In this document: positions 1 to 64,000 of the stretch, in pieces
Layout of the letters: each line of letters starts with the position of its first letter
Numbering within the stretch: position 1 is the stretch's first letter
Source of the DNA: Paenibacillus alkaliterrae
Lineage (GTDB): Bacteria > Bacillota > Bacilli > Paenibacillales > Paenibacillaceae
Direction: 5' to 3'
Length of the DNA stretch: 64,000 nt
Assembly: GCF_021532375.1 (NCBI RefSeq)
Contig: NZ_JAKGAP010000003.1
Location: forward strand, 1-64,000
Notes under the pieces: generated by a model
What the model saw: the letters and a program-made list of their open reading frames with translations, nothing else
Databases searched by the model: none
What the model was told of the DNA's origin: nothing
Program-made: the position numbers and the translations under genes

Positions 1-398
1 CTGTTCAAGGCTTTGTCAATGAGATCAATAAGACCCCAGAAGTTACGGTTGATCGGTTATGCGTTCAGATGTAAATCATTTTTGCCGAATATATAGCTTA
101 TTTATGTGCATTTATCTTTATGTTGTATCACGCCTAACGAGGTAGAAAAGTCTTATTCACGGCAGGGAGCAGCCAATAGACCAAGGTGAAAACAAGGTTA
201 AAATAATAATTTCTTCTCCGCGTAAAATATGGTATAAACTAGTAGTTAATGGGTGAGCATATCGGGCAAGTGGAGTGGCAATCTATTGGAATGATCTTAT
301 ACATACTATCAGAAAAAGTGAGCTACAGATACAAAAATGCACCGAAACAGCGGGCATTGCAGAAGCGGCACCCGTTAGGTGCAACAATACGGATGGTT
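1..398. other. Left-edge stretch without a convincing gene
   Basis: Positions 3-74 on the plus strand hold an open frame that ends in a stop after about 23 residues. It could be the tail of a gene entering from the left, but it is too short to identify. The rest is AT-rich. A 64-codon frame at 249-443 has no good ribosome binding site and overlaps the end of the aldolase gene antisense, so I do not call it. A short GCACC/GGGTGC hairpin lies just downstream of the aldolase stop and has no T-run. Confidence 0.5.
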
Positions 399-1241
399 TT
401 ACCCGGTAGCCCCCATAAACAGACGGGTGAATCGTTCCATTGACCGCTCCATTTCCGCCTGCATAGAGGCCATGATAGAGGATAGATGGTGGGGCTTTCC
501 GGTTATGCCGAGTGTTTGGAGATAAGCGACCGCAGCCATGGATATTTCTGTGTTGACGTTGATTTTGCAAATGCCGTTCTCAATGGTTTGCCGAATCTTA
601 TCATCTGGAGTGCCAGAACCGCCGTGCAGCACTAAGGGAATCTCAACCGCCTCCCGAATTTGCTTCAGCAGCGGAATGTTAATGTTAGGCTCACCTGTGT
701 ACATGCCGTGGACCGTGCCGATCGCGGCCGCGAGGAAGTCAACGCCCGTTTCTCCGACGAAGGCTTTCGCTGATTGCGGGTCCGTCAACGTGCCGCTGCC
801 TTCTTCTTCATCGGAAAATTCGCCGCGGGCGAGTGAGCCGATCTCCGCTTCAACAGTAACCCCGCCCATATGGGCGAGCTCGACAATCTCCTTAGTCCGC
901 CGGATATTTTCAGCCAATTCATATTTGGAACCGTCATACATCACGGAAGTGAAGCCGTTACGGATTGCACGAACGATCGATTCTTTCTCGTATGCGTGAT
1001 CCAGATGCAGCGCAACCGGAACCGAAGCTTTATGAGCTAAAGCCCGAACCATCGCGGAGAATCCCTCTATGTCAACCGTATCAAAGTAACGCTCGCCCAA
1101 AGCAATGATGACAGGATGCTGCAGTCTTTCCGAAACGGCGACGGCGGCTTGTGCGGTTTCCATACTGTACACATTGAATGCGGCCACTGCATGGCGCTGT
1201 AGCTGCGCCTGCTGAAGAATGCGCTTCGTATTTACCAACAT
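399..1241 (-). CDS. Class II fructose-bisphosphate-type aldolase
   Basis: This 280-residue protein is a zinc-dependent class II aldolase of the Fba/GatY/KbaY/IolJ family, which cleaves ketose phosphates to DHAP plus an aldehyde. Visible zinc ligands are His82 (LDHAYE), Glu133 (EAEIG), His178 (GTVHG) and His206 (VLHGGSG), the last two within phosphate-binding loops. I start at the ATG at 1241 because GAGAGGGA lies about 8 bases upstream; the frame stays open for 17 more codons without a better signal. The gene is divergent from an RpiR regulator, and the shared gap carries four copies of a 15-bp operator. With the kinase, dehydrogenase and permease on the other side, it probably acts last, on a phosphorylated sugar or sugar-acid product rather than in glycolysis. 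The substrate cannot be read from the sequence. Confidence 0.9.
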   Translation of the reverse strand: MLVNTKRILQQAQLQRHAVAAFNVYSMETAQAAVAVSERLQHPVIIALGERYFDTVDIEGFSAMVRALAHKASVPVALHLDHAYEKESIVRAIRNGFTSVMYDGSKYELAENIRRTKEIVELAHMGGVTVEAEIGSLARGEFSDEEEGSGTLTDPQSAKAFVGETGVDFLAAAIGTVHGMYTGEPNINIPLLKQIREAVEIPLVLHGGSGTPDDKIRQTIENGICKINVNTEISMAAVAYLQTLGITGKPHHLSSIMASMQAEMERSMERFTRLFMGATG

Positions 1242-1293
1242 ATAAATTCCCTCTCTTTCGCGTAATAAAACTACATCATTACCACTGATCATT

Positions 1294-1460
1294 ATAAACT
1301 ATACTACAAATGACATTATCACACAATGTAGTATTACTACACTACTTCCTCTCCTACAGAAAACTTCATATGAATGTAGTATAATTACAAAGATAAGAGA
1401 TAAAAATAAAAATGTAGTATAAATACATTGATATTTAAATTTAATTGTAGTAAAATTACA
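1294..1460. promoter_or_regulatory. Array of four 15-bp RpiR-type operators
   Basis: Four near-palindromic 15-mers lie at 1327-1341 (TGTAGTATTACTACA), 1375-1389 (TGTAGTATAATTACA), 1413-1427 (TGTAGTATAAATACA) and 1446-1460 (TGTAGTAAAATTACA). A half-match in the opposite sense is at about 1294-1308. The consensus is TGTAGTAWWATTACA. They fill the divergent promoter region between the aldolase and regulator genes, and the last ends 25 bases before the regulator start. A fifth full copy precedes the permease at 5163-5177. Binding by the adjacent RpiR protein is inferred from position and palindromy. Confidence 0.8.
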
Positions 1461-1485
1461 ACAAGCTGAAAGTGAGGCTGTAAGG

Positions 1486-2334
1486 ATGGCTACTTTTCAA
1501 AACCGCGTGAATGCCATTGAGAAGGAGATGACGAATTCCGACAAAAAGATATTGCGTGTGATTCAACAAACGGAAAAAGCATTCTTGTTGTCCATGAACG
1601 AGTTATCCAGACTGAGTGAGGTCAGCGAGCCAAGCGTCGTGCGTTTCTGCAGAAAACTGAAATATAGCAGCTATCAGGAAATGAAGGTTGCGCTTGCCCA
1701 GGAAAGCACCGCAAATCACAATCTAGCAAGCAACATCTATGAAGCAATCGATCTGTCGGATTCCACGCAGCAGGTGTTTCATAAAGTGATCGAGCAGACG
1801 ATAGTAGCCTTGAACACGACCAAGGATATGATCGATTACGAGGCCGTTCAGCGGGCAGGACTTAAGATTGCGCAGGCCAAACGGCTATTTTTCTTCGGTC
1901 AGGGCGTATCAGGCATCTTGGCAGGCGATGCGGCCCATAAGTTTCTTCGAATCGGTGAAACGGTAATTCCGATCATCGACCCTCATCTGGAGGCAATCGC
2001 AGCTTCACATATGAGCAAGGACGACGTGATTGTCGCCATCTCGCATTCCGGAGAAAGTCACGGACTCCTCAAAGTGCTGGAGCTCGCGAAAGAGAAAGAG
2101 GCGCAAATTATCGTCATTACCGGGTTCAACAAATCTTCCATCGCACAAATGGCGGATGAGCTACTCGTGTCAAGCGCAAATGAAACCGAATTTAGGTCGG
2201 ATGCGATGGTAAGCCGCATCGTTCAATTAACGATCATAGACTGCCTCTATGTGATTACGGTTTTGCATAAGGGGAAAAGTGCGATTGAAGCGGTGAACAC
2301 ATCCCGGCTGGCGGTAGCAAAACTAAAAACATGA
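1486..2334 (+). CDS. MurR/RpiR family transcriptional regulator
   Basis: The 282-residue protein has the family layout. An N-terminal RpiR helix-turn-helix spans about residues 1-77, with the recognition region LSEVSEPSVVRFCRKL at 43-58. A SIS sugar-phosphate isomerase-fold domain spans about residues 120-255, with the phosphate-sugar loop AISHSGES at 184-191. SIS domains in this family sense phosphorylated sugars. The gene heads a plus-strand run with the 2-hydroxyacid dehydrogenase (17-base gap) and the FGGY kinase, and it is divergent from the aldolase. The operator array directly upstream suggests autoregulation and control of both arms. The likely effector is an intermediate of the local pathway, whose identity is unknown. 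Confidence 0.92.
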   Translation: MATFQNRVNAIEKEMTNSDKKILRVIQQTEKAFLLSMNELSRLSEVSEPSVVRFCRKLKYSSYQEMKVALAQESTANHNLASNIYEAIDLSDSTQQVFHKVIEQTIVALNTTKDMIDYEAVQRAGLKIAQAKRLFFFGQGVSGILAGDAAHKFLRIGETVIPIIDPHLEAIAASHMSKDDVIVAISHSGESHGLLKVLELAKEKEAQIIVITGFNKSSIAQMADELLVSSANETEFRSDAMVSRIVQLTIIDCLYVITVLHKGKSAIEAVNTSRLAVAKLKT

Positions 2335-2350
2335 TCGAGAGGGATACAAC

Positions 2351-3418
2351 ATGAAAATATTAACGTTCGGCGATGCAATGATTAACGGTAAACAATTTAC
2401 GAAAGCGGCGCGCATGCTCGGTAATCACGAGATTGTGACCACGGATTGGGAGCCGGATTGGGGTCGACTGCAAAATCGCCGGCTTGTCATTGAGCAGCAG
2501 GGTCCGGCAGTCGAAGAGGCGCCCTTGATGTTCAAGGAAAATAAAGACGCCGATATGGTGCTCGGCTTGTTCGGGCCTTTCTCGTCTGAAGGCATGGATT
2601 CGTTCGATAACCTGAAAGTTATCGGCGTTGCGCGTGCGGGAACCGAGAACGTGGATGTTAAAGCGGCTACGGAGCGCGGCATTGTTGTGGTCCATGTTAT
2701 GGGACGGAATGCGCAAGCCGTATCGGATTTCGCCATTGGACTAATGCTGAGCGAATCGAGAAATATCGCACGCGCCCACATGTCGATTATGAATGGGGAA
2801 TGGCGCAAAGTATTCAGCAATTCGGATTATATTCCGGAGCTTAAAGGTAAAAAGATCGGTATCGTCGGCTTTGGCTATATTGGACGTCTTGTGGCCAAAA
2901 AATTGGCCGGCTTCGATGTAGAGATTCTCGTCTTTGATCCGTTTGTACAAGCCGACTCCATCGATCTGCCGAATGTGAAGCTGGTGGATAAAGACACACT
3001 CTTGGCTGAATCCGACTTTGTTTCGATTCATGCCAGACTGACTGAGGAAAATCATCATTTTATCAGCCACGCTGAATTGGAGAAGATGAAACCTACTGCC
3101 TATCTGATCAACTGCGCCCGTTCCGGACTCATCGATACGGACGCGCTAGTGCAGGCGCTTGCCGAGAAGAAAATTGCCGGCGCGGGATTGGATGTATTTG
3201 ACATTGAACCCATTCCAGCGGAGCATCCTCTGCTTGCTCTGGACAATATAACGTTGACTACACATATTGCCGGGACGACCTCCGATGCTCTGACCCAATC
3301 GCCTTACTTGCTGGTCGAAGAGGTGAAGAAGGTGTTGGAAGGCGGCAAGGCCAATTGGGTGAAAAACCCTGAGGTTCTGCAGCATCCGAAATTCCGTGAA
3401 TGGCTGTCAACACTATAA
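2351..3418 (+). CDS. D-isomer-specific 2-hydroxyacid dehydrogenase
   Basis: This 355-residue protein belongs to the NAD-dependent D-2-hydroxyacid dehydrogenase family. The Rossmann motif GFGYIG is at residues 173-178. The catalytic Arg257 (in INCARSGLID), Glu286 (DIEPIP) and His305 (TTHIAG) form the usual Arg-Glu-His triad. The family reversibly oxidises 2-hydroxy acids to 2-keto acids, or the reverse. Ribosome binding site GAGAGGG lies 9 bases before the ATG. The gene is second in the RpiR-headed run and is followed after 28 bases by the FGGY kinase, so it most likely interconverts a sugar acid and its 2-keto form. Close relatives are phosphoglycerate, glyoxylate and erythronate-4-phosphate dehydrogenases; none can be assigned on sight. 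Confidence 0.9.
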   Translation: MKILTFGDAMINGKQFTKAARMLGNHEIVTTDWEPDWGRLQNRRLVIEQQGPAVEEAPLMFKENKDADMVLGLFGPFSSEGMDSFDNLKVIGVARAGTENVDVKAATERGIVVVHVMGRNAQAVSDFAIGLMLSESRNIARAHMSIMNGEWRKVFSNSDYIPELKGKKIGIVGFGYIGRLVAKKLAGFDVEILVFDPFVQADSIDLPNVKLVDKDTLLAESDFVSIHARLTEENHHFISHAELEKMKPTAYLINCARSGLIDTDALVQALAEKKIAGAGLDVFDIEPIPAEHPLLALDNITLTTHIAGTTSDALTQSPYLLVEEVKKVLEGGKANWVKNPEVLQHPKFREWLSTL

Positions 3419-3446
3419 TAGCGGATAAGAACAGGAGGTGAATGCA

Positions 3447-5030
3447 ATGACAAACCAAGAGCATGCTTTAGTGCTGGTTATGGATATTGGAACGACGGGC
3501 GGTCGTGTTATTCTCATGGACGCGAAAGGCGAGTCGCACGGTATGGCTTACCGTGAATACCGGAGTATCTTTCATGCGCCGACCGTCATTGATCATGATC
3601 CTACAACGTGGATCAACGCTGTCGTGGAGGGCATTCAAGAGCTTAAAGAGTCGCATGCGAACGTCCTGCAGCGAGTCAGGGCAATTTCCATTACGTCACA
3701 GCGGGCGACCATTATGCCTGTAGATGCGGACGCCAATCCACTGACTCATGCGATATTGTGGCAGGATAAACGCTCCATTCAGGAGAGTCGCGAGATTGAG
3801 GCCCGAATTGGCCGTGAAGAAATTTATAAACGAACCGGGCTGAAAATCGATCCTTATTTTTCGCTGCCTAAGATTATGTGGTTCCAGAACAACCATCCGG
3901 AGATTTATCGGAAAGCGTCTTGTTTTCTCACCGTTCATGATTTCATGGTGGCTTCATTAACGGGTGAGTTCAAAACCGATTGGACACAAGCTTCCCGAAC
4001 TATGCTGTTTAATATCAATGATTTTGCTTGGGATCGTGAGCTGGCGGATCGTATGGGGATAGATCTGGGAAAATTACCCGAGGCTTATCCCACAGGTACC
4101 GTTGCGGGTAACGTTACGGAAGCTGCAGCGGTTCGTTTCGGCTTGCCGGTAGGGCTGCCTGTTGTTATGGCAGGCGGCGATCAGCAGAGTGCGGCCATCG
4201 GGTTGGGCGCCATTCGTCCGGGGATTGTAAAAGTGACCACAGGCACGGGTTCATTTGTCGTTGCACCCATCGATCACCAAATTCACAATCCGGAGCAAAA
4301 GGTCGTATGCAGTGCATCCGCCGTTCCCGGAAAGTGGGTGATCGAGGCAGGTATATTCACGACGGGCTCAACCTATCGCTGGCTGCGGGATTTTCTCGGC
4401 ACGGACGGCTTATATGATGAATTGAATGCTCAAGCGGCAATGTCGACACCGGGCGCAAACGGCGTGCTTCATATTCCGCACTATGCTGGAAGCGCGGCGC
4501 CCTATTGGAATGCGAACGCGTCAGGCGTGCTCTTCAATTTGTCCCTGGGTACGAAGAAAAGCGATGTTGTAAGGGCTTACCTGGAAGGGATATGCTATGA
4601 AACCAAGAAAAATCTGCGTATCATCGACTCGCTGCTTTCAGCGGATCAGGATGTTGATCATATCCGTCTGTCTGCCGTACATGTCAGCGGTGGACTCGCG
4701 AGATTTGACTGGTTCAATCAAATCCAGGCGGACATTTACGGTATCGTGGTCATACCGGACAGAACCGAACAGGCCACATCCTTAGGAGCCGCAATTATTG
4801 CCTATACGACGCTTGGCTTCTATTCCGATCTGATTGAAGCTCATGCTGCTATGGGCAAGCTCGAAATGAAGCGGATGAAAACGACGAATCGTGCGACCAA
4901 AGAAGTATACGAGGAGATGGGCGAACTGCATCATGCCCTCTATGAATCGTTGGATAGAGATGATCTATACGGTCGTGCCAAACACATGGCATCCAAATTT
5001 GATGCGGTCAACAGCATCCAGGCCATTTGA
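3447..5030 (+). CDS. FGGY-family carbohydrate kinase
   Basis: A 527-residue two-domain FGGY kinase of the xylulokinase/gluconokinase/LsrK type. The N-terminal ATPase-fold loop is DIGTTGGR at residues 13-20. The substrate-side motif GGDQQSAAIGLG lies near residue 242, TTGTGSFVV near 263, and the C-terminal nucleotide loop GGLARFDWFNQ near 414. An in-frame GTG at 3438 overlaps the ribosome binding site AGGAGGTG at 3433-3440, so I use the ATG at 3447, seven bases after it. The kinase follows the dehydrogenase in the same run and precedes the GntP permease. It presumably phosphorylates the imported acid or its keto derivative before aldol cleavage. An autoinducer-2 kinase role is possible by resemblance, but no lsr genes are nearby. 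Confidence 0.9.
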   Translation: MTNQEHALVLVMDIGTTGGRVILMDAKGESHGMAYREYRSIFHAPTVIDHDPTTWINAVVEGIQELKESHANVLQRVRAISITSQRATIMPVDADANPLTHAILWQDKRSIQESREIEARIGREEIYKRTGLKIDPYFSLPKIMWFQNNHPEIYRKASCFLTVHDFMVASLTGEFKTDWTQASRTMLFNINDFAWDRELADRMGIDLGKLPEAYPTGTVAGNVTEAAAVRFGLPVGLPVVMAGGDQQSAAIGLGAIRPGIVKVTTGTGSFVVAPIDHQIHNPEQKVVCSASAVPGKWVIEAGIFTTGSTYRWLRDFLGTDGLYDELNAQAAMSTPGANGVLHIPHYAGSAAPYWNANASGVLFNLSLGTKKSDVVRAYLEGICYETKKNLRIIDSLLSADQDVDHIRLSAVHVSGGLARFDWFNQIQADIYGIVVIPDRTEQATSLGAAIIAYTTLGFYSDLIEAHAAMGKLEMKRMKTTNRATKEVYEEMGELHHALYESLDRDDLYGRAKHMASKFDAVNSIQAI

Positions 5031-5060
5031 CAGGGAACAATTCCCCTGCAATCGTATTCA

Positions 5061-5098
5061 ACGGCATTTCAGTCCTGAAAAAGCAGGAGGAATGCCGT
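5061..5098 (+). terminator. Hairpin between kinase and permease genes
   Basis: ACGGCATT at 5061-5068 pairs with AATGCCGT at 5091-5098, and CCTG/CAGG extend the stem. Only a weak T-run (GTTTCC) follows. It probably ends or attenuates the kinase transcript, since the permease has its own operator-bearing promoter just downstream. Confidence 0.45.
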
Positions 5099-5129
5099 GT
5101 TTCCTGCAAAAGAAAACAAAACATAAAAA

Positions 5130-5177
5130 TGTAGTAAAATATAATTGTGTAGTACGAAAGTATGTAGTATTATTACA
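5130..5177 (+). promoter_or_regulatory. RpiR-type operator upstream of GntP permease
   Basis: A full copy of the TGTAGTAWWATTACA operator lies at 5163-5177 (TGTAGTATTATTACA). Two half-copies beginning TGTAGTA precede it at 5130 and 5148. This ties the permease to the same regulator as the 1.3-1.5 kb array although a hairpin separates it from the upstream genes. Confidence 0.75.
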
Positions 5178-5187
5178 TTATCACATA

Positions 5188-5201
5188 TGAAAGCGATATC
5201 A
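5188..5201 (+). promoter_or_regulatory. Catabolite-responsive element (cre)
   Basis: TGAAAGCGATATCA fits the CcpA consensus TGWAANCGNTNWCA at every position. It sits between the RpiR operator and the permease ribosome binding site. A CcpA-HPr complex bound here would block transcription in the leader when preferred sugars are present. Confidence 0.6.
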
Positions 5202-5224
5202 TTCATTGAGAGGGGAATTCGGCC

Positions 5225-6589
5225 ATGGTAACTGGAAGTGCTTTAATTTTCATCTTTATCGGTTCACTGCTCGCTTTATTCGCACTTATCTTAAAATTCA
5301 AGTGGGATCCGTTTCTCGCACTGATCGCCGTTGCGGTCGTTACGGGACTTGTTGTAGGCATCCCATATACCGAGCTTCCGGGCGTTATTACAACCGGTTT
5401 CGGTAATACCCTTGCCGGCGTTGGTATTATGATCGGTTTGGGCGTCATGTTCGGCGAGCTGCTTGCCGCTTCAGGAGCAATAGAACGAATAGCCAACTCG
5501 CTTCTAAGGGTTTCAGGCAAAGAAAAGTCGCCGCTTGCGATTACGATTACAGGCACTGCGGTTTCCATTCCAGTATTCTTTGATGCAGCATTCGTTATCC
5601 TCATCAACCTGATCCGTAAGCTGTCCCAAAGCACCAAGATTTCCATGGTAACGTTCATTACGGCTCTTGCAGTCGGACTCATCGTCTCGCACAGTCTTAT
5701 ACCTCCTACTCCCGGACCGCTCGTTGTTGCTGAAAATACGGGTTCGGGACTCGGATACTTCATTCTTTATTCGATGCTGGTCGCGATCCCTGCCGTATTG
5801 GTCGGCGGCTGGTGGTACGGCGTGCGAGTCGGCAAACATTCTCCGATCTACATTCCGCAAGCGGGGGACGCAGGAGTCACTGAAGTAGCTGCATCCCTTG
5901 AATCCGATCAGGCGCGGCCGGAAATCGGAACCAAGCTTTCTTACCTTCTGCTTCTCCTGCCGATCGTGTTGATTTTGATGAATACGATTATTGGCTTGAT
6001 TTTCCCGGAAACGTTTGCCTCAGGCATCTTCGGTTTCCTGGGAGAGAAAAACTTGGCCTTATTTATCAGCGTTCTTGTGGCCGCATTTGTTCTTCGTCCT
6101 TATCTGCGGGACAGCAAAGAAAACCTGTATGCAAAAGCAATCAGTTCCGCAGGTTTGATTCTTCTGATCACCGGTGCTGGAGGCGCCTTCGGTGCTGTCA
6201 TCCGGCATAGCGGTATTGGCGATTACCTTGTCGAAGTTATGCAGTTATGGAGCATACCGGTTCTCCTTCTTGGATTCCTGTTCTCTCAGATCCTGCGCGC
6301 ATCGCTGGGTTCGACCACCGTTGCTCTCGTTACCACCTCTTCGATTCTGGGGCCGATGATTGCGGATCTTAACGTGTCGCCTGTTCTTCTTGGCCTCGCG
6401 ATCTGCGCAGGCGGTATCGGGTTGTCGCTCCCGAACGACTCCGGCTTCTGGGTTGTTAATAAGTTCGGAAGATTGACGGTTCCTGAAACGCTCAAAACTT
6501 GGACGATCGGCGGCTCGTTAGCCGGTATTACAGCCTTTATCGCCATTTACATTTTGAGTTTCTTTGTCGGCATATTGCCGGGCTTGTAA
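5225..6589 (+). CDS. GntP-family gluconate/sugar-acid:H+ symporter
   Basis: This 454-residue integral membrane protein is of normal length for the gluconate permease (GntP) family and has about 12-14 hydrophobic segments. Family-like signatures are the N-terminal KFKWDPFLALIAVAVVTGL segment, GVMFGELLAASGAIERIA, the SHSLIPPTPGP loop and a C-terminal SLPNDSGFWVVNKFG segment. GntP proteins import gluconate, 2-keto-3-deoxygluconate, glycerate and similar acids with protons, which is the best clue that this locus handles a sugar acid. Ribosome binding site GAGAGGGG lies 8 bases before the ATG. Expression is likely controlled by the RpiR operator and cre site upstream. It ends the catabolic run; IS debris follows. 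Confidence 0.92.
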   Translation: MVTGSALIFIFIGSLLALFALILKFKWDPFLALIAVAVVTGLVVGIPYTELPGVITTGFGNTLAGVGIMIGLGVMFGELLAASGAIERIANSLLRVSGKEKSPLAITITGTAVSIPVFFDAAFVILINLIRKLSQSTKISMVTFITALAVGLIVSHSLIPPTPGPLVVAENTGSGLGYFILYSMLVAIPAVLVGGWWYGVRVGKHSPIYIPQAGDAGVTEVAASLESDQARPEIGTKLSYLLLLLPIVLILMNTIIGLIFPETFASGIFGFLGEKNLALFISVLVAAFVLRPYLRDSKENLYAKAISSAGLILLITGAGGAFGAVIRHSGIGDYLVEVMQLWSIPVLLLGFLFSQILRASLGSTTVALVTTSSILGPMIADLNVSPVLLGLAICAGGIGLSLPNDSGFWVVNKFGRLTVPETLKTWTIGGSLAGITAFIAIYILSFFVGILPGL

Positions 6590-6689
6590 AATCGATTCAC
6601 AAGAAGACCCGCCCCTAGGAGAGCCCTGCAAAAGCCTTGCTTTTGAGTAAAATTGAGCTTCAAAATGGAAATGTAATCGTTAAGACTAA

Positions 6690-6728
6690 AAAAGCAGCTC
6701 GTTCCTCATCCGAGGGCGGGCTGCTTTT
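6690..6728. terminator. Bidirectional terminator-type hairpin
   Basis: AAAAGCAGC at 6690-6698 pairs with GCTGCTTTT at 6720-6728, with CTCG/CGAG inside the stem and T/A runs on both sides. It can stop the permease transcript and the IS1182 fragment transcript, whose last codons it overlaps. Confidence 0.6.
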
Positions 6729-7828
6729 GCTCTACCAGCTTCACCATTCGTTTCACATTTACAACAAACGCGGTGAGGTACGCCTGTATTCGCATGCGAA
6801 ATAGACCCCGGTATTTGGCTGTTGCCATCCCGTGGAGTCTCTTCATCTCTGCGTTCTTGTGTTCAATTATTGGTCTCCGCTTAATCCGATCTTTAAACGT
6901 ATCACTTTTCTCAAACTCGATCTGTTCCTTGAAGTGCTCCGCAATAATGCGAATCGAGTATGTCTTGCTCTTTGAGCCTGGTTTGTAACACCCTTCGCTT
7001 AGCGGACAGCTCTTGCACTTCTCAATATCAAAATAAAACACAAGGGAGCGGCTTTTTCCGCTTTGCTTACTTCCTTTCATCGCTTTTCGAGTGTTGTGCA
7101 GTCCGGCAGGACATATCACTAAATCCGCATCTTTGTTGTATTCAAATCCTTCTTGTCGCTCGCCCCCGTTATGGACAACAGGGTTTAGTGGTACGACAGG
7201 CTGAATCGTTTCTTTTTTCATTTCCGCTAGATTATCTTTGCCAGAGTAGGCGGTATCTGCAATAATTTCCGTTACCGTTATGCCATTTGCTTGAGTTTGT
7301 GACAACAGATAGGACAGTTGTTTTCCATCATCGCTGCTGCCGGGTGTGACTTCAACCGCTGTAATAATCTCTTCTTCCGTAATGGCTAAATGCTCTTTGT
7401 AGCCAAAGAAGGATTTGGTTTTGCTTTTCCATGCGAATCGGGCATCTGGATCAATGGCTGAAAGAATACCTTTTTGGGACAGCAAGCGCTCATCTTCTAC
7501 GATTTGTCTAGCTATTTGAAGCTTTTCGCTAATGGCCCCTTCATGAGGCAGTAGTTCCTCCACGGCTTCACTTAACTTAGCCAAGTAATGAAGCGTAATC
7601 TCCTCTGCATCCACTTGTTCGCTTTTTACACGAGGCATGGAAGGTAGCCTCTTCTCCAGCTTCGGATGTCGTTTGACAACCGTTCGCAGTAGAAGTTTAG
7701 CTGCATCCCGCAACACGTCCAAAGGGCGCTGCTTTTGACTGCTTGCATGGGTATGAGTGGCATCCAAAATAATGGTTTTACTCTTAATGAGTCCTTTTTC
7801 CACACATTGACTCACCACCTGTTTCAAC
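6706..7828 (-). pseudogene. IS1182-family transposase, 5' end removed by IS66
   Basis: About 373 C-terminal residues of a DDE transposase of the IS1182 family remain. The three acidic positions are visible: IILDATHTHAS, IIADTAYSGKDN and the C-terminal RPIIEHKNAEMKRLHG block. Full-length members are about 450-500 residues, so the N-terminal domain is missing. The frame runs on for 29 codons past 7828, but those bases belong to the IS66 end starting at 7829 (GTAAGCGTC), so the apparent ATG at 7914 is artificial. The remaining N-terminal part of the transposase is not next to the other IS66 arm, which indicates a deletion or rearrangement after insertion. Confidence 0.85.
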
Positions 7829-7912
7829 GTAAGCGTCAAATCTTCCACACCTATCAACCAATCATACGTCATGAGAAAATGAAGGCATCCTAAGAAAACA
7901 GGAGGTTGCCTC

Positions 7913-8224
7913 ATGACAAAAAAAGATCAACGCCAGCTCGAGTGGTCGACGCGCATAGCGGACTACAAAGCAAGCGGTCTTACGATGACCGCATGGTGTA
8001 CGGCCAATCAGGTTGCCCTGGAGCAATTCAAATATTGGAAGCGGAAACTCAAACCTATCGCATCGGATATGGTGTCCCCCACTGCCTCCTTTATCCCCAT
8101 CTCCGTAGCGGAATCCGTTCCTCCCCACAGCGCCTCTTCGCTTGTCGTTCACGTTGGGCACGCCAGCATCACGCTTCAAAAAGGGTTTGATCCCCAGTTG
8201 CACGAGAAGCCGTCGAAGCCTTAA
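7913..8224 (+). CDS. IS66 accessory protein TnpA (left arm)
   Basis: A 103-residue protein of the IS66 TnpA (IS66 Orf1-like) type. An N-terminal helix-turn-helix has TRIADYKASGLTMTAWC followed by the QFKYWKRKLK segment. AGGAGG lies 7 bases before the ATG. It is intact as a reading frame, but its element lacks the TnpC transposase, so it is probably non-functional. The right arm at 8641-8973 carries its diverged paralogue. Confidence 0.8.
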   Translation: MTKKDQRQLEWSTRIADYKASGLTMTAWCTANQVALEQFKYWKRKLKPIASDMVSPTASFIPISVAESVPPHSASSLVVHVGHASITLQKGFDPQLHEKPSKP

Positions 8225-8231
8225 GCGCAAC

Positions 8232-8439
8232 ATGCTGACGTTCTCGAACGCTCATCCCGTCTATCTGGTGGCAGGCGCCACGGATCTGCGTAAATCGATT
8301 GACGGTCTTGCCGCCCTCGTACAAGAAGGGTATGGCTTGAATCCATTCTCTCCGAGCCTGTTCGTGTTTTGCAATCGCGAGCGCAATAAGCTCAAACTCC
8401 TTTTCTGGGATAATAATGGTTTCTGGCTGTTATCCGGAA
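8232..8439 (+). pseudogene. IS66 TnpB fragment (left arm)
   Basis: Starting at ATG 8232, about 69 residues of TnpB (PF05717-type) remain, including AGATDLRKSIDGLAALVQ and PFSPSLFVFCNRERNKLKLLFWD. The frame then enters the palindrome at 8415-8464 and reads the complement of the other arm. The usual C-terminal region after GFW is gone. Confidence 0.8.
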
Positions 8440-8464
8440 TTCCGGATAACAGCCAGAAACCATT
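8415..8464. repeat. 50-bp perfect palindrome at the IS66 junction
   Basis: The arms AATGGTTTCTGGCTGTTATC and GATAACAGCCAGAAACCATT flank the centre CGGAATTCCG without a mismatch over 50 bases. Outside it the arms remain inverted but diverge quickly. The centre does not match usual TnpB sequence after GFWLL, so a few bases were added or templated at the joint. Confidence 0.9.
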
Positions 8465-8647
8465 TAAATCCCAGTATAGCATCTTGAGCTTGTCACGCTG
8501 GCGATTGCAGAAAACAAACAGGCTCGGTGAGAAGGGATCAAGACCGAACCCTTCCTGAACAAGGGCAGCGAGTGCGTCGATCGACTTACGCAGATCCGTA
8601 GAACCTGCAGCCAAGTAGACTGTGTGAGCGCTCGATAGCGTCAGCAT
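8440..8647 (-). pseudogene. IS66 TnpB fragment (right arm)
   Basis: The mirror-image counterpart starts at ATG 8647 with MLTLSSAHTVYLAAGSTDLRK and continues to DLNGFWLL before the palindrome. It differs from the left arm at many residues (for example RQRDKLKMLYW against RERNKLKLLFW), so it is an independent IS66 copy rather than a recent inverted duplicate. Confidence 0.8.
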
Positions 8648-8973
8648 GATCGGCTTATTGCTTCAACAGCTTCGCGAAGCAATTGCGGGTCGAAGCCGGG
8701 ATGAAGTTCGATGCTGGCGAACCCCACTTGAACAACGAGCGAAGAAGTGGCTGTACGAGGAGCAGGTTCGATTGCGATGAGCGGAATGAAGGATTTGGAA
8801 GGAGCAATGGAAGCAATGGCAGAGATCGTTTTGAACTTACGTGTCCAATATTTCATTTGTTCCAAGCTTACGTGATTGGCGGAGCACCAGTGAGTCATTT
8901 TGAGTCCGCTAGACTTGAAATCTGAGACGCGGACTTCCCATTCGCGTTGGCGCTGTTCTTTTGGGGACAACAT
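8641..8973 (-). CDS. IS66 accessory protein TnpA (right arm)
   Basis: A 110-residue TnpA-type protein with VRVSDFKSSGLKMTHWCSANHVSLEQMKYWTRK, paralogous to the left-arm copy. It has the same AGGAGGTTGCCTC leader and overlaps the tnpB start by a few bases, as is usual in IS66. It is probably inactive because tnpC is missing. Confidence 0.8.
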   Translation of the reverse strand: MLSPKEQRQREWEVRVSDFKSSGLKMTHWCSANHVSLEQMKYWTRKFKTISAIASIAPSKSFIPLIAIEPAPRTATSSLVVQVGFASIELHPGFDPQLLREAVEAISRSC

Positions 8974-9057
8974 GAGGCAACCTCCTGTTTTTTTAGGATG
9001 CCATCATCTTCTCATGATTACCGAGGGTATGTAAGGTGTGCAAGGTTTGACGCTTAC

Positions 9058-9414
9058 CGCAGCGACACGCTCAATATTTAAACGATAGTCTCCTAAACCA
9101 ACATAAAACATGATTACTTCAAAACCGTTCTTTTTTGCCTCGCGTATTTGGCGAATGACGTTGCCACCTGCAAGGGTCGTTTCCACAGTAAAATCTCGCT
9201 TGTTCTGTATACAATCTCTGGCCAACTTTATAGCTTCTTTTCCTGCTGATACCTTACGCCGCTCAGGATGCTCACCATCGATTCCACGGGCTAAGGCGTC
9301 TGGATCGATGTTTACACTTACTCCAAGCCGATCTATGATTAGATTGCGTATCGTGCTCTTACCGCTTCCATTGTTTCCAGCAAAAACAAACATAGTGGCT
9401 ATTGGCTCACTCAT
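9058..9414 (-). pseudogene. Zeta-toxin-like P-loop kinase, cut by IS66 after codon 119
   Basis: The first 119 residues of a zeta-toxin family protein remain. The Walker A loop is GNNGSGKST at residues 13-21, NIDPDALARGI follows, and the substrate-side motif FTVETTLAGG is at about 75-84. Zeta-type toxins phosphorylate UDP-activated sugar precursors of peptidoglycan. The frame is interrupted precisely after RVAA by the IS66 terminus at 9057 and continues for 17 IS-encoded codons to a stop. Family members are about 190 residues or longer, so the C-terminal third is lost. The start ATG overlaps the upstream small gene by 8 bases (ATGAGTGA), a toxin-antitoxin style coupling. Confidence 0.8.
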
Positions 9415-9583
9415 TCTGCAGATCCTCTTCTTTAATCCGTTCTATTTCACCATTGCTATGCTCTCTTATAAATTGTCCTTCATTTGTTTTATATACAATA
9501 TAGGTACCGTTCGCTTTAGCATCTAGCTTGGCCCGATCACCAGTGAGCTTAATTAACTTACTCAAATCTTGAGTTCGATTCAT
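9407..9583 (-). CDS. Small putative antitoxin partner of the zeta-like gene
   Basis: A 58-residue charged protein (starting MNRTQDLSKLIKLTGDRAKL, ending EERIKEEDLQNE-like acidic) precedes and overlaps the truncated zeta-like gene. GGAGG lies 10 bases before the ATG at 9583; an in-frame upstream start at 9604 would overlap this site. It is much shorter than the epsilon antitoxin and shows no helix-turn-helix of the PezA type. A cognate antitoxin role is inferred from order, overlap and size. With the toxin broken, it may be free of selection. Confidence 0.6.
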   Translation of the reverse strand: MNRTQDLSKLIKLTGDRAKLDAKANGTYIVYKTNEGQFIREHSNGEIERIKEEDLQNE

Positions 9584-9703
9584 TTCGTCTCGCCTCCATT
9601 TCATTATTACGATCTAAAATCGAAACATTCCTCATATCAAAAAGTATAGCACAAACCTCATTATTCAAGAACGTTCAATAAACCAATATTATTACATAGC
9701 AAA

Positions 9704-9732
9704 ACAGACTCCCTCTTGGATAAGGTCGTCTG
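9704..9732 (-). terminator. Terminator of sigK
   Basis: On the minus strand CAGAC and GTCTG close a hairpin followed by TTTTGCT, 27 bases after the sigK stop. Confidence 0.5.
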
Positions 9733-9758
9733 CACATAAATATTCTTATAATTCGATT

Positions 9759-10460
9759 TTACCGCTTCGCCTTATAAAACTCATGATAAAGCTTCATCAA
9801 CGCCCTTTTCTCTATCCGCGACACATAACTCCGCGAGATCCCAAGCTCCTTCGCAATCTCCCGCTGCGTCCGCTCATCCCCGCCATGCTCCAGCCCGAAG
9901 CGACCGATCACAACTTCCTTCTCACGATCATCCAATATATCGAGGTTCTTATATATCTTGCTCTTCTCTATCTTCAGCTGCACCTTATCGACAATATCAT
10001 CGGCCTCCGTGCCGAGGATATCTATTAGCGTAATTTCATTGCCTTCCTTATCCGTACCGATTGGATCATGCAAAGACACGTCTTTGCGAGTTTTCTTCAA
10101 CGATCTTAAATGCATAAGTATTTCGTTTTCAATACAGCGTGCCGCGAATGTTGCCAACTTAGTGCCTTTTCCGGTCTGAAAGCTCTCGATTGCCTTGATC
10201 AGACCGATCGTTCCGATCGAAATCAAATCCTCTAAATCCTCCCCAGTATTGTCGAATTTTTTTACGATATGAGCAACCAAACGGAGATTATGTTCAATTA
10301 AAAGGTTCCGGGAACGCTGATTGCCTTCGGCCATCAACTGAAGATGCTTCGTTTCCTCTTCCTCTTGGAGCGGCTGGGGAAAAGCGTTATTTTTGACATA
10401 GGAGACGAGCAATGTAAGCTGTTTAATGAATAGCGCTATCGCTGAGAACAATCCAGGCAT
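9759..10460 (-). CDS. sigK: Sporulation sigma factor SigK (pro-form)
   Basis: This 233-residue protein is RNA polymerase sigma-K, the late mother-cell sigma factor. The first 20 residues form a hydrophobic pro-sequence, and the mature start [10 protein letters not shown] at residue 21 matches the known processing site of the SpoIVFB protease. Region 2 ([29 protein letters not shown]), region 3 and region 4.2 ([27 protein letters not shown]) are complete. Start ATG 10460 follows GGGGGTG by 8 bases; 23 upstream in-frame codons are ignored. The gene is uninterrupted, unlike strains where a skin element splits it. It is the best evidence that the host forms endospores. Confidence 0.96.
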
Positions 10461-10544
10461 TAACCGTACACCCCCACGTTGTATTACCTGAAATGAGAAG
10501 CGCACGCGGCTCCTGATCCAGGCGAACATTGAAGTCTGTTCTTT

Positions 10545-10552
10545 AGTGTATG
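10545..10552 (-). promoter_or_regulatory. Candidate SigE-type -10 element of sigK
   Basis: On the minus strand CATACACT matches the mother-cell SigE/SigK -10 consensus CATAcaNT about 85 bases upstream of the sigK start. The -35 element is not clear. Confidence 0.4.
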
Positions 10553-10628
10553 TGGGTAATTGCCTAGTCGTGCATGTACGGGGAACGATTCCTTGACTTT
10601 CTCTCAGGCATAATGTTTTTATAAATGA

Positions 10629-10826
10629 CTACCGTATGATCCGTTTCTCCTTGGCCGCCTTTATCCAAAGCGGAAATTCATTCAACAGTTGATCGTACAG
10701 CATCTCATCCGATACCGCTCCAATATCATCCAGATGGATGAAACGTCCTCCATTACTGGCGGTTCATTGTTGCGTCCGAACTTATGAATGGCGTGATTAT
10801 TCATAATATGATTTTGAACATATTGG
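10629..10826 (-). pseudogene. Frameshifted remnant downstream of the TerD fragment
   Basis: Two coherent pieces in different frames follow the TerD remnant: FSQYVQNHIMNNHAIHKFGR, then GGRFIHLDDIGAVSDEMLYD continuing to a stop at 10629. They look like the C-terminal part of one protein broken by a frameshift near 10750. I do not recognise the family. Position suggests another member of a tellurium-resistance or stress operon. Confidence 0.45.
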
Positions 10827-11225
10827 CTAAAATCCTTCTCCGTCACCGAAGATTGGCGATAACACGACCGCTTCCACGGCAGCAGCCACCTCTGGAGCTC
10901 CCTCCTCAATCTCAAGCCCAAAGTTTGTGCATAACGCTTCAAGACCGCCATAAAAGCCGCTGCCAATCGCATTGAATTTCCATTCTCCGATATGCCTGTA
11001 CAGCTCTCCAACCACGATGGCCGTCTCTTTCGTAAATTCAGAACCGCAATCAAAGCGGAACAGTTCTTCTCCAGAGTCGCAATTTACAAGACGAACGTAC
11101 AGACCCGAAACATCCTTTATAAAATGGCCAAGCTTCTCTCCCTCATGAATCGTTACCGTAAATGCTATTTTCGCGGTATTCTCGGGAACTCGTCCAAAAG
11201 ATACATCTATGCTTTCCTTATCTGA
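10827..11225 (-). pseudogene. TerD-family stress protein, 5'-truncated
   Basis: A continuous frame of about 132 codons matches the second half of TerD/TerE/YceD-type proteins: AKIAFTVTIHEGE, then GLYVRLVNCDSGEELFRFD and the C-terminal signature GELYRHIGEWKFNAIGSGF. Full-length members are about 190-200 residues and begin with a calcium-binding half that is missing here, because an in-frame stop sits just upstream at 11226-11228. It once belonged to a tellurite or stress-resistance cluster and now appears dead. Confidence 0.7.
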
Positions 11226-11333
11226 TTAGCTTGATATATCGCGACCTTTTGTTTCAACCTTCTGCCCTTTTAATAGCTGCATGCGTTCAACTCCCGATCA
11301 TTGATTTAGCTCCTTACCTTACAGCACTTGAAT

Positions 11334-11502
11334 TTATCTTAACTGACTATGCAATTCATACAAACTATCGTGAAAGCCCCAGCCGATGCCGGACGTATAA
11401 ACGCCTTGCTCCACATAGAAAAGCCTAAGCTCCGTGCTGTATTTCACGCTTCCCGTTAGCTTCTCGAATTCGGAAATCGCCTTTTTGGCGACCTGCAGCT
11501 GC
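11334..11502 (-). other. Unidentified coding remnant
   Basis: An open stretch of about 55 codons ending KKAISEFEKLTGSVKYSTEL and then LYELHSQLR before a stop at 11334 has protein-like composition but no start. It abuts the dispersed repeat at about 11505, which probably removed its 5' part. I do not recognise it. The gap 11226-11333 shows nothing else. Confidence 0.35.
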
Positions 11503-11504
11503 AG

Positions 11505-11760
11505 TCACGCGAGTTCACGGCTGCACCGGCAGCATGAAATGGAAAAACTCCAGCTAGTTTGTCTCTGATGCTCAATATAAAGCAAATAATGGGGAAACCA
11601 GGCGTTATTCACCGGAATCATCGCTTCTAGCCGGCAAACGGACCGCATTAGCGGGACAAATTCCAGTTAGGCCAGACTTACTCGCTAATGAAGCAAGTTT
11701 AGCGGGATCCTTTCCAGCTAGATTCGTCTATCATTTCGCAGAAGCGACGCTATTTTTTCG
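11505..11760. repeat. MITE-like dispersed repeat, copy 1 (partial)
   Basis: It runs from CGCGAGTTCACGGCTGCACC to GCGACGCTATTTT and shares internal blocks (GCGGGACAAATTCCAGTTAG, CCAGACTTACTCGCT) with copies at 41.4, 43.3 and 45.7 kb. The outer terminal inverted repeat seen in the 41.4 kb copy is not evident here. It ends two bases before the UPF0158 stop codon. Confidence 0.75.
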
Positions 11761-11761
11761 C

Positions 11762-12394
11762 TCATTCCAATATCGTTGCTCTAAATCCGATGGATTGCAG
11801 CCATTCCAACACGCGTTCGCGGTTTCGTTCTTCGACGAAAGCATAATACCGCTCTTGCTCGCCGGCATCGGATGAAAGTACATTCTTAAATCTTCGGAAT
11901 ACTCCGCGGCCGCCGTTTAGAGCAGTCATCAGCTTCGTTCTAAGCTTTTCGTTCGATACCTCAGCTGTAAAGAATACCATATCTTCGAAGCCCTCATCCG
12001 AACCAATGGCAGGGATTTGAAAATAGATCTCATTAAACCCTTCATCTATGATCTCGCTCCATTCCTCGTCCTCTTCATCCTCACCTAACGTATTCAACGT
12101 TACGACATCCCCTGTCTCCACGTTCAAGTAGAATTCGATGCCATCTGCTTGCATGTCAAAGTCCTCGATGATTTCCTGAAGCTGCCGCTTCGTAAGTTGT
12201 AGTTCTTTCATCTCTACCGAATCACCCTTCTTCAAGCCGCCTGCGGCCTCCTTAAGCTTATCCGCCTCATGCTCCTCCCAGGTTATTCCGAAGGGTGCGC
12301 CACCATCTGTATATCCCGCTATAAAATAGAAAGTATCGTCTTGGTCTATGTCTTCTGCTTGTTCGTTTTTAAACTTACGTTTATTATTTTTCAT
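11762..12394 (-). CDS. UPF0158 family protein
   Basis: A 210-residue acidic protein of unknown function. Its C-terminal part (GRGVFRRFKNVL, RYYAFVEERNRERVLEWLQSIG) matches the UPF0158 family signature. The middle is rich in Asp and Glu (GEDEEDEEWSEI). The start ATG at 12394 follows AGGAGTG by about 9 bases; 22 upstream codons are discarded. No signal peptide or membrane segment is seen. The 3' end directly abuts a MITE copy, so it has no obvious terminator of its own. Confidence 0.8.
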   Translation of the reverse strand: MKNNKRKFKNEQAEDIDQDDTFYFIAGYTDGGAPFGITWEEHEADKLKEAAGGLKKGDSVEMKELQLTKRQLQEIIEDFDMQADGIEFYLNVETGDVVTLNTLGEDEEDEEWSEIIDEGFNEIYFQIPAIGSDEGFEDMVFFTAEVSNEKLRTKLMTALNGGRGVFRRFKNVLSSDAGEQERYYAFVEERNRERVLEWLQSIGFRATILE

Positions 12395-12436
12395 GACTTG
12401 TCCACTCCTGCAATAAGATTCATAACCATTATAACA

Positions 12437-12478
12437 AAAAAAGCCTCCCTCAAGCAGCAACCGCCGCCTTAGGAAGAC
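12437..12478 (-). terminator. Hairpin with T-run after the coiled-coil gene
   Basis: On the minus strand CCTAAG and CTTGAGG close around a GC-rich loop and are followed by GAGGCTTTTTTT, just after the stop at 12490. Confidence 0.5.
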
Positions 12479-12489
12479 CTCTTCAAACG

Positions 12490-12843
12490 CTATTTTTTAT
12501 CTACCTGCAGCAGTTTCACCGTCTTAAGAGAATACGTATCCTTAATCTTCTCCTCCGTAATGACATTCAGCTTGATCAAGCTCGTAATTTTGGAAGCGTC
12601 GGATTTGGATAACATACGCCATATTTCCGGGTCGGGCAGCGCCTCGAACAGCTTGTTGTCATCGTATTCCTTTCGCTCCTGCGTGACGATCCTCGCCTTA
12701 TGGCTGCCGGCCTCCAGCTCGCTGACGCCTTGCTCCATGCAATAGGCCATAATTTCGCCCCGCAGCCCGGACAGCTCTTGTTCTATTTCTTTTTGCTTTT
12801 GCTTTAGTTGATAGTACCTCTTTATAGCCTTATCCAATAACAT
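12490..12843 (-). CDS. Hypothetical coiled-coil protein
   Basis: A 117-residue soluble protein of unknown function. Residues about 5-35 (KAIKRYYQLKQKQKEIEQEL) form a strong coiled coil. The C-terminal half is rich in Lys, Asp and Ser (SKSDASKITSLIKLNVITEEK). The ATG at 12843 follows GAGGAGAG; an earlier ATG at 12855 overlaps that site. A terminator follows. It resembles small host-nuclease-inhibitor or phage-accessory proteins only in layout, which is not enough to name it. Confidence 0.65.
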   Translation of the reverse strand: MLLDKAIKRYYQLKQKQKEIEQELSGLRGEIMAYCMEQGVSELEAGSHKARIVTQERKEYDDNKLFEALPDPEIWRMLSKSDASKITSLIKLNVITEEKIKDTYSLKTVKLLQVDKK

Positions 12844-12910
12844 CACTCTCCTCATCTACTAAATACTTATGCAGAGAGCGTCATTTTAGGACAAGACACC
12901 GATACTTCCC

Positions 12911-13882
12911 TCAATAAATATCCTTGCGCATAAACACCGCAAACGAAACCGCCAGCGCACCAATCATCCAAGCTGCCAGCACCGCGAGCGAGAAGCCGAG
13001 TGTCATACCCTCGATCGGGGGCGCCGTTCCGCTCACATAATCCATTAGTCCCAGATTGACCATGAACAAATATTTCGCTGAATCCCAAGAGGAGACCATG
13101 CTGCTAAGTATCGCCCCCGCTATTAAACAGGCGAGCATTGTGCCCATGCCGGCCGCGCTGCTTCTCATCAGGATAGACAGCATGAATGACAGCGTGCCTA
13201 CAACCATCGATATAAACCAAGCTAAGCCGAATTGCTGTAAAATATACTGCCACTGCGATACCAAACGAACGCCTGATATATCGAGCTCGCCGCCCTGAAC
13301 CGAGAAGCCGGTCAGCACCGGTGCCGACCAGCCCTGGCTGCCGAACATCATGGCGGAAATCACATAGGATAACAAGCCGAATATGAACAAAACGAGTGAG
13401 ACGGAAAGGACTAGGGCGATATATTTACTTAGCAAAATGCAAAAGCGGCTCACCGGTCTCGTCAGCAGCAGCTTGATGGTACCCATGCTGCGCTCCGACG
13501 ATACGAGATCGACCGCGATGATCATAACCAATAATGGCAAAAACAGCTCAGCTGAATTTTCGACGAAGCCCCTGATAAACGTAGGAGCGCCTGGCTCTGA
13601 CGGATTAACGCCATGGTCTAAATAATACTGGGATTGCTGAATTTGGATTTGAAGATGTTCCCGCCATTGACCTGCGCTGCTGAGGCGGTTTTGCCAATCG
13701 ACAATTTGCTGCTGCAGCTCGGTTCGCCAATCGACTGATCCCAGCCGCTCCCTGGTCGTCTCGGCATGACGCGCCTGCGCATACGTAAACATCGAGAGAA
13801 GAACAATAATGATGACCGAAATAATGAGAAACCGCCGTTTGCCGATCAGCTTCATCATTTCGTTCTGAACGAGGTTAATCAA
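12911..13882 (-). CDS. ABC-2 type transporter permease
   Basis: A 323-residue permease with an N-terminal membrane segment (residues about 18-36), a periplasm-facing helical stretch (about 37-110), and five further hydrophobic segments (for example LFLPLLVMIIAVDLV and VALVLSVSLVLFIFGLLSYVI). The SSERSMGTIKLLLTRPVSR loop is typical of ABC-2 permeases of the NatB/YhaP/GldF kind. Its start overlaps the ATPase gene end by 8 bases, so the two form one exporter. The substrate is unknown; bacitracin-, lipid- or sodium-type export are all possible. Confidence 0.88.
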   Translation of the reverse strand: MINLVQNEMMKLIGKRRFLIISVIIIVLLSMFTYAQARHAETTRERLGSVDWRTELQQQIVDWQNRLSSAGQWREHLQIQIQQSQYYLDHGVNPSEPGAPTFIRGFVENSAELFLPLLVMIIAVDLVSSERSMGTIKLLLTRPVSRFCILLSKYIALVLSVSLVLFIFGLLSYVISAMMFGSQGWSAPVLTGFSVQGGELDISGVRLVSQWQYILQQFGLAWFISMVVGTLSFMLSILMRSSAAGMGTMLACLIAGAILSSMVSSWDSAKYLFMVNLGLMDYVSGTAPPIEGMTLGFSLAVLAAWMIGALAVSFAVFMRKDIY

Positions 13883-14786
13883 TAGACTCCCCTCCCGTCA
13901 ATTCGAGGAATAAATCTTCGAGCGCCGGGAGTTTCCGGTTCATTTCCAGCACCCGGACGCCCGCTTCGACCAGCTCCCGGTTCCATTCTCCCGCCTCCCG
14001 CTCCGAATAAACGGTCGTCACCGTCTCTTCTTCCTCATTCAAAATAGGAGTCCTATTACTCAAAATGGATTTCCCTGACTCATAAGGCATCAACCGCCAT
14101 ACTAATCTTTCTTCGCGGGACAAGAGAGCTTGAACGGAATCGACACGCACAATTTCACCCTTCGAAATAATGGCCACGCGATCGCACATCAATTGGATTT
14201 CATGAAGCAAATGGCTGGACACAAGAACGGTTAAGCCTTCCTCCTCGGCCAAAAAACGAATAAACGCGCGCATCTCTCTAATCCCGGACGGGTCCAATCC
14301 ATTCGTAGGCTCGTCAAGAATGAGCACATCGGGCCTTCCGAGCATAGCTTGGGCAATGCCTAGCCGCTGACGCATGCCTAAGGAATAAGTGCTCACCTTA
14401 TCGTTCACTCTTTCCTGCATGCCGACCAGACGCACGACCTCGTCGATCCTCTCCTGCCCGGTCCCGCTAAGCATAACGGCGAAGTGACGCAAATTATCCA
14501 TGCCGCTCAAAAAGGGGTACAGCTCAGGATTTTCGACGATACAGCCCAGATGCCGCATCGCCCGCGTGAACTGCTTCGATATATCCAATCCGCAAATGTG
14601 AATGGAGCCCGCAGTCGGCTTGATCAAACCGACCAGCATCCGGATGGTCGTCGTTTTTCCCGCGCCGTTAGGGCCCAGAAAGCCGAACACCTCTCCGCGC
14701 TTCAGCTCAAAGCTTAAATCTTTTATAATGACACGTTTGCCGATGACCTTCCGCAGTCCTTTGACTGATAAAGTGATGTCGCTCAT
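13875..14786 (-). CDS. ABC transporter ATP-binding protein
   Basis: A 303-residue ATPase of the ABC-2 exporter type. Walker A is GPNGAGKTT near residues 38-46, the signature is YSLGMRQRLGIAQAML near 137, and Walker B is VLILDEPTNGLDPSG followed by the H-loop SSHLLHEI. The C-terminal 80 residues form the substrate- or dimer-specific extension common in this class. The start overlaps the esterase gene end by 4 bases (ATGA) and the end overlaps the permease start by 8 bases, so expression is translationally coupled. Confidence 0.92.
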   Translation of the reverse strand: MSDITLSVKGLRKVIGKRVIIKDLSFELKRGEVFGFLGPNGAGKTTTIRMLVGLIKPTAGSIHICGLDISKQFTRAMRHLGCIVENPELYPFLSGMDNLRHFAVMLSGTGQERIDEVVRLVGMQERVNDKVSTYSLGMRQRLGIAQAMLGRPDVLILDEPTNGLDPSGIREMRAFIRFLAEEEGLTVLVSSHLLHEIQLMCDRVAIISKGEIVRVDSVQALLSREERLVWRLMPYESGKSILSNRTPILNEEEETVTTVYSEREAGEWNRELVEAGVRVLEMNRKLPALEDLFLELTGGESID

Positions 14787-15571
14787 GATTGTCCTCCTGT
14801 TCCAATGATTAGCGCGGCAACCCGCTCAGCCATACGCTGATACCCCTTTTCATTCGGATGGAATTGATCCGTGAATAAGTACTCGCTCACATTCTGCTGA
14901 AACAGATCATAGGTTGGTACGAAAACCGCATTGGCATATTCCGCTATCGTCTCCATTGTCTTATAATTCCAGGCTCTCACCACACGGGACGTTACGGCTC
15001 CCTCCTCAAGCTCGCCAAAAGGATCATATAAGCCCAAAACATATACGGCCGCATCCGGATTACTCGCCTGAATGGCCCCGAGAATAACCTCCAAATGGTT
15101 CAAATATTCGTCCTCCAGCTTCGCGATGCCCTCATCCGTGAGATTCGAAAGCGTCTGCCCGCCAAGGAACAGGTCATTACCGCCAATTGTCATTAATACC
15201 GCGTCGGCTTGTCCGATTTGACGTCCGATTTCCATCTCTTTCATTTGCTCCGCCAATTGAACCGAGGTTAGACCCTTTATGCCTAAATTGACGAACGAGA
15301 TGTTCCACCCGGCTTGCTTTAATCGGTCGCTGACGTAGCCCGCATAACCCTTGCCCTCGAGATCTCCGATTCCTCTGGTCAAGGAGTCGCCGAGCGCAAT
15401 GATTTTAAATTCATCCGAAGCAGGCGCCGGCTCCTCATCGGAAACCGGAAATGCCGAAGCTCCATTTGTCCCAAACAAATAATCGTTCACCGTCCAGCCT
15501 AAACCGAACAACCATAGAAGACAGGCAACAGCGGCAAAGGCGGTTATAAAACGAACCTTCTTGCTTTGCAA
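14783..15571 (-). CDS. Membrane-anchored SGNH/GDSL hydrolase
   Basis: A 262-residue esterase or lipase of the SGNH fold. An N-terminal membrane segment (residues about 7-30) is followed by the catalytic blocks: GDSLTRG with the nucleophile Ser, the Gly of block II, TIGGNDLF with Asn, and DQFHPNEKG with the Asp-His pair. It starts at TTG 15571, preceded by AAAGGAGTGGAG; no ATG fits. It sits between a glycerophosphodiesterase gene (65-base gap) and an ABC exporter (4-base overlap), so a role in phospholipid, lipoteichoic acid or lysophospholipid turnover at the membrane is likely but inferred. Confidence 0.9.
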   Translation of the reverse strand: MQSKKVRFITAFAAVACLLWLFGLGWTVNDYLFGTNGASAFPVSDEEPAPASDEFKIIALGDSLTRGIGDLEGKGYAGYVSDRLKQAGWNISFVNLGIKGLTSVQLAEQMKEMEIGRQIGQADAVLMTIGGNDLFLGGQTLSNLTDEGIAKLEDEYLNHLEVILGAIQASNPDAAVYVLGLYDPFGELEEGAVTSRVVRAWNYKTMETIAEYANAVFVPTYDLFQQNVSEYLFTDQFHPNEKGYQRMAERVAALIIGTGGQS

Positions 15572-15636
15572 TGAACTCCACTCCTTTCATCTAACAGCAA
15601 ACCAGCTTGCAACCTGCTGCAGAGCATGTCTAACAC

Positions 15637-17418
15637 CTACAAATTAAGCTCAACCATGCTTTGGGCGCGGGAAGGATAGTCGGTAATGATGCCATCGATC
15701 TCGAATTTCAGCACTTCCTTCAAATTGCGCTCGCTATTGACCGTCCACACCCAGACCTCCCGGCCGTTTTTATGCGCTCGCTCAACAAGCTGCTCCGTCA
15801 GGATCACCTGCTCAATCGTATAGAAATCGACATCTAGAAGCGATAAATCCCCTAATGCGAAATAAAGAATTTGACCGATCCTGATATCGGGATTCAGCTG
15901 CCTGATTTGCCTCAGCGAAAGCTGGTCGAACGATTGAATGTAAACATCCTGTACCATATCGAATTGTTCAATCAGCGACACGACCTGCAGGACAAGCTCA
16001 TCGCCGGGTCCATATGGCTTAAGGTCTATGAGCAGCTTCGCTTTCCCTTGCGCTTCAGCCAGCACCTCGGCCAGCATCGGAATTCGCCGCGACTCGTCTG
16101 CAGCATCCTGCCGGTTGTCGATATTCAGCTTTGAAAGCTGGGCATAGGTAAGCTCGCTAACCCTCTTCGCAACCCCGGTCATCCGCCTGAGATCATAGTC
16201 ATGATGCAGCACGACGACGCCATCCTTCGTTAGCTGCACGTCAATTTCAACGGAATCAACCCCCTTATCTATCGCACTTTGAACGGCGCGGAGCGAGTTT
16301 TCCGGGGCCGCCTGCATATCGCCGCGATGAGCCGATACGAGCACGCTCCATTTGACATAAACCAAGCTGTCATTGGCCGCATAGCTTACAATTAGCGCTA
16401 ACGCCAAATATACCGCAATGGTCGACGCATAAATCATGCGCTTTCTCGTTCTTCCCTTCAGAAAAGCCGCCATACGCCGCTCGAGCGATCCCAGCAGCCT
16501 GCTTCGGTACAAGGGCAGCTTATCAAGCGGCATGACGCCTTGACTGCGGCTGAAATTATAAAATAACCGGGTCAGCAAGATGATATTGACCGGCACAAGA
16601 AGCAGCGTAAACATATACGTGAGCACGGTCGATAACGTCAGCGAATAATGATCCGATATCGCTTTAAGCACATTCATGTTCAGCCATGAGGGCAAATACG
16701 AGATCGAGGAGATCATGATAAAGCCAAGCATAAATATGAGCGCATTAAGCAGAAATAAGTTTACGAACAGCTTGAAGCGTTTGCCCTTTGTCAGGGCCAG
16801 GCTGCTTCTGACCGCCAGGAGAATGGATTTTCCTTCAAGCATAATGAAATGCAGTACGAATATCCATCGCAGTATCGTATAAACGGCTGCTATAAAGAGG
16901 AGCGCATATATGGCAAGCCGTATGTCAGAAGTGTTTAGAATCCGGCTGTTAACGAAAATCGGCACATTAAATAATCCGTAAAACCAAGACGATATGGGAG
17001 AATCGATAAACGGCACGAGAAACAAGAGGAAAAATAACAGCTGGATAATCCCGAACCCAAACAGCTTAGGCGTTTGGCGGAGCGTCGTCAGCACCGCATC
17101 CGCGATTAACACATTTTTGCCGAAATAATGCTGCTGAGCGATCGTGATGATAACGCCGAATTCGATAAAAAGCACAAATACCGCTATCAGGCAGATTGCG
17201 ATAAGTCCAAATACGCCCGTATAGCTGAGCCCTACTTCATAGACCTCGCCGTTTAGCAGGGAGCCTGATCCCACCACGCGAATAATTCGGTTCAATATAA
17301 AGGTGAGTATTGGAATGATGGCGAAGCTCGTTAGAATCATGAACAAATATTCGAACAACAGATGTTTTTTATAGGTTGCGCGAAAGTCTTGCATGCTTTT
17401 CCAAAATAGCTGAAGCAT
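15637..17418 (-). CDS. Glycerophosphodiester phosphodiesterase with N-terminal membrane domain
   Basis: A 593-residue two-domain protein. Residues about 1-345 contain eight or so hydrophobic segments of the GDPD membrane-domain type (PF10110). Residues about 358-590 are a GDPD TIM barrel with the catalytic pair in SAHRGD (His364) and LHHDYD (His405), metal ligands Glu391 and Asp393 in EIDVQLTKDG, and DLKPYG later. The enzyme hydrolyses glycerophosphodiesters to glycerol-3-phosphate; membrane-domain members may act on lipoteichoic acid or glycolipid-derived diesters. It is the first gene of a run with the SGNH esterase and the ABC pair. Confidence 0.92.
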   Translation of the reverse strand: MLQLFWKSMQDFRATYKKHLLFEYLFMILTSFAIIPILTFILNRIIRVVGSGSLLNGEVYEVGLSYTGVFGLIAICLIAVFVLFIEFGVIITIAQQHYFGKNVLIADAVLTTLRQTPKLFGFGIIQLLFFLLFLVPFIDSPISSWFYGLFNVPIFVNSRILNTSDIRLAIYALLFIAAVYTILRWIFVLHFIMLEGKSILLAVRSSLALTKGKRFKLFVNLFLLNALIFMLGFIMISSISYLPSWLNMNVLKAISDHYSLTLSTVLTYMFTLLLVPVNIILLTRLFYNFSRSQGVMPLDKLPLYRSRLLGSLERRMAAFLKGRTRKRMIYASTIAVYLALALIVSYAANDSLVYVKWSVLVSAHRGDMQAAPENSLRAVQSAIDKGVDSVEIDVQLTKDGVVVLHHDYDLRRMTGVAKRVSELTYAQLSKLNIDNRQDAADESRRIPMLAEVLAEAQGKAKLLIDLKPYGPGDELVLQVVSLIEQFDMVQDVYIQSFDQLSLRQIRQLNPDIRIGQILYFALGDLSLLDVDFYTIEQVILTEQLVERAHKNGREVWVWTVNSERNLKEVLKFEIDGIITDYPSRAQSMVELNL

Positions 17419-17543
17419 AACCGTTCATCCTATTCTTCAACATGATTATGAGCGTAGAGGATGGCTCAAAGCAGCTTGCCATTTTCCCCTCTCTGTCATT
17501 ATACTCATCATCCTCCCCTGGAGTCGAATTCTCGACATAGAAA

Positions 17544-17582
17544 AAAGCACCGGCGCATCATTACGAAGCTCGCCGGTGCTTT
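17544..17582 (-). terminator. Rho-independent terminator of the PL11 gene
   Basis: AAAGCACCGGCG at 17544-17555 pairs perfectly with CGCCGGTGCTTT at 17571-17582. On the minus strand it is followed by TTTTTT and starts five bases after the lyase stop. Confidence 0.85.
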
Positions 17583-17587
17583 CCTGA

Positions 17588-20500
17588 TTATCTCAACTGA
17601 AACAGCCTATCTATAATTACCGCTGCCTGCGCTCTGCTTGCTTGGCCTTTCGGCGCGAAGCGCCCTTCTCCGACGCCTTGAATGATGCCGCCGGCTTTCA
17701 TCGCCTCAATCGCTTCCATGGCGTAACCATCGATCATCGCTTTGTCAGTGAATTCGGCTGCGCCTGTCGTTCCATCCAGTCCCAGCCGAAGCTGCGAGGC
17801 TGCGCGATAGGCCATTACCGCCATATCCTGACGCGTTATCTCATCTTTTACACCAAAGCTGCCGTCCATTTTTCCTTGCACGATGCCCAGCTTTTGCGCT
17901 GCCGCAACGGAGCTGTAATACCAGCTTCCTTCCTTCACGTCACTAAGCGTGCTCGCTGCTTCTTCATCTGCCAGATCAAAAGCATGCATGAGCATTTTCA
18001 AAAATTCCGCTCTCGAAACATTCAGATTCGGTTCGAATGCCCCGTTTCCAACTCCATCGATAACGCCTCTTGCCGCGAGCGATTCAATACTGTCCTTCGC
18101 CCAGCTTACGTGTGCGATATCGGTAAAGCTGATATCGACATACGCTGTAGCATATTTGCTGAAATGATCCGGCTTGAATTCTGCTTTACCCGTTGACGGG
18201 TTATACGTTCCGTCCTTCACGATGTGCAGGCTGCCGTTATCATCCATGAAATAAATAACGATAAGGTTTGGATTTTCGCCAGCCTTCAGGGTATAGTCGA
18301 GCTCCACCTTCACGCCTCCACCGAAGCTGCCTACCTTCTTGCCGTCAACCGTAAGGTTGAAATCATATACGGCATGATCCCCGAGCTTCTCCTTCGTTTG
18401 CTCAGGCAATGAAGCGACATCGACCTGACTTACTGATAGCTCCACCTTTGCGGATGTGCTGCTTAGGTTAGACGCAAGCAAAGCTTTGTCTATCGAAACC
18501 GTCGCCAGTCCGGTACGAACCTCAACCGAATCGATCGCTTCTTCTGCAGCCGTTAATAGCGATTGTGCAGGCAGCGATACTTGAACGGATTTCGCAGCCT
18601 GATTGGAAACAACCTCGATAATGACCTTCTTGTTCGCTGCCGATTCCACAGCCTTCGTTATGTCTGCCGCTTTAAAATCAGCCAGCGCTTTGCCATTCGC
18701 ATCCGCGACAACCGATTGCTTCAAACTGCCGTTCTCGACAACCGTTGTCGTCTGCGGCGGGATATAGCCGACGGAACCCTCCGTGGCCACCGGCTTATCT
18801 ATCGCGTTCGCGCGAATATTAGGTTGTTCCGGCGCCGTCATTCCCGTTCCGAGGAAAAAGCTCGTATGCGGCGGCTGATTGTAGGCCGTATTTTGCCATG
18901 CGATGCCGAGTCGGTAGACCGGATCATGCATAAGCGTATGAATGCGGTGCTCGGTAATGTCGGTTGTCGTATAAATTCTGAGCGCGCTGCTGTCCTCCGT
19001 ACGGAGGATGACCTCTTCCCTCCAGTCGCCCAGCAGATCCGCCTGAAGAACCGGATTTCCTTTTGTATCATTGTTGGAATAGGTGCCTTCAAATCTCTCG
19101 AGCGGTATCAGCGTGTTGTTCACATAATCCCATTTGTCGATTTTCGGAGTTCCTACTCGCGTTGGATCGCCATGCCATTCATGATCCAGCAGCTCGCGGC
19201 TAAGATCGCCATCCCACCAGATCGCGAAGTTCGAGCTCGGAATTTGATTCGAAATTTTCTTGCCTTGCGCGGAGAACAAGCCGCCGGTTGCACTATTCCA
19301 TGCGCCGTCGATCGACCACACCTCCGCTCCCTCGTATCTAGGGTCTATATCGGCCGACAGGCCTCTGCCCGTATCGATTCCGGTCTGCATTTGCCCCCAA
19401 ATGACTCTTCCGGTCCGCGCATCCTTCACATTCGACGAATATTTTACGGACGTGTTTTCCTGTACAGCAAACAGCTCAAGACCTAAACGATTAGGGTCCA
19501 AATCGCCCAAATGCATCGCATCTCCATGACCGAGACGCGAATTCCATAATCCCGTACCGTCATCATCAATCGCAGCAGGGCCCGTTATGATTTCATCACG
19601 TCCATCATTGTCGACATCCGCGACGCTTAGCTGATGATTTCCTTGTCCTGCGTAGCTTTCGTTGCCTGCCGTATTCGAATCGAACGTCCAAAGCTTCGTC
19701 AGCTTGCCGTCTCTAAAGTTGTAGGCTACAAGCACCATCCTTGTGTAGTAGCCGCGCAGCATAATGACGCTGGGCGTTTCGCCGTCCAAATAAGCGATAG
19801 CAGCTAGGAAACGGTCAACGCGGTTGCCGTAATTGTCACCCCAGTCCGCAACATTTCCGCGTTCCGGCTCATATGCTTCAGTTGCGAGCACTTTGCCTGT
19901 TGTTCCTTCGAAGACCGAAAGGAATTCAGGTCCGGTCAATACATAACCGCCCGCATTACGATGATCCGCAGCCGCATCGCCGATCACAGTGCCTTCGCCA
20001 TCAATCGTGCCATCTGCTGTACGGAAGGTTACCTCCGCCTTGCCGTCGCCGTCCAGGTCATACACCATCACATTGAGGTAATGGGCTCCGGCACGAATAT
20101 TTTTGCCCAGGTCAATGCGCCATAGCCGTGTCCCGTCTAACTTGTAGGCATCCACAAAGGTATTGCCCGTATAGCCGCTATGCGCATTGTCCTTGGAATT
20201 GGTAGGATCCCATTTCAATATGATTTCGTATTGACCGTCGCCATCAAGATCGGCTACAGAAGCATCGTTTGCGCGATAGCTGTATGCTTGTCCGCTAACG
20301 GTTACGCCATCCGCCGGCTTTTGAATCGGAACGTGCAAGTAATTCATATCCCAGACCTCGGCAAATTCCGATTGGCGCTGTTCAACTCCGTCTAGGACTG
20401 TTCTAACGAAATAAGTAGAATCGGCCGTCCCTCCCTCATCCGCATAGTTCGTGCTGCCCGTAATCGGGCTTGCGTTTACCTTCGCTCCATCCCGGTAAAG

Positions 20501-21892
20501 GTTAAAGGCAATAGAAGCAGGATCGGTGCCAAGCAAACGCCAGCCGACATAGACATGACCCTCTTCCTTAACGGCAACGATGCCCCGATCCAAATTTTCC
20601 ATTTGCCTTGCAGGAAACCGCACAGGCGTTTCGCTGATCTCCACGCCGCTTGACTCCATCACTTCCTCGCCTTCGTAAGCGAATGCGCCTTTTACGATAA
20701 AGTCATACGCCATCCCGTTTGTAAGACCCGATATCGTCGAGATATATTTCCCCTTCGGCACGGTGTCTGCCAATACGAAAGAGCCCTCTTCATTTTTCAT
20801 ATAAATACGGGCTTCCCGATAGTCAGGATCTTTCGGTTCCTCCCAACCGAGCAGCACTTTGCCGTCTCTGGCTTCCGTTGCTGCATAATTGACGTTCGGC
20901 GCTTTCTCCAGTCTATTTACCGTGACCGTATAGGTTCGATTAATATCCGTGTACTCGCCGGAGGTTACCGAAGTACTAATCGTTGTCGTATTGCCTGTTA
21001 ACGCGACCGTTGCCGCGTTTCCATTCTCTACGCCCATCTCTCCTACCTTCACCGCAACTCCGCCGGGATTGCTGGCAATAGGCGCAACTGTCAGCTTCTC
21101 AACTGAATAAGGAACATCCATCGTGTAATTATTTACCTTCGGATCGAACGGAGGTACGATCTCCGGGCTATATTTTCCAGCTTGCAGCGCAAGGCTCGTA
21201 AGCGCCAGATCGAGCGCTTTTACACTGACATTCGTCAATTTAAACTTGCCGCCGCCCGCGTTCACGAAAAATCCGAAGCTGCTGATTTTATCCCGCGCGC
21301 TATAGAAAGCATCCGGCCATTCGACCGTATCATTCGTCGTCAAATCCGTAATCGTCGTCTTATATGTTTTTTGCGGCGCATTGAACACCATCTTGAAGCG
21401 ATACCAGTGAGCCGTATCGTAGCTGATCTGCTTGTCCGAATTATGGCGCTTAATAACGCCCCCATCAAGCTGATAGCGCAGGACGGCGGCGCTTGTCGCA
21501 TTGATATTGCCATCCATCACCCACAATGTTCCGCCCTTGCTTGTCGGAATGTTCACATCGAATTCGATGATAACGCCTCCGTTTTGTGCGGCGAACCGTT
21601 GGCCGAAATAAGAGGACCCCGTCAGGTCGTGGGTTATTTCCGCATATGTCAAACCCGTCGCTGTATCCTTGATGACTTGGATATCGGGGGCAGTTCCGAG
21701 CGTTGACCATTTATTTCCGCTTCCTGCCGTAAGCTTTCCTTCGGCATAAGTGCTAAAGTCATCCGATACAAGTACCGCATCCGCAGCATGCGCCGGCATT
21801 ACGTTTAGCGGCATCAAAAGCGACATGACTAACATACAGCTTAAAAACTTCGATAAGAGCCGTTTACCATTCTGCTTGCTTCGAGTCTGCAT
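17588..21892 (-). CDS. Secreted rhamnogalacturonan lyase (PL11) with SLH domains
   Basis: This 1434-residue extracellular enzyme cleaves the rhamnogalacturonan I backbone of pectin. In order: signal peptide (about 1-36, ending MPAHAADA); a beta-sandwich binding-type domain (about 37-230, beginning DDFSTYAEG); a cadherin-like sandwich (about 230-325); a fibronectin type III domain (about 330-430); the PL11 catalytic propeller (about 435-1065) with repeated Ca-binding VADLDGDGQ, VYDLDGDGK and VADVDNDGR loops; a linker domain; and three SLH domains (about 1250-1434: FTDIAHVSWAKDSIE, LSDVKEGSWYYSSV, FTDKAMIDGYAMEAI). The SLH domains anchor it to the cell-wall surface. ATG 21892 follows GGGAGG; 39 upstream codons are rejected. 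YesW/YesX of Bacillus are the same family but lack the SLH and accessory domains. Confidence 0.95.
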   Translation of the reverse strand: MQTRSKQNGKRLLSKFLSCMLVMSLLMPLNVMPAHAADAVLVSDDFSTYAEGKLTAGSGNKWSTLGTAPDIQVIKDTATGLTYAEITHDLTGSSYFGQRFAAQNGGVIIEFDVNIPTSKGGTLWVMDGNINATSAAVLRYQLDGGVIKRHNSDKQISYDTAHWYRFKMVFNAPQKTYKTTITDLTTNDTVEWPDAFYSARDKISSFGFFVNAGGGKFKLTNVSVKALDLALTSLALQAGKYSPEIVPPFDPKVNNYTMDVPYSVEKLTVAPIASNPGGVAVKVGEMGVENGNAATVALTGNTTTISTSVTSGEYTDINRTYTVTVNRLEKAPNVNYAATEARDGKVLLGWEEPKDPDYREARIYMKNEEGSFVLADTVPKGKYISTISGLTNGMAYDFIVKGAFAYEGEEVMESSGVEISETPVRFPARQMENLDRGIVAVKEEGHVYVGWRLLGTDPASIAFNLYRDGAKVNASPITGSTNYADEGGTADSTYFVRTVLDGVEQRQSEFAEVWDMNYLHVPIQKPADGVTVSGQAYSYRANDASVADLDGDGQYEIILKWDPTNSKDNAHSGYTGNTFVDAYKLDGTRLWRIDLGKNIRAGAHYLNVMVYDLDGDGKAEVTFRTADGTIDGEGTVIGDAAADHRNAGGYVLTGPEFLSVFEGTTGKVLATEAYEPERGNVADWGDNYGNRVDRFLAAIAYLDGETPSVIMLRGYYTRMVLVAYNFRDGKLTKLWTFDSNTAGNESYAGQGNHQLSVADVDNDGRDEIITGPAAIDDDGTGLWNSRLGHGDAMHLGDLDPNRLGLELFAVQENTSVKYSSNVKDARTGRVIWGQMQTGIDTGRGLSADIDPRYEGAEVWSIDGAWNSATGGLFSAQGKKISNQIPSSNFAIWWDGDLSRELLDHEWHGDPTRVGTPKIDKWDYVNNTLIPLERFEGTYSNNDTKGNPVLQADLLGDWREEVILRTEDSSALRIYTTTDITEHRIHTLMHDPVYRLGIAWQNTAYNQPPHTSFFLGTGMTAPEQPNIRANAIDKPVATEGSVGYIPPQTTTVVENGSLKQSVVADANGKALADFKAADITKAVESAANKKVIIEVVSNQAAKSVQVSLPAQSLLTAAEEAIDSVEVRTGLATVSIDKALLASNLSSTSAKVELSVSQVDVASLPEQTKEKLGDHAVYDFNLTVDGKKVGSFGGGVKVELDYTLKAGENPNLIVIYFMDDNGSLHIVKDGTYNPSTGKAEFKPDHFSKYATAYVDISFTDIAHVSWAKDSIESLAARGVIDGVGNGAFEPNLNVSRAEFLKMLMHAFDLADEEAASTLSDVKEGSWYYSSVAAAQKLGIVQGKMDGSFGVKDEITRQDMAVMAYRAASQLRLGLDGTTGAAEFTDKAMIDGYAMEAIEAMKAGGIIQGVGEGRFAPKGQASRAQAAVIIDRLFQLR

Positions 21893-21987
21893 TTCTTCAT
21901 TAACCTCCCAAAAAATCTGATTGTGAACATTCCTTCTCAAATCCGGTTGGTTCCCTCTTCCCTTTTCCCTCGGCCTCCTTTCACCGA

Positions 21988-22010
21988 ATTGAAAGCGATA
22001 CCATTTCAAT
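21988..22010. promoter_or_regulatory. Palindrome overlapping a cre-like site upstream of the PL11 gene
   Basis: ATTGAAA (21988-21994) and TTTCAAT (22004-22010) form an inverted repeat. Within it TGAAAGCGATACCA (21990-22003) matches the CcpA box with one mismatch. Located about 100 bases before the lyase start, it could carry catabolite repression or bind another regulator. Confidence 0.45.
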
Positions 22011-22111
22011 TATATGGATATTTGTCCAAGACTCCATTTAAAAACCAGATATAAATGATTAAAAACTAGACTATTTTCGGTTTTATAACGCCGCATGCGA
22101 GCTTAAAGCAC

Positions 22112-22140
22112 AAAAAGCTCCGACCGCAAAGGGTCAGAGC
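22112..22140 (-). terminator. Terminator of the beta-helix gene
   Basis: GCTCCGACC (22117-22125) pairs with GGTCAGAGC (22132-22140) through one G-T. On the minus strand CTTTTTG follows. It lies 16 bases after the stop at 22156. Confidence 0.75.
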
Positions 22141-22155
22141 CTTATTTTGACTAGC

Positions 22156-24291
22156 TTATTTTAACGTATTGTTGCTGACGGCATCGTTGCTCTTCAGAGA
22201 CAGCTTAGCCTTGTGCAGCGTGTTATTCTCTATCGTGTAAGGGGGCGCGCCGATTCCTGCATTTATAGTAGAGATGCCGATGGCGGCGTTATTGGAGGTA
22301 ATGGTATTCCCGCGAATAATCGCCTTCAAAATATCATGCTTCTCCTTTCGTTTCCAGTAATCGTTTATTCTAATTAATTCAAGACTCGTATTCGTCAGCT
22401 TGCCCGCGTTTATCGTATTGTTCTCCAGCAAGACGCTCTTCGCGGCTTGAATGCTGATGGCCTGCGTGTTGCCCAGCACTTCGAAGGTCGAATTTTTGAT
22501 CGTGAGATCGAGCTTCGGATGCTCGCCTACGAAATTCGCGATTAGCGTCGAGGCGGATTTAAAGGAACAGCCGTCAAAAACGTATTTACCTGCGGAAGCG
22601 GCATGAATGATGCCGAACTTGCCTCCCTCCGCTCCCTCGAACACGCAATTATTGTAGGTGCCCGGCGGAAGCGACAAGCCGTAAGTCGTGTTAAAGCCGA
22701 TAACCTTCAGGTTGTCGAAAATGCTGCCCTCGGCCGAGATGCCCGAGAAGGAGCGCAAGGTCGATAGCCCGTTAATCGTCAAATTTTTAATATGAACCGG
22801 CTTTCCCGCCAAGGAAAGGCCGGAATTGCTTATTTTATTGTTCTTGATCGTAACGTTCGAGACGGCAATGCCGAACGGCACCTTGGAGTTTACGGCAAAT
22901 AAGGAATCCGTGAATTCCATGCCGTCAATAGTAATATTGGGACCTTCCAAGGTCGTAAAGGAATCATTCATCTTGTTATTCAAGAAATCAACGTCATGAT
23001 AAGCGATAATTCTTGTTCCGTCAAAATGATTATTTTTGATCAGCGCTCCCTTGAACGGTTCGGACACTGCAAGGCCGATGACTCCTTTCGAAGCCAAATG
23101 ATTATCCTCGACGGTCGCATCTCTGCCATCGTAGAGAATGACGTCATACGAGGCGTTATTATAAAACTTGTTGCCCTTGATCGTAATATTGCTGTTTCGA
23201 TGGCCGTTCTCTCCGAAGCCGCCCTCCACATCAATGCCGGACTGCGGCATCGTGCCCTTCATATCATGAAACGAGCTGCCCGTAATCCATACGTTATCGG
23301 CGCCGCCAACCGTAATGCCTTGTCTGCGGTTAAACGCGAACTCCGAATTTTTGATCACGACGTCCTGCGTTACGACCCGATTCCAAAATTCCACGTACGC
23401 GCCCTTCGTCGCGGATTGATTGAACACGAGATGAAACTTCGCCGCTCCCTCCGGGATGGTGAAGATATCGCGCACTCTTTTGCCTGCCATCTTTTGGAGG
23501 AAGGTTCCATTCGCCTTATAGAAATAAATGTCGAAGCCCGCAGGCAGCTTTATCGGATTCGACAGCTCGAATTCGCGCTCGCTTTTGAAAATCGCATTTG
23601 TGAAGGTAAGCGGATTCTTCGTACGAATTTTTTTCGCATTCGCGACTTTTTTTCCTTTGCCGTCGAATTCTCCCTGCTCGAAATGATTCGCATACAAATC
23701 CTGAACCATCGTTCCATGACCGCCGAGCACAAGGCCGTCACCCGTAAAATGGGTAGCCTTGACACCGTCAATGGTCAAATTAACCGCGCCCTCCGTCGCG
23801 ATGCCATAGCCGCTTTCATGGGTTCCGGCCGAGAACTGATGGTCCTTTTTCGAATAATCATGCTTATCCTTATCCCCTTTATAGACGCCGCCCTTCAGCG
23901 TAACGTTGTTGACGCCGTAGCCGATATACATCAGCTGATAATGCTCTTTGCCGTTCGTCTCCTTCTGAAGCACGGCATTCTTCGGCAGTTCAAAGGTCAT
24001 GTTGCTAACCATGTTAATGCGGCTGTTTTTGTCAATCAAATATGTGCCGGCCGGCAGCGAGGTTACGGTTTTGCCATTTTTGCCGGCCCATTTCAGCGCA
24101 TTGTTTATTCCTTTTGTCGTTTCCACGGGACGCGTGCCGTCATTACGAATGCCAAAGCGCGACAGCTCGATTTCATACTTCTTCTGAACCGCCGAAGTGG
24201 ATGTGCTGGTAGGAACGACAGCCGATGAATTGGACCAAACTCCCGGCACCGACAGCTGTGCCGCAAGCAGTAAGACTAGTAATAATTTCAT
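22156..24291 (-). CDS. Secreted right-handed parallel beta-helix protein
   Basis: A 711-residue exported protein with an N-terminal signal peptide (MKLLLVLLLAAQLSVPGVWS). A pectate-lyase-superfamily entry segment (FGIRNDGTRPVETTKGINNALKWAG, about 46-72) is followed by many beta-helix rungs of the form NVTIKNNKISN, NITIKGNKFYNN and VLLENNTINAG. A sandwich insert near residues 225-295 (IYFYKANGTFLQKMAGK) may bind carbohydrate. The fold is that of polysaccharide lyases and GH28/GH55-like enzymes, but catalytic residues cannot be assigned. Position next to the PL11 lyase suggests pectin or other plant polysaccharide as target. A terminator follows; the AGAG before ATG 24291 is a weak ribosome site. 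Confidence 0.85.
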   Translation of the reverse strand: MKLLLVLLLAAQLSVPGVWSNSSAVVPTSTSTSAVQKKYEIELSRFGIRNDGTRPVETTKGINNALKWAGKNGKTVTSLPAGTYLIDKNSRINMVSNMTFELPKNAVLQKETNGKEHYQLMYIGYGVNNVTLKGGVYKGDKDKHDYSKKDHQFSAGTHESGYGIATEGAVNLTIDGVKATHFTGDGLVLGGHGTMVQDLYANHFEQGEFDGKGKKVANAKKIRTKNPLTFTNAIFKSEREFELSNPIKLPAGFDIYFYKANGTFLQKMAGKRVRDIFTIPEGAAKFHLVFNQSATKGAYVEFWNRVVTQDVVIKNSEFAFNRRQGITVGGADNVWITGSSFHDMKGTMPQSGIDVEGGFGENGHRNSNITIKGNKFYNNASYDVILYDGRDATVEDNHLASKGVIGLAVSEPFKGALIKNNHFDGTRIIAYHDVDFLNNKMNDSFTTLEGPNITIDGMEFTDSLFAVNSKVPFGIAVSNVTIKNNKISNSGLSLAGKPVHIKNLTINGLSTLRSFSGISAEGSIFDNLKVIGFNTTYGLSLPPGTYNNCVFEGAEGGKFGIIHAASAGKYVFDGCSFKSASTLIANFVGEHPKLDLTIKNSTFEVLGNTQAISIQAAKSVLLENNTINAGKLTNTSLELIRINDYWKRKEKHDILKAIIRGNTITSNNAAIGISTINAGIGAPPYTIENNTLHKAKLSLKSNDAVSNNTLK

Positions 24292-24458
24292 AAGATTCTC
24301 TTTTACCTCCGATTTCTGTCATAACTAAAAGATTCTATTTATGGACAAACGCTCCACATAGACCTCTTCACTATAACATCTCGGAAATTCTTTATAAAGA
24401 ACATCGCAATCAATTACGTTCGTTTTTCGAAAAATGATTCTTTGCTCCTACTTCGCAG

Positions 24459-25787
24459 CTAACGTAAATGAAGCAGCGGCTCATAAATACCGTACAACAC
24501 GATATAAAACGCCGCGCCAAGCGCCGCCCCGATATAAGCCCCGTTTAAGCGGATGCGCTGCAGGTCGGTCTCGACCTTGCTTTCGATAAAATGAACGAGC
24601 CGCTGCTCCGTGAAGCTGTCCAGCGTTTTGCGCACGATCAGGCCGATGACCGCATGCTCCGTCTCGATAATCGTGTGGACGAATCGCTGTGCGTACTGCT
24701 CCAGCCAGCTCTTTGTTTCCTCATTGGATTTGAACCATTCCCAGTAGGATTCAATAAACCGATTAATCAGCTGCTTAATATCCGCTTGATTAACCGTATG
24801 TTTATCCGCGGCCGCAAGCTGCATGCCCGAATCCTGTGTCAGCAGATGCCTGAACTGGCCGAGAACGGCCTCAATTGACGGAAGCAATGAGATTTTCCCA
24901 AGCATCTCGTCTCTCCACTCGTTTATGGCAGCGGACACATCCTCCCGGTTCTGCAGGTTATCGGCAAGCTGATAGACCATCGTCTCGAGCAGGACACGAA
25001 GCTCATGCTTCGGGTTTCTTAATTCGTTAATGAGCTTTTGCAAATCGTCATACAGCGCGTTCGAAGCATCGTCAAGATTAAGTGCATTCGTGGATTCCGC
25101 GATTTCTACGGCCATTTTTTTGAGCCACTTGGAGAACACTCCTCCCTGATTCACGAACTTATCCTTCTCTCTCGCCAGCATTTCGCGTATAACAAGCTTC
25201 GTTTCTTCGCCGGCAGCACGCCCCGCGGCATATTCTACGATCTGACTGAGCCAACTTTGAAAATCACCCTTATCCAGTACCCATCTGAGCGCTTTCCCTG
25301 CATAGGGGGACAAATTCATTTTGCTTACGCCCTTGCGCGCTTGCTCATCCACTACGATGGATAAGCCTTTTAAATCAAGCTTTGCCAGCATGCCTGACAA
25401 CAGCGTCCAGCCCTGCTCCGCCATTACGCCTGCAGGGCGCCGGTCGATCCAGGCAATCGCGATTTCCACAAGCGATATTTGCTTGACCTTCTCCTTTAGC
25501 AGGTCTTTACTTAGCAATTGCTGCTCAACCATACTCGCCACGCCTTCGATCAGCTTATCGCGATTTTTCGGAATGATCGCCGTATGCGGGATCCACTTCC
25601 AGCCGAACGGATGGCGGAATAATACCGTAACCGCGAATAAGTCAGCTAACGCACCGACTAATCCAGCCTCAGATGTATAGAGCAGCATGCGGGCCCACCA
25701 TTGATCCGGAAAAACATATACACAGCAAGCGGCGCCAACGAACAAGACGGCTAGAAGGATGAGGCTTCGATTCGCTTTTTTTCTCAT
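24459..25787 (-). CDS. DUF445 family membrane protein (copy B)
   Basis: A 443-residue DUF445 protein. Two N-terminal hydrophobic segments (about 8-28 and 36-55) contain the family motif SEAGLVGALADLFAVTVLFRHP. A long cytoplasmic-type helical region follows, and a C-terminal membrane segment after ESKVETDLQRIRLNGAYIGA ends the protein. Function is unknown; Gram-positive relatives (YheB type) are implicated only loosely in membrane or spore biology. I use ATG 25787, since AGGA lies 8 bases before it, rather than the ATG at 25793. It follows its paralogue after a short gap, clearly as one operon. Confidence 0.88.
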   Translation of the reverse strand: MRKKANRSLILLAVLFVGAACCVYVFPDQWWARMLLYTSEAGLVGALADLFAVTVLFRHPFGWKWIPHTAIIPKNRDKLIEGVASMVEQQLLSKDLLKEKVKQISLVEIAIAWIDRRPAGVMAEQGWTLLSGMLAKLDLKGLSIVVDEQARKGVSKMNLSPYAGKALRWVLDKGDFQSWLSQIVEYAAGRAAGEETKLVIREMLAREKDKFVNQGGVFSKWLKKMAVEIAESTNALNLDDASNALYDDLQKLINELRNPKHELRVLLETMVYQLADNLQNREDVSAAINEWRDEMLGKISLLPSIEAVLGQFRHLLTQDSGMQLAAADKHTVNQADIKQLINRFIESYWEWFKSNEETKSWLEQYAQRFVHTIIETEHAVIGLIVRKTLDSFTEQRLVHFIESKVETDLQRIRLNGAYIGAALGAAFYIVLYGIYEPLLHLR

Positions 25788-25799
25788 GGCCATTTCCTG

Positions 25800-27074
25800 C
25801 TAACCTCCTATCCAAAATGTCGCAAGATGCAGCACGACGCCAATTAGCGCGCCGACTCCAATGCCGTTTATGCGAATATACTGCAAATCCCGTCCTGCTT
25901 TTTCCTTCACGAGCTGAATAAGCTCCTCCTCGGAGAAGGTATTCAGCTTATCGGTTACCGCTTTGCCGATGTAGGAATGCTTCTGCTCCATCCATTTCAG
26001 CAGGGTAGACTTCACATAGCCGTCAAGGCGCGACAGCATTTGATCATTGCCTGACAAATAAACAACGCCTTGATGAACCTTTTCTTTAATCCAAGGATAG
26101 CGGTCACGCTCCCCCTCCGCATTCGCCGCCGCTGCCTGCCGGAGCTTCTCTAATCCTTTTTGAATATAGGCGTCAAGCTTGATCTCGTCTTTTACCGCCT
26201 GCAGGAGCTTCGCTTTGCCTTCCTCGATCCGGTAACGAAGCCGCTCATCCGTTCTTAACCGTATAACAAAACGTTCGATATACTGCTTGATTTGCTGCCG
26301 CTGCGGATGCTCCTCCGAAGCAAATTGACCCAGAAACTGCACCAGCCATTCTTGTATTTTCCCGCTAATGTTCGCTGATTCTAATCCGGCCGTAAAATCA
26401 ATGAGCTTTCTTCTGAACTGATCGCCCTCGTAGGATTTAATGGCGGAATCGACGATTTGGCCGATAATCGACCGAAATGGAGCCGACTTCACGATCTTCA
26501 TAAGCTCAGGAATCATGAACGCAATGATGCGGTCATCATATCGGTTGCGAATCGTCCAGTCGCCAATATCGGCGGCCAGATCAGAAACTTGAATCGTATC
26601 GGCATTCTCGAGCAGAAAGGTTTGAACCGTTTTGGCCAATTCCTGCAAATCGATCGTCGTAATCACATCATCCGCTGCCTGCTGCAAAATGTCGTTAACG
26701 CCCTCTTCCCCGCCGTGCTGCTTTAAATATGCAACGATAACGTCCGCGATATTGTACTCGTCCAGTCTCTCCTTAATGTTAGGAATAGTGAGCAGCTCAT
26801 TCTGCACCATCATGACAAGCTCGCCTATGAGTCGTTCCCGGTTGCGCGAGATGATGTTAGTCCCCATCCAAGCCGGCCATTTGATTCGCAGCGGGTTGCC
26901 GAACAGAGCGCTTATCGCAAAGGAATCGGCCAAGCCGCCAATCGCAGCCGCGCTGAACAGCGAGAACAGCAAGCCTCCTGCAAAGGTATGATGAAATGGA
27001 AAAGCAGCTAAAATGCCGATAGCCGAGCTGAGCAGCATGAGATCCGCTTTTTTCTTAATGCTGAAAGACTTCAT
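25800..27074 (-). CDS. DUF445 family membrane protein (copy A)
   Basis: A 424-residue paralogue of the following gene with the same plan. N-terminal membrane segments hold AAAIGGLADSFAISALFGNP, a helical central region of about 330 residues follows, and the C-terminal GRDLQYIRINGIGVGALIGVVLH leads into a last membrane segment. ATG 27074 follows GGAG; an in-frame TTG at 27080 is less likely. The two copies share the family ends but are strongly diverged in the middle, so the duplication is old. Confidence 0.88.
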   Translation of the reverse strand: MKSFSIKKKADLMLLSSAIGILAAFPFHHTFAGGLLFSLFSAAAIGGLADSFAISALFGNPLRIKWPAWMGTNIISRNRERLIGELVMMVQNELLTIPNIKERLDEYNIADVIVAYLKQHGGEEGVNDILQQAADDVITTIDLQELAKTVQTFLLENADTIQVSDLAADIGDWTIRNRYDDRIIAFMIPELMKIVKSAPFRSIIGQIVDSAIKSYEGDQFRRKLIDFTAGLESANISGKIQEWLVQFLGQFASEEHPQRQQIKQYIERFVIRLRTDERLRYRIEEGKAKLLQAVKDEIKLDAYIQKGLEKLRQAAAANAEGERDRYPWIKEKVHQGVVYLSGNDQMLSRLDGYVKSTLLKWMEQKHSYIGKAVTDKLNTFSEEELIQLVKEKAGRDLQYIRINGIGVGALIGVVLHLATFWIGG

Positions 27075-27177
27075 AGGCAAACTCCATTCTGGATGATCGT
27101 TATTCTCATGATTATCCCATATTCAGGGGGTATGAAACAATGGAGCGCTTCCTACCTGGTACATCACAGCGGACTTC

Positions 27178-27468
27178 ATGCAAAAAAAAATGTCCATTCG
27201 CTCAAACCGATTCCCGCTCGCATTCGGCGCATCGGCACAAGACCAAGACTCGATAGTCAAGACGGATGCAGAAACTGCAGCTGAGCTTGGTTTGCTGCTC
27301 GGTGACGGGAGCGGCGTCAACGCAGCCTATTTAGGCAAGCAATCGACCAGGCTGCAAGCCGCGATCATTTCACTGCGCCTTCAAGGACTTTTAGAGGAGG
27401 CTGAGACGTTGTCGGTACATATGGCAAGCGGCGCAACGCTTTTTGGGAAATTGCAATCCAGAGAGTGA
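27178..27468 (+). CDS. Hypothetical small protein
   Basis: A 96-residue open frame with protein-like content (AAYLGKQSTRLQAAIISLRLQGLLEEAET) and an amphipathic helical C-terminal half. There is no clear ribosome site before ATG 27178 or the alternative ATG 27190. It overlaps the start of a decayed gene by a few bases. I do not recognise it; it may itself be a remnant. Confidence 0.35.
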   Translation: MQKKMSIRSNRFPLAFGASAQDQDSIVKTDAETAAELGLLLGDGSGVNAAYLGKQSTRLQAAIISLRLQGLLEEAETLSVHMASGATLFGKLQSRE

Positions 27469-27489
27469 TTTCCGCATCAGCTATGCTGC

Positions 27490-28087
27490 CAGACGATCAA
27501 ATCTTATTGCAGAGCAGCGACAAATTGGGGACATTCTTCACCAATAAAAACGGTCGTACGCTGTATTTCTTTACGAATGATGCAGATGACCTGAATTCCT
27601 GCCAGAATCAATACTTAAGCAATTGGCCGGTTTTTGCAAATACCGGGCAGCTTGAATGCCGGCGATTTCTCGGTACTGACTCGTGCCGACGGTACGAAGC
27701 AGACAACCTATAAAGGTTGGCCTTTGTACTACTTTGTACGGCAGCAGGCGATGTAAAAGGCGAAGCGGTCGGCGGCGTATAGTTCGCGGCGAAATCCGAC
27801 TATTCCATCAGATCGGAACGACAGCACCGCAGGTCAAAACATACAAAGTTGACATAAAGGAATTTTCCTTCGGGACGGAGCCGTTGACAGTTGAGGCCGG
27901 TTCCAAAGTGGTTTTCACCAATTACGATGAAATGAAGCATAATGCTGTTGCGTTGGACGGCTCATTCGAAACACCTCTCCTCGGCAAAGGGGAGTCCTTC
28001 ACGATCACATTGGATAAAGCCGGAACTTACGGCTATTTCTGCGAGCCGCATAAGCAATTTATGACGGGCAAAATCATTGTAAAATAA
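27490..28087 (+). pseudogene. COG4315-like secreted repeat fused to cupredoxin, broken
   Basis: Three frames in turn encode recognisable pieces. DKLGTFFTNKNGRTLYFFTND and LSNWPVFAN belong to the Y-X4-D secreted-repeat family (PF03640). After a frameshift comes AGDFSVLTRADGTKQTTYKG continuing to WPLYYFV. After a second shift comes AAGDVKGEAVGGV, then a TAG where the family has Trp, then FAAKSD. The last 86 codons (about 27825-28087) are an intact cupredoxin domain with copper ligands His in MKHNAV, Cys and His in YFCEPH and Met in QFMTG. The parent was probably an exported copper or electron-transfer lipoprotein. Confidence 0.7.
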
Positions 28088-28103
28088 GAAGAGGTGATAA
28101 GCT

Positions 28104-28343
28104 TCATGCCAAGACAGCATCGAACATCAAGCTATACCTGAGCTTCCTGTTTTGTTTAATCCTCGTTTCCGCATGCAGGATGAGGTCGGCCATAGCGCCA
28201 CAGCGGATAACGAATCCTTCGATACCGGCATGCTCGGTCAAGACATATCGAAAGAGGTAACCTTCTCTGAGGAAGGATAATTCTCTTATTACTGCTTGCC
28301 GCATCCGGGGATGAAGGGAACGATTATCGTAGAAGCCAAATGA
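28104..28343 (+). pseudogene. Cupredoxin lipoprotein remnant
   Basis: A lipoprotein signal (NIKLYLSFLFCLILVSAC, with lipobox LVSAC-type) is joined in broken frames to a cupredoxin C-terminus: DEVGHSATADNESFDTGMLG, then EVTFSEEG, an in-frame TAA, then FSYYCLPHPGMKGTIIVEAK. The copper ligands His, Cys, His and Met are present. The internal part is deleted. It looks like a second, related copper protein gene lost by deletion and nonsense mutation. Confidence 0.65.
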
Positions 28344-28431
28344 TCGGATGATTAGGGGGAACCGTATACGGTTTCCCCTGGCTACCAAGAATGTCCTTTT
28401 TTACAAGAAGAATCTCGATAAAGTGCCTTAT

Positions 28432-28505
28432 GGCGCGCTATACTCGATTTGTACAATAACTTATCGCTTTCGAGTCCTGTTAGGCGCGCTATACTGGATT
28501 TGTAC
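28432..28505 (+). repeat. 51-bp-period repeat, locus 1
   Basis: GGCGCGCTATACTCGATTTG at 28432 recurs 51 bases later at 28483 as GGCGCGCTATACTGGATTTG; the stretch between includes AATAACTTATCGCTTTCGAG. The same unit with the same 51-base period occurs at 42.0 kb (inverted) and 59.7 kb. Its right edge cuts into the anti-sigma factor gene. Confidence 0.8.
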
Positions 28506-29162
28506 ATTCCCGATTGTGCCGACTGCCAGGCCGCAATCAAAGAGCTTCGCATCGTATGGGAGGCGTTACCCGAAACCATGGAACGATTCGAACCGCCAAA
28601 AGATTTGAAGAAGCAAGTCATGGGCGCCGCCTTAGCTGTGGAGAGAGAAAACGATCATACTAGTTTTGCAAGAAAGCCTATTTTCCGTAAAAGATGGAAA
28701 TCGATTGCCGCCATTGCCGTCGTATCCGCTTTCTTCTTCATAGGCTCCATCTGGAATTATCAGCTTTACCGCGAACGTTCGGCTGCTCCCCTTCCATTGG
28801 AGCAAGCATTAAATATTCCCGCTGCCCAAATTGAGCGTTTGGTTTCACTGAAGCCGGAAATGGCGGAAACCACTCGCACCTATGGTGTCGCCTGCATTGT
28901 CGATAACGGGCAGAACAAGCAGTTCATCGTATATGTGTTCGGAGTGAAAGCTTCAAAGGATACGCAAGCATACCAAGTATGGCTGCTCCAGGACGGCGAG
29001 CGCAGAAGTGCCGGTACGTTCCGCGTAGACGAGCAGGGGATCGGCGTATTGGCTTTGCCGATCGCTGCGGATAGCCCCAGCTTTGATTCGATCGGCATCA
29101 AGCTTGAACCGGATGATCGCGGTGATCAACCCCGCGGCGAAAAAATGTTTGGATCCATTTGA
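28449..29162 (+). pseudogene. Anti-sigma factor (RskA-type), 5' end replaced by a repeat
   Basis: The frame begins in the 51-bp repeat (TTG at 28449) and becomes protein-like at DCADCQAAIKELRIVWEALP, the second half of a zinc-binding anti-sigma domain (the His and first Cys-side helix are missing). Next come a single membrane segment (SIAAIAVVSAFFFIGSIW) and a C-terminal RskA domain ending with the family-like PRGEKMFGS. Such proteins hold an ECF sigma factor at the membrane, but no sigma gene is adjacent. About 25-30 N-terminal residues are lost, there is no ribosome site, and the product is probably not made or not functional. Confidence 0.65.
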
Positions 29163-29236
29163 TGGAGAAAAGAATATTATTCATTGAAATCAACCACAAT
29201 ACACTTGGAATAATACAGAATGGAGGTCGATCCCTT

Positions 29237-29419
29237 ATGAAACCAGATCAGCTAAACGTTTCTAAAGCTGAAAAGCAGCCGAATGTCTTCAACAATTTAA
29301 ACCACACGGGAACAAGTTATGTACAGAATGCCATAGAAAATGCACAGGAAAACAATTCAATACATGATGAAGCAGCAGCAAATTTAGTAAAACAAGTTTT
29401 GCAAAATAAAAAAAGTTAA
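29237..29419 (+). CDS. Small hypothetical protein, possibly spore-related
   Basis: A 60-residue hydrophilic protein starting MKPDQLNVSKAEKQPNVFNN and rich in Asn, Gln and Lys. GGAGG lies 10 bases before ATG 29237; an upstream in-frame start at 29159 has no site. It has an alpha/beta-SASP-like flavour (ATG-style GTSYVQNAIENAQ helix), but I cannot assign it. Starting 75 bases after the anti-sigma remnant, it is likely still intact. Confidence 0.55.
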   Translation: MKPDQLNVSKAEKQPNVFNNLNHTGTSYVQNAIENAQENNSIHDEAAANLVKQVLQNKKS

Positions 29420-29424
29420 ATCGA

Positions 29425-29590
29425 ATAACGATGTGGGAATAACGCTGTTATCCGCCGCGTAAAGACCGGAAATGCCATGAATTTGGCCATAAGAATCCGT
29501 TACCTATGTATCGGGATCGTACCCCAGCTCTCTAAATCGGGTTTTCGCAACCTGCGTATTTACTTGATCGAAGTAGCTCCAGAAACGCGG
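29425..29590 (-). pseudogene. GMC oxidoreductase C-terminal remnant
   Basis: Reading the minus strand, FRELGYDPDT, an in-frame TAG, then VTDSYGQIHGISGLYAADNS and VIPTS match the conserved C-terminal block of FAD-dependent GMC oxidoreductases (DPDTSVTD, GLYVADNSVIP). Only about 50 codons remain and the conserved Ser is a stop. Confidence 0.6.
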
Positions 29591-29615
29591 CAGGGTCAAT
29601 TGCTGCAATATAATT

Positions 29616-29650
29616 GCAAAACGCGCGGATCTATGGGAGACCGCGCGCTT
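29616..29650 (-). terminator. Terminator of the GH95 gene
   Basis: CGCGCGG (29622-29628) pairs with CCGCGCG (29641-29647). On the minus strand TTTTGC follows. It lies about 38 bases after the stop at 29686. Confidence 0.75.
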
Positions 29651-29685
29651 TGACCAATTATTTGGCTTCCTTAACCAGGTGGGGA

Positions 29686-32049
29686 TTAACCCGCAACGAA
29701 AGTATAGAGTCTTCCTGCTTCCGTCACGAGCTGAAGCTCTTTGCTCGCCGCTTCGTCCGCTCCTTGAAGCATCAGTGGCACGCCGGCTGAAATTGTACAA
29801 GCTCCGCCACTGACCGACAAGAGCACTAGCTTCACAAGCGCTCCTTCCCGCCAGCTCATGCCGATTTCGAAGCCGCCGCGGGCGCGCAAGCCCGAAACCT
29901 CACCATCGGGCCACACATCCGGCAAGGCCGGAAGCAAATTGATCATGCCCTCATGCGATTGAAGAAGCATTTCCGCCACGCCTGCCGTGAAGCCGAAGTT
30001 GCCGTCGATTTGAAACGGCGGATGCGCGCCGAATAGGTTCGCGTAGACGCCGCCGCCCGTCACGCCTTCTTTATCGCTGTCGACCAGACTAAGCAAATTT
30101 CCAATCAGATTATGCGCGCGGTTACCGTCGCCGAAGCGTGCCCACAGGTTCAATTTCCAAGCCAGGCTCCAGCCGGTGCCCTCATCCCCCCGTCGCTCCA
30201 GCGAGCGCTGCGCCGCGGCAAACCATTCAGGCGCCGCTTGCTCTGTAAGCTCGCTGCCCGGATATACGCCGTACAAATGCGACACATGGCGATGGTGAAC
30301 ATCCTCATCCTCGAAATCCATAAACCACTCCTGCAGCTGCCCATATTTTCCGATCCGGTAAGGCTGCAAGCGCTCCCTTGCCGCTTCCAGCCGTTCGCGA
30401 AAAGCCTCATCCTCACCGGTCAATCCCATTGCCGCGATACAGTTCGTGAACAGCTCGCGAATGAGCGCCATATCCATCGTGACCGCCTTGCTGACGGCCG
30501 TCTTCTTGCCGTCCGGTCCGATAAACTTATGCTCGGGCGAGGTCGACGGCGAAGTTACCAGGTATCCGCCGGCATCCTCAATCAGCCAATCCAGGCAGAA
30601 CATCGCCGCTTCCTTCATCACGGGGTAAGCTTTGCTCCGGAGGAACTGCACATCTCTGCCGAATTCATAATGCTCCCATAGATGGGCGCAAAGCCATGGC
30701 GCCGCCATAAACCAGCTTGCCCAACCCGGATCGCCGTGCCCATATGCTCCGACCGGTGCCGCTTGGCACCAGATATCGCTGTTGTGATGCGCGACCCAGC
30801 CGCGCATGCCGTAATTTTCGCGCGCGATGACTGCGCCGGTCTTCGCCATATTCCCGATATAATCCAGAAAAGGTCCGTGACACTCGGATAAATTGCAGGT
30901 TTCCGCAAGCCAATAATTCATCTCGGCATTGATGTTAAGCGTATAATTGCTGCTCCAAGGCGGCCTGATCTCTTTATTCCAAATGCCCTGTAAATTCGCC
31001 GCCTGGGTACCCGGCCTCGAGCTCGCAATTAGCAAATATCTGCCGAACTGGAAGAGCAGCTCGACGAGTTTCGGATCCTGCGCGCCGTAGGCAGCCACGC
31101 GCGCATCGGTCGGTAAATCAGGCGATAGGCCGGCATCTCCCAGACTGAGAGCTACGCGTTTAAACAAAGGACGGTAGTCATCGAGATGTGATTGGAGAAG
31201 CTCTTCATAATTTTTTGCCAGCGCGTTTGTTACATACCGTTCCGTCAGCGGCGAAGGATCGATTCCGTCCGTGCGAGGATGACGGTCAAAGCCGTTAAAG
31301 CTTGTTGCCGCGCTAAACACGAGCGTCGCTGCCGCTGCTTCCACAACGTGAATGCCATCATGGTCAACGTACGAACGTCCCCCCTCCAGCGACAAGCCCA
31401 GCCTGCCTTCGAAAAGCATCCCGGACTCGCTATAATCGATCGGATTATCGGTCCTATAGTAGTTGGGATCAACATTAGAAGGACATTCGCCTGCTAGCAC
31501 AAAAAAATCGCCGTCCGTGCCCGTCCGATGCTTCAGCCTGCTGTCAAGCCTGACCGTAAAGTTCAGTGCATTCTGGCGATCCGCTTCCAATCGCAGCACG
31601 ATTACCTGATCGGGATAGGATATAAAACAGCTTCTCCGATATTTCACTTGACCGATTTTGTAGCTAGTCGTTGCAACCGCATCCTGAAGATGAAGCTTGC
31701 GTTCATATTCCGTTGCCAAATCGCCATGCTGGAAGGTTACGGTCAAGTCTCCAAGCGGCATATACGATTGCGTATAGGAACCCATCGTTTCCTTGCAAAG
31801 CCTGTCCGCTTCCTCGTATCGCTCCTCGTCGATTAAACGGCGAATTTCCGGCAGCAGCGCGGCGGCATTCGGATTGGAGCCCGTCTTCGGAACGCCAGAC
31901 CACAGCGTATCTTCGTTCAATTGCAGCCGTTCGGTCTCGATGCCTCCGAACACCATCGCGCCAAGCCGCCCGTTGCCGAGCGGCAGCGCCTCCTCCCAGA
32001 CCGAGGCCGGCTGCTTGTACCAAATTCGATTTTCTATCAACGTTTTCAT
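29686..32049 (-). CDS. Alpha-L-fucosidase-type glycoside hydrolase, GH95
   Basis: A 787-residue GH95 enzyme of normal length. The N-terminal beta domain opens RIWYKQPASVWEEALPLGNG with QLNEDTLWSG. The (alpha/alpha)6 barrel carries LQGIWNKEIRPPWSSNYTLN and NINAEMNYWLAE near residue 371, SPSTSPEHKF near 500 and PPFQIDGNFGFTAG near 678. These segments hold the Asn, Glu and Asp catalytic positions known for GH95. GH95 members act on terminal alpha-1,2-fucose or alpha-L-galactose of xyloglucan and glycans. No signal peptide is seen, so it is likely cytoplasmic, acting on imported oligosaccharides. It is divergent from an AraC regulator 101 bases away, the likely controller. Confidence 0.93.
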   Translation of the reverse strand: MKTLIENRIWYKQPASVWEEALPLGNGRLGAMVFGGIETERLQLNEDTLWSGVPKTGSNPNAAALLPEIRRLIDEERYEEADRLCKETMGSYTQSYMPLGDLTVTFQHGDLATEYERKLHLQDAVATTSYKIGQVKYRRSCFISYPDQVIVLRLEADRQNALNFTVRLDSRLKHRTGTDGDFFVLAGECPSNVDPNYYRTDNPIDYSESGMLFEGRLGLSLEGGRSYVDHDGIHVVEAAAATLVFSAATSFNGFDRHPRTDGIDPSPLTERYVTNALAKNYEELLQSHLDDYRPLFKRVALSLGDAGLSPDLPTDARVAAYGAQDPKLVELLFQFGRYLLIASSRPGTQAANLQGIWNKEIRPPWSSNYTLNINAEMNYWLAETCNLSECHGPFLDYIGNMAKTGAVIARENYGMRGWVAHHNSDIWCQAAPVGAYGHGDPGWASWFMAAPWLCAHLWEHYEFGRDVQFLRSKAYPVMKEAAMFCLDWLIEDAGGYLVTSPSTSPEHKFIGPDGKKTAVSKAVTMDMALIRELFTNCIAAMGLTGEDEAFRERLEAARERLQPYRIGKYGQLQEWFMDFEDEDVHHRHVSHLYGVYPGSELTEQAAPEWFAAAQRSLERRGDEGTGWSLAWKLNLWARFGDGNRAHNLIGNLLSLVDSDKEGVTGGGVYANLFGAHPPFQIDGNFGFTAGVAEMLLQSHEGMINLLPALPDVWPDGEVSGLRARGGFEIGMSWREGALVKLVLLSVSGGACTISAGVPLMLQGADEAASKELQLVTEAGRLYTFVAG

Positions 32050-32150
32050 CCACTATTCCCCATTTCGTGCGTTAGCCTTTTATTTGGTCGGTCAATCTAT
32101 TACTATAAAATAGACAAGTCAAATTTCCCGGATGCAGGTGGCCGTTAACG

Positions 32151-32975
32151 ATGCAAGAAAACGAACAATTTGCCTTATCCGATTTGCTGCAATCGCTGCA
32201 AATCGAGCTGTTGGTCGCTCATAAGACCCAGGTTACCCATAGCTGGGGGGAAACGGATTCCGTCCCCGAATACAACAAACTTTATTTCATATGCGAAGGC
32301 GAGGGCTGGATCCGCATCGGCGATGTGGATTATTACCCGAAGCCCGGACAGCTGTTTCTTACGCCTGTTAACTGCCGGAAATCATTCTCCGCATTCAGCG
32401 GACGCCCGTACTTGAAATATTGGTGCCACTTTCACATCACGGCCGGTCCATTTGACCTGTTTCAGTGGATCGGCGTTCCGCTTTGTATAAATGTGGGCGA
32501 TCCAGCCAGAATGACGGACTTGTTCCAAGATCTCATCAGCTGTAATCAACAGCATACGATCGTTGCCAGACTGCGCGAAAAAGCGCTGCTGCTGGAGATC
32601 ATCGGCCTCTTTCTAGAAAGCGTGCCGGTTCGCGTTCTGCAGCATCGCAGCGGCGAAATGAATCGCTTGAATGTCATTCAGCATTTTGTAGACAACAGGC
32701 TGCATACGGGCATCACCGTCGATCAGATGGCTGAAGCCGTACATCTTCATCCCAACTATTTTATCTCCTATTTCAAAAAGCATTTCGGCATTCCGCCTTT
32801 AAAATACGTCAACCGCAAACGAACGGAACGGGCGAAGCAGCTGCTCACATCAACTCCGTTAAGCATCAAAGAAATAGCCGATCGGACAGGCTTCAAAGAA
32901 ACGAATCATTTTACAAAGTTTTTCCGGAAGGAAACGAATCTGTCTCCGACCGAGTACCGGAGCGCATATTCCTAA
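32151..32975 (+). CDS. AraC family transcriptional regulator
   Basis: A 274-residue regulator. Residues about 1-155 form a cupin-type AraC ligand domain (YYPKPGQLFLTPVNCRKSF). Residues about 170-272 hold the double helix-turn-helix with VDQMAEAVHLHPNYFISYFK and LSIKEIADRTGFKETNHFTK followed by NLSPTEYR. It starts at ATG 32151 after GGTGG and shares a divergent promoter region with the GH95 fucosidase gene, which it probably activates in response to a released sugar. Confidence 0.9.
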   Translation: MQENEQFALSDLLQSLQIELLVAHKTQVTHSWGETDSVPEYNKLYFICEGEGWIRIGDVDYYPKPGQLFLTPVNCRKSFSAFSGRPYLKYWCHFHITAGPFDLFQWIGVPLCINVGDPARMTDLFQDLISCNQQHTIVARLREKALLLEIIGLFLESVPVRVLQHRSGEMNRLNVIQHFVDNRLHTGITVDQMAEAVHLHPNYFISYFKKHFGIPPLKYVNRKRTERAKQLLTSTPLSIKEIADRTGFKETNHFTKFFRKETNLSPTEYRSAYS

Positions 32976-33168
32976 AGCACCCTGTTCCTCCCGCTACCCT
33001 GATTATAAAAGCGCATTCATGGCATGGCGATGGAAGAAACTAAGGTATAGGTGTATAAAACTAACTCGCCTTGCCTATGCGCGTATTCGGCATCTCCAGC
33101 AGCGGTACCCGGCAATCGAAGAGGATCCGTTATTTCCCTGCAGCATAACTTTATAGCAGCATGATCCT
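32976..33168. other. Gap with coding debris
   Basis: The minus strand carries a short frame ending PLLEMPNTRIGKAS at about 33062, preceded by a stop. It may be the tail of a lost gene. I see no promoter, terminator or complete gene here. Confidence 0.35.
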
Positions 33169-33330
33169 TTAGTCCATGCTTTTCTTCGAATTCTGGCGGT
33201 AATCAATCGGCAGTTTGCCATACATTTTTTTAAACATATCGCTAAAATGACGGGCATTATTATAGCCGACCTTTTCGGCAACCTCGTAAATCATCAGATC
33301 CGTATTTCTTAGCGGAGTGACCAAGGATAT
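33169..33330 (-). pseudogene. AraC-type HTH fragment
   Basis: About 52 codons match the last helix-turn-helix of an AraC regulator: RNTDLMIYEVAEKVGYNNAR, then HFSDMFKKMYGKLPIDYRQN to a stop. The rest of the gene is absent. It lies just downstream of the terminator of the solute-binding gene and may be the end of an AraC or YesN-type gene that once went with this transporter. Confidence 0.65.
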
Positions 33331-33383
33331 CCCTACTGATTGAAGGCATCGGCTGCGTGCTCTTTTGTCGGCCTGCATGCTAC

Positions 33384-33417
33384 AAAAAACCATCATCCTT
33401 AGCGAAAGGATGATGGT
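33384..33417 (-). terminator. Terminator of the transporter operon
   Basis: ACCATCATCCTT (33389-33400) pairs perfectly with AAGGATGATGGT (33406-33417). On the minus strand a TTTTTTG run follows. It lies 9 bases after the stop at 33426. Confidence 0.88.
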
Positions 33418-33425
33418 CTTTGCTC

Positions 33426-35072
33426 TTATTTTTTTTTGCTGTCATAAGCATTCTGATAGATTTCGAGATAACGCGGCAGGTTTAGACCTTCAAAGCCCTT
33501 CACGTAGTTATCCCACTCCGCATCATTTAATTTCTTTGTTCCCGTCACGAATTGCGCCATATTCGACCGTACGTAATCATTGATTTGCGTACGGAGCTGA
33601 TTCGCTTCCTTAGCGTCGTTCGACTCCATGAAGATGGTCAGCGGGAACGTTTCTTCCGGCTGCTTGTTTTCATAGTTTTTCGCGGTTTCCAAATACAAGC
33701 GGTATTCATAGCCGACTTGGGAGAACGGATCTTCCGGTACGGCCCACGATTCGCGAATATCCCGTGTTCTTCTCGTAATGCCCATTTGATCCCATGTGTC
33801 GTTGAACGTCGTGCCGATATTCCAGTATTCCGGCTTCAAGCTGTACTTGGCTTGATTGCCGTGCACGTCCTTCTGGCCTTCCTTGGCTTTTTCCCAGTAC
33901 TTTCCTTCCAGCCCATATTCATTCGTAATCGCATGCTCTTCGGAATACAAATAATCCGCCATTCTTATCGCTGCAATGGCTTCTTCTTCCGAGGCTTTGT
34001 CCGTGATCGCAAACTGTCCGTTGCCGTATGCCTTGTAATATCCCGCGAAGGCTGTGCCGTTCGGCCCTTTGAGCGGCGGGACGGTAATATACTCCTTATG
34101 CCGGTTTTGGCCTTCCGTCAAGCTGAAATACATGCCGATATGGCCGGCAGTCACGCTGCCGCTCACGTTGTCGCCAGAACGGTTGCCTACTTGCGCCATT
34201 TGATCGTTATTTTGTGTGAAGGCTTCCTTATCGATCAGACCTTCGCTGAACAGCTTGTTTACATACTCCAATCCTTGACGCCATTCCGGCTGGCTGGCAG
34301 CGAGCCCAACCTTCCCGTCTTCCATAAAGAAGAAATCTTCATCGTTATTATAGATAAACGAGTTCATCAGGAAGTTGGAAGGGATGCCGCGCCAAGTGTT
34401 AAAAGCGCCGGACAGCGGGATTTCATCCGCTTGGCCGTTGCCGTTCGGATCCTTCGTCTTGAATGCTTTCAGCACCTCATAGTACTCGTCGGTTGTCGTC
34501 GGCATTTCAAGGTTCAATTTAGCCAGCCAGTCCTTGTTGATCCATAATTTCTGCGAATACCAGCAGTGGAAGCAATCGTTAATGTGCGGAAGCGCGTAGA
34601 TGTTGCCGTCCGGAGCCGTAATGGCCGCTTTCAAATCGGCATCCTCTTCGAATGCCTTCTTAATCTCGTTCCCGTATTTCTCGATCAAGTCGTTCAGAGG
34701 AATCAGTATGCCCTGTTTGCCATAGTCGATCTGTTCGGCTTGCGTGAAATTGCCGGAAAGAAAGACAGCCGGATAATCGCCGCTCGCCATGGTCAATTTT
34801 TTCTTATCGTTGGCATTGGCAGACGGAGCGGCGTCAAATTTGAACTTGATGTTCAGCCGATCCTCGATAAATTGGGTTACCTTGTTTGTGCCGACGTCTT
34901 CGATCCGGGGCGGTACTGTAATGAAGGTGTTCAGCGTAACCGTATCTCCTTCTCCATTCTGCGCATTCGTGCCCCCGGCGTTATTTCCTCCGGATCCGTC
35001 GCTGCAGGCGGATAAAAACATCGAAAACGCGATAACCAAAACCAGGGTGATCGAGCTTGTCTTTTTTTTCAA
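33426..35072 (-). CDS. Sugar ABC transporter solute-binding lipoprotein (LplA type)
   Basis: A 548-residue exported lipoprotein of the family 1 solute-binding type used with LplB/LplC permeases for oligosaccharide uptake. The signal peptide is residues 1-22 with lipobox LSAC and lipidated Cys23. The start is TTG 35072, six bases after AAGGAGGAG; the open frame continues 127 codons upstream through the intergenic region, but this extension has no support. Conserved pieces include FHCWYSQKLWINKDWLAKL and FKTKDPNGNGQADEIPLSGA. It is the last gene of the permease run and is paralogous over its whole length to the protein at 37334-39016. Confidence 0.92.
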   Translation of the reverse strand: MKKKTSSITLVLVIAFSMFLSACSDGSGGNNAGGTNAQNGEGDTVTLNTFITVPPRIEDVGTNKVTQFIEDRLNIKFKFDAAPSANANDKKKLTMASGDYPAVFLSGNFTQAEQIDYGKQGILIPLNDLIEKYGNEIKKAFEEDADLKAAITAPDGNIYALPHINDCFHCWYSQKLWINKDWLAKLNLEMPTTTDEYYEVLKAFKTKDPNGNGQADEIPLSGAFNTWRGIPSNFLMNSFIYNNDEDFFFMEDGKVGLAASQPEWRQGLEYVNKLFSEGLIDKEAFTQNNDQMAQVGNRSGDNVSGSVTAGHIGMYFSLTEGQNRHKEYITVPPLKGPNGTAFAGYYKAYGNGQFAITDKASEEEAIAAIRMADYLYSEEHAITNEYGLEGKYWEKAKEGQKDVHGNQAKYSLKPEYWNIGTTFNDTWDQMGITRRTRDIRESWAVPEDPFSQVGYEYRLYLETAKNYENKQPEETFPLTIFMESNDAKEANQLRTQINDYVRSNMAQFVTGTKKLNDAEWDNYVKGFEGLNLPRYLEIYQNAYDSKKK

Positions 35073-35119
35073 AGCAGACTCCTCCTTTAAGTTTTGTGAG
35101 CCGGAATGATCCGGATTAG

Positions 35120-36019
35120 CTATCCTTTTAGCGATCCGATCATAATGCCCTGGACGAAATACTTTTGAACGAAAGGATAAATGGCCAACACAGGCACCGT
35201 CGCGACGACAATGAGCGAGAATTTCAACAAATCCCGCAAGCCCTGCATCGCCGCCATTTGATTCGCGTCCACCATCATGCTCGCGTCGATCGAGTTCAGG
35301 ATGAGGATATTCCGCAATATGATCTGCAAAGGAAACAGCTCCTGCGATTTCAAGAAGATGAGCGCATCGAAATACGCATTCCAATGCCCGACCGCATACA
35401 GCAGGACCAGGACGGCAAGAATCGGTTTGGATAGAGGCAGCACGATCCGCCACAGAAAGCCGAAATCGCTGCAGCCATCCAATTCAGCGGCCTCCCCGAG
35501 CTCCTTCGGAATCGTCGATTGGAAGAAAGTGCGGGCGATGATGACCTGCCACACCGCCAATGCGCCCGGGAGCAGCATCGCCCATCTTGTGTCCAGAATC
35601 CCCAGCATTTTAACCGTCAGGTAATAGGGAATCAGCCCTCCGCTGAACATCATCGTAATGACCAGAATGACCATGATGAAGTTTCGGCCGAGAAAGGTGC
35701 TTTTGGACAGCGGGTACGCCAGCATCACGGTCATGCTCACATTGATCAAGACGCCGAAGAACGTGTAGAAGAGCGAATTGGCATATCCTGTAAGGATCTG
35801 CGGGTTGGAGAAAATCGCCTTATAGCCCGCCAGGCTCGGCTCGACCGGGAACAGCCACACCCTGCCGCTGATGACGGCCTGCGGAGAACTGAAGGAAGAG
35901 CTGACAATATAAATGAGCGGATAGAGCACTATGATGAGAATGAACAGCAGAAAGGCGTAGACAAGGAAGAGAAATAGCTTGTCGCCCATCGACTCTTTGA
36001 CTGCCACCGGTTTATTCAT
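35120..36019 (-). CDS. Carbohydrate ABC transporter permease (LplC/YtcP type)
   Basis: A 299-residue inner-membrane permease with six membrane segments. The ATPase-docking EAA loop is ELGEAAELDGCSDFGFLWRI near residues 185-204, and the C-terminal KYFVQGIMIGSLKG is typical of the LplC/YtcP group. It follows the partner permease after 18 bases. No ATPase gene lies nearby; such importers usually share MsmX-type ATPases encoded elsewhere. Confidence 0.93.
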   Translation of the reverse strand: MNKPVAVKESMGDKLFLFLVYAFLLFILIIVLYPLIYIVSSSFSSPQAVISGRVWLFPVEPSLAGYKAIFSNPQILTGYANSLFYTFFGVLINVSMTVMLAYPLSKSTFLGRNFIMVILVITMMFSGGLIPYYLTVKMLGILDTRWAMLLPGALAVWQVIIARTFFQSTIPKELGEAAELDGCSDFGFLWRIVLPLSKPILAVLVLLYAVGHWNAYFDALIFLKSQELFPLQIILRNILILNSIDASMMVDANQMAAMQGLRDLLKFSLIVVATVPVLAIYPFVQKYFVQGIMIGSLKG

Positions 36020-36037
36020 CTCGATTCCCTTCCTCCC

Positions 36038-36952
36038 TTACCAGAGACTGTTGTCCGATATACGTCTTGCAAAATAATTGACGGCCAGCAGCAAAATGAG
36101 ATTGATGACCGAGTTAAACAGGTCCACGGCTGCCGAGAAACTGAAATTGGCCCCTAACAAGCCGATTTTGTAGACGTAAGTGGAAATAACTTCCGACGTG
36201 CTCGTATTAAGCGGATTTTGCATCAAATAGATTTTTTCGAAGCCGACATTCATAATTTGCCCGACATTCAAAATAAGAAGAATGATGGCGGCGGGCATGA
36301 TCCCCGGTATGTCGATATGGAGAACCTTCTGAAAGCGGGAAGCCCCGTCGACCTTAGCCGCTTCATATAAATCCGGGTTGACCCCGGCGAGCGCGGCAAG
36401 GTAGATGACTGCGCCGTAACCGATGCCCTGCCAGACGTTTGACCATACGAAGATGCTGCTGAAAAAATCCGGAATGCCCATAAAGTTAATCGATTCCATC
36501 CCCAGAAACTTGACGATCGAATCGACGAAGCCCAGACGCGGAGACAAGAAGAGAATAATCATCGAAACCATGACGACGGTGGAAATAAAGTACGGTGCGA
36601 ACGTCACCATCTGCACCGTTTTCTTGAATCTCGCATTTCGGATTTCATTTAATGCGAGAGCCAAAATAATGGGCGCCGGAAATACGATGAGCAGCGAATA
36701 CACACTGATGATCAGCGTGTTCTTAATTAGGAGCCAAAAATTCGGGGAATTGAAAAAATCCGAGAAGTTTTTGAGCCCCACCCATTCGCTTCCTGTAAAG
36801 CCTCTTACCGGGCTGAAGTCGCGAAAAGCAATCTGTGCGCCGTACATCGGAATATATTTAAAAATGACAATGTACGCGAGCGGCAGCAGAACGAGCAGGT
36901 ATAGCTGCCAATGCCGTTTCATTTTTCTGGCCGGACCTTTCAGACGAACCAT
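36038..36952 (-). CDS. Carbohydrate ABC transporter permease (LplB type)
   Basis: A 304-residue permease with six membrane segments and the EAA loop DLYEAAKVDGASRFQKVLHI near residues 195-215 of the called protein. The N-terminal QLYLLVLLPLAYIVIFKYIP and the MYGAQIAFRDF segment are typical of LplB. I choose ATG 36952 (MVRLKGPARK) after GGGCGAG; ATG 36922 is an alternative, and the 108 codons upstream of 36952 are low-complexity Arg-rich sequence that I reject. It pairs with the following LplC-type gene. Confidence 0.9.
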   Translation of the reverse strand: MVRLKGPARKMKRHWQLYLLVLLPLAYIVIFKYIPMYGAQIAFRDFSPVRGFTGSEWVGLKNFSDFFNSPNFWLLIKNTLIISVYSLLIVFPAPIILALALNEIRNARFKKTVQMVTFAPYFISTVVMVSMIILFLSPRLGFVDSIVKFLGMESINFMGIPDFFSSIFVWSNVWQGIGYGAVIYLAALAGVNPDLYEAAKVDGASRFQKVLHIDIPGIMPAAIILLILNVGQIMNVGFEKIYLMQNPLNTSTSEVISTYVYKIGLLGANFSFSAAVDLFNSVINLILLLAVNYFARRISDNSLW

Positions 36953-37279
36953 TCTGTTCTCGCCCAAGCCGATCCGACCCGCTTTCTTTACTTCCAGTCC
37001 TCCGATTGATGGTATGATCGTCGACCACTTCCTTTCTGGATACGATGAGGTTTGGTATCCACGATAATGGAATGGGGACGAGGGGGTCAACGAACAGTAT
37101 TCAACCAGGAGACGAATTTCTGCAGCCGCTTGCTTTTCCAGGCGATTGCCGGAACGTACAACTTTCCGCTGACGCTCAATATTCTGCCGCGCCGCTGCAG
37201 GCGCCGTATGCCGTATTGATGAACGGCTGCGGCTCTGACGAATGCCTATCTGCCGCTCCGTCGCCCCCCGCGGCATACG
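36953..37279. other. Leader region of the permease operon
   Basis: About 325 bases separate the LplB-type start from the hairpin after the upstream solute-binding gene. The minus-strand frame stays open here, but its product is Arg- and Ser-rich and unlike a permease N-terminus. A promoter for the permease run is expected; I cannot point to its -35/-10 pair. Confidence 0.4.
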
Positions 37280-37325
37280 AAGGGGCTGTCCCGAAAAGTC
37301 ATCTTGACTTCCGGGACAGCCCCTT
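37280..37325. terminator. Strong hairpin after the upstream solute-binding gene
   Basis: AAGGGGCTGTCCCG (37280-37293) pairs with CGGGACAGCCCCTT (37312-37325), and AAAGTCA/TGACTT extends the stem inward. It begins 9 bases after the stop at 37334 on the minus strand. The T-run is short. The same GGGGCTGTCCC sequence is common at IS1182-type ends, so an IS-derived origin is possible. Confidence 0.65.
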
Positions 37326-37333
37326 GCGACGCG

Positions 37334-39016
37334 TCATGGATTGCGTTTGTAGTTGTCGTAGGCTGTTTGATAAATAGACAAATACCGGTCAAGCTTCAAA
37401 CCATTGAACCCTTCCAAATAGGCGTCCCACTCCTGCTCGATATTTTTTGAGCCGGTTATAAACTGCACCATGGCGGATTCAATATAATCGTTGATTTGCA
37501 CCCGCAAGCGCGCTGCTTCGACCGCTGAGCCCTGTTCCACATAAACATGAGCGGGAAAAACCTCTTCCGGCTCTTTGCCCGCGTAATTTCTGGCCGTCTC
37601 CCCGTACAAACGATGCTCGTAGCCTTCCATGGAATACGGATCCTGCGGCACCGCCCATGATTCCCGAAGCCCCCTGTCCCGGTAAGAGATGCCCATTTGG
37701 CTCCAGCCTTCATTCTGCGTTAAATGACCGAAGTATTCGGGATTTACCTTGTATTTTGCAGGCCTTCCGTGCTCGTCGACCTCTCCGGGCTTACCTTTGC
37801 GCCACCACAAATTTTCCGGTCCGAATTCGTTCCGTATGGCCGCCTCTTCCGAATACAGAAAATCGGCCAGCCGGATTGCCGCTGCCGCTTCCGTCTCCGT
37901 CGCTTTATCCGTTATCGCGAATTGACCGTTCTCCACCGTGTTGAAATAGCCGGCCGCCTGATAGCCATTCGGGCCGATTAACGGCGGGATCGTATGATAC
38001 GCTTTGTTTCTTTCTTCATCCATTCCGCTGAATGCCATCCGAATATGACCCAAAGCCGCACTTCCGAGCACATTGTCGCCACTATGGCTTGCCAACTGGA
38101 TCAAGCCGTCAATCGTCTGGGTAAATGAGGACGGATCGATCAATCCTTCGCTGTAGAGCCGGCGAATGTAGGCAAGCCCCTCCTTCCATTCCGGCTGTGC
38201 CGCGGCCAGCCCCACTTTGCCGTCCTGCATATAAAAGTAATTGTCGTCCGTGTTATAAATAAAGGCGCTCATCAAAAATCCCGTAATTTTCGCATGCCAG
38301 GAATCGGTTGCCCCGGACAATGGAATTTCATCGGCTTTGCCGTTGCCATTCGGGTCCCTCGTCTTAAAAGCTTTCAACACCTGATAGAATTCCTCCGTTG
38401 TTTCGGGAGGCGCCAGATGCAGTTTGTTCAGCCAATCCATGTTAATCCATAGCTTCTGTGCGTACCAGCAGTGAAAGCATTCATTAATAGCCGGAAGGGA
38501 ATAAATTTGGCCGTCGGGGGCCGTAATCGCCTGGCGCAGGATGGGCTTCTCGGCAAATATCCGTTTGATGTTGTCCCCATATCGGTCGATTAAGTCATTC
38601 AGAGGCTTCAAAATGCCGGACTTGCCGTAGTTGATTTGTTCATCCGGTGTCAGATCGCCGTTAAGAATAATTGCCGGGTAATCGCCGCTGGCAAATAGCA
38701 TCTGCTTTCTTTCTTTTTTGGCGGCTGCACTGGCGATCACGAATTCAAACTTGACATTCAGCTTTTCTTCCAAATATTTCGTAAATGTGTTTGTATTCAG
38801 ATTCTCCACAACCACCGGAGGTGCCGCGAATGCCGTTAACACGATCGGCTTGTCCGATATGGGGAACTGACCGGCCGGATTTATCCCGCTCTCGGGGGAG
38901 ATGCCTTTATCCCCCTTGCCCGTTTCCGAATGGGCTTGAAACAGGGAACCGGTCATGAGCAAAATTGCGGAGGCGATCAGAATCATGCCGACAATCCATT
39001 TATGTTCAGATTTCAA
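37334..39016 (-). CDS. Sugar ABC transporter solute-binding protein without lipobox Cys
   Basis: A 560-residue paralogue of the lipoprotein at 33426-35072, alike along its length (FHCWYAQKLWINMDWLNKL, FKTRDPNGNGKADEIPLSGA, RESWAVPQDPYSMEGYEHRL). Its hydrophobic N-terminus (residues 8-27) carries MTGS at 21-24 where a lipoprotein would have Cys, so it may stay anchored by an uncleaved helix or be released by signal peptidase I. It starts 23 bases after the sensor-regulator gene and ends in a strong hairpin before the permease operon. It could be a second ligand receptor for the same permeases or a signalling receptor for the sensor. Confidence 0.88.
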   Translation of the reverse strand: MKSEHKWIVGMILIASAILLMTGSLFQAHSETGKGDKGISPESGINPAGQFPISDKPIVLTAFAAPPVVVENLNTNTFTKYLEEKLNVKFEFVIASAAAKKERKQMLFASGDYPAIILNGDLTPDEQINYGKSGILKPLNDLIDRYGDNIKRIFAEKPILRQAITAPDGQIYSLPAINECFHCWYAQKLWINMDWLNKLHLAPPETTEEFYQVLKAFKTRDPNGNGKADEIPLSGATDSWHAKITGFLMSAFIYNTDDNYFYMQDGKVGLAAAQPEWKEGLAYIRRLYSEGLIDPSSFTQTIDGLIQLASHSGDNVLGSAALGHIRMAFSGMDEERNKAYHTIPPLIGPNGYQAAGYFNTVENGQFAITDKATETEAAAAIRLADFLYSEEAAIRNEFGPENLWWRKGKPGEVDEHGRPAKYKVNPEYFGHLTQNEGWSQMGISYRDRGLRESWAVPQDPYSMEGYEHRLYGETARNYAGKEPEEVFPAHVYVEQGSAVEAARLRVQINDYIESAMVQFITGSKNIEQEWDAYLEGFNGLKLDRYLSIYQTAYDNYKRNP

Positions 39017-39039
39017 ATGCAGTTTCCCTCCCTGCCCTG

Positions 39040-41244
39040 TCAGCCGGTATTCTCAATTGCGTTGAGCTTGCGGTAATCGACGGGCGATAAGCCCTCCACC
39101 CTTCGAAAAACCCTTCTAAAGGTAGCCGCGTTGACATAACCGACACGTTCGCCAACGTCCTGGATGGAGTCCTGCTGTTCGACCAACCACTTTTTGGCAT
39201 GCTGAATTCGGACGTCGGCCAGAAAATCGAGAAAATTTTCCCCGAACTCCTCCTTGAACAACTGGCTTAAATATTTGGCGTTTATGGAAAACTTATCGCT
39301 CAAATAGTCAAGGGACAGCTCAGGATTCGCGAAGTGCTGTTCGATATACTCCCTGATTTCTTTCATCAGTCGATGATACTGGCGTCCCTTGCAAAGTACG
39401 GTCAGCCGTCCGGAAAATCCCTCCAGAATCCGGCTGAAGGATTGCTGGAGTTCATCCAGCGTATCGAATTCCCCGATCATTTTCTGTGCGGGATTTAACG
39501 CATGACAGGTCCAAATCTCATAATGGTCTTTGGAAACTTGAGAGAGATGCAGATCCATATGGGCAATAAAGTAGCGGCCCAGCTCAATGATTTCGTTCTT
39601 GGACAGCCGGCATTTCCGCATCCCGTCAAACCATTGCCGGAAACAATGATGCCAGCCCTCCTCGCTCAGCCGAAACGTTTGAACCAGGCTGTCGATCGCT
39701 TTGAGATGCTTATTGGTTTCCTTGCTTGTGGCATTTCGGGCTTCCCGATAGTTGATAAGGCGGTTATTGCCCATAACGGCTTTGAATTTCAACGATTCCA
39801 GAGCTTCCTTGTAGGAATCCGCGGCGCCTTTGAGTGACACGGCCGGCTCGCCGATTCCAATGGTGAGTGTGAATTTCAGATTTTTATTGACCCAGGCGAC
39901 GATCCCTTCACAAATATCCGTCATTTCGGTCTCCGGCCCATCCAGGAAAAAAATGCCGGTCAACTGCAGATGGGAGGTCCATTCCAACCATACGTTAATC
40001 GCGTGTTGGCTGGCTAATTCATGGGTCACGCTGCTGAGTACGAATTTGAACAACGATTGATCGCGGGTTTGATAGCTGCAGAACGATTGCTCAGCATTGT
40101 CGATTTCGATAATGAGCACTTTCAACCGCTCATGGGCAGGTATCGGCAAATGATTCGTGAAATCACTCACGTTGCCGTCTCCCGCAATCAATTCCGTGAA
40201 GAACGTTTTCTTCTTATGAAGCACCGCTTCTTCATATTCCTTCTTGAACGCTTTCGATTGCTCGGTAAAATTGTTGATCGCCGATTCGATAAAGGCGAAT
40301 TCGTCGACGGGCAGCCTTCCCAAAGTATGCTTGTCCTGAAACAGCTTGTCGTTGATTTGGAAGACGATATCTTCAATCGGCTTATAATTTTTGCGGGTGA
40401 CATAAATGATGGAGACGACTCCGGCGATGAGAACAAGGAAGCCCAGCATCAGCCAGACGCTTGAAAAAGTAGAAACCGCGCTGACGATTCTGCCGTTGTA
40501 TACGCCGCTTTCCGCCTTCCAGCCGGTATATGGCGAGGAAACGCTGGCGAGCGGTTCCCTTTCCTTGACGGACTCACCCCGCTTAAAGAGCGAATGACCG
40601 TTTCGATCGTATAGATTTACAAAAGTCGTTGCCGGATCGTACATATCCGCAACCATATCCTGAAGGGCGGAGATGCTGATGTTTACGACAAACAGCCCGT
40701 CCGAGCCAATACTGAGGGGCACTTTATGAACCAGACTGACGACGTCTTTTTTATTCTGAAAAGCAAATTCGCGATACGTCCGCAGATCGGACCACGGGGA
40801 TTTGTCTGATCGACGCTGGACTTCGCGTACAAAAGGGGCATCTTCAAAATCCGGGAGGCTATTGATGACATTTCCGTTATAGATCAACTGATCGCTATAC
40901 CTGACCAAATAATAGGAATCGATGAGCGGCACTTCCTGCTTTAATGCCGACAGCCTTTTGGCCACCTGGTAATTCAAATAAATATTACCGTCATCCTTCT
41001 CGTTGAAGAAGTCCATGAACAGCTTGTTGTTTAAAATTTCGCGGAGAATGACGGCATTGACCGATTTTAACGACACGTCAACAGACTGAAGCAGCTGCCG
41101 CGCGAACACTTTGCTGGATTCCCTCGTATTTTTATTGTTTTGCTCGACCAGCGTCTGGAAAAACATAAAAAAGACAAAGGAAAAAATGATAAAAAATATC
41201 GGAATATAGGACCAGATCATTTTACGAAGCCAGGTTCTATTCAT
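39040..41244 (-). CDS. Membrane-bound AraC-type sensor regulator
   Basis: A 734-residue one-component sensor. The first membrane segment (about 10-32) and second (about 270-290, VWLMLGFLVLIAGVVSIIYV) bracket an extracellular sensor domain of dCache/YesM-like type. A cytoplasmic linker with a GGDEF-like remnant region (LTIGIGEPAVSLKGAADSYKEA) follows, and the C-terminal AraC double helix-turn-helix ends the protein (LSLDYLSDKFSINAKYLSQL, DVGERVGYVNAATFRRVFR, GLSPVDYRKL). The start is ATG 41244, because AAGGATG overlaps the ATG at 41253. It probably senses the sugar outside the cell and activates the downstream binding-protein and permease genes. This fusion replaces the usual YesM/YesN two-component pair. 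Confidence 0.9.
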   Translation of the reverse strand: MNRTWLRKMIWSYIPIFFIIFSFVFFMFFQTLVEQNNKNTRESSKVFARQLLQSVDVSLKSVNAVILREILNNKLFMDFFNEKDDGNIYLNYQVAKRLSALKQEVPLIDSYYLVRYSDQLIYNGNVINSLPDFEDAPFVREVQRRSDKSPWSDLRTYREFAFQNKKDVVSLVHKVPLSIGSDGLFVVNISISALQDMVADMYDPATTFVNLYDRNGHSLFKRGESVKEREPLASVSSPYTGWKAESGVYNGRIVSAVSTFSSVWLMLGFLVLIAGVVSIIYVTRKNYKPIEDIVFQINDKLFQDKHTLGRLPVDEFAFIESAINNFTEQSKAFKKEYEEAVLHKKKTFFTELIAGDGNVSDFTNHLPIPAHERLKVLIIEIDNAEQSFCSYQTRDQSLFKFVLSSVTHELASQHAINVWLEWTSHLQLTGIFFLDGPETEMTDICEGIVAWVNKNLKFTLTIGIGEPAVSLKGAADSYKEALESLKFKAVMGNNRLINYREARNATSKETNKHLKAIDSLVQTFRLSEEGWHHCFRQWFDGMRKCRLSKNEIIELGRYFIAHMDLHLSQVSKDHYEIWTCHALNPAQKMIGEFDTLDELQQSFSRILEGFSGRLTVLCKGRQYHRLMKEIREYIEQHFANPELSLDYLSDKFSINAKYLSQLFKEEFGENFLDFLADVRIQHAKKWLVEQQDSIQDVGERVGYVNAATFRRVFRRVEGLSPVDYRKLNAIENTG

Positions 41245-41418
41245 ATGAATCATCCTTAACAGGAAGTTTCAAACCGATGATTGCAATTGTAACCGCATAC
41301 ATAATGAAAAAGAGAAAATGCGTAAAATTTTCATAATAACTTTATTATATGAATCTTGCAACGAAATAAATAGTACAGAGCTAACTTATGTTTGTACAAA
41401 GTTAAGATGATTTTATCT

Positions 41419-41779
41419 ATATAAGTTGAACTAATGATAGCATAGTTTTTTCAGGTCCTATCAAGCATGTTGACAAAATAGCGTCGCTCCTGCGAGATGA
41501 ATGACGAATCTAACTGGAAAAGATCCCACTAAACTTGCTTCATCAGCGAGTAAGTAAGCTTTTGAGGGCGAATAGCGGATGGTGCGACGTATTAAGGCTA
41601 GTTTCTAGACCTAAGTTGGCTGAATGGGTTAGTTTGGTCGGATTAGATCTATTTTCTAGACTAATATGGGTGAGTGGTGGTTGCTTTTTAATAAAGTGTG
41701 TCTAAGACAGCTGGAATTATTCCAGTTCGTGCTGCCAGAGCAGCCGTGAACTCGCGAGATTGATTAGTTCAACTTATAT
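41419..41779. repeat. MITE-like repeat, copy 2 (complete)
   Basis: The best-preserved copy, about 361 bp, is bounded by the inverted repeats ATATAAGTTGAACTAAT (41419-41435) and ATTAGTTCAACTTATAT (41763-41779). Next to the right end is CTCGCGAGTTCACGGCTGCT (complement strand), and inside the left end is AAATAGCGTCGCTCCTGCGA. It encodes no protein. The gap 41245-41418 between it and the sensor gene contains only AT-rich promoter-like sequence. Confidence 0.82.
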
Positions 41780-41782
41780 TGA

Positions 41783-41962
41783 TCAGATAAGAGCAATGTC
41801 ATTTACGAAATGATTTCCACCCGGGGCTTCATTTCCTCGACTAATTATCTTCTTCCCAACCCACCAGAAAACAGCTTTGTCTCTAGATGTAACGGCACGA
41901 TACAACTCACCCATTTTCTGCGAAACATCCTTTGTAAATCTACGAATTTCAATTTCGCTCAT
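41783..41962 (-). CDS. Short ORF between two repeats, unidentified
   Basis: A 59-residue frame (starting MSEIEIRRFTKDVSQKMGEL, containing RDKAVFWWVGKK) lies between the MITE and the 51-bp repeat. It has no ribosome site, and the frame continues upstream into the repeat. It may be a remnant of the gene that the repeat cut. I cannot identify it. Confidence 0.25.
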   Translation of the reverse strand: MSEIEIRRFTKDVSQKMGELYRAVTSRDKAVFWWVGKKIISRGNEAPGGNHFVNDIALI

Positions 41963-41980
41963 GTTATTAACCAAGAGATA

Positions 41981-42046
41981 CTGTATATATCCATCATAGC
42001 GCGCCTAACTCGGCTTGGGAGCGAGAAGTTACTGTATATATCCATC
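41981..42046 (-). repeat. 51-bp-period repeat, locus 2 (inverted)
   Basis: CTGTATATATCCATC occurs at 41981 and again at 42032, exactly 51 bases apart, with AGCGCGCCTAACTCGGCTTG between. It is the complement of the unit at 28.4 and 59.7 kb. It truncates the HIT-family gene. Confidence 0.8.
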
Positions 42047-42247
42047 ACAAACAGCTTCAACGTATGCATTCATACTGAGATCAGTTAAATCCTTTATTTG
42101 CGGTGATCTCATTAATAAACAGTACCCCGGAAGAAACTGTGTTAATCCAATTAACGCAAAACCTGTTTTCATCCGTGCTAATACAGTTGGATTTTCTCCT
42201 CTTTCTGCTGAGCCGATAGGATCAATTAGCCATTTTTCTTTTTCCAT
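42029..42247 (-). pseudogene. HIT-family hydrolase, 3'-truncated by the repeat
   Basis: Sixty-odd residues (MEKEKWLIDPIGSAERGENP, then TGFALIGLTQFLPGYCLLM and IKDLTDLS) match the N-terminal half of a histidine-triad nucleotide hydrolase. The frame then runs into the 51-bp repeat (DGYIQ, stop). The catalytic HxHxH block is absent. Start ATG 42247 is weakly supported. Confidence 0.6.
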
Positions 42248-42396
42248 GAACATCACGTTTATTTCTATTTTGTTCACATACATAAATAGATCGGAATTTC
42301 TTCATATCCCACTATCCGTTTTCCTTTGTAATAAAAGCTGTTAATGACTACACAATAAAACGTCCAAAAGAAAACCATCTTTTGCTCAATATTTGT

Positions 42397-42774
42397 TCAT
42401 GATTTATTCATTGGTTCAAAAATCGACCATCCCATCGATTCAGGATAATCACTCCATAATTCAATAATGTTTCCATCCAGATCATTAATTTCAAAAGAAA
42501 GCCCTTCATAGTCAGTTATATCACTAACATTAATTCCAGACTCTTTCATCTCTCGATGAGCTTCATTAAGATTAGGAACAATAAACCCATATGCCGCTTG
42601 TGTCCCGTTTGTGTAAGTCATATGAGAAGTAACTTTTCGATCATCGTTATCGATTAACAAAACTCTAACCCCTGTTTCGGATCTTAACTCTAAAAAAAGT
42701 TTGTCTACCCTAACCGCCTTGAAGATATCTGAATAATCGCATTCCAGATCCGAGCCTGCCTCTGCACGCTTATA
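42397..42774 (-). pseudogene. VOC/glyoxalase-like gene, 5' end missing
   Basis: A continuous frame of 125 codons from AEAGSDLECDYSDIFKAVRV to the GLSFEINDLDGNIIELWSDY end is a VOC-fold protein. It lacks the first beta strands and any start codon. It begins in the same frame immediately after the TAA of the GNAT gene, as if a deletion had joined them. An internal ATG at 42654-region would give only a half domain. Confidence 0.6.
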
Positions 42775-43293
42775 TTACATTAAACGTTTTGCGTAACAAT
42801 GTCTTTGTTTTCCGCCATACATCTCGCTCGTGAATTGAAGCTTAAAACCGGCAAGTTCTAAATTTTTTATACTCACAGCATTCTCCGGATGAACGGTTGA
42901 ATAGAGGTATCGAAAACCGTTCTCCCTTGCGCGTTTCTCACGCAGAACATGGAATTGTCGCTGCAAGCCCATACCGCGCACAGATTCATGGACTACCGTT
43001 GAATCCAATACTGCGACGTAAGGCAATTGTTCCTCCGACACACCAAATTCCCTTCCGAGATTGCCTTCACTCCGTCCAGGAAACGCCAAAACCGAATAAG
43101 CAACGAGCTTCCCATTGAGGTATGCGCCGTATATTTCACCTTTGTCTTCGAAGTGGGCGTGCATGTAATCTTCATCATCCGTCGCAAAAAGCTCCTGAGA
43201 AGGAAGCCGAGATATAACATCCATCATGAGAGCCCCTATATTTGCAACATCTTTATGCCCCAATCGACGGATTTCCAAAGAAACGTCCCCCAT
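42775..43293 (-). CDS. GNAT family N-acetyltransferase
   Basis: A 172-residue acetyltransferase. The acetyl-CoA loop region VLDSTVVHESVRGMGLQRQF is near residues 95-115, followed by YLYSTVHPENAVSIKNLELA and GFKLQ, the classical motifs A and B. AGGAGG lies 6 bases before ATG 43293. Its substrate is unknown. The right end of a MITE copy lies directly upstream and may supply or disturb its promoter. Confidence 0.88.
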   Translation of the reverse strand: MGDVSLEIRRLGHKDVANIGALMMDVISRLPSQELFATDDEDYMHAHFEDKGEIYGAYLNGKLVAYSVLAFPGRSEGNLGREFGVSEEQLPYVAVLDSTVVHESVRGMGLQRQFHVLREKRARENGFRYLYSTVHPENAVSIKNLELAGFKLQFTSEMYGGKQRHCYAKRLM

Positions 43294-43316
43294 TTTTTTC
43301 CTCCTAATTACGTTAT

Positions 43317-43606
43317 CTATATAATTCAAACTAATCAATTACGCGAGTTCTTGGCTGCACCGGCAGCATGAAAAGGAAAAACGCCTGCTAATTGGTCTCA
43401 GACACGTCTATTCATGCATTTAACGGGAAACCAGACGTTATTAACAGGAATAATCGCTTCTAGTCCACATACTAACCACATTAGCGGGACAAATTCCAGT
43501 TAGGCCAGACTTACTCGCTGATGAAGCAGGTTTAGCGGGATCTTTTCCAGTTAGATTCGTCATTCATCTCGCAGGCGCGACGCTATTTGGTTAACATGCT
43601 TAATAG
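43317..43606. repeat. MITE-like repeat, copy 3
   Basis: It begins with a terminal-repeat variant (ATATAATTCAAACTAATCAA), then CGCGAGTTCTTGGCTGCACC, and ends past GCGACGCTATTTGGTTAACA. Its outer left block is shared with copy 2 and its internal blocks with copies 1, 2 and 4. Confidence 0.78.
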
Positions 43607-43704
43607 GGGAACGAATCAAAAAAAACAAACTGCAAAATGCTCGCAGCCTGTCAGCTTTTCTATTGGTCAGAAATCAACGCTGAAATCCTCGCTTCAGCTC
43701 TCTT

Positions 43705-44457
43705 CTAAACGTACACTTCATTAAATACGCCTTTAAAATAAGCAGACAAATCAACTTTAATCGGCATGAAATAAATATTGCTTTTAGATTGCTCCGTAAA
43801 TGTCAATGCTTGTCTCGAGAATTCAATATTCCAATCCAGCGTCGGCTTAAAATCTTTCGGAAATACGACATTATTCCTTGTCTCCCAATATCTCCGGGAT
43901 TTGTCCGATACGACGGGCGAAACGCCCCAGAAAATCTCCGTGCCCTCCAACATATCCGCATAAAGCTCCATTAACCGCAGATCGAAGTAGGGCTGGGTGA
44001 AGAAGCCGTCCGTTCCGGCCGCAAGCTTCCTTTGCACATATTCATATTCATCGCGAATACTGCCACGATAAGGATCAAGAGCAGAATAAACCTTGATATG
44101 AGGATGCTCTCTTTTGATTTTTGAAATGAGATCGATGCATGAAGTCGGATAAACGCGATGATGGCTATTTTTTGGAGCATCGCCCGTAACAACCAGAATC
44201 TCAGAAATATGATGAGTGTCTAAATAATCTATGATATGAAATGGCTCGCCTGCATCAAAATCCATGGCCCGAATATGAGGGATACTGTTTTCAAAATAGG
44301 CTTTGGAAAGACCCACGGCTTCCCAGCTCCTGAAATCAAACCTCGTTAAATCGGGTATATTTATCGTATTTATTGATGGGAATCGCGCTTTGGTTAATTG
44401 CAGTTCCGCTCTCAACTCTTCTCGATCCCGCGGAATAAGCTCTAATGAAATTCTCAC
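43705..44457 (-). CDS. Methylenetetrahydrofolate reductase-like protein
   Basis: A 250-residue TIM-barrel protein of the MetF superfamily (PF02219). The N-terminal ISLELIPRDREEL strand corresponds to the catalytic-Glu strand of MetF, and VVTGDAPKN resembles the FAD-side TGDxP loop. AAGTDGFFTQPYFD carries the family Gln-Pro-Tyr/Phe signature. It is shorter than typical MetF (about 290) and diverged, so the substrate is uncertain. It starts with GTG 44457 after AAGGGGAC. A LysR regulator gene lies directly upstream in the same orientation. Confidence 0.75.
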   Translation of the reverse strand: MRISLELIPRDREELRAELQLTKARFPSINTINIPDLTRFDFRSWEAVGLSKAYFENSIPHIRAMDFDAGEPFHIIDYLDTHHISEILVVTGDAPKNSHHRVYPTSCIDLISKIKREHPHIKVYSALDPYRGSIRDEYEYVQRKLAAGTDGFFTQPYFDLRLMELYADMLEGTEIFWGVSPVVSDKSRRYWETRNNVVFPKDFKPTLDWNIEFSRQALTFTEQSKSNIYFMPIKVDLSAYFKGVFNEVYV

Positions 44458-44612
44458 CCCATAGTCCCCTTACTCGTAAAATAATAAACGATCAGCTGTA
44501 TCGTTAAGTGATGTTGCATAATAATACATGATACCGAATTTTAATTCGGTTTACCAATCAATATAAACATGTGATCCTATCAATATTTCTTATAAATCAA
44601 CCGGTATCGCAA

Positions 44613-45509
44613 TCATATTTCCGTCCTGAAGCTCTCGATAAACTGCTGGGCCCGCTTAGACAAATAATAATCCTTAAGCCACAGAACACCGACATCAGAC
44701 TGGAAATCGGCGTCTTTTATATCGAGCATTTTGACTACCGTAGTTGGAAAAGATGACATAACCGATTTCGGGAACACGGTCGCCCCGATCCCCCCGGCAA
44801 TAAGCGACATAATGATCGCAACGCTGGAGCATTCGCAAATGATGTTCGGCTCGAAGCCATGACGCTTGCATTCATTGACGACCTGCTCGTGCATCCGGGT
44901 CGTTTTGTCCGTCTTTAACGTTAAAAAAGGAAAGTTGGCCAGTTCCTTCATCCCGATCGTTTCCTTGCTGGAGTACGCGGTCCAGGTGCTTGGAATAACG
45001 GCTACGAATGGATCGGAGGGCAGCGGCAAAACCGAATATTGCTGAGGATGGGTTTGCGCTTCGAACGGAAGTCTGGCAACGATTAAATCGATTGCCCGCT
45101 TCTCCAGCTGCTCACCCAAATAAAAATGGTCTCCCTCTAATATTTTGTAGGTCACCTGCGGGAACCTTTCCCTGAACAGCTCAATTCGCTTCGGAAGCAG
45201 GGAAATGCAGGATACGACCGAGCCGATCGACAGGACACCGCTTACTCCCTCCTCTATTCCCTTCACCTCGCGGATAGATTCATCGAACTGAAGCAGCAGC
45301 GACTCGGCTTTCTGCTTGAGTAGCTCTCCCGAGGCGGTCAGCTTAAAACCTTTGTTGCCCCGATCAAACAGCTTCACGCCAAGCTCCTCCTCCATCAGCT
45401 TCAGCTGTCTGCTTAGCGGTGGCTGCTCCATATTAAGCAGCTTGGCTGCACGGGTAACCTGCCCTTCCTCAGCTACCGTCAGGAAATATTTCAGCTGTCG
45501 CATGTCCAT
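44613..45509 (-). CDS. LysR family transcriptional regulator
   Basis: A 298-residue regulator. The N-terminal winged helix-turn-helix (MDMRQLKYFLTVAEEGQVTR, AAKLLNMEQPPLSRQLKLME) is followed by a linker helix and a two-lobed co-inducer domain (about 90-298). ATG 45509 follows AAGGGGTG. It lies 155 bases upstream of the MTHFR-like gene on the same strand and may regulate it, although LysR targets are more often divergent. Confidence 0.92.
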   Translation of the reverse strand: MDMRQLKYFLTVAEEGQVTRAAKLLNMEQPPLSRQLKLMEEELGVKLFDRGNKGFKLTASGELLKQKAESLLLQFDESIREVKGIEEGVSGVLSIGSVVSCISLLPKRIELFRERFPQVTYKILEGDHFYLGEQLEKRAIDLIVARLPFEAQTHPQQYSVLPLPSDPFVAVIPSTWTAYSSKETIGMKELANFPFLTLKTDKTTRMHEQVVNECKRHGFEPNIICECSSVAIIMSLIAGGIGATVFPKSVMSSFPTTVVKMLDIKDADFQSDVGVLWLKDYYLSKRAQQFIESFRTEI

Positions 45510-45628
45510 TTCGCTCACCCCTTCACCACATACCCAAAAAGTATGACAACTCAAAAATAATAGGTGTTTTAAGTATATCCGATGTGCAGGAATAAACAAT
45601 AGCTGCCCCTGTGGGTTTTAAGGATAAC

Positions 45629-45703
45629 CTAGGACAGCTCATCTCGATACAGGCAGAAAATCGGCTTCTTACATTTCACACAGCGGCCAACAAGCTCCTG
45701 CAT
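45629..45703 (-). CDS. 24-residue Cys-rich micro-ORF
   Basis: A short frame with GGAGG eight bases before ATG 45703 encodes MQELVGRCVKCKKPIFCLYR and four more residues. The CxxC plus a third Cys resembles the first half of a small zinc ribbon. It ends early compared with similar small zinc proteins of about 40-60 residues, and a MITE copy begins right behind its ribosome site, so it may be a truncated gene. Confidence 0.4.
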   Translation of the reverse strand: MQELVGRCVKCKKPIFCLYRDELS

Positions 45704-45720
45704 AAATATAACCTCCTACA

Positions 45721-46045
45721 TGCGAGATGAACGACGAATCTAACTGGAAAAGATCCCGCTAAACTTGCTCCATCAGCGAGTAAGTGAGCTTTTGAGAGCC
45801 ATTAGCGGATGGTGCAACGTATTAAGGCTAGTTTCTAGACTTAAGTTGGCAAAATGGGTTAGTTTGGCCCGATTAGATCTATTTTCTAGACTAATTTGGG
45901 TGAGTGGTGAGCTTTTGAGGCCGCTTGGCGGGAGGTGCGACGAAATAAGTCTAGTTTCTAGATCTATGTATGCAGAATGGGTTAGTTTGGCCGGATTAGA
46001 TCTATTTTCTAGACTAATTTGGGTGAGTGGTGGTTGCTTTAATAG
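45721..46045. repeat. MITE-like repeat, copy 4 with internal 123-bp duplication
   Basis: It runs from TGCGAGATGAACGACGAATC to about TGGTTGCTTTAATAGAGTGC. The block beginning GTGAGCTTTTGA at 45784 is repeated at 45907 (123-base period), each copy ending TTTTCTAGACTAATTTGGGT and GAGTGGT. Other copies have one block or none, so copy length varies by tandem duplication. The remaining gap to 46221 holds no gene. Confidence 0.78.
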
Positions 46046-46221
46046 AGTGCGTATGAGACAGCTTCAGCATCTCCCGGGTATACGGGCATGCCGGTTTCTA
46101 TCATGCGACTAAGATCGATGATCATTCCCTATGACTCATCTCCGTCTAACCCTATAAGAATCTTAAGCGTAAAAGAAACATACATTAGTTCGACAATCCT
46201 TTTTCAGAAAGGAGTTCTCTA

Positions 46222-46884
46222 ATGTATAGTCATTCATACGGCAATTCGCCTTCCAATCAGTCAAAATGCCCCTTTACCATCGAAGTCCTCGGTGAAGGAA
46301 CGTTAGCTGCGCCTCCAGACCGGGCTGTGGCCGTGCTTGGAGCCATAACGGAAGGTCAAGTCCTGCAGACCGTCCAAAGCGAAAATGCACAAATCGTTAC
46401 CAATATTATAGAAGCGCTCTTGGAGCTGAACATTCCAAAAGATAAGATCCAAACGGATGATTTTCGAATCGAGGCCCAATACGAATATATAGATGGGCAG
46501 CAAGTCTTTCGGGGCTATAAAGTCACCCATCTTCTGCAAATCACAATCGACAGAATCGAAGACATCGGTATCGTTATCGATACGGCCGTATCGAACGGCG
46601 CTAATACCGTTGCGGGCATCCAATTTACGATGGCGCAGCCGGCCATTTATGAGAATGAGGTTTTAGCGCTTGCCATTCAAAATGCCCGTCAGAAGGCCGA
46701 AACGATCGCAGCAGCACTCCAGGTCAATCTTGCCGCGGTTCCAAGTCAAGTTCAGGAGCTTTCTCGCAGCGCGGAACCGATTCCCTTCACGGCCTCCCTG
46801 CATATGCAAAGCGCAGCCACACCGGTCGAACCGGGGCAGCTGACCCTGACCGCCACGGTTAGAGTGTGGTATTTGTTCGGGTAA
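46222..46884 (+). CDS. SIMPL domain protein (DUF541)
   Basis: A 220-residue SIMPL-domain protein with FTIEVLGEGTLAAPPDRAVA at the start, the IPKDKIQTDDFRIEAQYEY segment in the middle and AIQNARQKAETIAAALQVNL near residue 155, the usual order. Family members such as BP26 form ring-like oligomers; their role in Firmicutes is unclear. No signal peptide is visible, so it may be cytoplasmic. AAAGGAG lies 8 bases before ATG 46222. Confidence 0.87.
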   Translation: MYSHSYGNSPSNQSKCPFTIEVLGEGTLAAPPDRAVAVLGAITEGQVLQTVQSENAQIVTNIIEALLELNIPKDKIQTDDFRIEAQYEYIDGQQVFRGYKVTHLLQITIDRIEDIGIVIDTAVSNGANTVAGIQFTMAQPAIYENEVLALAIQNARQKAETIAAALQVNLAAVPSQVQELSRSAEPIPFTASLHMQSAATPVEPGQLTLTATVRVWYLFG

Positions 46885-46973
46885 CCTCCTCAAATTATAT
46901 CACCAAAAGGTGCATCTTCGCTCAAAATAGCCGATAATGATGGCAGAGAACTCGGAAATTCGGAGGGGCCGGC

Positions 46974-47666
46974 CTACTGCTGCAATACAAACTCATCCAG
47001 CTTAATGCCGTCTACGGCATACGCCTGATAAGTCAACGATTTGCCGTTAATCGTAATCCCCGCAAACATCTGCTTCCCGTTCTGAAAATGCACCTTATGA
47101 TAAAATTGGTCTTCCTTCTTCTCATTAAATTTCGGTCCGGCCGTATTCGTTACGACATATACGGTACCCTCTTTGTTCAATACCAGGCTTTCGCCATCCG
47201 GGACGACTTCACCGTCTCGCAGCGGATACGATCTCGAATACTCGTGGTTATGGCCCTGCAGCACCAAATCCACCTTAAACTCGTCGAACGCCTCGGTCCA
47301 GTCCGCGACCTTTTTGTAACGGTTGCCTCCGTACGGCCCTTGGTGCACGGCAATGATTATCCATGCCTTATCCGTATTTGCGAGATCTTTCCTCAGCCAT
47401 TTCGTTTGCTCCTTGATGTTCGATTCGGAGTTCAACATAACGAAATGGACGGCACCGTAGTCAAACGAATACGTCGTGCCGGGTATTGATCCGTCAGCAC
47501 CATTTACCGGCACGTTGAAATGAGACGTGAAGCGCTCCGCATTTCCGTCCGTTTCATCATGATTGCCCGTAACCGGCATGAGCGGTACACGCGTTACCCA
47601 CCTTTCAGCTTCTGCGAAAAGATGCTGCCAAGCCGCTTTATCCTCTTGCTCTATAGAACGAAGCAT
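46974..47666 (-). pseudogene. Metallophosphoesterase, 5'-truncated
   Basis: About 230 residues of a calcineurin-type phosphatase remain, with GNHDE (metal ligands Asn and His), an AVHQGPYGG His and QGHNHEYSR near the C-terminus. The N-terminal half with the first Asp-x-His and GDxxD ligands is missing: at its expected place the frame reads LAAGRMLR, and two stop codons lie just upstream. Relatives of purple acid phosphatase type are 350 or more residues. It is probably inactive. Confidence 0.72.
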
Positions 47667-47758
47667 CCGACCAGCAGCAAGACATTATTACGCATGCTCA
47701 ACACATTCCCCCATCGATCCATTTATGTTTTTACCATAAAACGCTAAAAATGGATAAA

Positions 47759-49015
47759 CTACCCCTGCTCGCCTACCTGCTTTTCCTTAATAAACAAAAC
47801 AAGTAAATATTGCAGAGCCGCCATCGCGAATAACACGACCGGCATCCATACCGACTGCATATCCTTAGCCAGCACAATGAGCAGTGTAATCGACAGCACC
47901 CTACCCACGTTGAGGAACAGCTCACGCATAACGACCGACTCGACGCGCAGCTGGCCTTTGAGCGGCAGCGTGCCGATTAACCGGTAGTAGTAGGAGGTTA
48001 ACGTGTTAACCGCGAGCGGATTGCAGATGGAGAAAAGAATCATATAGATCGCAACCGACCAAAATTCCACCTGTATGAGCAGCAGTGCCGATCCTAGCGC
48101 AACGCCGGTCGTAGACAGCAGCACATATTTGCGCACATGCTCCTTCTGCGCTTTCCTCGAAATGACATAGCCCGTCGCCACCGTAAGCGAGGAGAAAAAC
48201 ACGCCCAAATAGCCGACTAAATCCTCCCTGCCAACGGTCTGAAACAGCATAATGCTCGGCAGAAACAGCATGATCCCTTGAAACAGCCCGAGAACGAAGA
48301 AGCTGTACAGCCCCTTAAGCCAGCGCTTGTTTCGGTGCATGACAAGCCCCATAAATTTCAAGTAGTAAGCTTTGTGATGCGACGGAACCATCGGAATGCG
48401 AAAGCTCACGATCGCGGCGATCAGGAACATGACAAATGCAAGCATGAATATGAAAATGTAGCCCTGAAGCCCGTCGCTGCGTTGAATAACAAATCCCGCA
48501 AGTGCCGGACCAGCCAATCCCGATGAGTTAAACACGACCATGTTAATGGCCAGGAAACGAATGCGGTTCGCTTCAGTCGACACGTCATATTGAATGACTA
48601 AGTATCCGGTCCAATACAAGCCGGCCGCTATTCCGTTGAATATGGCAAATGCTATGTAATATTGAGCAACCTGCTCCTGAGCAATGACGACCATGAAATA
48701 GAATAAGGCAATCATAACGATGCCAAGCCTGTAGGTCACCATTCGGTCCCGCCGCTTCGCAATCCAGCCTCCAAGCGCGAAGGCGGGCGGCGTAAGTATA
48801 AAAACGATAATATTATAAATGCCATTTACGACTAGATCCTCTGTCAGCCGCCATAGGTATAAATTGAGGAATAATCCGGACATGGAAGCGCCGAATTGAA
48901 AGCAGCAATGAATGATTAATGCGGTAACCGCATCCTTGCCCAGCCTTTGTTCGATCGGCAGCGGCACACCTTTCAGCATATTAAATCTGGCCCGTAAACC
49001 CGTTCCTGTTCGCAT
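47759..49015 (-). CDS. Major facilitator superfamily transporter
   Basis: A 418-residue membrane protein with 12 predicted segments. The loop GWIAKRRDRMVTYRLG after segment 2 is the MFS motif-A region, and a central cytoplasmic loop (RIPMVPSHHKAYYLKFMGLV) separates the halves. The substrate is unknown. ATG 49015 has GGGGG about 9 bases upstream; the ATG at 49024 directly abuts that G-run, so the shorter form is more likely. Confidence 0.88.
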   Translation of the reverse strand: MRTGTGLRARFNMLKGVPLPIEQRLGKDAVTALIIHCCFQFGASMSGLFLNLYLWRLTEDLVVNGIYNIIVFILTPPAFALGGWIAKRRDRMVTYRLGIVMIALFYFMVVIAQEQVAQYYIAFAIFNGIAAGLYWTGYLVIQYDVSTEANRIRFLAINMVVFNSSGLAGPALAGFVIQRSDGLQGYIFIFMLAFVMFLIAAIVSFRIPMVPSHHKAYYLKFMGLVMHRNKRWLKGLYSFFVLGLFQGIMLFLPSIMLFQTVGREDLVGYLGVFFSSLTVATGYVISRKAQKEHVRKYVLLSTTGVALGSALLLIQVEFWSVAIYMILFSICNPLAVNTLTSYYYRLIGTLPLKGQLRVESVVMRELFLNVGRVLSITLLIVLAKDMQSVWMPVVLFAMAALQYLLVLFIKEKQVGEQG

Positions 49016-49322
49016 CCGCGGCATCCCCCGTTGTTCGTCAACTTATCTTTTTATTCATTTTATCATAGGTCAAGGCATTGTCCCCGCAGGAAGAAAGCGC
49101 TCTCTCCCTCAAAATAGTCTGTCTCCTTGCGTATGGGGCGCCAAAGGAAACCTATTCTTTGTTTTTGTCCATTGTTCGCATGATTAGGCATGCATACCGG
49201 ACTTGAAAGGCGGTGTTGAACTAAATCATGATCAAATATTTTAAACTTCCAACCCTAATTGCATAACGGGCTGCCCTATAATCACAAACTACTTTCAACG
49301 TCACGGGAAAGGAGGGAGATCG
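49016..49322. other. Intergenic stretch, nothing distinctive
   Basis: About 300 bases between divergent genes. The only clear signal is the strong AAGGAGGG ribosome site at its right end, serving the micro-ORF at 49323. Confidence 0.5.
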
Positions 49323-49409
49323 ATGGCTAAACAACAAGGGCATGCAAATAAGAACACGACAACAAAAAAGTCGGATAAAAAAGGCAATGCATCCGGCAAC
49401 AACCACTAA
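49323..49409 (+). CDS. 28-residue basic micro-protein
   Basis: ATG 49323 follows AAGGAGGG by 7 bases and encodes MAKQQGHANKNTTTKKSDKK followed by GNASGNNH. A strong terminator lies 32 bases after the stop. The composition (Lys, Asn, Thr, Gly, no hydrophobic core) recalls minor small acid-soluble spore proteins, but that is only a resemblance. The combination of ribosome site and own terminator makes a real gene likely. Confidence 0.6.
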   Translation: MAKQQGHANKNTTTKKSDKKGNASGNNH

Positions 49410-49440
49410 CCGCGCATCAAAATAAACGTTCCTAAACGCA

Positions 49441-49485
49441 AACGCCCCGTTATCAGCTCCTTCCAGAGCGGTAATGGGGCGTTTC
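49441..49485 (+). terminator. Terminator of the micro-protein gene
   Basis: AACGCCCC (49441-49448) pairs with GGGGCGTT (49476-49483), with GTTA/TAAT continuing the stem, followed by TTTCTT. Confidence 0.82.
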
Positions 49486-49574
49486 TTATGCGAAAATAAA
49501 AGGTTTTTTACATTTTTTATCGAATATTAGCGTTAGAGTCCTAACCTTATAACTTGAAAAAGTGGTGAATCCTA

Positions 49575-50189
49575 ATGGCTGACCTTTCCTATACCGTATT
49601 CGATTTTGAAACAAGCGGGCTCGATCCCAAAAACGACCGCGTCATTGAAATGGCTGCTATCCGCGTCGTAAATGGCGAAATAGCAAGCGAATTCAGTACG
49701 CTTGTGCGCTATGACGGCAAGCTATCGGCGAAGATCACGGAGCTCACCGGAATAACGGATGAGATGACCGCAACCGGTATGGACGAGGATACCGCATTCC
49801 GCATATTAAACCGCATGCTTGGCGATCATATATTAATTGCTCATAATGCTGCCTTCGACCTTGGCTTCCTGCATCATTCCTTGCTTCGTATCGCAGGTCG
49901 TTCTTTCAACAACAGCTTCATCGATACGTTAACGATCAGCCGTGCCATGCATGTCTATCCGCATACACTAAAGGATATGTGCGACCGGTACGGCATCCCG
50001 TTAATCGGAGGACATCGCGCGCTCAACGATGTGATTGCCTGCTGGAAGCTTTTCCGCAAAATGGAAGAGGAGCGGTCCGCTCACGATTATTTAAATAAGC
50101 TTGGTTATCTGAAGAAGTTCGGTCCTCCCGCTTGGAGTCCCCCTGGCGCAAAGCTCGAGCCTATTGAGCTCAAATACGCGCCGCGCTAG
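49575..50189 (+). CDS. DEDDh 3'-5' exonuclease (DnaQ-like)
   Basis: A 204-residue exonuclease related to the epsilon proofreading domain. Motif I is FDFETSGLDP (residues 8-17), motif II HNAAFDLGFL (about 93-102) and motif III HRALNDV (about 152-158), giving the Asp-Glu-Asp-Asp set and His. It is a stand-alone nuclease without a polymerase or helicase domain. The gene converges on the GH4 gene with a 4-base overlap of stop codons. Ribosome site GGTG is weak. Confidence 0.92.
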   Translation: MADLSYTVFDFETSGLDPKNDRVIEMAAIRVVNGEIASEFSTLVRYDGKLSAKITELTGITDEMTATGMDEDTAFRILNRMLGDHILIAHNAAFDLGFLHHSLLRIAGRSFNNSFIDTLTISRAMHVYPHTLKDMCDRYGIPLIGGHRALNDVIACWKLFRKMEEERSAHDYLNKLGYLKKFGPPAWSPPGAKLEPIELKYAPR

Positions 50190-51682
50190 ACGCGCTCCTT
50201 CCCTTTGTCCGACTCCCCGGCATTTTTGTTAGCTGCTTCGCGGTCCTGCTGCATTTCCTCGACCGACTTCACCTTGAGGCGGGCTGCGCCTTGGTAATCG
50301 CGAGTCGGAAGCAGCGGACCCTCCGTTAGGCGTTTCTTGGCTGCGGCGATGGCATCCGAATATTGCGGAAGCCATTGCTCCTGCGCCACAAGCATCTCGT
50401 CGACCATTTGCCAAATCTCGTTCGGATTACAGACGGCGCCGACCAGCGGATCCATCATGAAGGCTTGGCGCAGCAGCTTATCATCGCCATGAATCGCCGC
50501 TTCAACAGCCAGACGCTGGACGGATATGCTCACGTTGCAAACCGCTGCAGCCCCGAGCGGCAAATCGCCGACAGTCGGCATCGAGATGCCGTTGCGATCG
50601 ACATAGCCCGGAGCCTCGATAATGGCATCCGCAGGCAGGTTCGCAATGACCCCTTTGTTCTCCGCGTTAAAGTGACCTCGGTACACGCGCCCGGTTTCCA
50701 GCCCTTCAATAATGTAAGAGCCGTGCTCATGGCTGCGGAGCTCGCTCTTGAATTCATTAGCCGGATCCTTCATCCAGTTAGGAAAATCGGTCTCAAACCA
50801 ATTGCGTCCCTCCGTACATACGCGCAAGTAGCCGCCGGTTTCGCCGTTGATCCATGAGCTTAGGTCAATCCAATCGTTAATCTCCTCCGGCCGCTTGCGG
50901 TACCAAGGCACGTACTCGCTCAGATGTCCGTTCGACTCGGTGCTGTAGTAGCCGAAGCGGCGCAGCATGTCGATTCGAACCTTCTCCGTGCGGCTGAAAT
51001 CCGGATGCTTCTCGAATGCTTCAAGCAGCTTGCCGGTCAAGTCCTCGCCATTATGCTTAATTTGGATATACCACGTTTGGTGATTAATGCCCGCGCATAT
51101 AATGTCGACTTCCTCCTGCTTCAGACCGAACGCTTCGGCAATTTGCCAATGTCCGCCCTGTACCCCGTGGCATAATCCGACCGTCCGCACGCCTCCGTAC
51201 TTGTTGCAGGCCCATGTCATCATCGCCATCGGATTCGCATAGTTGAGCAGTAGGACATCCTCTGCAGCAACCTCGCGAATATCGCGGCAAATGTTCATCA
51301 TTTCCGCGATACCGCGCTGCCCGTACATGATGCCGCCGGCGCTAAGCGTATCGCCAACGCATTGATCGACGCCGTATTTAAGAGGAATGTCCACATCGGT
51401 CGCGAACGCCTCGAGCCCGCCTACCCGAATCGTACAAATAACGTATTTCGCATCCTTCAAAGCCTCTCGCCGATCGGTCGTCGATTGTATAGCGATCGAA
51501 AGGCCGTTCTCATGAATATCCCTTTGGCAGAGCGCCGTAACCATCTCTAAATTGTGAGCATTGATATCCGTAAAAGCGACCTCGATGTTCTGGAATTCAG
51601 GTACCGCGAGCAAATCTCGAAGCAGGCCGCGCGTGAATCCGATAGAGCCTGCGCCAATAAATGTAATCTTGAAAGTAGACAT
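50186..51682 (-). CDS. GH4 family glycosidase (alpha-galactosidase/uronidase type)
   Basis: A 498-residue NAD- and metal-dependent glycosidase. The dinucleotide loop is GAGSIGFTRGLL at residues 10-21. NYANP (Asn150), CHGVQ (Cys171, His172) and NHQTW (His201) are the metal and catalytic region. The residues after Cys171-His172 (Gly-Val) are used to sort GH4 specificities; MelA has Ser there, so this enzyme may be an alpha-galacturonidase or glucuronidase like LplD, which I cannot settle by eye. It is cytoplasmic. An AraC regulator gene lies 122 bases upstream on the same strand. Confidence 0.9.
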   Translation of the reverse strand: MSTFKITFIGAGSIGFTRGLLRDLLAVPEFQNIEVAFTDINAHNLEMVTALCQRDIHENGLSIAIQSTTDRREALKDAKYVICTIRVGGLEAFATDVDIPLKYGVDQCVGDTLSAGGIMYGQRGIAEMMNICRDIREVAAEDVLLLNYANPMAMMTWACNKYGGVRTVGLCHGVQGGHWQIAEAFGLKQEEVDIICAGINHQTWYIQIKHNGEDLTGKLLEAFEKHPDFSRTEKVRIDMLRRFGYYSTESNGHLSEYVPWYRKRPEEINDWIDLSSWINGETGGYLRVCTEGRNWFETDFPNWMKDPANEFKSELRSHEHGSYIIEGLETGRVYRGHFNAENKGVIANLPADAIIEAPGYVDRNGISMPTVGDLPLGAAAVCNVSISVQRLAVEAAIHGDDKLLRQAFMMDPLVGAVCNPNEIWQMVDEMLVAQEQWLPQYSDAIAAAKKRLTEGPLLPTRDYQGAARLKVKSVEEMQQDREAANKNAGESDKGKERV

Positions 51683-51752
51683 GCCAACCAGCCTCCGATT
51701 ATCTTCTAATATAGATTCGTTTCATCTCCTCTACATTTTAGCAACGATTAAC

Positions 51753-51766
51753 CGGAAGCGTTATCA
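51753..51766 (-). promoter_or_regulatory. Candidate cre site upstream of the GH4 gene
   Basis: CGGAAGCGTTATCA, read on the plus strand, matches 12 of 14 positions of the CcpA box. It lies about 70-84 bases before the GH4 start, between the regulator stop and the enzyme gene. Confidence 0.45.
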
Positions 51767-51804
51767 AAATTGTAACTTTCTCCTGCCATATGAGTAAGAA
51801 ATCG

Positions 51805-52719
51805 TCACTTTATTTCAATGTAATCCCTTGAGTCGAGATTCGCGCTCATCCCCGTTCGATATTGGACAGGCGTAACACCGATGTTTTTCTTGAATAAGGC
51901 ATGAAAGTATTGACGGCTGCCTACGCCGATATAATCGCATATATCCATAATTGGTATGTCCGTCTGCCGGAGGAGCATCTTTGCCTTCTCCAGCCGCAGC
52001 TCCGTCAAATATTCCGTTACGGATTTTCCTAAATGCGCCCGGAAAATCCGGTGCAAATAGCCGTGATGCAAATTGACGGCTGCGGCGATGTCCTTCACCT
52101 GGATATCGCGGTCGTAATTATGATGGATGAATTGAATACATTTGTTCATGTATATATCATGCCGCGGCGATCCGCTGGAAACCGACTGACGATAGATGCG
52201 CGCGATTTGAATCAGCAATTGGGCGAATAGAAGCCCGACCATCGCTTTAGGCTCCTTGCCTATGCTATCAAGCTCAAGCACTAGCGTCTTGAGCGTATGA
52301 TAAACCTCGTTCGAATCCTTCAGCACAAAGTATGGAGCAGACGCGTTCATTAACGAGGTTAAATCCAAGTCCTCCTGGGCTACTTGTCTTATCGACGGGA
52401 AAATGGAACATTCAGAGCTTGTATTAAATTCAATATTCAGCATTCTGCACGGCGTATGCTTGTCCACGATCAGGCGATGCCGCACATTCGCATTCAGAAT
52501 AATAAATTCACCCTTTTTCAACTCGACGAGCCGGGCGGAATCCGTATCCCCGAAAATCTCGATCCGGCACAATCCGCTGATCACATACATAATTTCTACC
52601 GCATCATGGCGATGGAAGGGCATATCGAACTCCTCCCACTGCTTAAAATAATAGGCGCTTGCCGACGCCCAAACATCCCGATTCAGCCATTCCGGTTTAA
52701 ACAAAGCCGCAATTTCCAT
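51805..52719 (-). CDS. AraC family transcriptional regulator
   Basis: A 304-residue regulator. The N-terminal cupin domain has FDMPFHRHDAVEIMYVISG (metal or sugar pocket) and LKKGEFIILNANVRHRL. The C-terminal double helix-turn-helix has QVKDIAAAVNLHHGYLHRIF and IPIMDICDYIGVGSRQYFHA, then VTPVQYR. ATG 52719 follows AAGGGAG; 17 upstream codons are discarded. It likely activates the GH4 glycosidase gene downstream. Confidence 0.9.
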   Translation of the reverse strand: MEIAALFKPEWLNRDVWASASAYYFKQWEEFDMPFHRHDAVEIMYVISGLCRIEIFGDTDSARLVELKKGEFIILNANVRHRLIVDKHTPCRMLNIEFNTSSECSIFPSIRQVAQEDLDLTSLMNASAPYFVLKDSNEVYHTLKTLVLELDSIGKEPKAMVGLLFAQLLIQIARIYRQSVSSGSPRHDIYMNKCIQFIHHNYDRDIQVKDIAAAVNLHHGYLHRIFRAHLGKSVTEYLTELRLEKAKMLLRQTDIPIMDICDYIGVGSRQYFHALFKKNIGVTPVQYRTGMSANLDSRDYIEIK

Positions 52720-52807
52720 GAATTCTCTTGCTCCCTTCCAGCATATATGCTTGAATCCTCTGTCAAGCATGCAGAACCGGCTCTGTCCTGCTCATATTCA
52801 GCTGCAG

Positions 52808-53533
52808 CTAATTCGAAGCGAGCTTCACTACCGCTTTTAATGCGGCATCAATTTCGCGCTCAATCGCTTTGGCGACTACATCCGTATGCGGATCGTATTC
52901 GCCCGCGAGGTCTGTGTCGGCATAGCCGTCCAGCGCCAAAATAGCGCCAGCCCGCGCCCCGCGAAGCGCAGCTACAACGTACAATGCCGCAATTTCCATC
53001 TCGACCGCGAGCACGCCCGCCTCCTTGTACTGGCGATGCGGGATATCCACGACACCGGAGAAAAACACATCCAGCGTCACCGTTATGCCCTTTTTCACAA
53101 CGCCCTCGCTCTCAAGCGCCGACGCAAAAAGCGCTTCAGTCACTGCGCTGTCTGCAACAGCGGGATAACCTGCGGGCACGAGCTGGTGCGTAAGCCCCTC
53201 CGCCCGGACGGCAGCCGTGCTGACGATTAGGCTTCCTGCTGGATAATCTGCCGAATAAGAGCCGGCCGTACCTGCCCGGATCAGCGTCTTCACGCCGCCG
53301 CGAATCAGCTCCTCGAAGCAAACCGCCGCTCCAGGCGAGCCAACGCCATGGCTGACAACCGCCAGCTGTACGCCATCATATTTCCCGACAAACGTACGAT
53401 ACTCACGGGCGAATGCAAGCTCGCGCGCATCCGTCAGCCTCCGGGAAATCGCCTCCGCTCTACGCGGGTCACCGCAAACGATCGCATATTCCGGCAAATC
53501 CTCCGCACTCACTTGCAAGATAGGCAAATACAT
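52808..53533 (-). CDS. Nucleoside phosphorylase (uridine/purine type)
   Basis: A 241-residue PNP/UDP family enzyme that splits nucleosides with phosphate to base and pentose-1-phosphate. Visible motifs are VCGDPRRAE (phosphate loop, near residue 19), VVSHGVGSPGAAVCFEELI (near 58), RAGTAGSY (phosphate-binding, near 86) and AVEMEIAALYVVAAL (ribose-binding Glu-Met-Glu, near 173). Its ribosome site AAGGAG lies inside the last codons of the preceding sulfite-oxidase-like gene, so translation is coupled. It is the metabolic end of the nucleoside uptake operon. Uridine phosphorylase is the closest by eye. Confidence 0.88.
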   Translation of the reverse strand: MYLPILQVSAEDLPEYAIVCGDPRRAEAISRRLTDARELAFAREYRTFVGKYDGVQLAVVSHGVGSPGAAVCFEELIRGGVKTLIRAGTAGSYSADYPAGSLIVSTAAVRAEGLTHQLVPAGYPAVADSAVTEALFASALESEGVVKKGITVTLDVFFSGVVDIPHRQYKEAGVLAVEMEIAALYVVAALRGARAGAILALDGYADTDLAGEYDPHTDVVAKAIEREIDAALKAVVKLASN

Positions 53534-53535
53534 CG

Positions 53536-54210
53536 TTAATCAAACTCCTTCTTGGTCCACTCGTCCTCGGGCATCACGTACTCATCGCTGCTAAAACGCT
53601 GTTCTTTGAAAGGATCGGCGTAATTATGGAAGCCATTGCGCTCCCAGAAACCTTCGCGGTCCTCCTTCATAAATTCAATGCCCGTGATCCATTTCGCACT
53701 TTTCCAAAAATATAAATGTGGAACGATCAGCCTTAGCGGCCAGCCATGCTTATCCGTTAACGGCTGTCCGTCGAAGTGATGAGCCAGCAGAACATCCTCG
53801 CGCTGCAAATCCTCCAACGGCAAATTCGTATCATAGTCTTCATCCGCATGAATCATTACATATTTCGCATCCGGCTTCGCGCCAAGCAAAGGCAGCAAGT
53901 CAGTAAATTTCACGCCCTCCCACTCGGTATCGAGCTTAGACCAGCGCGTTACGCAATGAATGTCGCACAGCGTCTTCGTTTGCGGCAGCGCCAGCAGCTC
54001 CTCGAAGCTAAATGAGCGCTCCTCCTCTACCTCACCGAATACACGCAGCGACCAACTGCTCAAATCGTAACGAGGCACATCGCCCTCGTGAAGAATCGGG
54101 AAACGATCCGTTACCGTCTGGCCTGGCGGTACGCGGTGCGCAAGCTCGGGCGCTGCATCCGCTCTCCTTACCGCCGATACCTTCTTCAAGCGTTCTGCTT
54201 TGTTGTGCAT
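53536..54210 (-). CDS. Sulfite-oxidase-like molybdopterin oxidoreductase (YuiH type)
   Basis: A 224-residue protein with only the molybdenum-cofactor domain of the sulfite oxidase family. Cys86 in CDIHCVTRWSKLD is the expected molybdenum ligand. PRYDLSSWSLRVFGEV and HGWPLRLIVPHLYFWKSAKW are the usual flanking motifs. There is no Tat or Sec signal and no dimerisation or heme domain, so it is likely cytosolic. ATG 54210 follows GGAGG by 8 bases. It is embedded in a nucleoside transporter and phosphorylase operon, where no redox step is expected; the substrate is unknown. Confidence 0.9.
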   Translation of the reverse strand: MHNKAERLKKVSAVRRADAAPELAHRVPPGQTVTDRFPILHEGDVPRYDLSSWSLRVFGEVEEERSFSFEELLALPQTKTLCDIHCVTRWSKLDTEWEGVKFTDLLPLLGAKPDAKYVMIHADEDYDTNLPLEDLQREDVLLAHHFDGQPLTDKHGWPLRLIVPHLYFWKSAKWITGIEFMKEDREGFWERNGFHNYADPFKEQRFSSDEYVMPEDEWTKKEFD

Positions 54211-54255
54211 AGGAATAACCTCCAATTTGTATTCTTTGTAGCAGCCGGCAATCGG

Positions 54256-55179
54256 CTAGCGGGAGCTTTCGTTCGATTTACGCGCTTCCTGCATGTAGTT
54301 TTTGTCTTTAAAAAACAGCATAGCTGCAATTGTAACGATATAAGGGAGCATCATCGTGAAATGGGTCGGCATCGCAAAGCCCTGCAGCCTGATGCTTAAC
54401 GCGTCCATAAAACCGAACAATAAACTCGATGCGGCCACGCCGAGCGGATTTGACTGGCCCAGCATCGTGGCAACGAGCGCGATAAATCCTCTGCCCGATG
54501 TCATCCCTTCCGTGAACATCGTGACGTTTCCAAGCGATAGCTGCGCGCCTGCAAGTCCGCATAATACGCTGCACATCAACACGGCGCCGTATTGAATGCG
54601 CGCAACTTTGATGCCAAGGCTCTTCGCGGCCGTCGGATTCTCGCCGGCGGCAAGCAAGCGGAACCCGGTAACCGTCTTGAACAAAAACAACTGAAGAAAA
54701 ATAACGAGTAAAATAGATAAATATACGAGCGGCGAATGGCCGGACAGCGCCTCCCCGAACCAAGGAATGTCTTGCAGCAGCGGTATTTCCCATTTCGGAA
54801 GCCCGATCATATCCTTATTGTAGTATGCTCCCTTTACGTCAAAGACAGCGCGTAGCGAGAACGTGGTTAGTCCGAGAGCAAGAAAGTTCAGCGCAATACC
54901 GACGACGATAACGTTCGCCTTTAAGTGAATGCTCATATAACCAAACAATATCGAAAAGATAATCGTGCATATGACCGCAAAAATGACCGCGGCAAAAACA
55001 TTGCCGGTGAAATGGTTGCCCACGATCGCGGAAAATGCCCCCATCAGCACAAGACCTTCCAGGCCTACGTTAAATAAGCCGACGCGGGCGCACAAAGCGC
55101 CGCCTAGCGCAGCAAGCAAAATAGGCGTGACCAATCTTAGCGTTGAAGCAAACAGCGAGACATCGAATAATTGATCCAT
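54256..55179 (-). CDS. Nucleoside ABC transporter permease 2 (NupQ type)
   Basis: A 307-residue BPD_transp_2-type permease with about nine hydrophobic segments. GLFNVGLEGLVLMGAFSAIV near residue 32 and the ATPase-contact segment AAGENPTAAKSLGIKVARIQ are family features. It is paired with the larger permease one base upstream. Together with the ATPase and the BMP-family lipoprotein it forms a nucleoside importer like NupNOPQ of Bacillus. Confidence 0.92.
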   Translation of the reverse strand: MDQLFDVSLFASTLRLVTPILLAALGGALCARVGLFNVGLEGLVLMGAFSAIVGNHFTGNVFAAVIFAVICTIIFSILFGYMSIHLKANVIVVGIALNFLALGLTTFSLRAVFDVKGAYYNKDMIGLPKWEIPLLQDIPWFGEALSGHSPLVYLSILLVIFLQLFLFKTVTGFRLLAAGENPTAAKSLGIKVARIQYGAVLMCSVLCGLAGAQLSLGNVTMFTEGMTSGRGFIALVATMLGQSNPLGVAASSLLFGFMDALSIRLQGFAMPTHFTMMLPYIVTIAAMLFFKDKNYMQEARKSNESSR

Positions 55180-55180
55180 A

Positions 55181-56230
55181 TTATGACCTCGCCTTCCTGC
55201 GTTTAATGAACGAATACGTTAATTTCGCGGATACGAATAAAATAAGCACCGCCTGAATGATGCTGGAAACCTCCAGCGGCACCTCAGTATTGCGCTCCAT
55301 GCCCATCCCTCCGGTTTGCAAGGCGGCCAGCAAAATCGCCGCGATTGCGGTGCCCAGCGGATGAGAGCCTGCAAGCAGCGTCGCCATAATGCCGGACCAT
55401 GCATAGCCCGGCGATGTTAACGCTCCGTCCAAATACCGGTACTGCGTGCCAAGCACCTCGACGGAGCCCGCCAGTCCTGCAAAACCTCCGCTTACAAACA
55501 TGCTGAGGAGCATCATTTTGCCGCGTTGTACACCGCCGTAGCTTGCGAACAACGGATTGCCGCCCAGCATTCTTATCTCGTAGCCCTTCACGGTATATCT
55601 CATGAACAGAAATAGGAGCACAGCGCCAACCGCAGCCAGTATAAACCCTGCGTGCAGGCTCATCCCTTTGAACAGCTTAGGCAGCCATACGCTCTGATCA
55701 AGCATGACCGTTTGGGCCATGGCCGCAGAGCCTGTCCGGTCCTTAAGCGGATAGGAGACAAGGTAGCCGGCAAAGAGCGCAGCGATATAATTAAGCAATA
55801 AAGTCGTGATTAGCAGATTCATCCGAAATCTTGCATCAAGCCAGCCAGCGAGCGCCGACCATATTCCCCCGGAAATAATGCCGGCAATGATAGCTGCAAT
55901 AAGCTTAAACCAGCCAGGCCCTGGCAAATAAATCGCGGTGACCGCTGCGCTAAGCGCGCCAAGCACCATTTGCCCTTCCGAGCCCATATTAAAAAAACCG
56001 GCACGAAACGCAAGCGCTACCCCGAGACCGATCAAGATGATCGGCGTCGCCCTGCTTAACGTATTCGTGAAAAAATAAAAGCTTCCGAACGCGCCCTTCC
56101 ACATTTCCGCGTAGGTCTCCGCTACCGAGCCTCCGACGATTACGATGGCGATCGCACCGGCTGCCAAGCCGACGAATACAGCCAGCAGCGGCTGCAGCAT
56201 CGAACGTCCGAATTGTAACAGCTTATCCAA
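55181..56230 (-). CDS. Nucleoside ABC transporter permease 1 (NupP type)
   Basis: A 349-residue permease of the same family with a longer N-terminus. GFFNMGSEGQMVLGALSAAV near residue 82 and MLGGNPLFASYGGVQRGKMM near 230 are the characteristic segments. Its start overlaps the ATPase gene end by 8 bases. Confidence 0.92.
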   Translation of the reverse strand: MDKLLQFGRSMLQPLLAVFVGLAAGAIAIVIVGGSVAETYAEMWKGAFGSFYFFTNTLSRATPIILIGLGVALAFRAGFFNMGSEGQMVLGALSAAVTAIYLPGPGWFKLIAAIIAGIISGGIWSALAGWLDARFRMNLLITTLLLNYIAALFAGYLVSYPLKDRTGSAAMAQTVMLDQSVWLPKLFKGMSLHAGFILAAVGAVLLFLFMRYTVKGYEIRMLGGNPLFASYGGVQRGKMMLLSMFVSGGFAGLAGSVEVLGTQYRYLDGALTSPGYAWSGIMATLLAGSHPLGTAIAAILLAALQTGGMGMERNTEVPLEVSSIIQAVLILFVSAKLTYSFIKRRKARS

Positions 56231-57722
56231 CCGCTTTTCCTCCCGCCATTAACAAACTAATTTGCTCCTCTGTCGCCGAGCTTGCATCCAGCTCGCCTGC
56301 GATCTGCCCTTCATACATGACCAAAATACGGTCCGACAGCTTTAATATTTCCGTTAGCTCCGAGGAAATGAGCAATATGGCGCCGCGCTCATCCCGTTTA
56401 TTCAGGAGCTCGCCGTGGATAATTTCCATCGCCCCGACGTCGACCCCCCGCGTCGGCTCGGCGGCAATGAGAAACGGCGTCTTCTGTGCCAGCTCCCGCG
56501 CAACGATCAGCTTCTGCAAGTTGCCTCCGGACAAAAACTGTGCTTTAGTAGATAACGAGCCCGTTTTTATTCCGAAGCGTGTCACCCATTCACCCACCAT
56601 CCGACGAATGCCCGATCCGCTCAGCACGCCGTATTTTTGATGCTTCCTGGCATGGCCCATCAATCCGTTCTCCGTTACGGTGGCATCCTTCGCCACGCCC
56701 CACTGATACCGGTCCTCAGGAATATGGGCAAGTCCACACGCGCGAATGGCTCCAACGGGAGCACCCGTAACATCGTGATCAAGCAGCTTAATCATGCCCT
56801 TATCCGGCTTTAACAGACCCGATATGCTCTGGATGAGCTCCGACTGGCCGTTGCCGGAAATGCCGGCGATACCGACAATCTCGCCCTCAGCCACATCGAA
56901 GCTGATCTCGCGGAGCAGCGCCTTCGCTCCTGCTCCGTTCACCGACAAGTTCGATACCTCCAGCACAAGCTTTCCCCTATTGGTTTCATTCCGGGATATA
57001 TGTACCAAATCCCGGCCGACCATTAGTCGCGATAAATCTTCCACATTTGTATCCTTCGCTTCTACCGTACCCGTAACCTTACCGTCGCGAAGCACAGTGA
57101 TTCGGTCGGCGACCTCCATAATTTCCTGCAGCTTATGACTAATGAGGATAAAGCTTTTCCCCTGCGCGGCCAGGCCTTTTATGGCAATTAGCAGCTCCTT
57201 CACTTCAAGAGGCGTCAAAACGCCAGTCGGTTCATCCAAAATAATGACTTCCGCGCCTTGATGGAGCACCTTCAAAATTTCAACACGCTGCTGCATACCC
57301 AGCGAGCATTCCGCAACCTTCTTCCACGGATCAACCAGCATTCCGTATTGCTTGCCAAGGCGTTCCGTTTCGGCGGCTGCAGCCTTTCGGTCGAAGCCGA
57401 CTCCTTTGGAGGGCTCGCGCCCGATGACGATATTTTCGGCAATCGTAAAGGTCGGAAACAGCATGAAATGCTGATGCACCATCCCGATTTTATGCTTGAT
57501 GGCGTCAGCCGGACTCCCTAACGAAACCGGCTTCCCATTCAGCTGAATCTCGCCGCTTGTCGGACTTTCCATTCCATATAAAATCCGCATAAGCGTCGTT
57601 TTGCCTGCACCATTTTCGCCGACTAACGCATGAATTTCACCTTTGCGCAGCGAAAAATGCACGTTACTATTCGCGGTTACGCTCCCATAAGACTTCGTAA
57701 TGCTGTCCATTTGCAGCAACAT
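56223..57722 (-). CDS. Nucleoside ABC transporter ATPase, two NBDs (NupO type)
   Basis: A 499-residue protein with two fused ABC ATPase domains. The first has Walker A GENGAGKTT (near 36), signature CSLGMQQRVEILKVL and Walker B VIILDEPTG. The second has the degenerate Walker A GISGNGQSEL, signature LSGGNLQKLIVARELA and TRGVDVGAMEII. This layout is typical of sugar and nucleoside importers. ATG 57722 follows GAGAGGAG; 24 codons upstream are rejected as they run through the intergenic hairpin region. Confidence 0.93.
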   Translation of the reverse strand: MLLQMDSITKSYGSVTANSNVHFSLRKGEIHALVGENGAGKTTLMRILYGMESPTSGEIQLNGKPVSLGSPADAIKHKIGMVHQHFMLFPTFTIAENIVIGREPSKGVGFDRKAAAAETERLGKQYGMLVDPWKKVAECSLGMQQRVEILKVLHQGAEVIILDEPTGVLTPLEVKELLIAIKGLAAQGKSFILISHKLQEIMEVADRITVLRDGKVTGTVEAKDTNVEDLSRLMVGRDLVHISRNETNRGKLVLEVSNLSVNGAGAKALLREISFDVAEGEIVGIAGISGNGQSELIQSISGLLKPDKGMIKLLDHDVTGAPVGAIRACGLAHIPEDRYQWGVAKDATVTENGLMGHARKHQKYGVLSGSGIRRMVGEWVTRFGIKTGSLSTKAQFLSGGNLQKLIVARELAQKTPFLIAAEPTRGVDVGAMEIIHGELLNKRDERGAILLISSELTEILKLSDRILVMYEGQIAGELDASSATEEQISLLMAGGKAVG

Positions 57723-57803
57723 ACAAACGCTCCTCTCTTTCCATTTCCGGTTGAAACAAAAAAACGCCTCATCTGAGACAGAGAAAGCTTCCAATTTACA
57801 AGC

Positions 57804-57830
57804 AAACCGGCTGCATGGGTAGCAGCCGGC
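57804..57830 (-). terminator. Hairpin between the binding-protein and ATPase genes
   Basis: CCGGCTGC (57807-57814) pairs with GCAGCCGG (57822-57829); on the minus strand TTTGCTTG follows. The T-run is weak, so partial termination is likely. It would give more binding protein than membrane components. Confidence 0.6.
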
Positions 57831-57838
57831 AGATTAAA

Positions 57839-58894
57839 CTATTGAGCAAGCGGGTTTTTTACTGCGGTTTTACCAGATTTAATATCTTCCGCGATAGCTT
57901 TTACTTGATCGACATTTTCTTGGCCGATGAACGGGCTAAGCGCCGACGCACTGTCTCTTGTTATGAACGTAACGCCTACGCCGTCTTCCTTCAAGCCGTA
58001 ATCCGCTACGCCGTAAGCGAAGCTTCCACCGACAAAGCTTTTGACCGTCTCGTAAGCTACCGCGTCCGTACCTTTCAATTGCGAAAGCACGATATGCTCA
58101 GGATCTTCACCCGTTCTGTCCGTGTCTTGACCTGCAGTGTAGAAGCCTTTTTCCTTTGCGGCTTCGAAAACGCCGTTATCTCCTACGGCTGCCATACCCG
58201 CGATAAAGTCGGCGCCTTTGGAATGCTGAAGCAAAGCCAGCTCCTTGCCTTTAACCGGGTCTGTGAAACTTCCTACATAATTCACTAGAAACTGTGCTTC
58301 CGGATTCGTGCTCCTAAGTCCTTGCTCAAAGCCGGAAGTATATTTGCTAAGCAACGGAGCGTCCATTGCGACTACTGCTCCGACAATGTTTGTTTTTGTT
58401 GCCAGACCTGCAAGTGCGCCCATCAAGTAAGAAGCTTCATGCTCGCGGAAATTAACGCTGCGAACGTTTGGCAGGTCGACCACCGTATCGATTACCGCGA
58501 AAGCCTTATCGGGATTTTCAGTCGCTACCTTCTTAAGAGCGTCTTCCGCTTGGAATGTCGCCGTAATGATCAAATCATAGTCTTCCGCAACCGTCGCGCG
58601 CAGATTCTGCTCGAAGCCGGCAGGGTCAGTCGATTCGATTGTCTTTACTTCCGCGCCGAATTCGGAGCCTGCTTTCTTGAATCCTTCATCCATTAATACG
58701 AAAAATTTGTTAACGCCGATTTTTTCAGGCAGTACAAGCGCGATTTTCTTTTTCTCTTTCGTCTCGCCTGCCGCATTATTAGTCGCCGCGCTGTTATTCG
58801 TCGCGTTGCCTGCATCATTTTTGTTCGATCCGCAAGCCGCTGCAACCGCAACCATCAGAAACAACGAAACCGCTAAAGCAATTGCTTTTTTCAT
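57839..58894 (-). CDS. BMP-family nucleoside-binding lipoprotein
   Basis: A 351-residue lipoprotein of the BMP/Med/PnrA family that captures nucleosides for ABC import. The signal peptide is residues 1-20 with AAAC and lipidated Cys21. LPEKIGVNKFFVLMDEGFKK is the first strand-loop, and VNFREHEASYLMGALAGLAT and GQDTDRTGEDPEHIVLSQLK carry ligand-site residues typical of the family. AGGGGAG lies 8 bases before the ATG. It heads the operon that runs to the phosphorylase. I see no purine riboswitch in its leader. Confidence 0.93.
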   Translation of the reverse strand: MKKAIALAVSLFLMVAVAAACGSNKNDAGNATNNSAATNNAAGETKEKKKIALVLPEKIGVNKFFVLMDEGFKKAGSEFGAEVKTIESTDPAGFEQNLRATVAEDYDLIITATFQAEDALKKVATENPDKAFAVIDTVVDLPNVRSVNFREHEASYLMGALAGLATKTNIVGAVVAMDAPLLSKYTSGFEQGLRSTNPEAQFLVNYVGSFTDPVKGKELALLQHSKGADFIAGMAAVGDNGVFEAAKEKGFYTAGQDTDRTGEDPEHIVLSQLKGTDAVAYETVKSFVGGSFAYGVADYGLKEDGVGVTFITRDSASALSPFIGQENVDQVKAIAEDIKSGKTAVKNPLAQ

Positions 58895-59000
58895 CGTAAT
58901 CTCCCCTAAGCAATAAATGTTTTAATTCCTCTTAATCCGGCAAATTTCTCCCTTATTCTACACCAAAACGTTCTGCAAGCCTAATGAAATTTCCAATTGG

Positions 59001-59462
59001 TCACGAATTTGTAACATTAGCAGCTTCCATATTTTTGCTCATTTGTTCAAAGAGCGCCAGTGCCTGTTCCATATGGTCAGTCGTCATTCCCCCGAAGAGC
59101 TTCAACATCATTTTTGATCGCACCGATTCAATGAGCTCAACGATTTTCATGCCTTCTTGCGTGATATCCAGCATAGCGACTCGACGGTCGGCCTCTCCCC
59201 GCGTTCGCTGAACGTAGCCGAGCTCGATCAATCGGTCAGCGATGCCCGTCACTCCCCCGCTCGTAATGAGCAGCTGCTCCGCTAATGCTGTAGCTTTCTG
59301 TCCGCCCGACTGTGCCAGAATAATGAGCATTCTCCCATGTGTCATGCCAAGCCCATGCACATTGTATGTATTCCATTCCGCAATAATTAGTCTCCGAACC
59401 TGACGGAATGACTCGTCCAGCCGCTTCATTAATTCCAGCTGGTCTGCGTTTGGTTCCTTCAC
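59001..59462 (-). CDS. MarR family transcriptional regulator
   Basis: A 153-residue winged-helix regulator. LAEQLLITSGGVTGIADRLI is the recognition helix region (about 60-79), and YVQRTRGEADRRVAMLDITQ is the wing. It starts with GTG 59462 after GGGCGG-type sequence. It lies 106 bases upstream of the nucleoside operon on the same strand and might regulate it, but this is inference. Confidence 0.87.
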   Translation of the reverse strand: MKEPNADQLELMKRLDESFRQVRRLIIAEWNTYNVHGLGMTHGRMLIILAQSGGQKATALAEQLLITSGGVTGIADRLIELGYVQRTRGEADRRVAMLDITQEGMKIVELIESVRSKMMLKLFGGMTTDHMEQALALFEQMSKNMEAANVTNS

Positions 59463-59610
59463 GCTTACACCGCCCTTTTCATCTAAATCTTGTCTATGAC
59501 ACCATTATACCGTTCATCTCCAGCTTTCACTAACCTTTGTCATGCAAGCGTAAATGGCTGATGCCGTCCTTTGGCGGCAAAAGCTCGGTTCGCGGTGAAA
59601 TCTAAGCAAA

Positions 59611-59645
59611 AATACAGCTCGATCCATTTGATGGAAGCTGTTTTT
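59611..59645. terminator. Isolated terminator-type hairpin
   Basis: CAGCT (59615-59619) pairs with AGCTG (59636-59640) and CCAT with ATGG inside, with A-run before and TTTTT after. No gene ends next to it, so it may be left from a deleted gene. Nothing else is seen in 59463-59610. Confidence 0.45.
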
Positions 59646-59654
59646 ATCATAGAA

Positions 59655-59731
59655 GATAGATTTATACAGTATCTTCACGCTCCCAAGCCCTGTTTGGCGC
59701 GCTATGATCGATTTTTACAGTAACTCCTCGC
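59655..59731 (+). repeat. 51-bp-period repeat, locus 3
   Basis: ACAGTATCTTCACGCTCCCA at 59666 and ACAGTAACTCCTCGCT at 59717 are 51 bases apart, with TTGGCGCGCTATGATCGATT between. It is the same unit as at 28.4 and 42.0 kb. Confidence 0.78.
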
Positions 59732-59831
59732 TTACAATTGCTTCTAACTTAGCGACCAGTTTATTCAAACATAGATTATCACAATTACTGATTTATTCAA
59801 CGAAATGCAAATGTCATGTTTCATAGTTTTC

Positions 59832-59862
59832 AAAAAAAAATCAGCCGAAGCGTTTCGGCTGA
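59832..59862 (-). terminator. Terminator of the urease operon
   Basis: TCAGCCGAA (59841-59849) pairs with TTCGGCTGA (59854-59862). On the minus strand a run of nine T follows. It lies 36 bases after the ureD stop. Confidence 0.9.
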
Positions 59863-59898
59863 TCTCGTCTTTCGTAATAAGAGTTACCTTCACTGCCG

Positions 59899-60792
59899 TC
59901 ATCCCTGCAAAAAACGCAGCGGCGGCTTGCCGAGCAATCCGGCTCTCGCCGTGCTCCATAGCTCACGCATGAGCTGCTGAAGCGGCCAGGCTGCCGTCGA
60001 AGCCGCCATGACGGACAATCCATGCCGATAGGTCATGGATACGCCTGCTATTACAGAATGCCCGGCAGGCGCTTCGAAGCTGTCCAGCTTTGCCTGCAGC
60101 TGCTCCAAATGTATTCTACTTACCCGATCGGAAAACAGAAAAAAAGTTGCCGAGTGGGTCATATCTTCCCAACAGCCCGGCGCAGTAATCACTTGCTTGG
60201 CTGGCTCGATTCGCTGCCGCTGCGAGAAAATAAGCTCATCTCCATAATGGACCGCAAGCTCGTTGCGGAAGCAGCGGTAATCGAATTTCTCTCCGCGCAG
60301 CGTACGGCCCGGACACAGCACGTCCGCCTGCATCCATACGGAGCCAGACTTTAGCCGAACCTGCGCATCATTATGAAAGGCTGCGTTCTTATAAAGCATC
60401 ATGGCCTCCGGCATATGCTCCACGATCGCATTTTCCTCCAAACAAAAGGTCTGGCGCATGGATGAGCCTCCATAAGGCATGCTCGGATGCACCTTCATAT
60501 AGGATTGGTTCGTAATCAAGGCATGCGAGTCAGGCCCGGAGGTCCACTCCAGCTCATACCTGTCGCCATCGAGCAAACCCGGCGACACGTCCATGACGAT
60601 GACGCCAAGCTGACCGTCCAGCGGAAATGCTTTTGCTATTTTGATCGGCGCAGTGTGGTATTTGTTGTCTATGATCGTTGTCCCGTTCGGGTTTGCGAAT
60701 GATACCCGAAGTACGGATGTTCGAGCGGGTTGTTCGCTTGACTGAGAGGTTGATTCTGCTCGCGTCTCCACGTTGAAAACTCTGTTCATCAA
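59899..60792 (-). CDS. ureD: Urease accessory protein UreD (UreH)
   Basis: A 297-residue UreD, which with UreF and UreG binds apo-urease during nickel insertion. Family motifs are [14 protein letters not shown] (near residue 90), [11 protein letters not shown] (near 115), [13 protein letters not shown] (near 147) and [18 protein letters not shown]. The start overlaps the ureG stop by 4 bases. It is the last gene of the operon, followed by a strong terminator. Confidence 0.94.
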
Positions 60793-61517
60793 GAAGCGGG
60801 ATGCGATTGGCCAGCCGGGATGCTCGAGATCTGTATCACATGAGTGTGCTCCGTTCCGCGGGCGTGCGCGACCTCATGCGTCAGCCAGCTGACGATTTCA
60901 TCCACGCCATCGCCGCCGAACAGATTCGAGAAAACGAATGGACGATTTCCGCGCATCTTCACCGTATCGGCCTCCATCACCTCAAGGCTTGCTCCAACGT
61001 AAGGCGCGAGGTCGATTTTGTTAATTACGAGCAGGTCGGAGCGCATGATGCCGGGACCGCCTTTACGGGGAATTTTTTCCCCTTGCGCAACGTCGATGAT
61101 ATAGATGAAACGATCGACCAGCTCGGGACTGAAGGCCGCAGCCAAATTGTCGCCGCCGCTCTCGATAAAGATCATATCCAGATTCTCGAACCGGCGCTCA
61201 AGCTCCTCGATCGCTTCGAAGTTCATCGACGCATCCTCGCGAATAGCCGTATGAGGGCAGCCGCCCGTTTCCACCCCGATAATTCGCTCCTCGGGCAGCA
61301 CGCCCGTTTGGAATAAAATACGCGCATCCTCCTTCGTATAAATATCGTTTGTAATGACAGCTACGTTGTACCGTTCGTGAAGCTCGCGTGTCAAGCGCTC
61401 GACAAGCGCCGTTTTGCCCGAGCCGACAGGCCCTCCGATTCCGATCCGGATCGGACGCGTGTTGTCGATAGCCTGGCTTTCCCATTCCTGGTGCGTATGT
61501 CCTTGTCCTTGGCACAT
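60789..61517 (-). CDS. ureG: Urease accessory GTPase UreG
   Basis: A 242-residue GTPase that powers nickel delivery to urease. The P-loop GGPVGSGKT is at residues 28-36, the nickel-binding Cys87-Pro-His89 in [15 protein letters not shown], switch region [18 protein letters not shown], and the G4 motif NKIDL. ATG 61517 follows GGAGG by 8 bases; a long upstream in-frame stretch is rejected. It is somewhat longer than usual (about 205) owing to an N-terminal HTHQEWE-type tail and a longer C-terminus. Its promoter or coupling to ureF is disturbed by a 457-base gap with an inserted element. Confidence 0.95.
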
Positions 61518-61689
61518 TTCATATTCCTCCATTTCGGAATTAAAAAATCTATCAAATTTAGCCGAGAGGACTCCCACTTCTACAAAGTGGTGAGGTGATT
61601 CGGATCTTCCTGAATTCGCAAAAAAGATCTTTGCTTTTAAAGAACAGTTTGGTAAAATGAAAATTAAGAACACATGTTCTTTGACAACT

Positions 61690-61955
61690 GAACATATTCG
61701 GTTGTAGCAGGTATAACTGGCTCTGCTACGTAAAATGTTCAAGCCTCCGAAAGAGCCGAGTTTCTTAAGAATCTTACAATAGGCTCATACGTACTCCCAA
61801 AGGCATAGCCAATGGGATAGAGGGGTTGGACGGTAACCAATCCGTCAACGTGTCAACTCCACTGGTGTTAAGCATCCTGAAATAAGTCAGGTTGATACAC
61901 CAGAAACCCTCACTTCATCCGAAGCGTCAGTGTAGGTAAGTGGCGGGAGTGTTCA
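61690..61955 (+). mobile_element. Probable non-autonomous IS200/IS605-like element with structured RNA ends
   Basis: About 265 bases without a gene form several hairpins: GTAGCAG/CTGCTAC (61704-61729), GTTGGACGG/CCGTCAAC (61825-61849), CTGGTGT/ACACCAG (61862-61903) and a terminal CCCTCACTT/AAGTGGCGGG (about 61906-61946), then TGTTCA. A subterminal left hairpin plus a right end of stacked hairpins ending in GTTCA resembles IS200/IS605 ends and the omega-RNA scaffold of TnpB elements. No tnpA or tnpB frame is present. It lies between ureF and ureG. An alternative is an unrelated cis-regulatory RNA. Confidence 0.4.
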
Positions 61956-61973
61956 TTTATTCTTTTGTTGCTT

Positions 61974-62666
61974 CTAAGACATAAATAATCTGGAGTACAG
62001 CCGCTCATGCCGAATCATCGCAACCTCGGACATAGGCATATTTGCGTACGCCTCCTCCGGCTCCAGCTGACTTGCCAGCTCCATCGCCCGCTCCGTAAGA
62101 GGAGCCAATCTCGCGATCAACGACTGTCCCTCCGTCTGTCCGATCGGCATGAGCCGGAGCGCGCTGTTCACACAAGTAACGATACAGGTATAGAAGTAGC
62201 CTTGGAGCGCCCTCTCCTCGGCTGCGCCCAACTGCCAGCAGGCATAACCATGCGCGAGCGGATGAGAAGCTAAGCATCGTCCTGCGCGCATGGCTTCCAT
62301 AACCGGCATCCAGTTCAGCTGCGGGTGAATGGCGGCCGCAAGCTGCAGCAGTCTGCGTCCCATCTTCTCCACCCCGCTCCGTGTTTCGGAGGCGATTCTT
62401 TGAACCTGCACAAGCCGCTCTACCGACCATAAGCGCTCCCAGTCTCCTGCCGGAGCATCCCGGTAAACGGCTTTTATAACCATAGCATCCGAGCTGGCCC
62501 AGCTTTGCAGAAGCATCGCTGAAATATAGTCGTATAGCTGGGACGAATGATTCATTCTTCCTTCCTGAACCATCGTCTCCAGACCGAACGAATGGGAGAA
62601 GCCGCCGATTGGCAAGGCCGAATCCAGCAGTTGCTGCATGGCAAGCCATCTGACGTTATCGTTCAT
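61974..62666 (-). CDS. ureF: Urease accessory protein UreF
   Basis: A 230-residue UreF that works with UreD and UreG to deliver nickel. QQLLDSALPIGGFSHSFGLE (near residue 12), MVQEGRMNHSSQLYDYI and GYFYTCIVTCVNSALRLMPI are family hallmarks. ATG 62666 follows GGGGAG by 8 bases. It begins 31 bases after the ureC stop. Confidence 0.94.
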   Translation of the reverse strand: MNDNVRWLAMQQLLDSALPIGGFSHSFGLETMVQEGRMNHSSQLYDYISAMLLQSWASSDAMVIKAVYRDAPAGDWERLWSVERLVQVQRIASETRSGVEKMGRRLLQLAAAIHPQLNWMPVMEAMRAGRCLASHPLAHGYACWQLGAAEERALQGYFYTCIVTCVNSALRLMPIGQTEGQSLIARLAPLTERAMELASQLEPEEAYANMPMSEVAMIRHERLYSRLFMS

Positions 62667-62697
62667 CCTGTCGCTCCCCTTCAAGCCTTGCATTCAT

Positions 62698-64000
62698 CTA
62701 GAATAAAAAATAACGCTGAGCCATTGGCAGCACATCTGCCGGCTCGCATGTGACATGCTCTCCGTCCACTTTGACATGATAGGTCTCCGCATCAACCTCA
62801 AGCTTTGGCGTTGCGTCATTATGAATCATGTCCTTCTTTGTGACGGAGCGGCAGCCCTTGACCGGTTCGATCCGCTTCTGAAGCCCCAGCTCCCGCGCTA
62901 TTCCGCGGTCATAGGCCGCTTGAGATACGAACGTAATCGAGCTGCTGTAAACAAGCTTGCCAAAGGAAGCGAACATCGGACGTCCGAACACCGGCTGCGG
63001 CGTCGGTATCGACGCGTTCGGATCCCCCATTTGGGCATAAGCGATGCTGCCCCCCTTCAACACCAAATCAGGCTTCACGCCAAAAAACATCGGGTTCCAT
63101 AGGACCAAATCGGCAAATTTCCCTTCCTCCACCGAACCGACGAGATGGGATACGCCATGCGTAATCGCAGGATTAATCGTATATTTGGCCATATACCTCT
63201 TGATACGGAAATTATCATGCTGTTCGTTGTCAGGCGATAACGGACCGCGCTGCCGCTTCATTTTATCCGCTGTTTGCCAAGTCCTGATAATGACCTCGCC
63301 CACGCGGCCCATCGCTTGCGAGTCCGAGCTAATCATGCTGAATACGCCCATGTCATGCAAAATATCTTCGGCCGCGATCGTTTCCGGCCTGATTCTGGAA
63401 TCGGCGAACGCTACGTCCTCCGGAATGCGGCTGTCCAGATGATGGCATACCATCAGCATGTCGAGATGCTCCTCAATCGTATTAACCGTAAAAGGCCGCG
63501 TCGGATTCGTAGAAGAAGGAAGCACGTTCAGTTCTCCGGCGGCCACAATAATATCCGGTGCGTGGCCACCGCCCGCTCCCTCCGTATGGTATGTATGAAT
63601 GGTACGGCCGCCGATCGCAGCTAACGTATCCTCTACAAACCCGGCTTCGTTAAGCGTATCCGTATGTATCGCGACCTGAATGTCATACAGATCCGCCGCC
63701 TGCAGGCAGGCATCAATCGCCGCCGGCGTCGTTCCCCAGTCCTCATGAAGCTTAAGCCCGATCGCGCCCGCTTCGATTTGTTCAATAAGCGGCGCCGTGA
63801 AGGATGCATTGCCTTTGCCGGTAAATCCGATATTCATCGGAAAATGCTCCGCCGCCTCCAGCATCCGGCGCATATGCCACGCGCCGGGCGTAACCGTCGT
63901 CGCATTGGTACCTGTCGCAGGCCCCGTTCCTCCGCCGATCATCGTCGTAACGCCGGACGAAAGCGCCGTCTCGATTTGCTGCGGGCATATAAAATGGATA
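62698..64000 (-). CDS. ureC: Urease alpha subunit UreC (partial, 5' end outside window)
   Basis: About 434 C-terminal residues of the catalytic urease subunit, which hydrolyses urea to ammonia and carbamate. The frame runs to the window edge, with [20 protein letters not shown] upstream of the first in-window ATG, so the gene continues beyond 64000. Active-site features are the carbamylated Lys in [12 protein letters not shown], the nickel His in [14 protein letters not shown] and the catalytic flap His in [14 protein letters not shown]. The stop at 62698 is followed by ureF with no ureE between. ureA and ureB presumably lie upstream. Confidence 0.97.

Follow-up and report, generated by a model that had tools for sequence, protein, structure and literature searches.

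Helically spaced palindrome arrays beside a nuclease-like winged-helix protein: a putative new kind of DNA element in Paenibacillus and its relatives

Introduction

To our knowledge, REPs served by RAYT transposases are the only dispersed palindromes of bacteria with a known partner enzyme. In the available parts of two studies, REP and REPIN sequences are described as short palindromes between genes that occur singly, in pairs or in clusters and form patchy, species-specific families, with the enzyme gene flanked by matching palindromes (PMC3116915, PMC3733652). The elements reported here share these features, but the enzyme gene encodes a nuclease-like winged-helix protein instead of a Y1 tyrosine transposase, the arrays have a fixed helical spacing and an A/T rhythm and lack covariation between palindrome arms, and the TGGAT family has no GTAG tag, which does occur at the arms of one palindrome of P. 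cellulosilyticus. Intergenic clusters of palindromes and phased G/C suggestive of wrapped DNA relate the arrays to BIME-2 and the E. coli gyrase motif, for which the accessible part of the source gives a period of 10.75 bp over 130 bp (PMC6379681). The period here is 10.18 bp, a nuclease-like gene is linked, and the motif changes between relatives of the protein.

MITEs are likewise short, non-coding, dispersed and sharply bounded, whereas the arrays have no detected target-site duplication (TSD), no transposase partner of the terminal-inverted-repeat type, and internal phased sites. Pneumococcal BOX elements are modular, with a variable number of tandem modules of ~45 bp, and are similar to the arrays in this respect; we know of no phased palindromes or linked nuclease in them. 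DUF559/MTES_1575/Vsr-like nucleases are comparable in the domain assignment of the N-terminal core, but here a winged helix is added and arrays surround the gene; the one Polaromonas DUF559 gene examined (L416) has no period-51 array.

The starting point was a window of 64,000 nucleotides from Paenibacillus alkaliterrae (genome G000; 5.65 Mb, 169 contigs), of which a preliminary description had singled out a short fixed-period unit as a feature that it did not recognise; the unit indeed fits no class that could be matched. Full-text literature, in a search that covered few subscription journals, yielded no apparent description of such elements. Judged from sequence, they seem to be a type of bacterial DNA element that has not been described, with a protein that probably binds and cuts DNA at the palindromes. 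The nearest known system is REP/REPIN-RAYT, which has a similar logic and differs in enzyme, architecture and conserved signal; the arrays would be categorically new, with a function that is predicted.

The 51-bp repeat in the window

The unit with a 51-bp period had been reported at 28.4, 42.0 and 59.7 kb, and re-reading these loci bears out both its presence and the 51-bp spacing of the duplicated ends, with GGCGCGCTAT occurring exactly at 28432, 28483, 41996 (- strand) and 59696. The copies and the adjoining genes are as follows.

28432..28506, - strand: 51-bp family, ~1.5 units, two cores 51 bp apart, at a deletion junction
28449..29162, + strand: RskA-type anti-sigma gene, upstream sigma gene missing
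41783-41974, - strand: gene fragment whose counterpart is a 310-aa frame in G041, of which ~the first 34 residues alone match
41976..42047, + strand: 51-bp family, ~1.4 units, two cores 51 bp apart, core orientation on the + strand
59652..59738, - strand: 51-bp family, ~1.6 units

With up to three mismatches, ACAGTAACTTCTCGCT has five matches in the window against 0.27 expected; four of them (28453, 42020 on the - strand, 59666 and 59717) are the three loci, and the fifth, at 9185, is unrelated. GGCGCGCTAT alone, with one mismatch allowed, is not above chance in the window (8 matches, 7.72 expected). The three copies are worn fragments with a single site orientation. The gene at 42.0 kb had been called HIT, a name that finds no backing in Pfam at E <= 0.01; the frame on the other side of that repeat begins at its own natural start (GNAT-like, in the reading of the 310-aa G041 frame).

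At 28.4 kb, the repeat had been said to replace the 5' end of an anti-sigma gene. An RskA-type gene without its 5' part is present, as claimed, and the account needs to be enlarged, the preceding sigma gene being gone as well; gene names at this locus come from sequence reading plus an RskA_C match. The conserved part of the anti-sigma gene begins at ~codon 13-20, and its first codons are derived from the repeat. From the cupredoxin-side block to the anti-sigma block there are 722-729 bp in G023, G012, G045 and G003, against 130 bp in P. alkaliterrae; for G026 and G038, in which the aligned block ends earlier, the distances are 765 and 761 bp, against 173 and 162 bp. In G023 and G012, both displayed in full, the extra space is taken up by a gene of ECF sigma type and by the 5' end of the anti-sigma gene. 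As read from these alignments, the sigma gene was lost with ~0.6 kb of DNA, and the repeat marks the junction.

A separate observation on the stretch 28377-28507 is that a sigma gene is gone beside a retained anti-sigma remnant.

Distribution of the repeat

A search with the consensus unit found it dispersed over dozens of places in the P. alkaliterrae genome, 42 at E <= 10 (worst 2.8e-5), a count for which 40 of 53 candidates were scored. The 23-bp core pattern, with up to two mismatches, has 94 matches there and none for the reversed-pattern control. Loci examined in this genome contain one to five cores, almost always in the same orientation and 51 bp apart, the exceptions being one opposite-orientation pair at 74 bp and one gap of 94 bp, and the copies start and stop at varying phases. 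Slippage of a VNTR was ruled out as an origin, with copies dispersed and one period found across genera despite differing sequence.

Copies are also independent of orthologous positions. The consensus unit reaches E <= 0.001 in 2/51 genomes of the genus, P. alkaliterrae being one of the two, and the loci around the anti-sigma gene in 19 relatives, scanned with the general motif, show no phased site pair. In the congener G038, a diverged unit forms tandem arrays of identical period. Among 394 genomes of the family, the core pattern occurs in 21, and ATCCANNATAG-N39..41-ATCCANNATAG in 14 from 4/19 genera, P. alkaliterrae included, with 2 control matches overall; the distribution given here rests on the latter count, because the core pattern has 7 matches overall in the reversed control and several of its positives have a single match. 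Neither plasmids nor phages contain a match to the P. alkaliterrae unit, which leaves a plasmid or phage origin unsupported. One IMG/VR match to the unit pattern and five matches in genome contigs were set aside as lone, chance-like sites. Nine IMG/VR matches to the tandem pattern appear to be coding or chance repeats and have no 62-bp pair.

Palindromic sites and their spacing

Comparison between genomes shows each site to be an imperfect palindrome, CTATNNTGGA-(4 or 5)-TCCANNATAG. Sites occur in any orientation, and from one centre to the next there are 51, 62 or ~72 bp. Among the 280 distances below 150 bp between adjacent centres, 174 lie at 50-52, 66 at 61-63 and 4 at 71-73 (244 in total), and a further 14 lie at 111-114, that is, 51 + 62. 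These loci were largely picked by the 51-bp pattern, which biases the count towards 51 and not towards 62, and some places entered it under two locus ids. A Markov-shuffled control gave 36 sites and zero pairs. Rarer distances of 72-73 and 96-99 bp, observed at L337 and L206 (G023, G337), may be multiples of the helical repeat or reflect decayed sites.

Outside G000 and G038, the commonest form has four sites spaced 51-62-51 with mirrored halves, ~189 bp in all, and 26/30 intergenic four-site clusters are 187-191 bp long. Many copies in G337 align over the four-site stretch alone, and some pairs extend into other repeats. No TSD was detectable by eye, or by count over 59 elements: the longest word shared by the flanks averages 2.53, against 1.93 in swapped flanks, and a word of at least 6 is shared in 2/59. 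The 51-bp repeat is one branch of a wider class of palindrome arrays, with worn copies in the window.

The suggestion that the unit inserts into genes proved too strong. Among 70 clusters of at least two sites in 12 related genomes, 57 are intergenic and 13 overlap an open frame; 12 of the overlapped frames are 92-258 aa long, the array itself accounting for one of them, and the thirteenth has 1117 aa. The sole coding case that could be tested is the deletion junction at 28.4 kb. The 57 intergenic clusters lie between convergent (19), tandem (31) and divergent (7) genes; the corresponding numbers for 50 site-free gaps of at least 100 bp are 12, 23 and 15.

Phased composition of the spacers

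Spacers from different genomes are unrelated in sequence (identity 0.28-0.36, against 0.28 expected), and their A/T profiles correlate positively in all 36 genome pairs (0.12-0.80). In symmetrised profiles of 38 non-redundant elements from 9 genomes, A/T power around 10.2 bp amounts to 0.121; 300 shuffles give a mean of 0.008 and a maximum of 0.024. The period, from spacers alone, is 10.18 bp (95% 10.12-10.22), so that 51 bp corresponds to five helical turns, and 62 and 72 bp to about six and seven. Taken singly, 11 tandem arrays have 10.2 bp as the strongest harmonic in 8 cases (one of them a single unit), the second in one and the third in one; in the downstream array A of P. cellulosilyticus, it falls outside the top four. 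This A/T rhythm resembles that of protein-wrapped DNA, and wrapping is what it probably signifies.

Within a single genome, the view that spacers are random had to be softened, as copies in G374 and in G337 align along the element at ~67-93% among the matches listed.

A second array family and a MITE in the window

Three further features of the window belong with the 51-bp repeat or overlap it.

41500..41779, + strand: additional copy of the 123-bp family, whose sites, at 41598 and 41649, are 51 bp apart
45784..46032, + strand: 123-bp tandem repeat, two units, sites starting at 45828, 45879, 45951 and 46002 (51, 72 and 51 bp apart)
59687..59818, - strand: worn part of a 164-bp MITE, 79% identical to its positions 1-133

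The 123-bp repeat also belongs to the class and has a palindrome of its own, with the core CTAGTTTCTAG. An array of it lies beside a homologue of the linked protein described below, at C87:75751-76410 of the P. alkaliterrae genome; this homologue is 68% identical to that of G040, itself adjoined by sequence related to the 123-bp repeat. The window thus holds two members of the class, since the 123-bp repeat has sites spaced by 51 and 72 bp and adjoins a homologue elsewhere in the genome.

The 164-bp MITE carries one 51-bp unit, and the repeat at 59.7 kb is located within a worn MITE copy. At L039 (C6:4942-5105 of G000), the MITE has the ends, CATGACTTATGCAGTTCG, of an insertion sequence of IS701/IS4-like type, whose transposase scores below cut-off in NCBIfam and above cut-off for DDE_Tnp_1. 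This transposase was considered as mover of the arrays and rejected, for it accounts for MITE copies only. The C6 copy seems to be bounded by a direct repeat of 7-8 bp.

A protein encoded beside the arrays

The preliminary description had proposed to look for a linked transposase or integrase. A linked gene does exist, beside or between arrays, but the ~220-aa protein that it encodes is nuclease-like. Proteins of this one kind were first seen next to two element clusters in different genomes, and tblastn over all loci sampled found homologues in G016, G023, G337, G336, G374, G063 and G038 (part), as well as a more distant one in G040. Sites of the element pattern lie on both sides of the gene in G337, G336 and G016 and on at least one side in G374, G063, G023 and G038. 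Open frames around seven homologue genes, few of which were available for some, include no other common frame. When recurrent neighbours are counted, the nuclease family is present in 8/13 genomes and the next two families in 6, partly due to the inclusion of 20 long G000 windows. The adjacency in these genomes is not independent evidence, because the loci were picked for their elements. No homologue was found in the sampled stretches of G003, G012, G013, G052 and G338, nor one of TGGAT type in the sample of G000 stretches examined.

As an independent test, plasmid records were searched with the protein, and Paenibacillus cellulosilyticus KACC 14175 was the sole organism whose matches extend over 80% of the query. 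Both of its two homologues, matched at NZ_CP054613.1 949703-950329 and 1199411-1200040, have 51-bp arrays on both sides, and the palindrome differs between the two. Arrays of GTAGGTGCA-n-TGCACCTAC (motif A), one with 14 sites and one with 11, enclose the first homologue. The motif occurs in at least 46 places on two replicons, with 37/40 adjacent distances exactly 51 in the 400 kb sampled. The second has a 153-bp (3 x 51) repeat upstream, in which palindromes of the form TTAGAGGCGA-n-TCGCCTCTAA recur at 51 bp or multiples of it, and an array with 51-bp steps (one of 52) downstream. Two more arrays bear motif B. Sites of the TGGAT family end in CTAT/ATAG, and the P. cellulosilyticus arms start with GTAG (motif A) or TTAG (motif B). 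Five blind 50-kb windows of this record contained one period-51 array and, among other periods of 30-130 bp, its double alone; three non-blind windows contained five period-51 arrays and one of period 36. Near array B, a run of (CCCCTAAA)n with ~17 copies was noted at L415:5416-5558.

In all, four different palindromes each adjoin a member of one protein family; they go with three branches of the protein, one branch serving two palindromes, and two of the pairs occur within one strain. It is very likely that the ~220-aa protein acts on the arrays.

As to its identity, the Pfam family MTES_1575 (restriction-endonuclease-like) matches 8/10 proteins, at best with 5.1e-6 and always below the 38.2-bit cut-off, DUF559 exceeds its cut-off in L282 only (20.8 vs 20.6), and no nuclease model matched the two P. 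cellulosilyticus proteins at E <= 0.1. Asp68, Glu81, Gly84 and His88, at positions that we take to be where a Vsr/DUF559-like active site would lie, are invariant in 10/10 proteins; Asp83 is present in 9/10 and replaced by Lys in L386. Winged-helix Pfam families match the C-terminus weakly. The AlphaFold model supports the winged helix, for which the best PDB matches are MarR-type (E 1.4e-3, none reaching 0.001), and gives the core a low pLDDT and an uncertain fold. NCBIfam offered no convincing family, PADLOC-DB and PHROGs gave marginal partial matches only for five proteins (best 5.7e-4), and neither the protein search nor a scan of viral contigs found a phage record or relative. The sequences suggest, weakly as regards the nuclease, a Vsr/DUF559-like PD-(D/E)XK core followed by a C-terminal winged helix.

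Proposed mechanism and alternatives

Arrays and protein probably constitute a two-component element, with the arrays in cis and the ~220-aa nuclease-like winged-helix protein in trans. For this element, we infer that DNA is bound, wrapped and cut, and that arrays spread through the repair of breaks. The winged helix would bind the palindromes; the sites, on about one helical face of bendable DNA, would be wound onto an oligomer of protein; nucleases assembled there would cut at the arrays or at other targets; and array DNA would serve as template or filler when the breaks are repaired. Repair of this kind, a step that rests on the one junction at 28.4 kb, would spread arrays without a transposase, yielding copies with ends at any phase, as well as scars such as that junction. 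The role of the nuclease as driver of array spread is advanced tentatively and with some doubt. The boldest reading, a new selfish class in which a winged-helix nuclease assembles on and wraps arrays of its own palindrome, set five, six or seven helical turns apart, and spreads them by breakage and repair, while protein and palindrome change together, stands just below an even chance.

The main alternative, itself unlikely, is a domesticated regulator or nucleoid protein that organises the chromosome, insulates genes or controls its own gene, with passive spread of the arrays. Such a protein would suit the MarR-like winged helix, the arrays on both sides of the gene, the wrapping signature and the rarity of elements between divergent genes (7/57, against 15/50 site-free gaps), but it sits poorly with the patchy distribution (14/394 genomes) and with catalytic-type residues kept in 10/10 proteins. 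REP- or MITE-like repeats moved by an unlinked transposase, with the nuclease as a coincidental neighbour, are rather improbable: no Y1/RAYT turned up in G038, G013, G337 or G374, genomes rich in the elements, no TSD was seen in 59 elements, and 2/2 independently found homologues sit between arrays. PF01797 (Y1) reaches E <= 0.001 in 3/27 genomes, namely G000 (one partial), G002 (7) and G336 (two partial pieces). What this explanation does capture is that copies are dispersed, intergenic and sharply bounded and that an IS-derived MITE carries one unit in the P. alkaliterrae genome.

Very improbable is a set of gyrase-binding sites like E. coli BIME-2, with gyrase-wrapped DNA downstream of genes, despite the symmetric ~189-bp element, the phased A/T and the few divergent positions; in the available part of the source, BIME-2 is enriched in gyrase cuts, but the gyrase motif has its period of 10.75 bp over 130 bp (PMC6379681), against 10.12-10.22 bp here, and the palindrome varies with the neighbouring protein. 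A hairpin-based RNA or cruciform element would explain why every site is an imperfect palindrome, and it has the smallest chance of all: arm positions vary without covariation over 343 sites (at the two variable positions, pairing is 0.38 and 0.24, and shuffles give 0.40 and 0.35), the four-site element is mirror-symmetric, and Rfam gave no credible match (none at gathering in the window; 8 matches at ten element loci, E 0.036-0.93, all below gathering).

If the reading as a two-component element is true, these bacteria would have a second, unrelated solution to what REP/RAYT achieves, with a nuclease-like protein replacing the transposase, and DNA geometry (helical phase, wrapping) rather than sequence would be conserved as the signal. 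It would provide a natural protein on strongly phased DNA, protein-palindrome pairs for studying the co-evolution of recognition, and a testable route to the transposase-free spread of repeats and to deletion scars.
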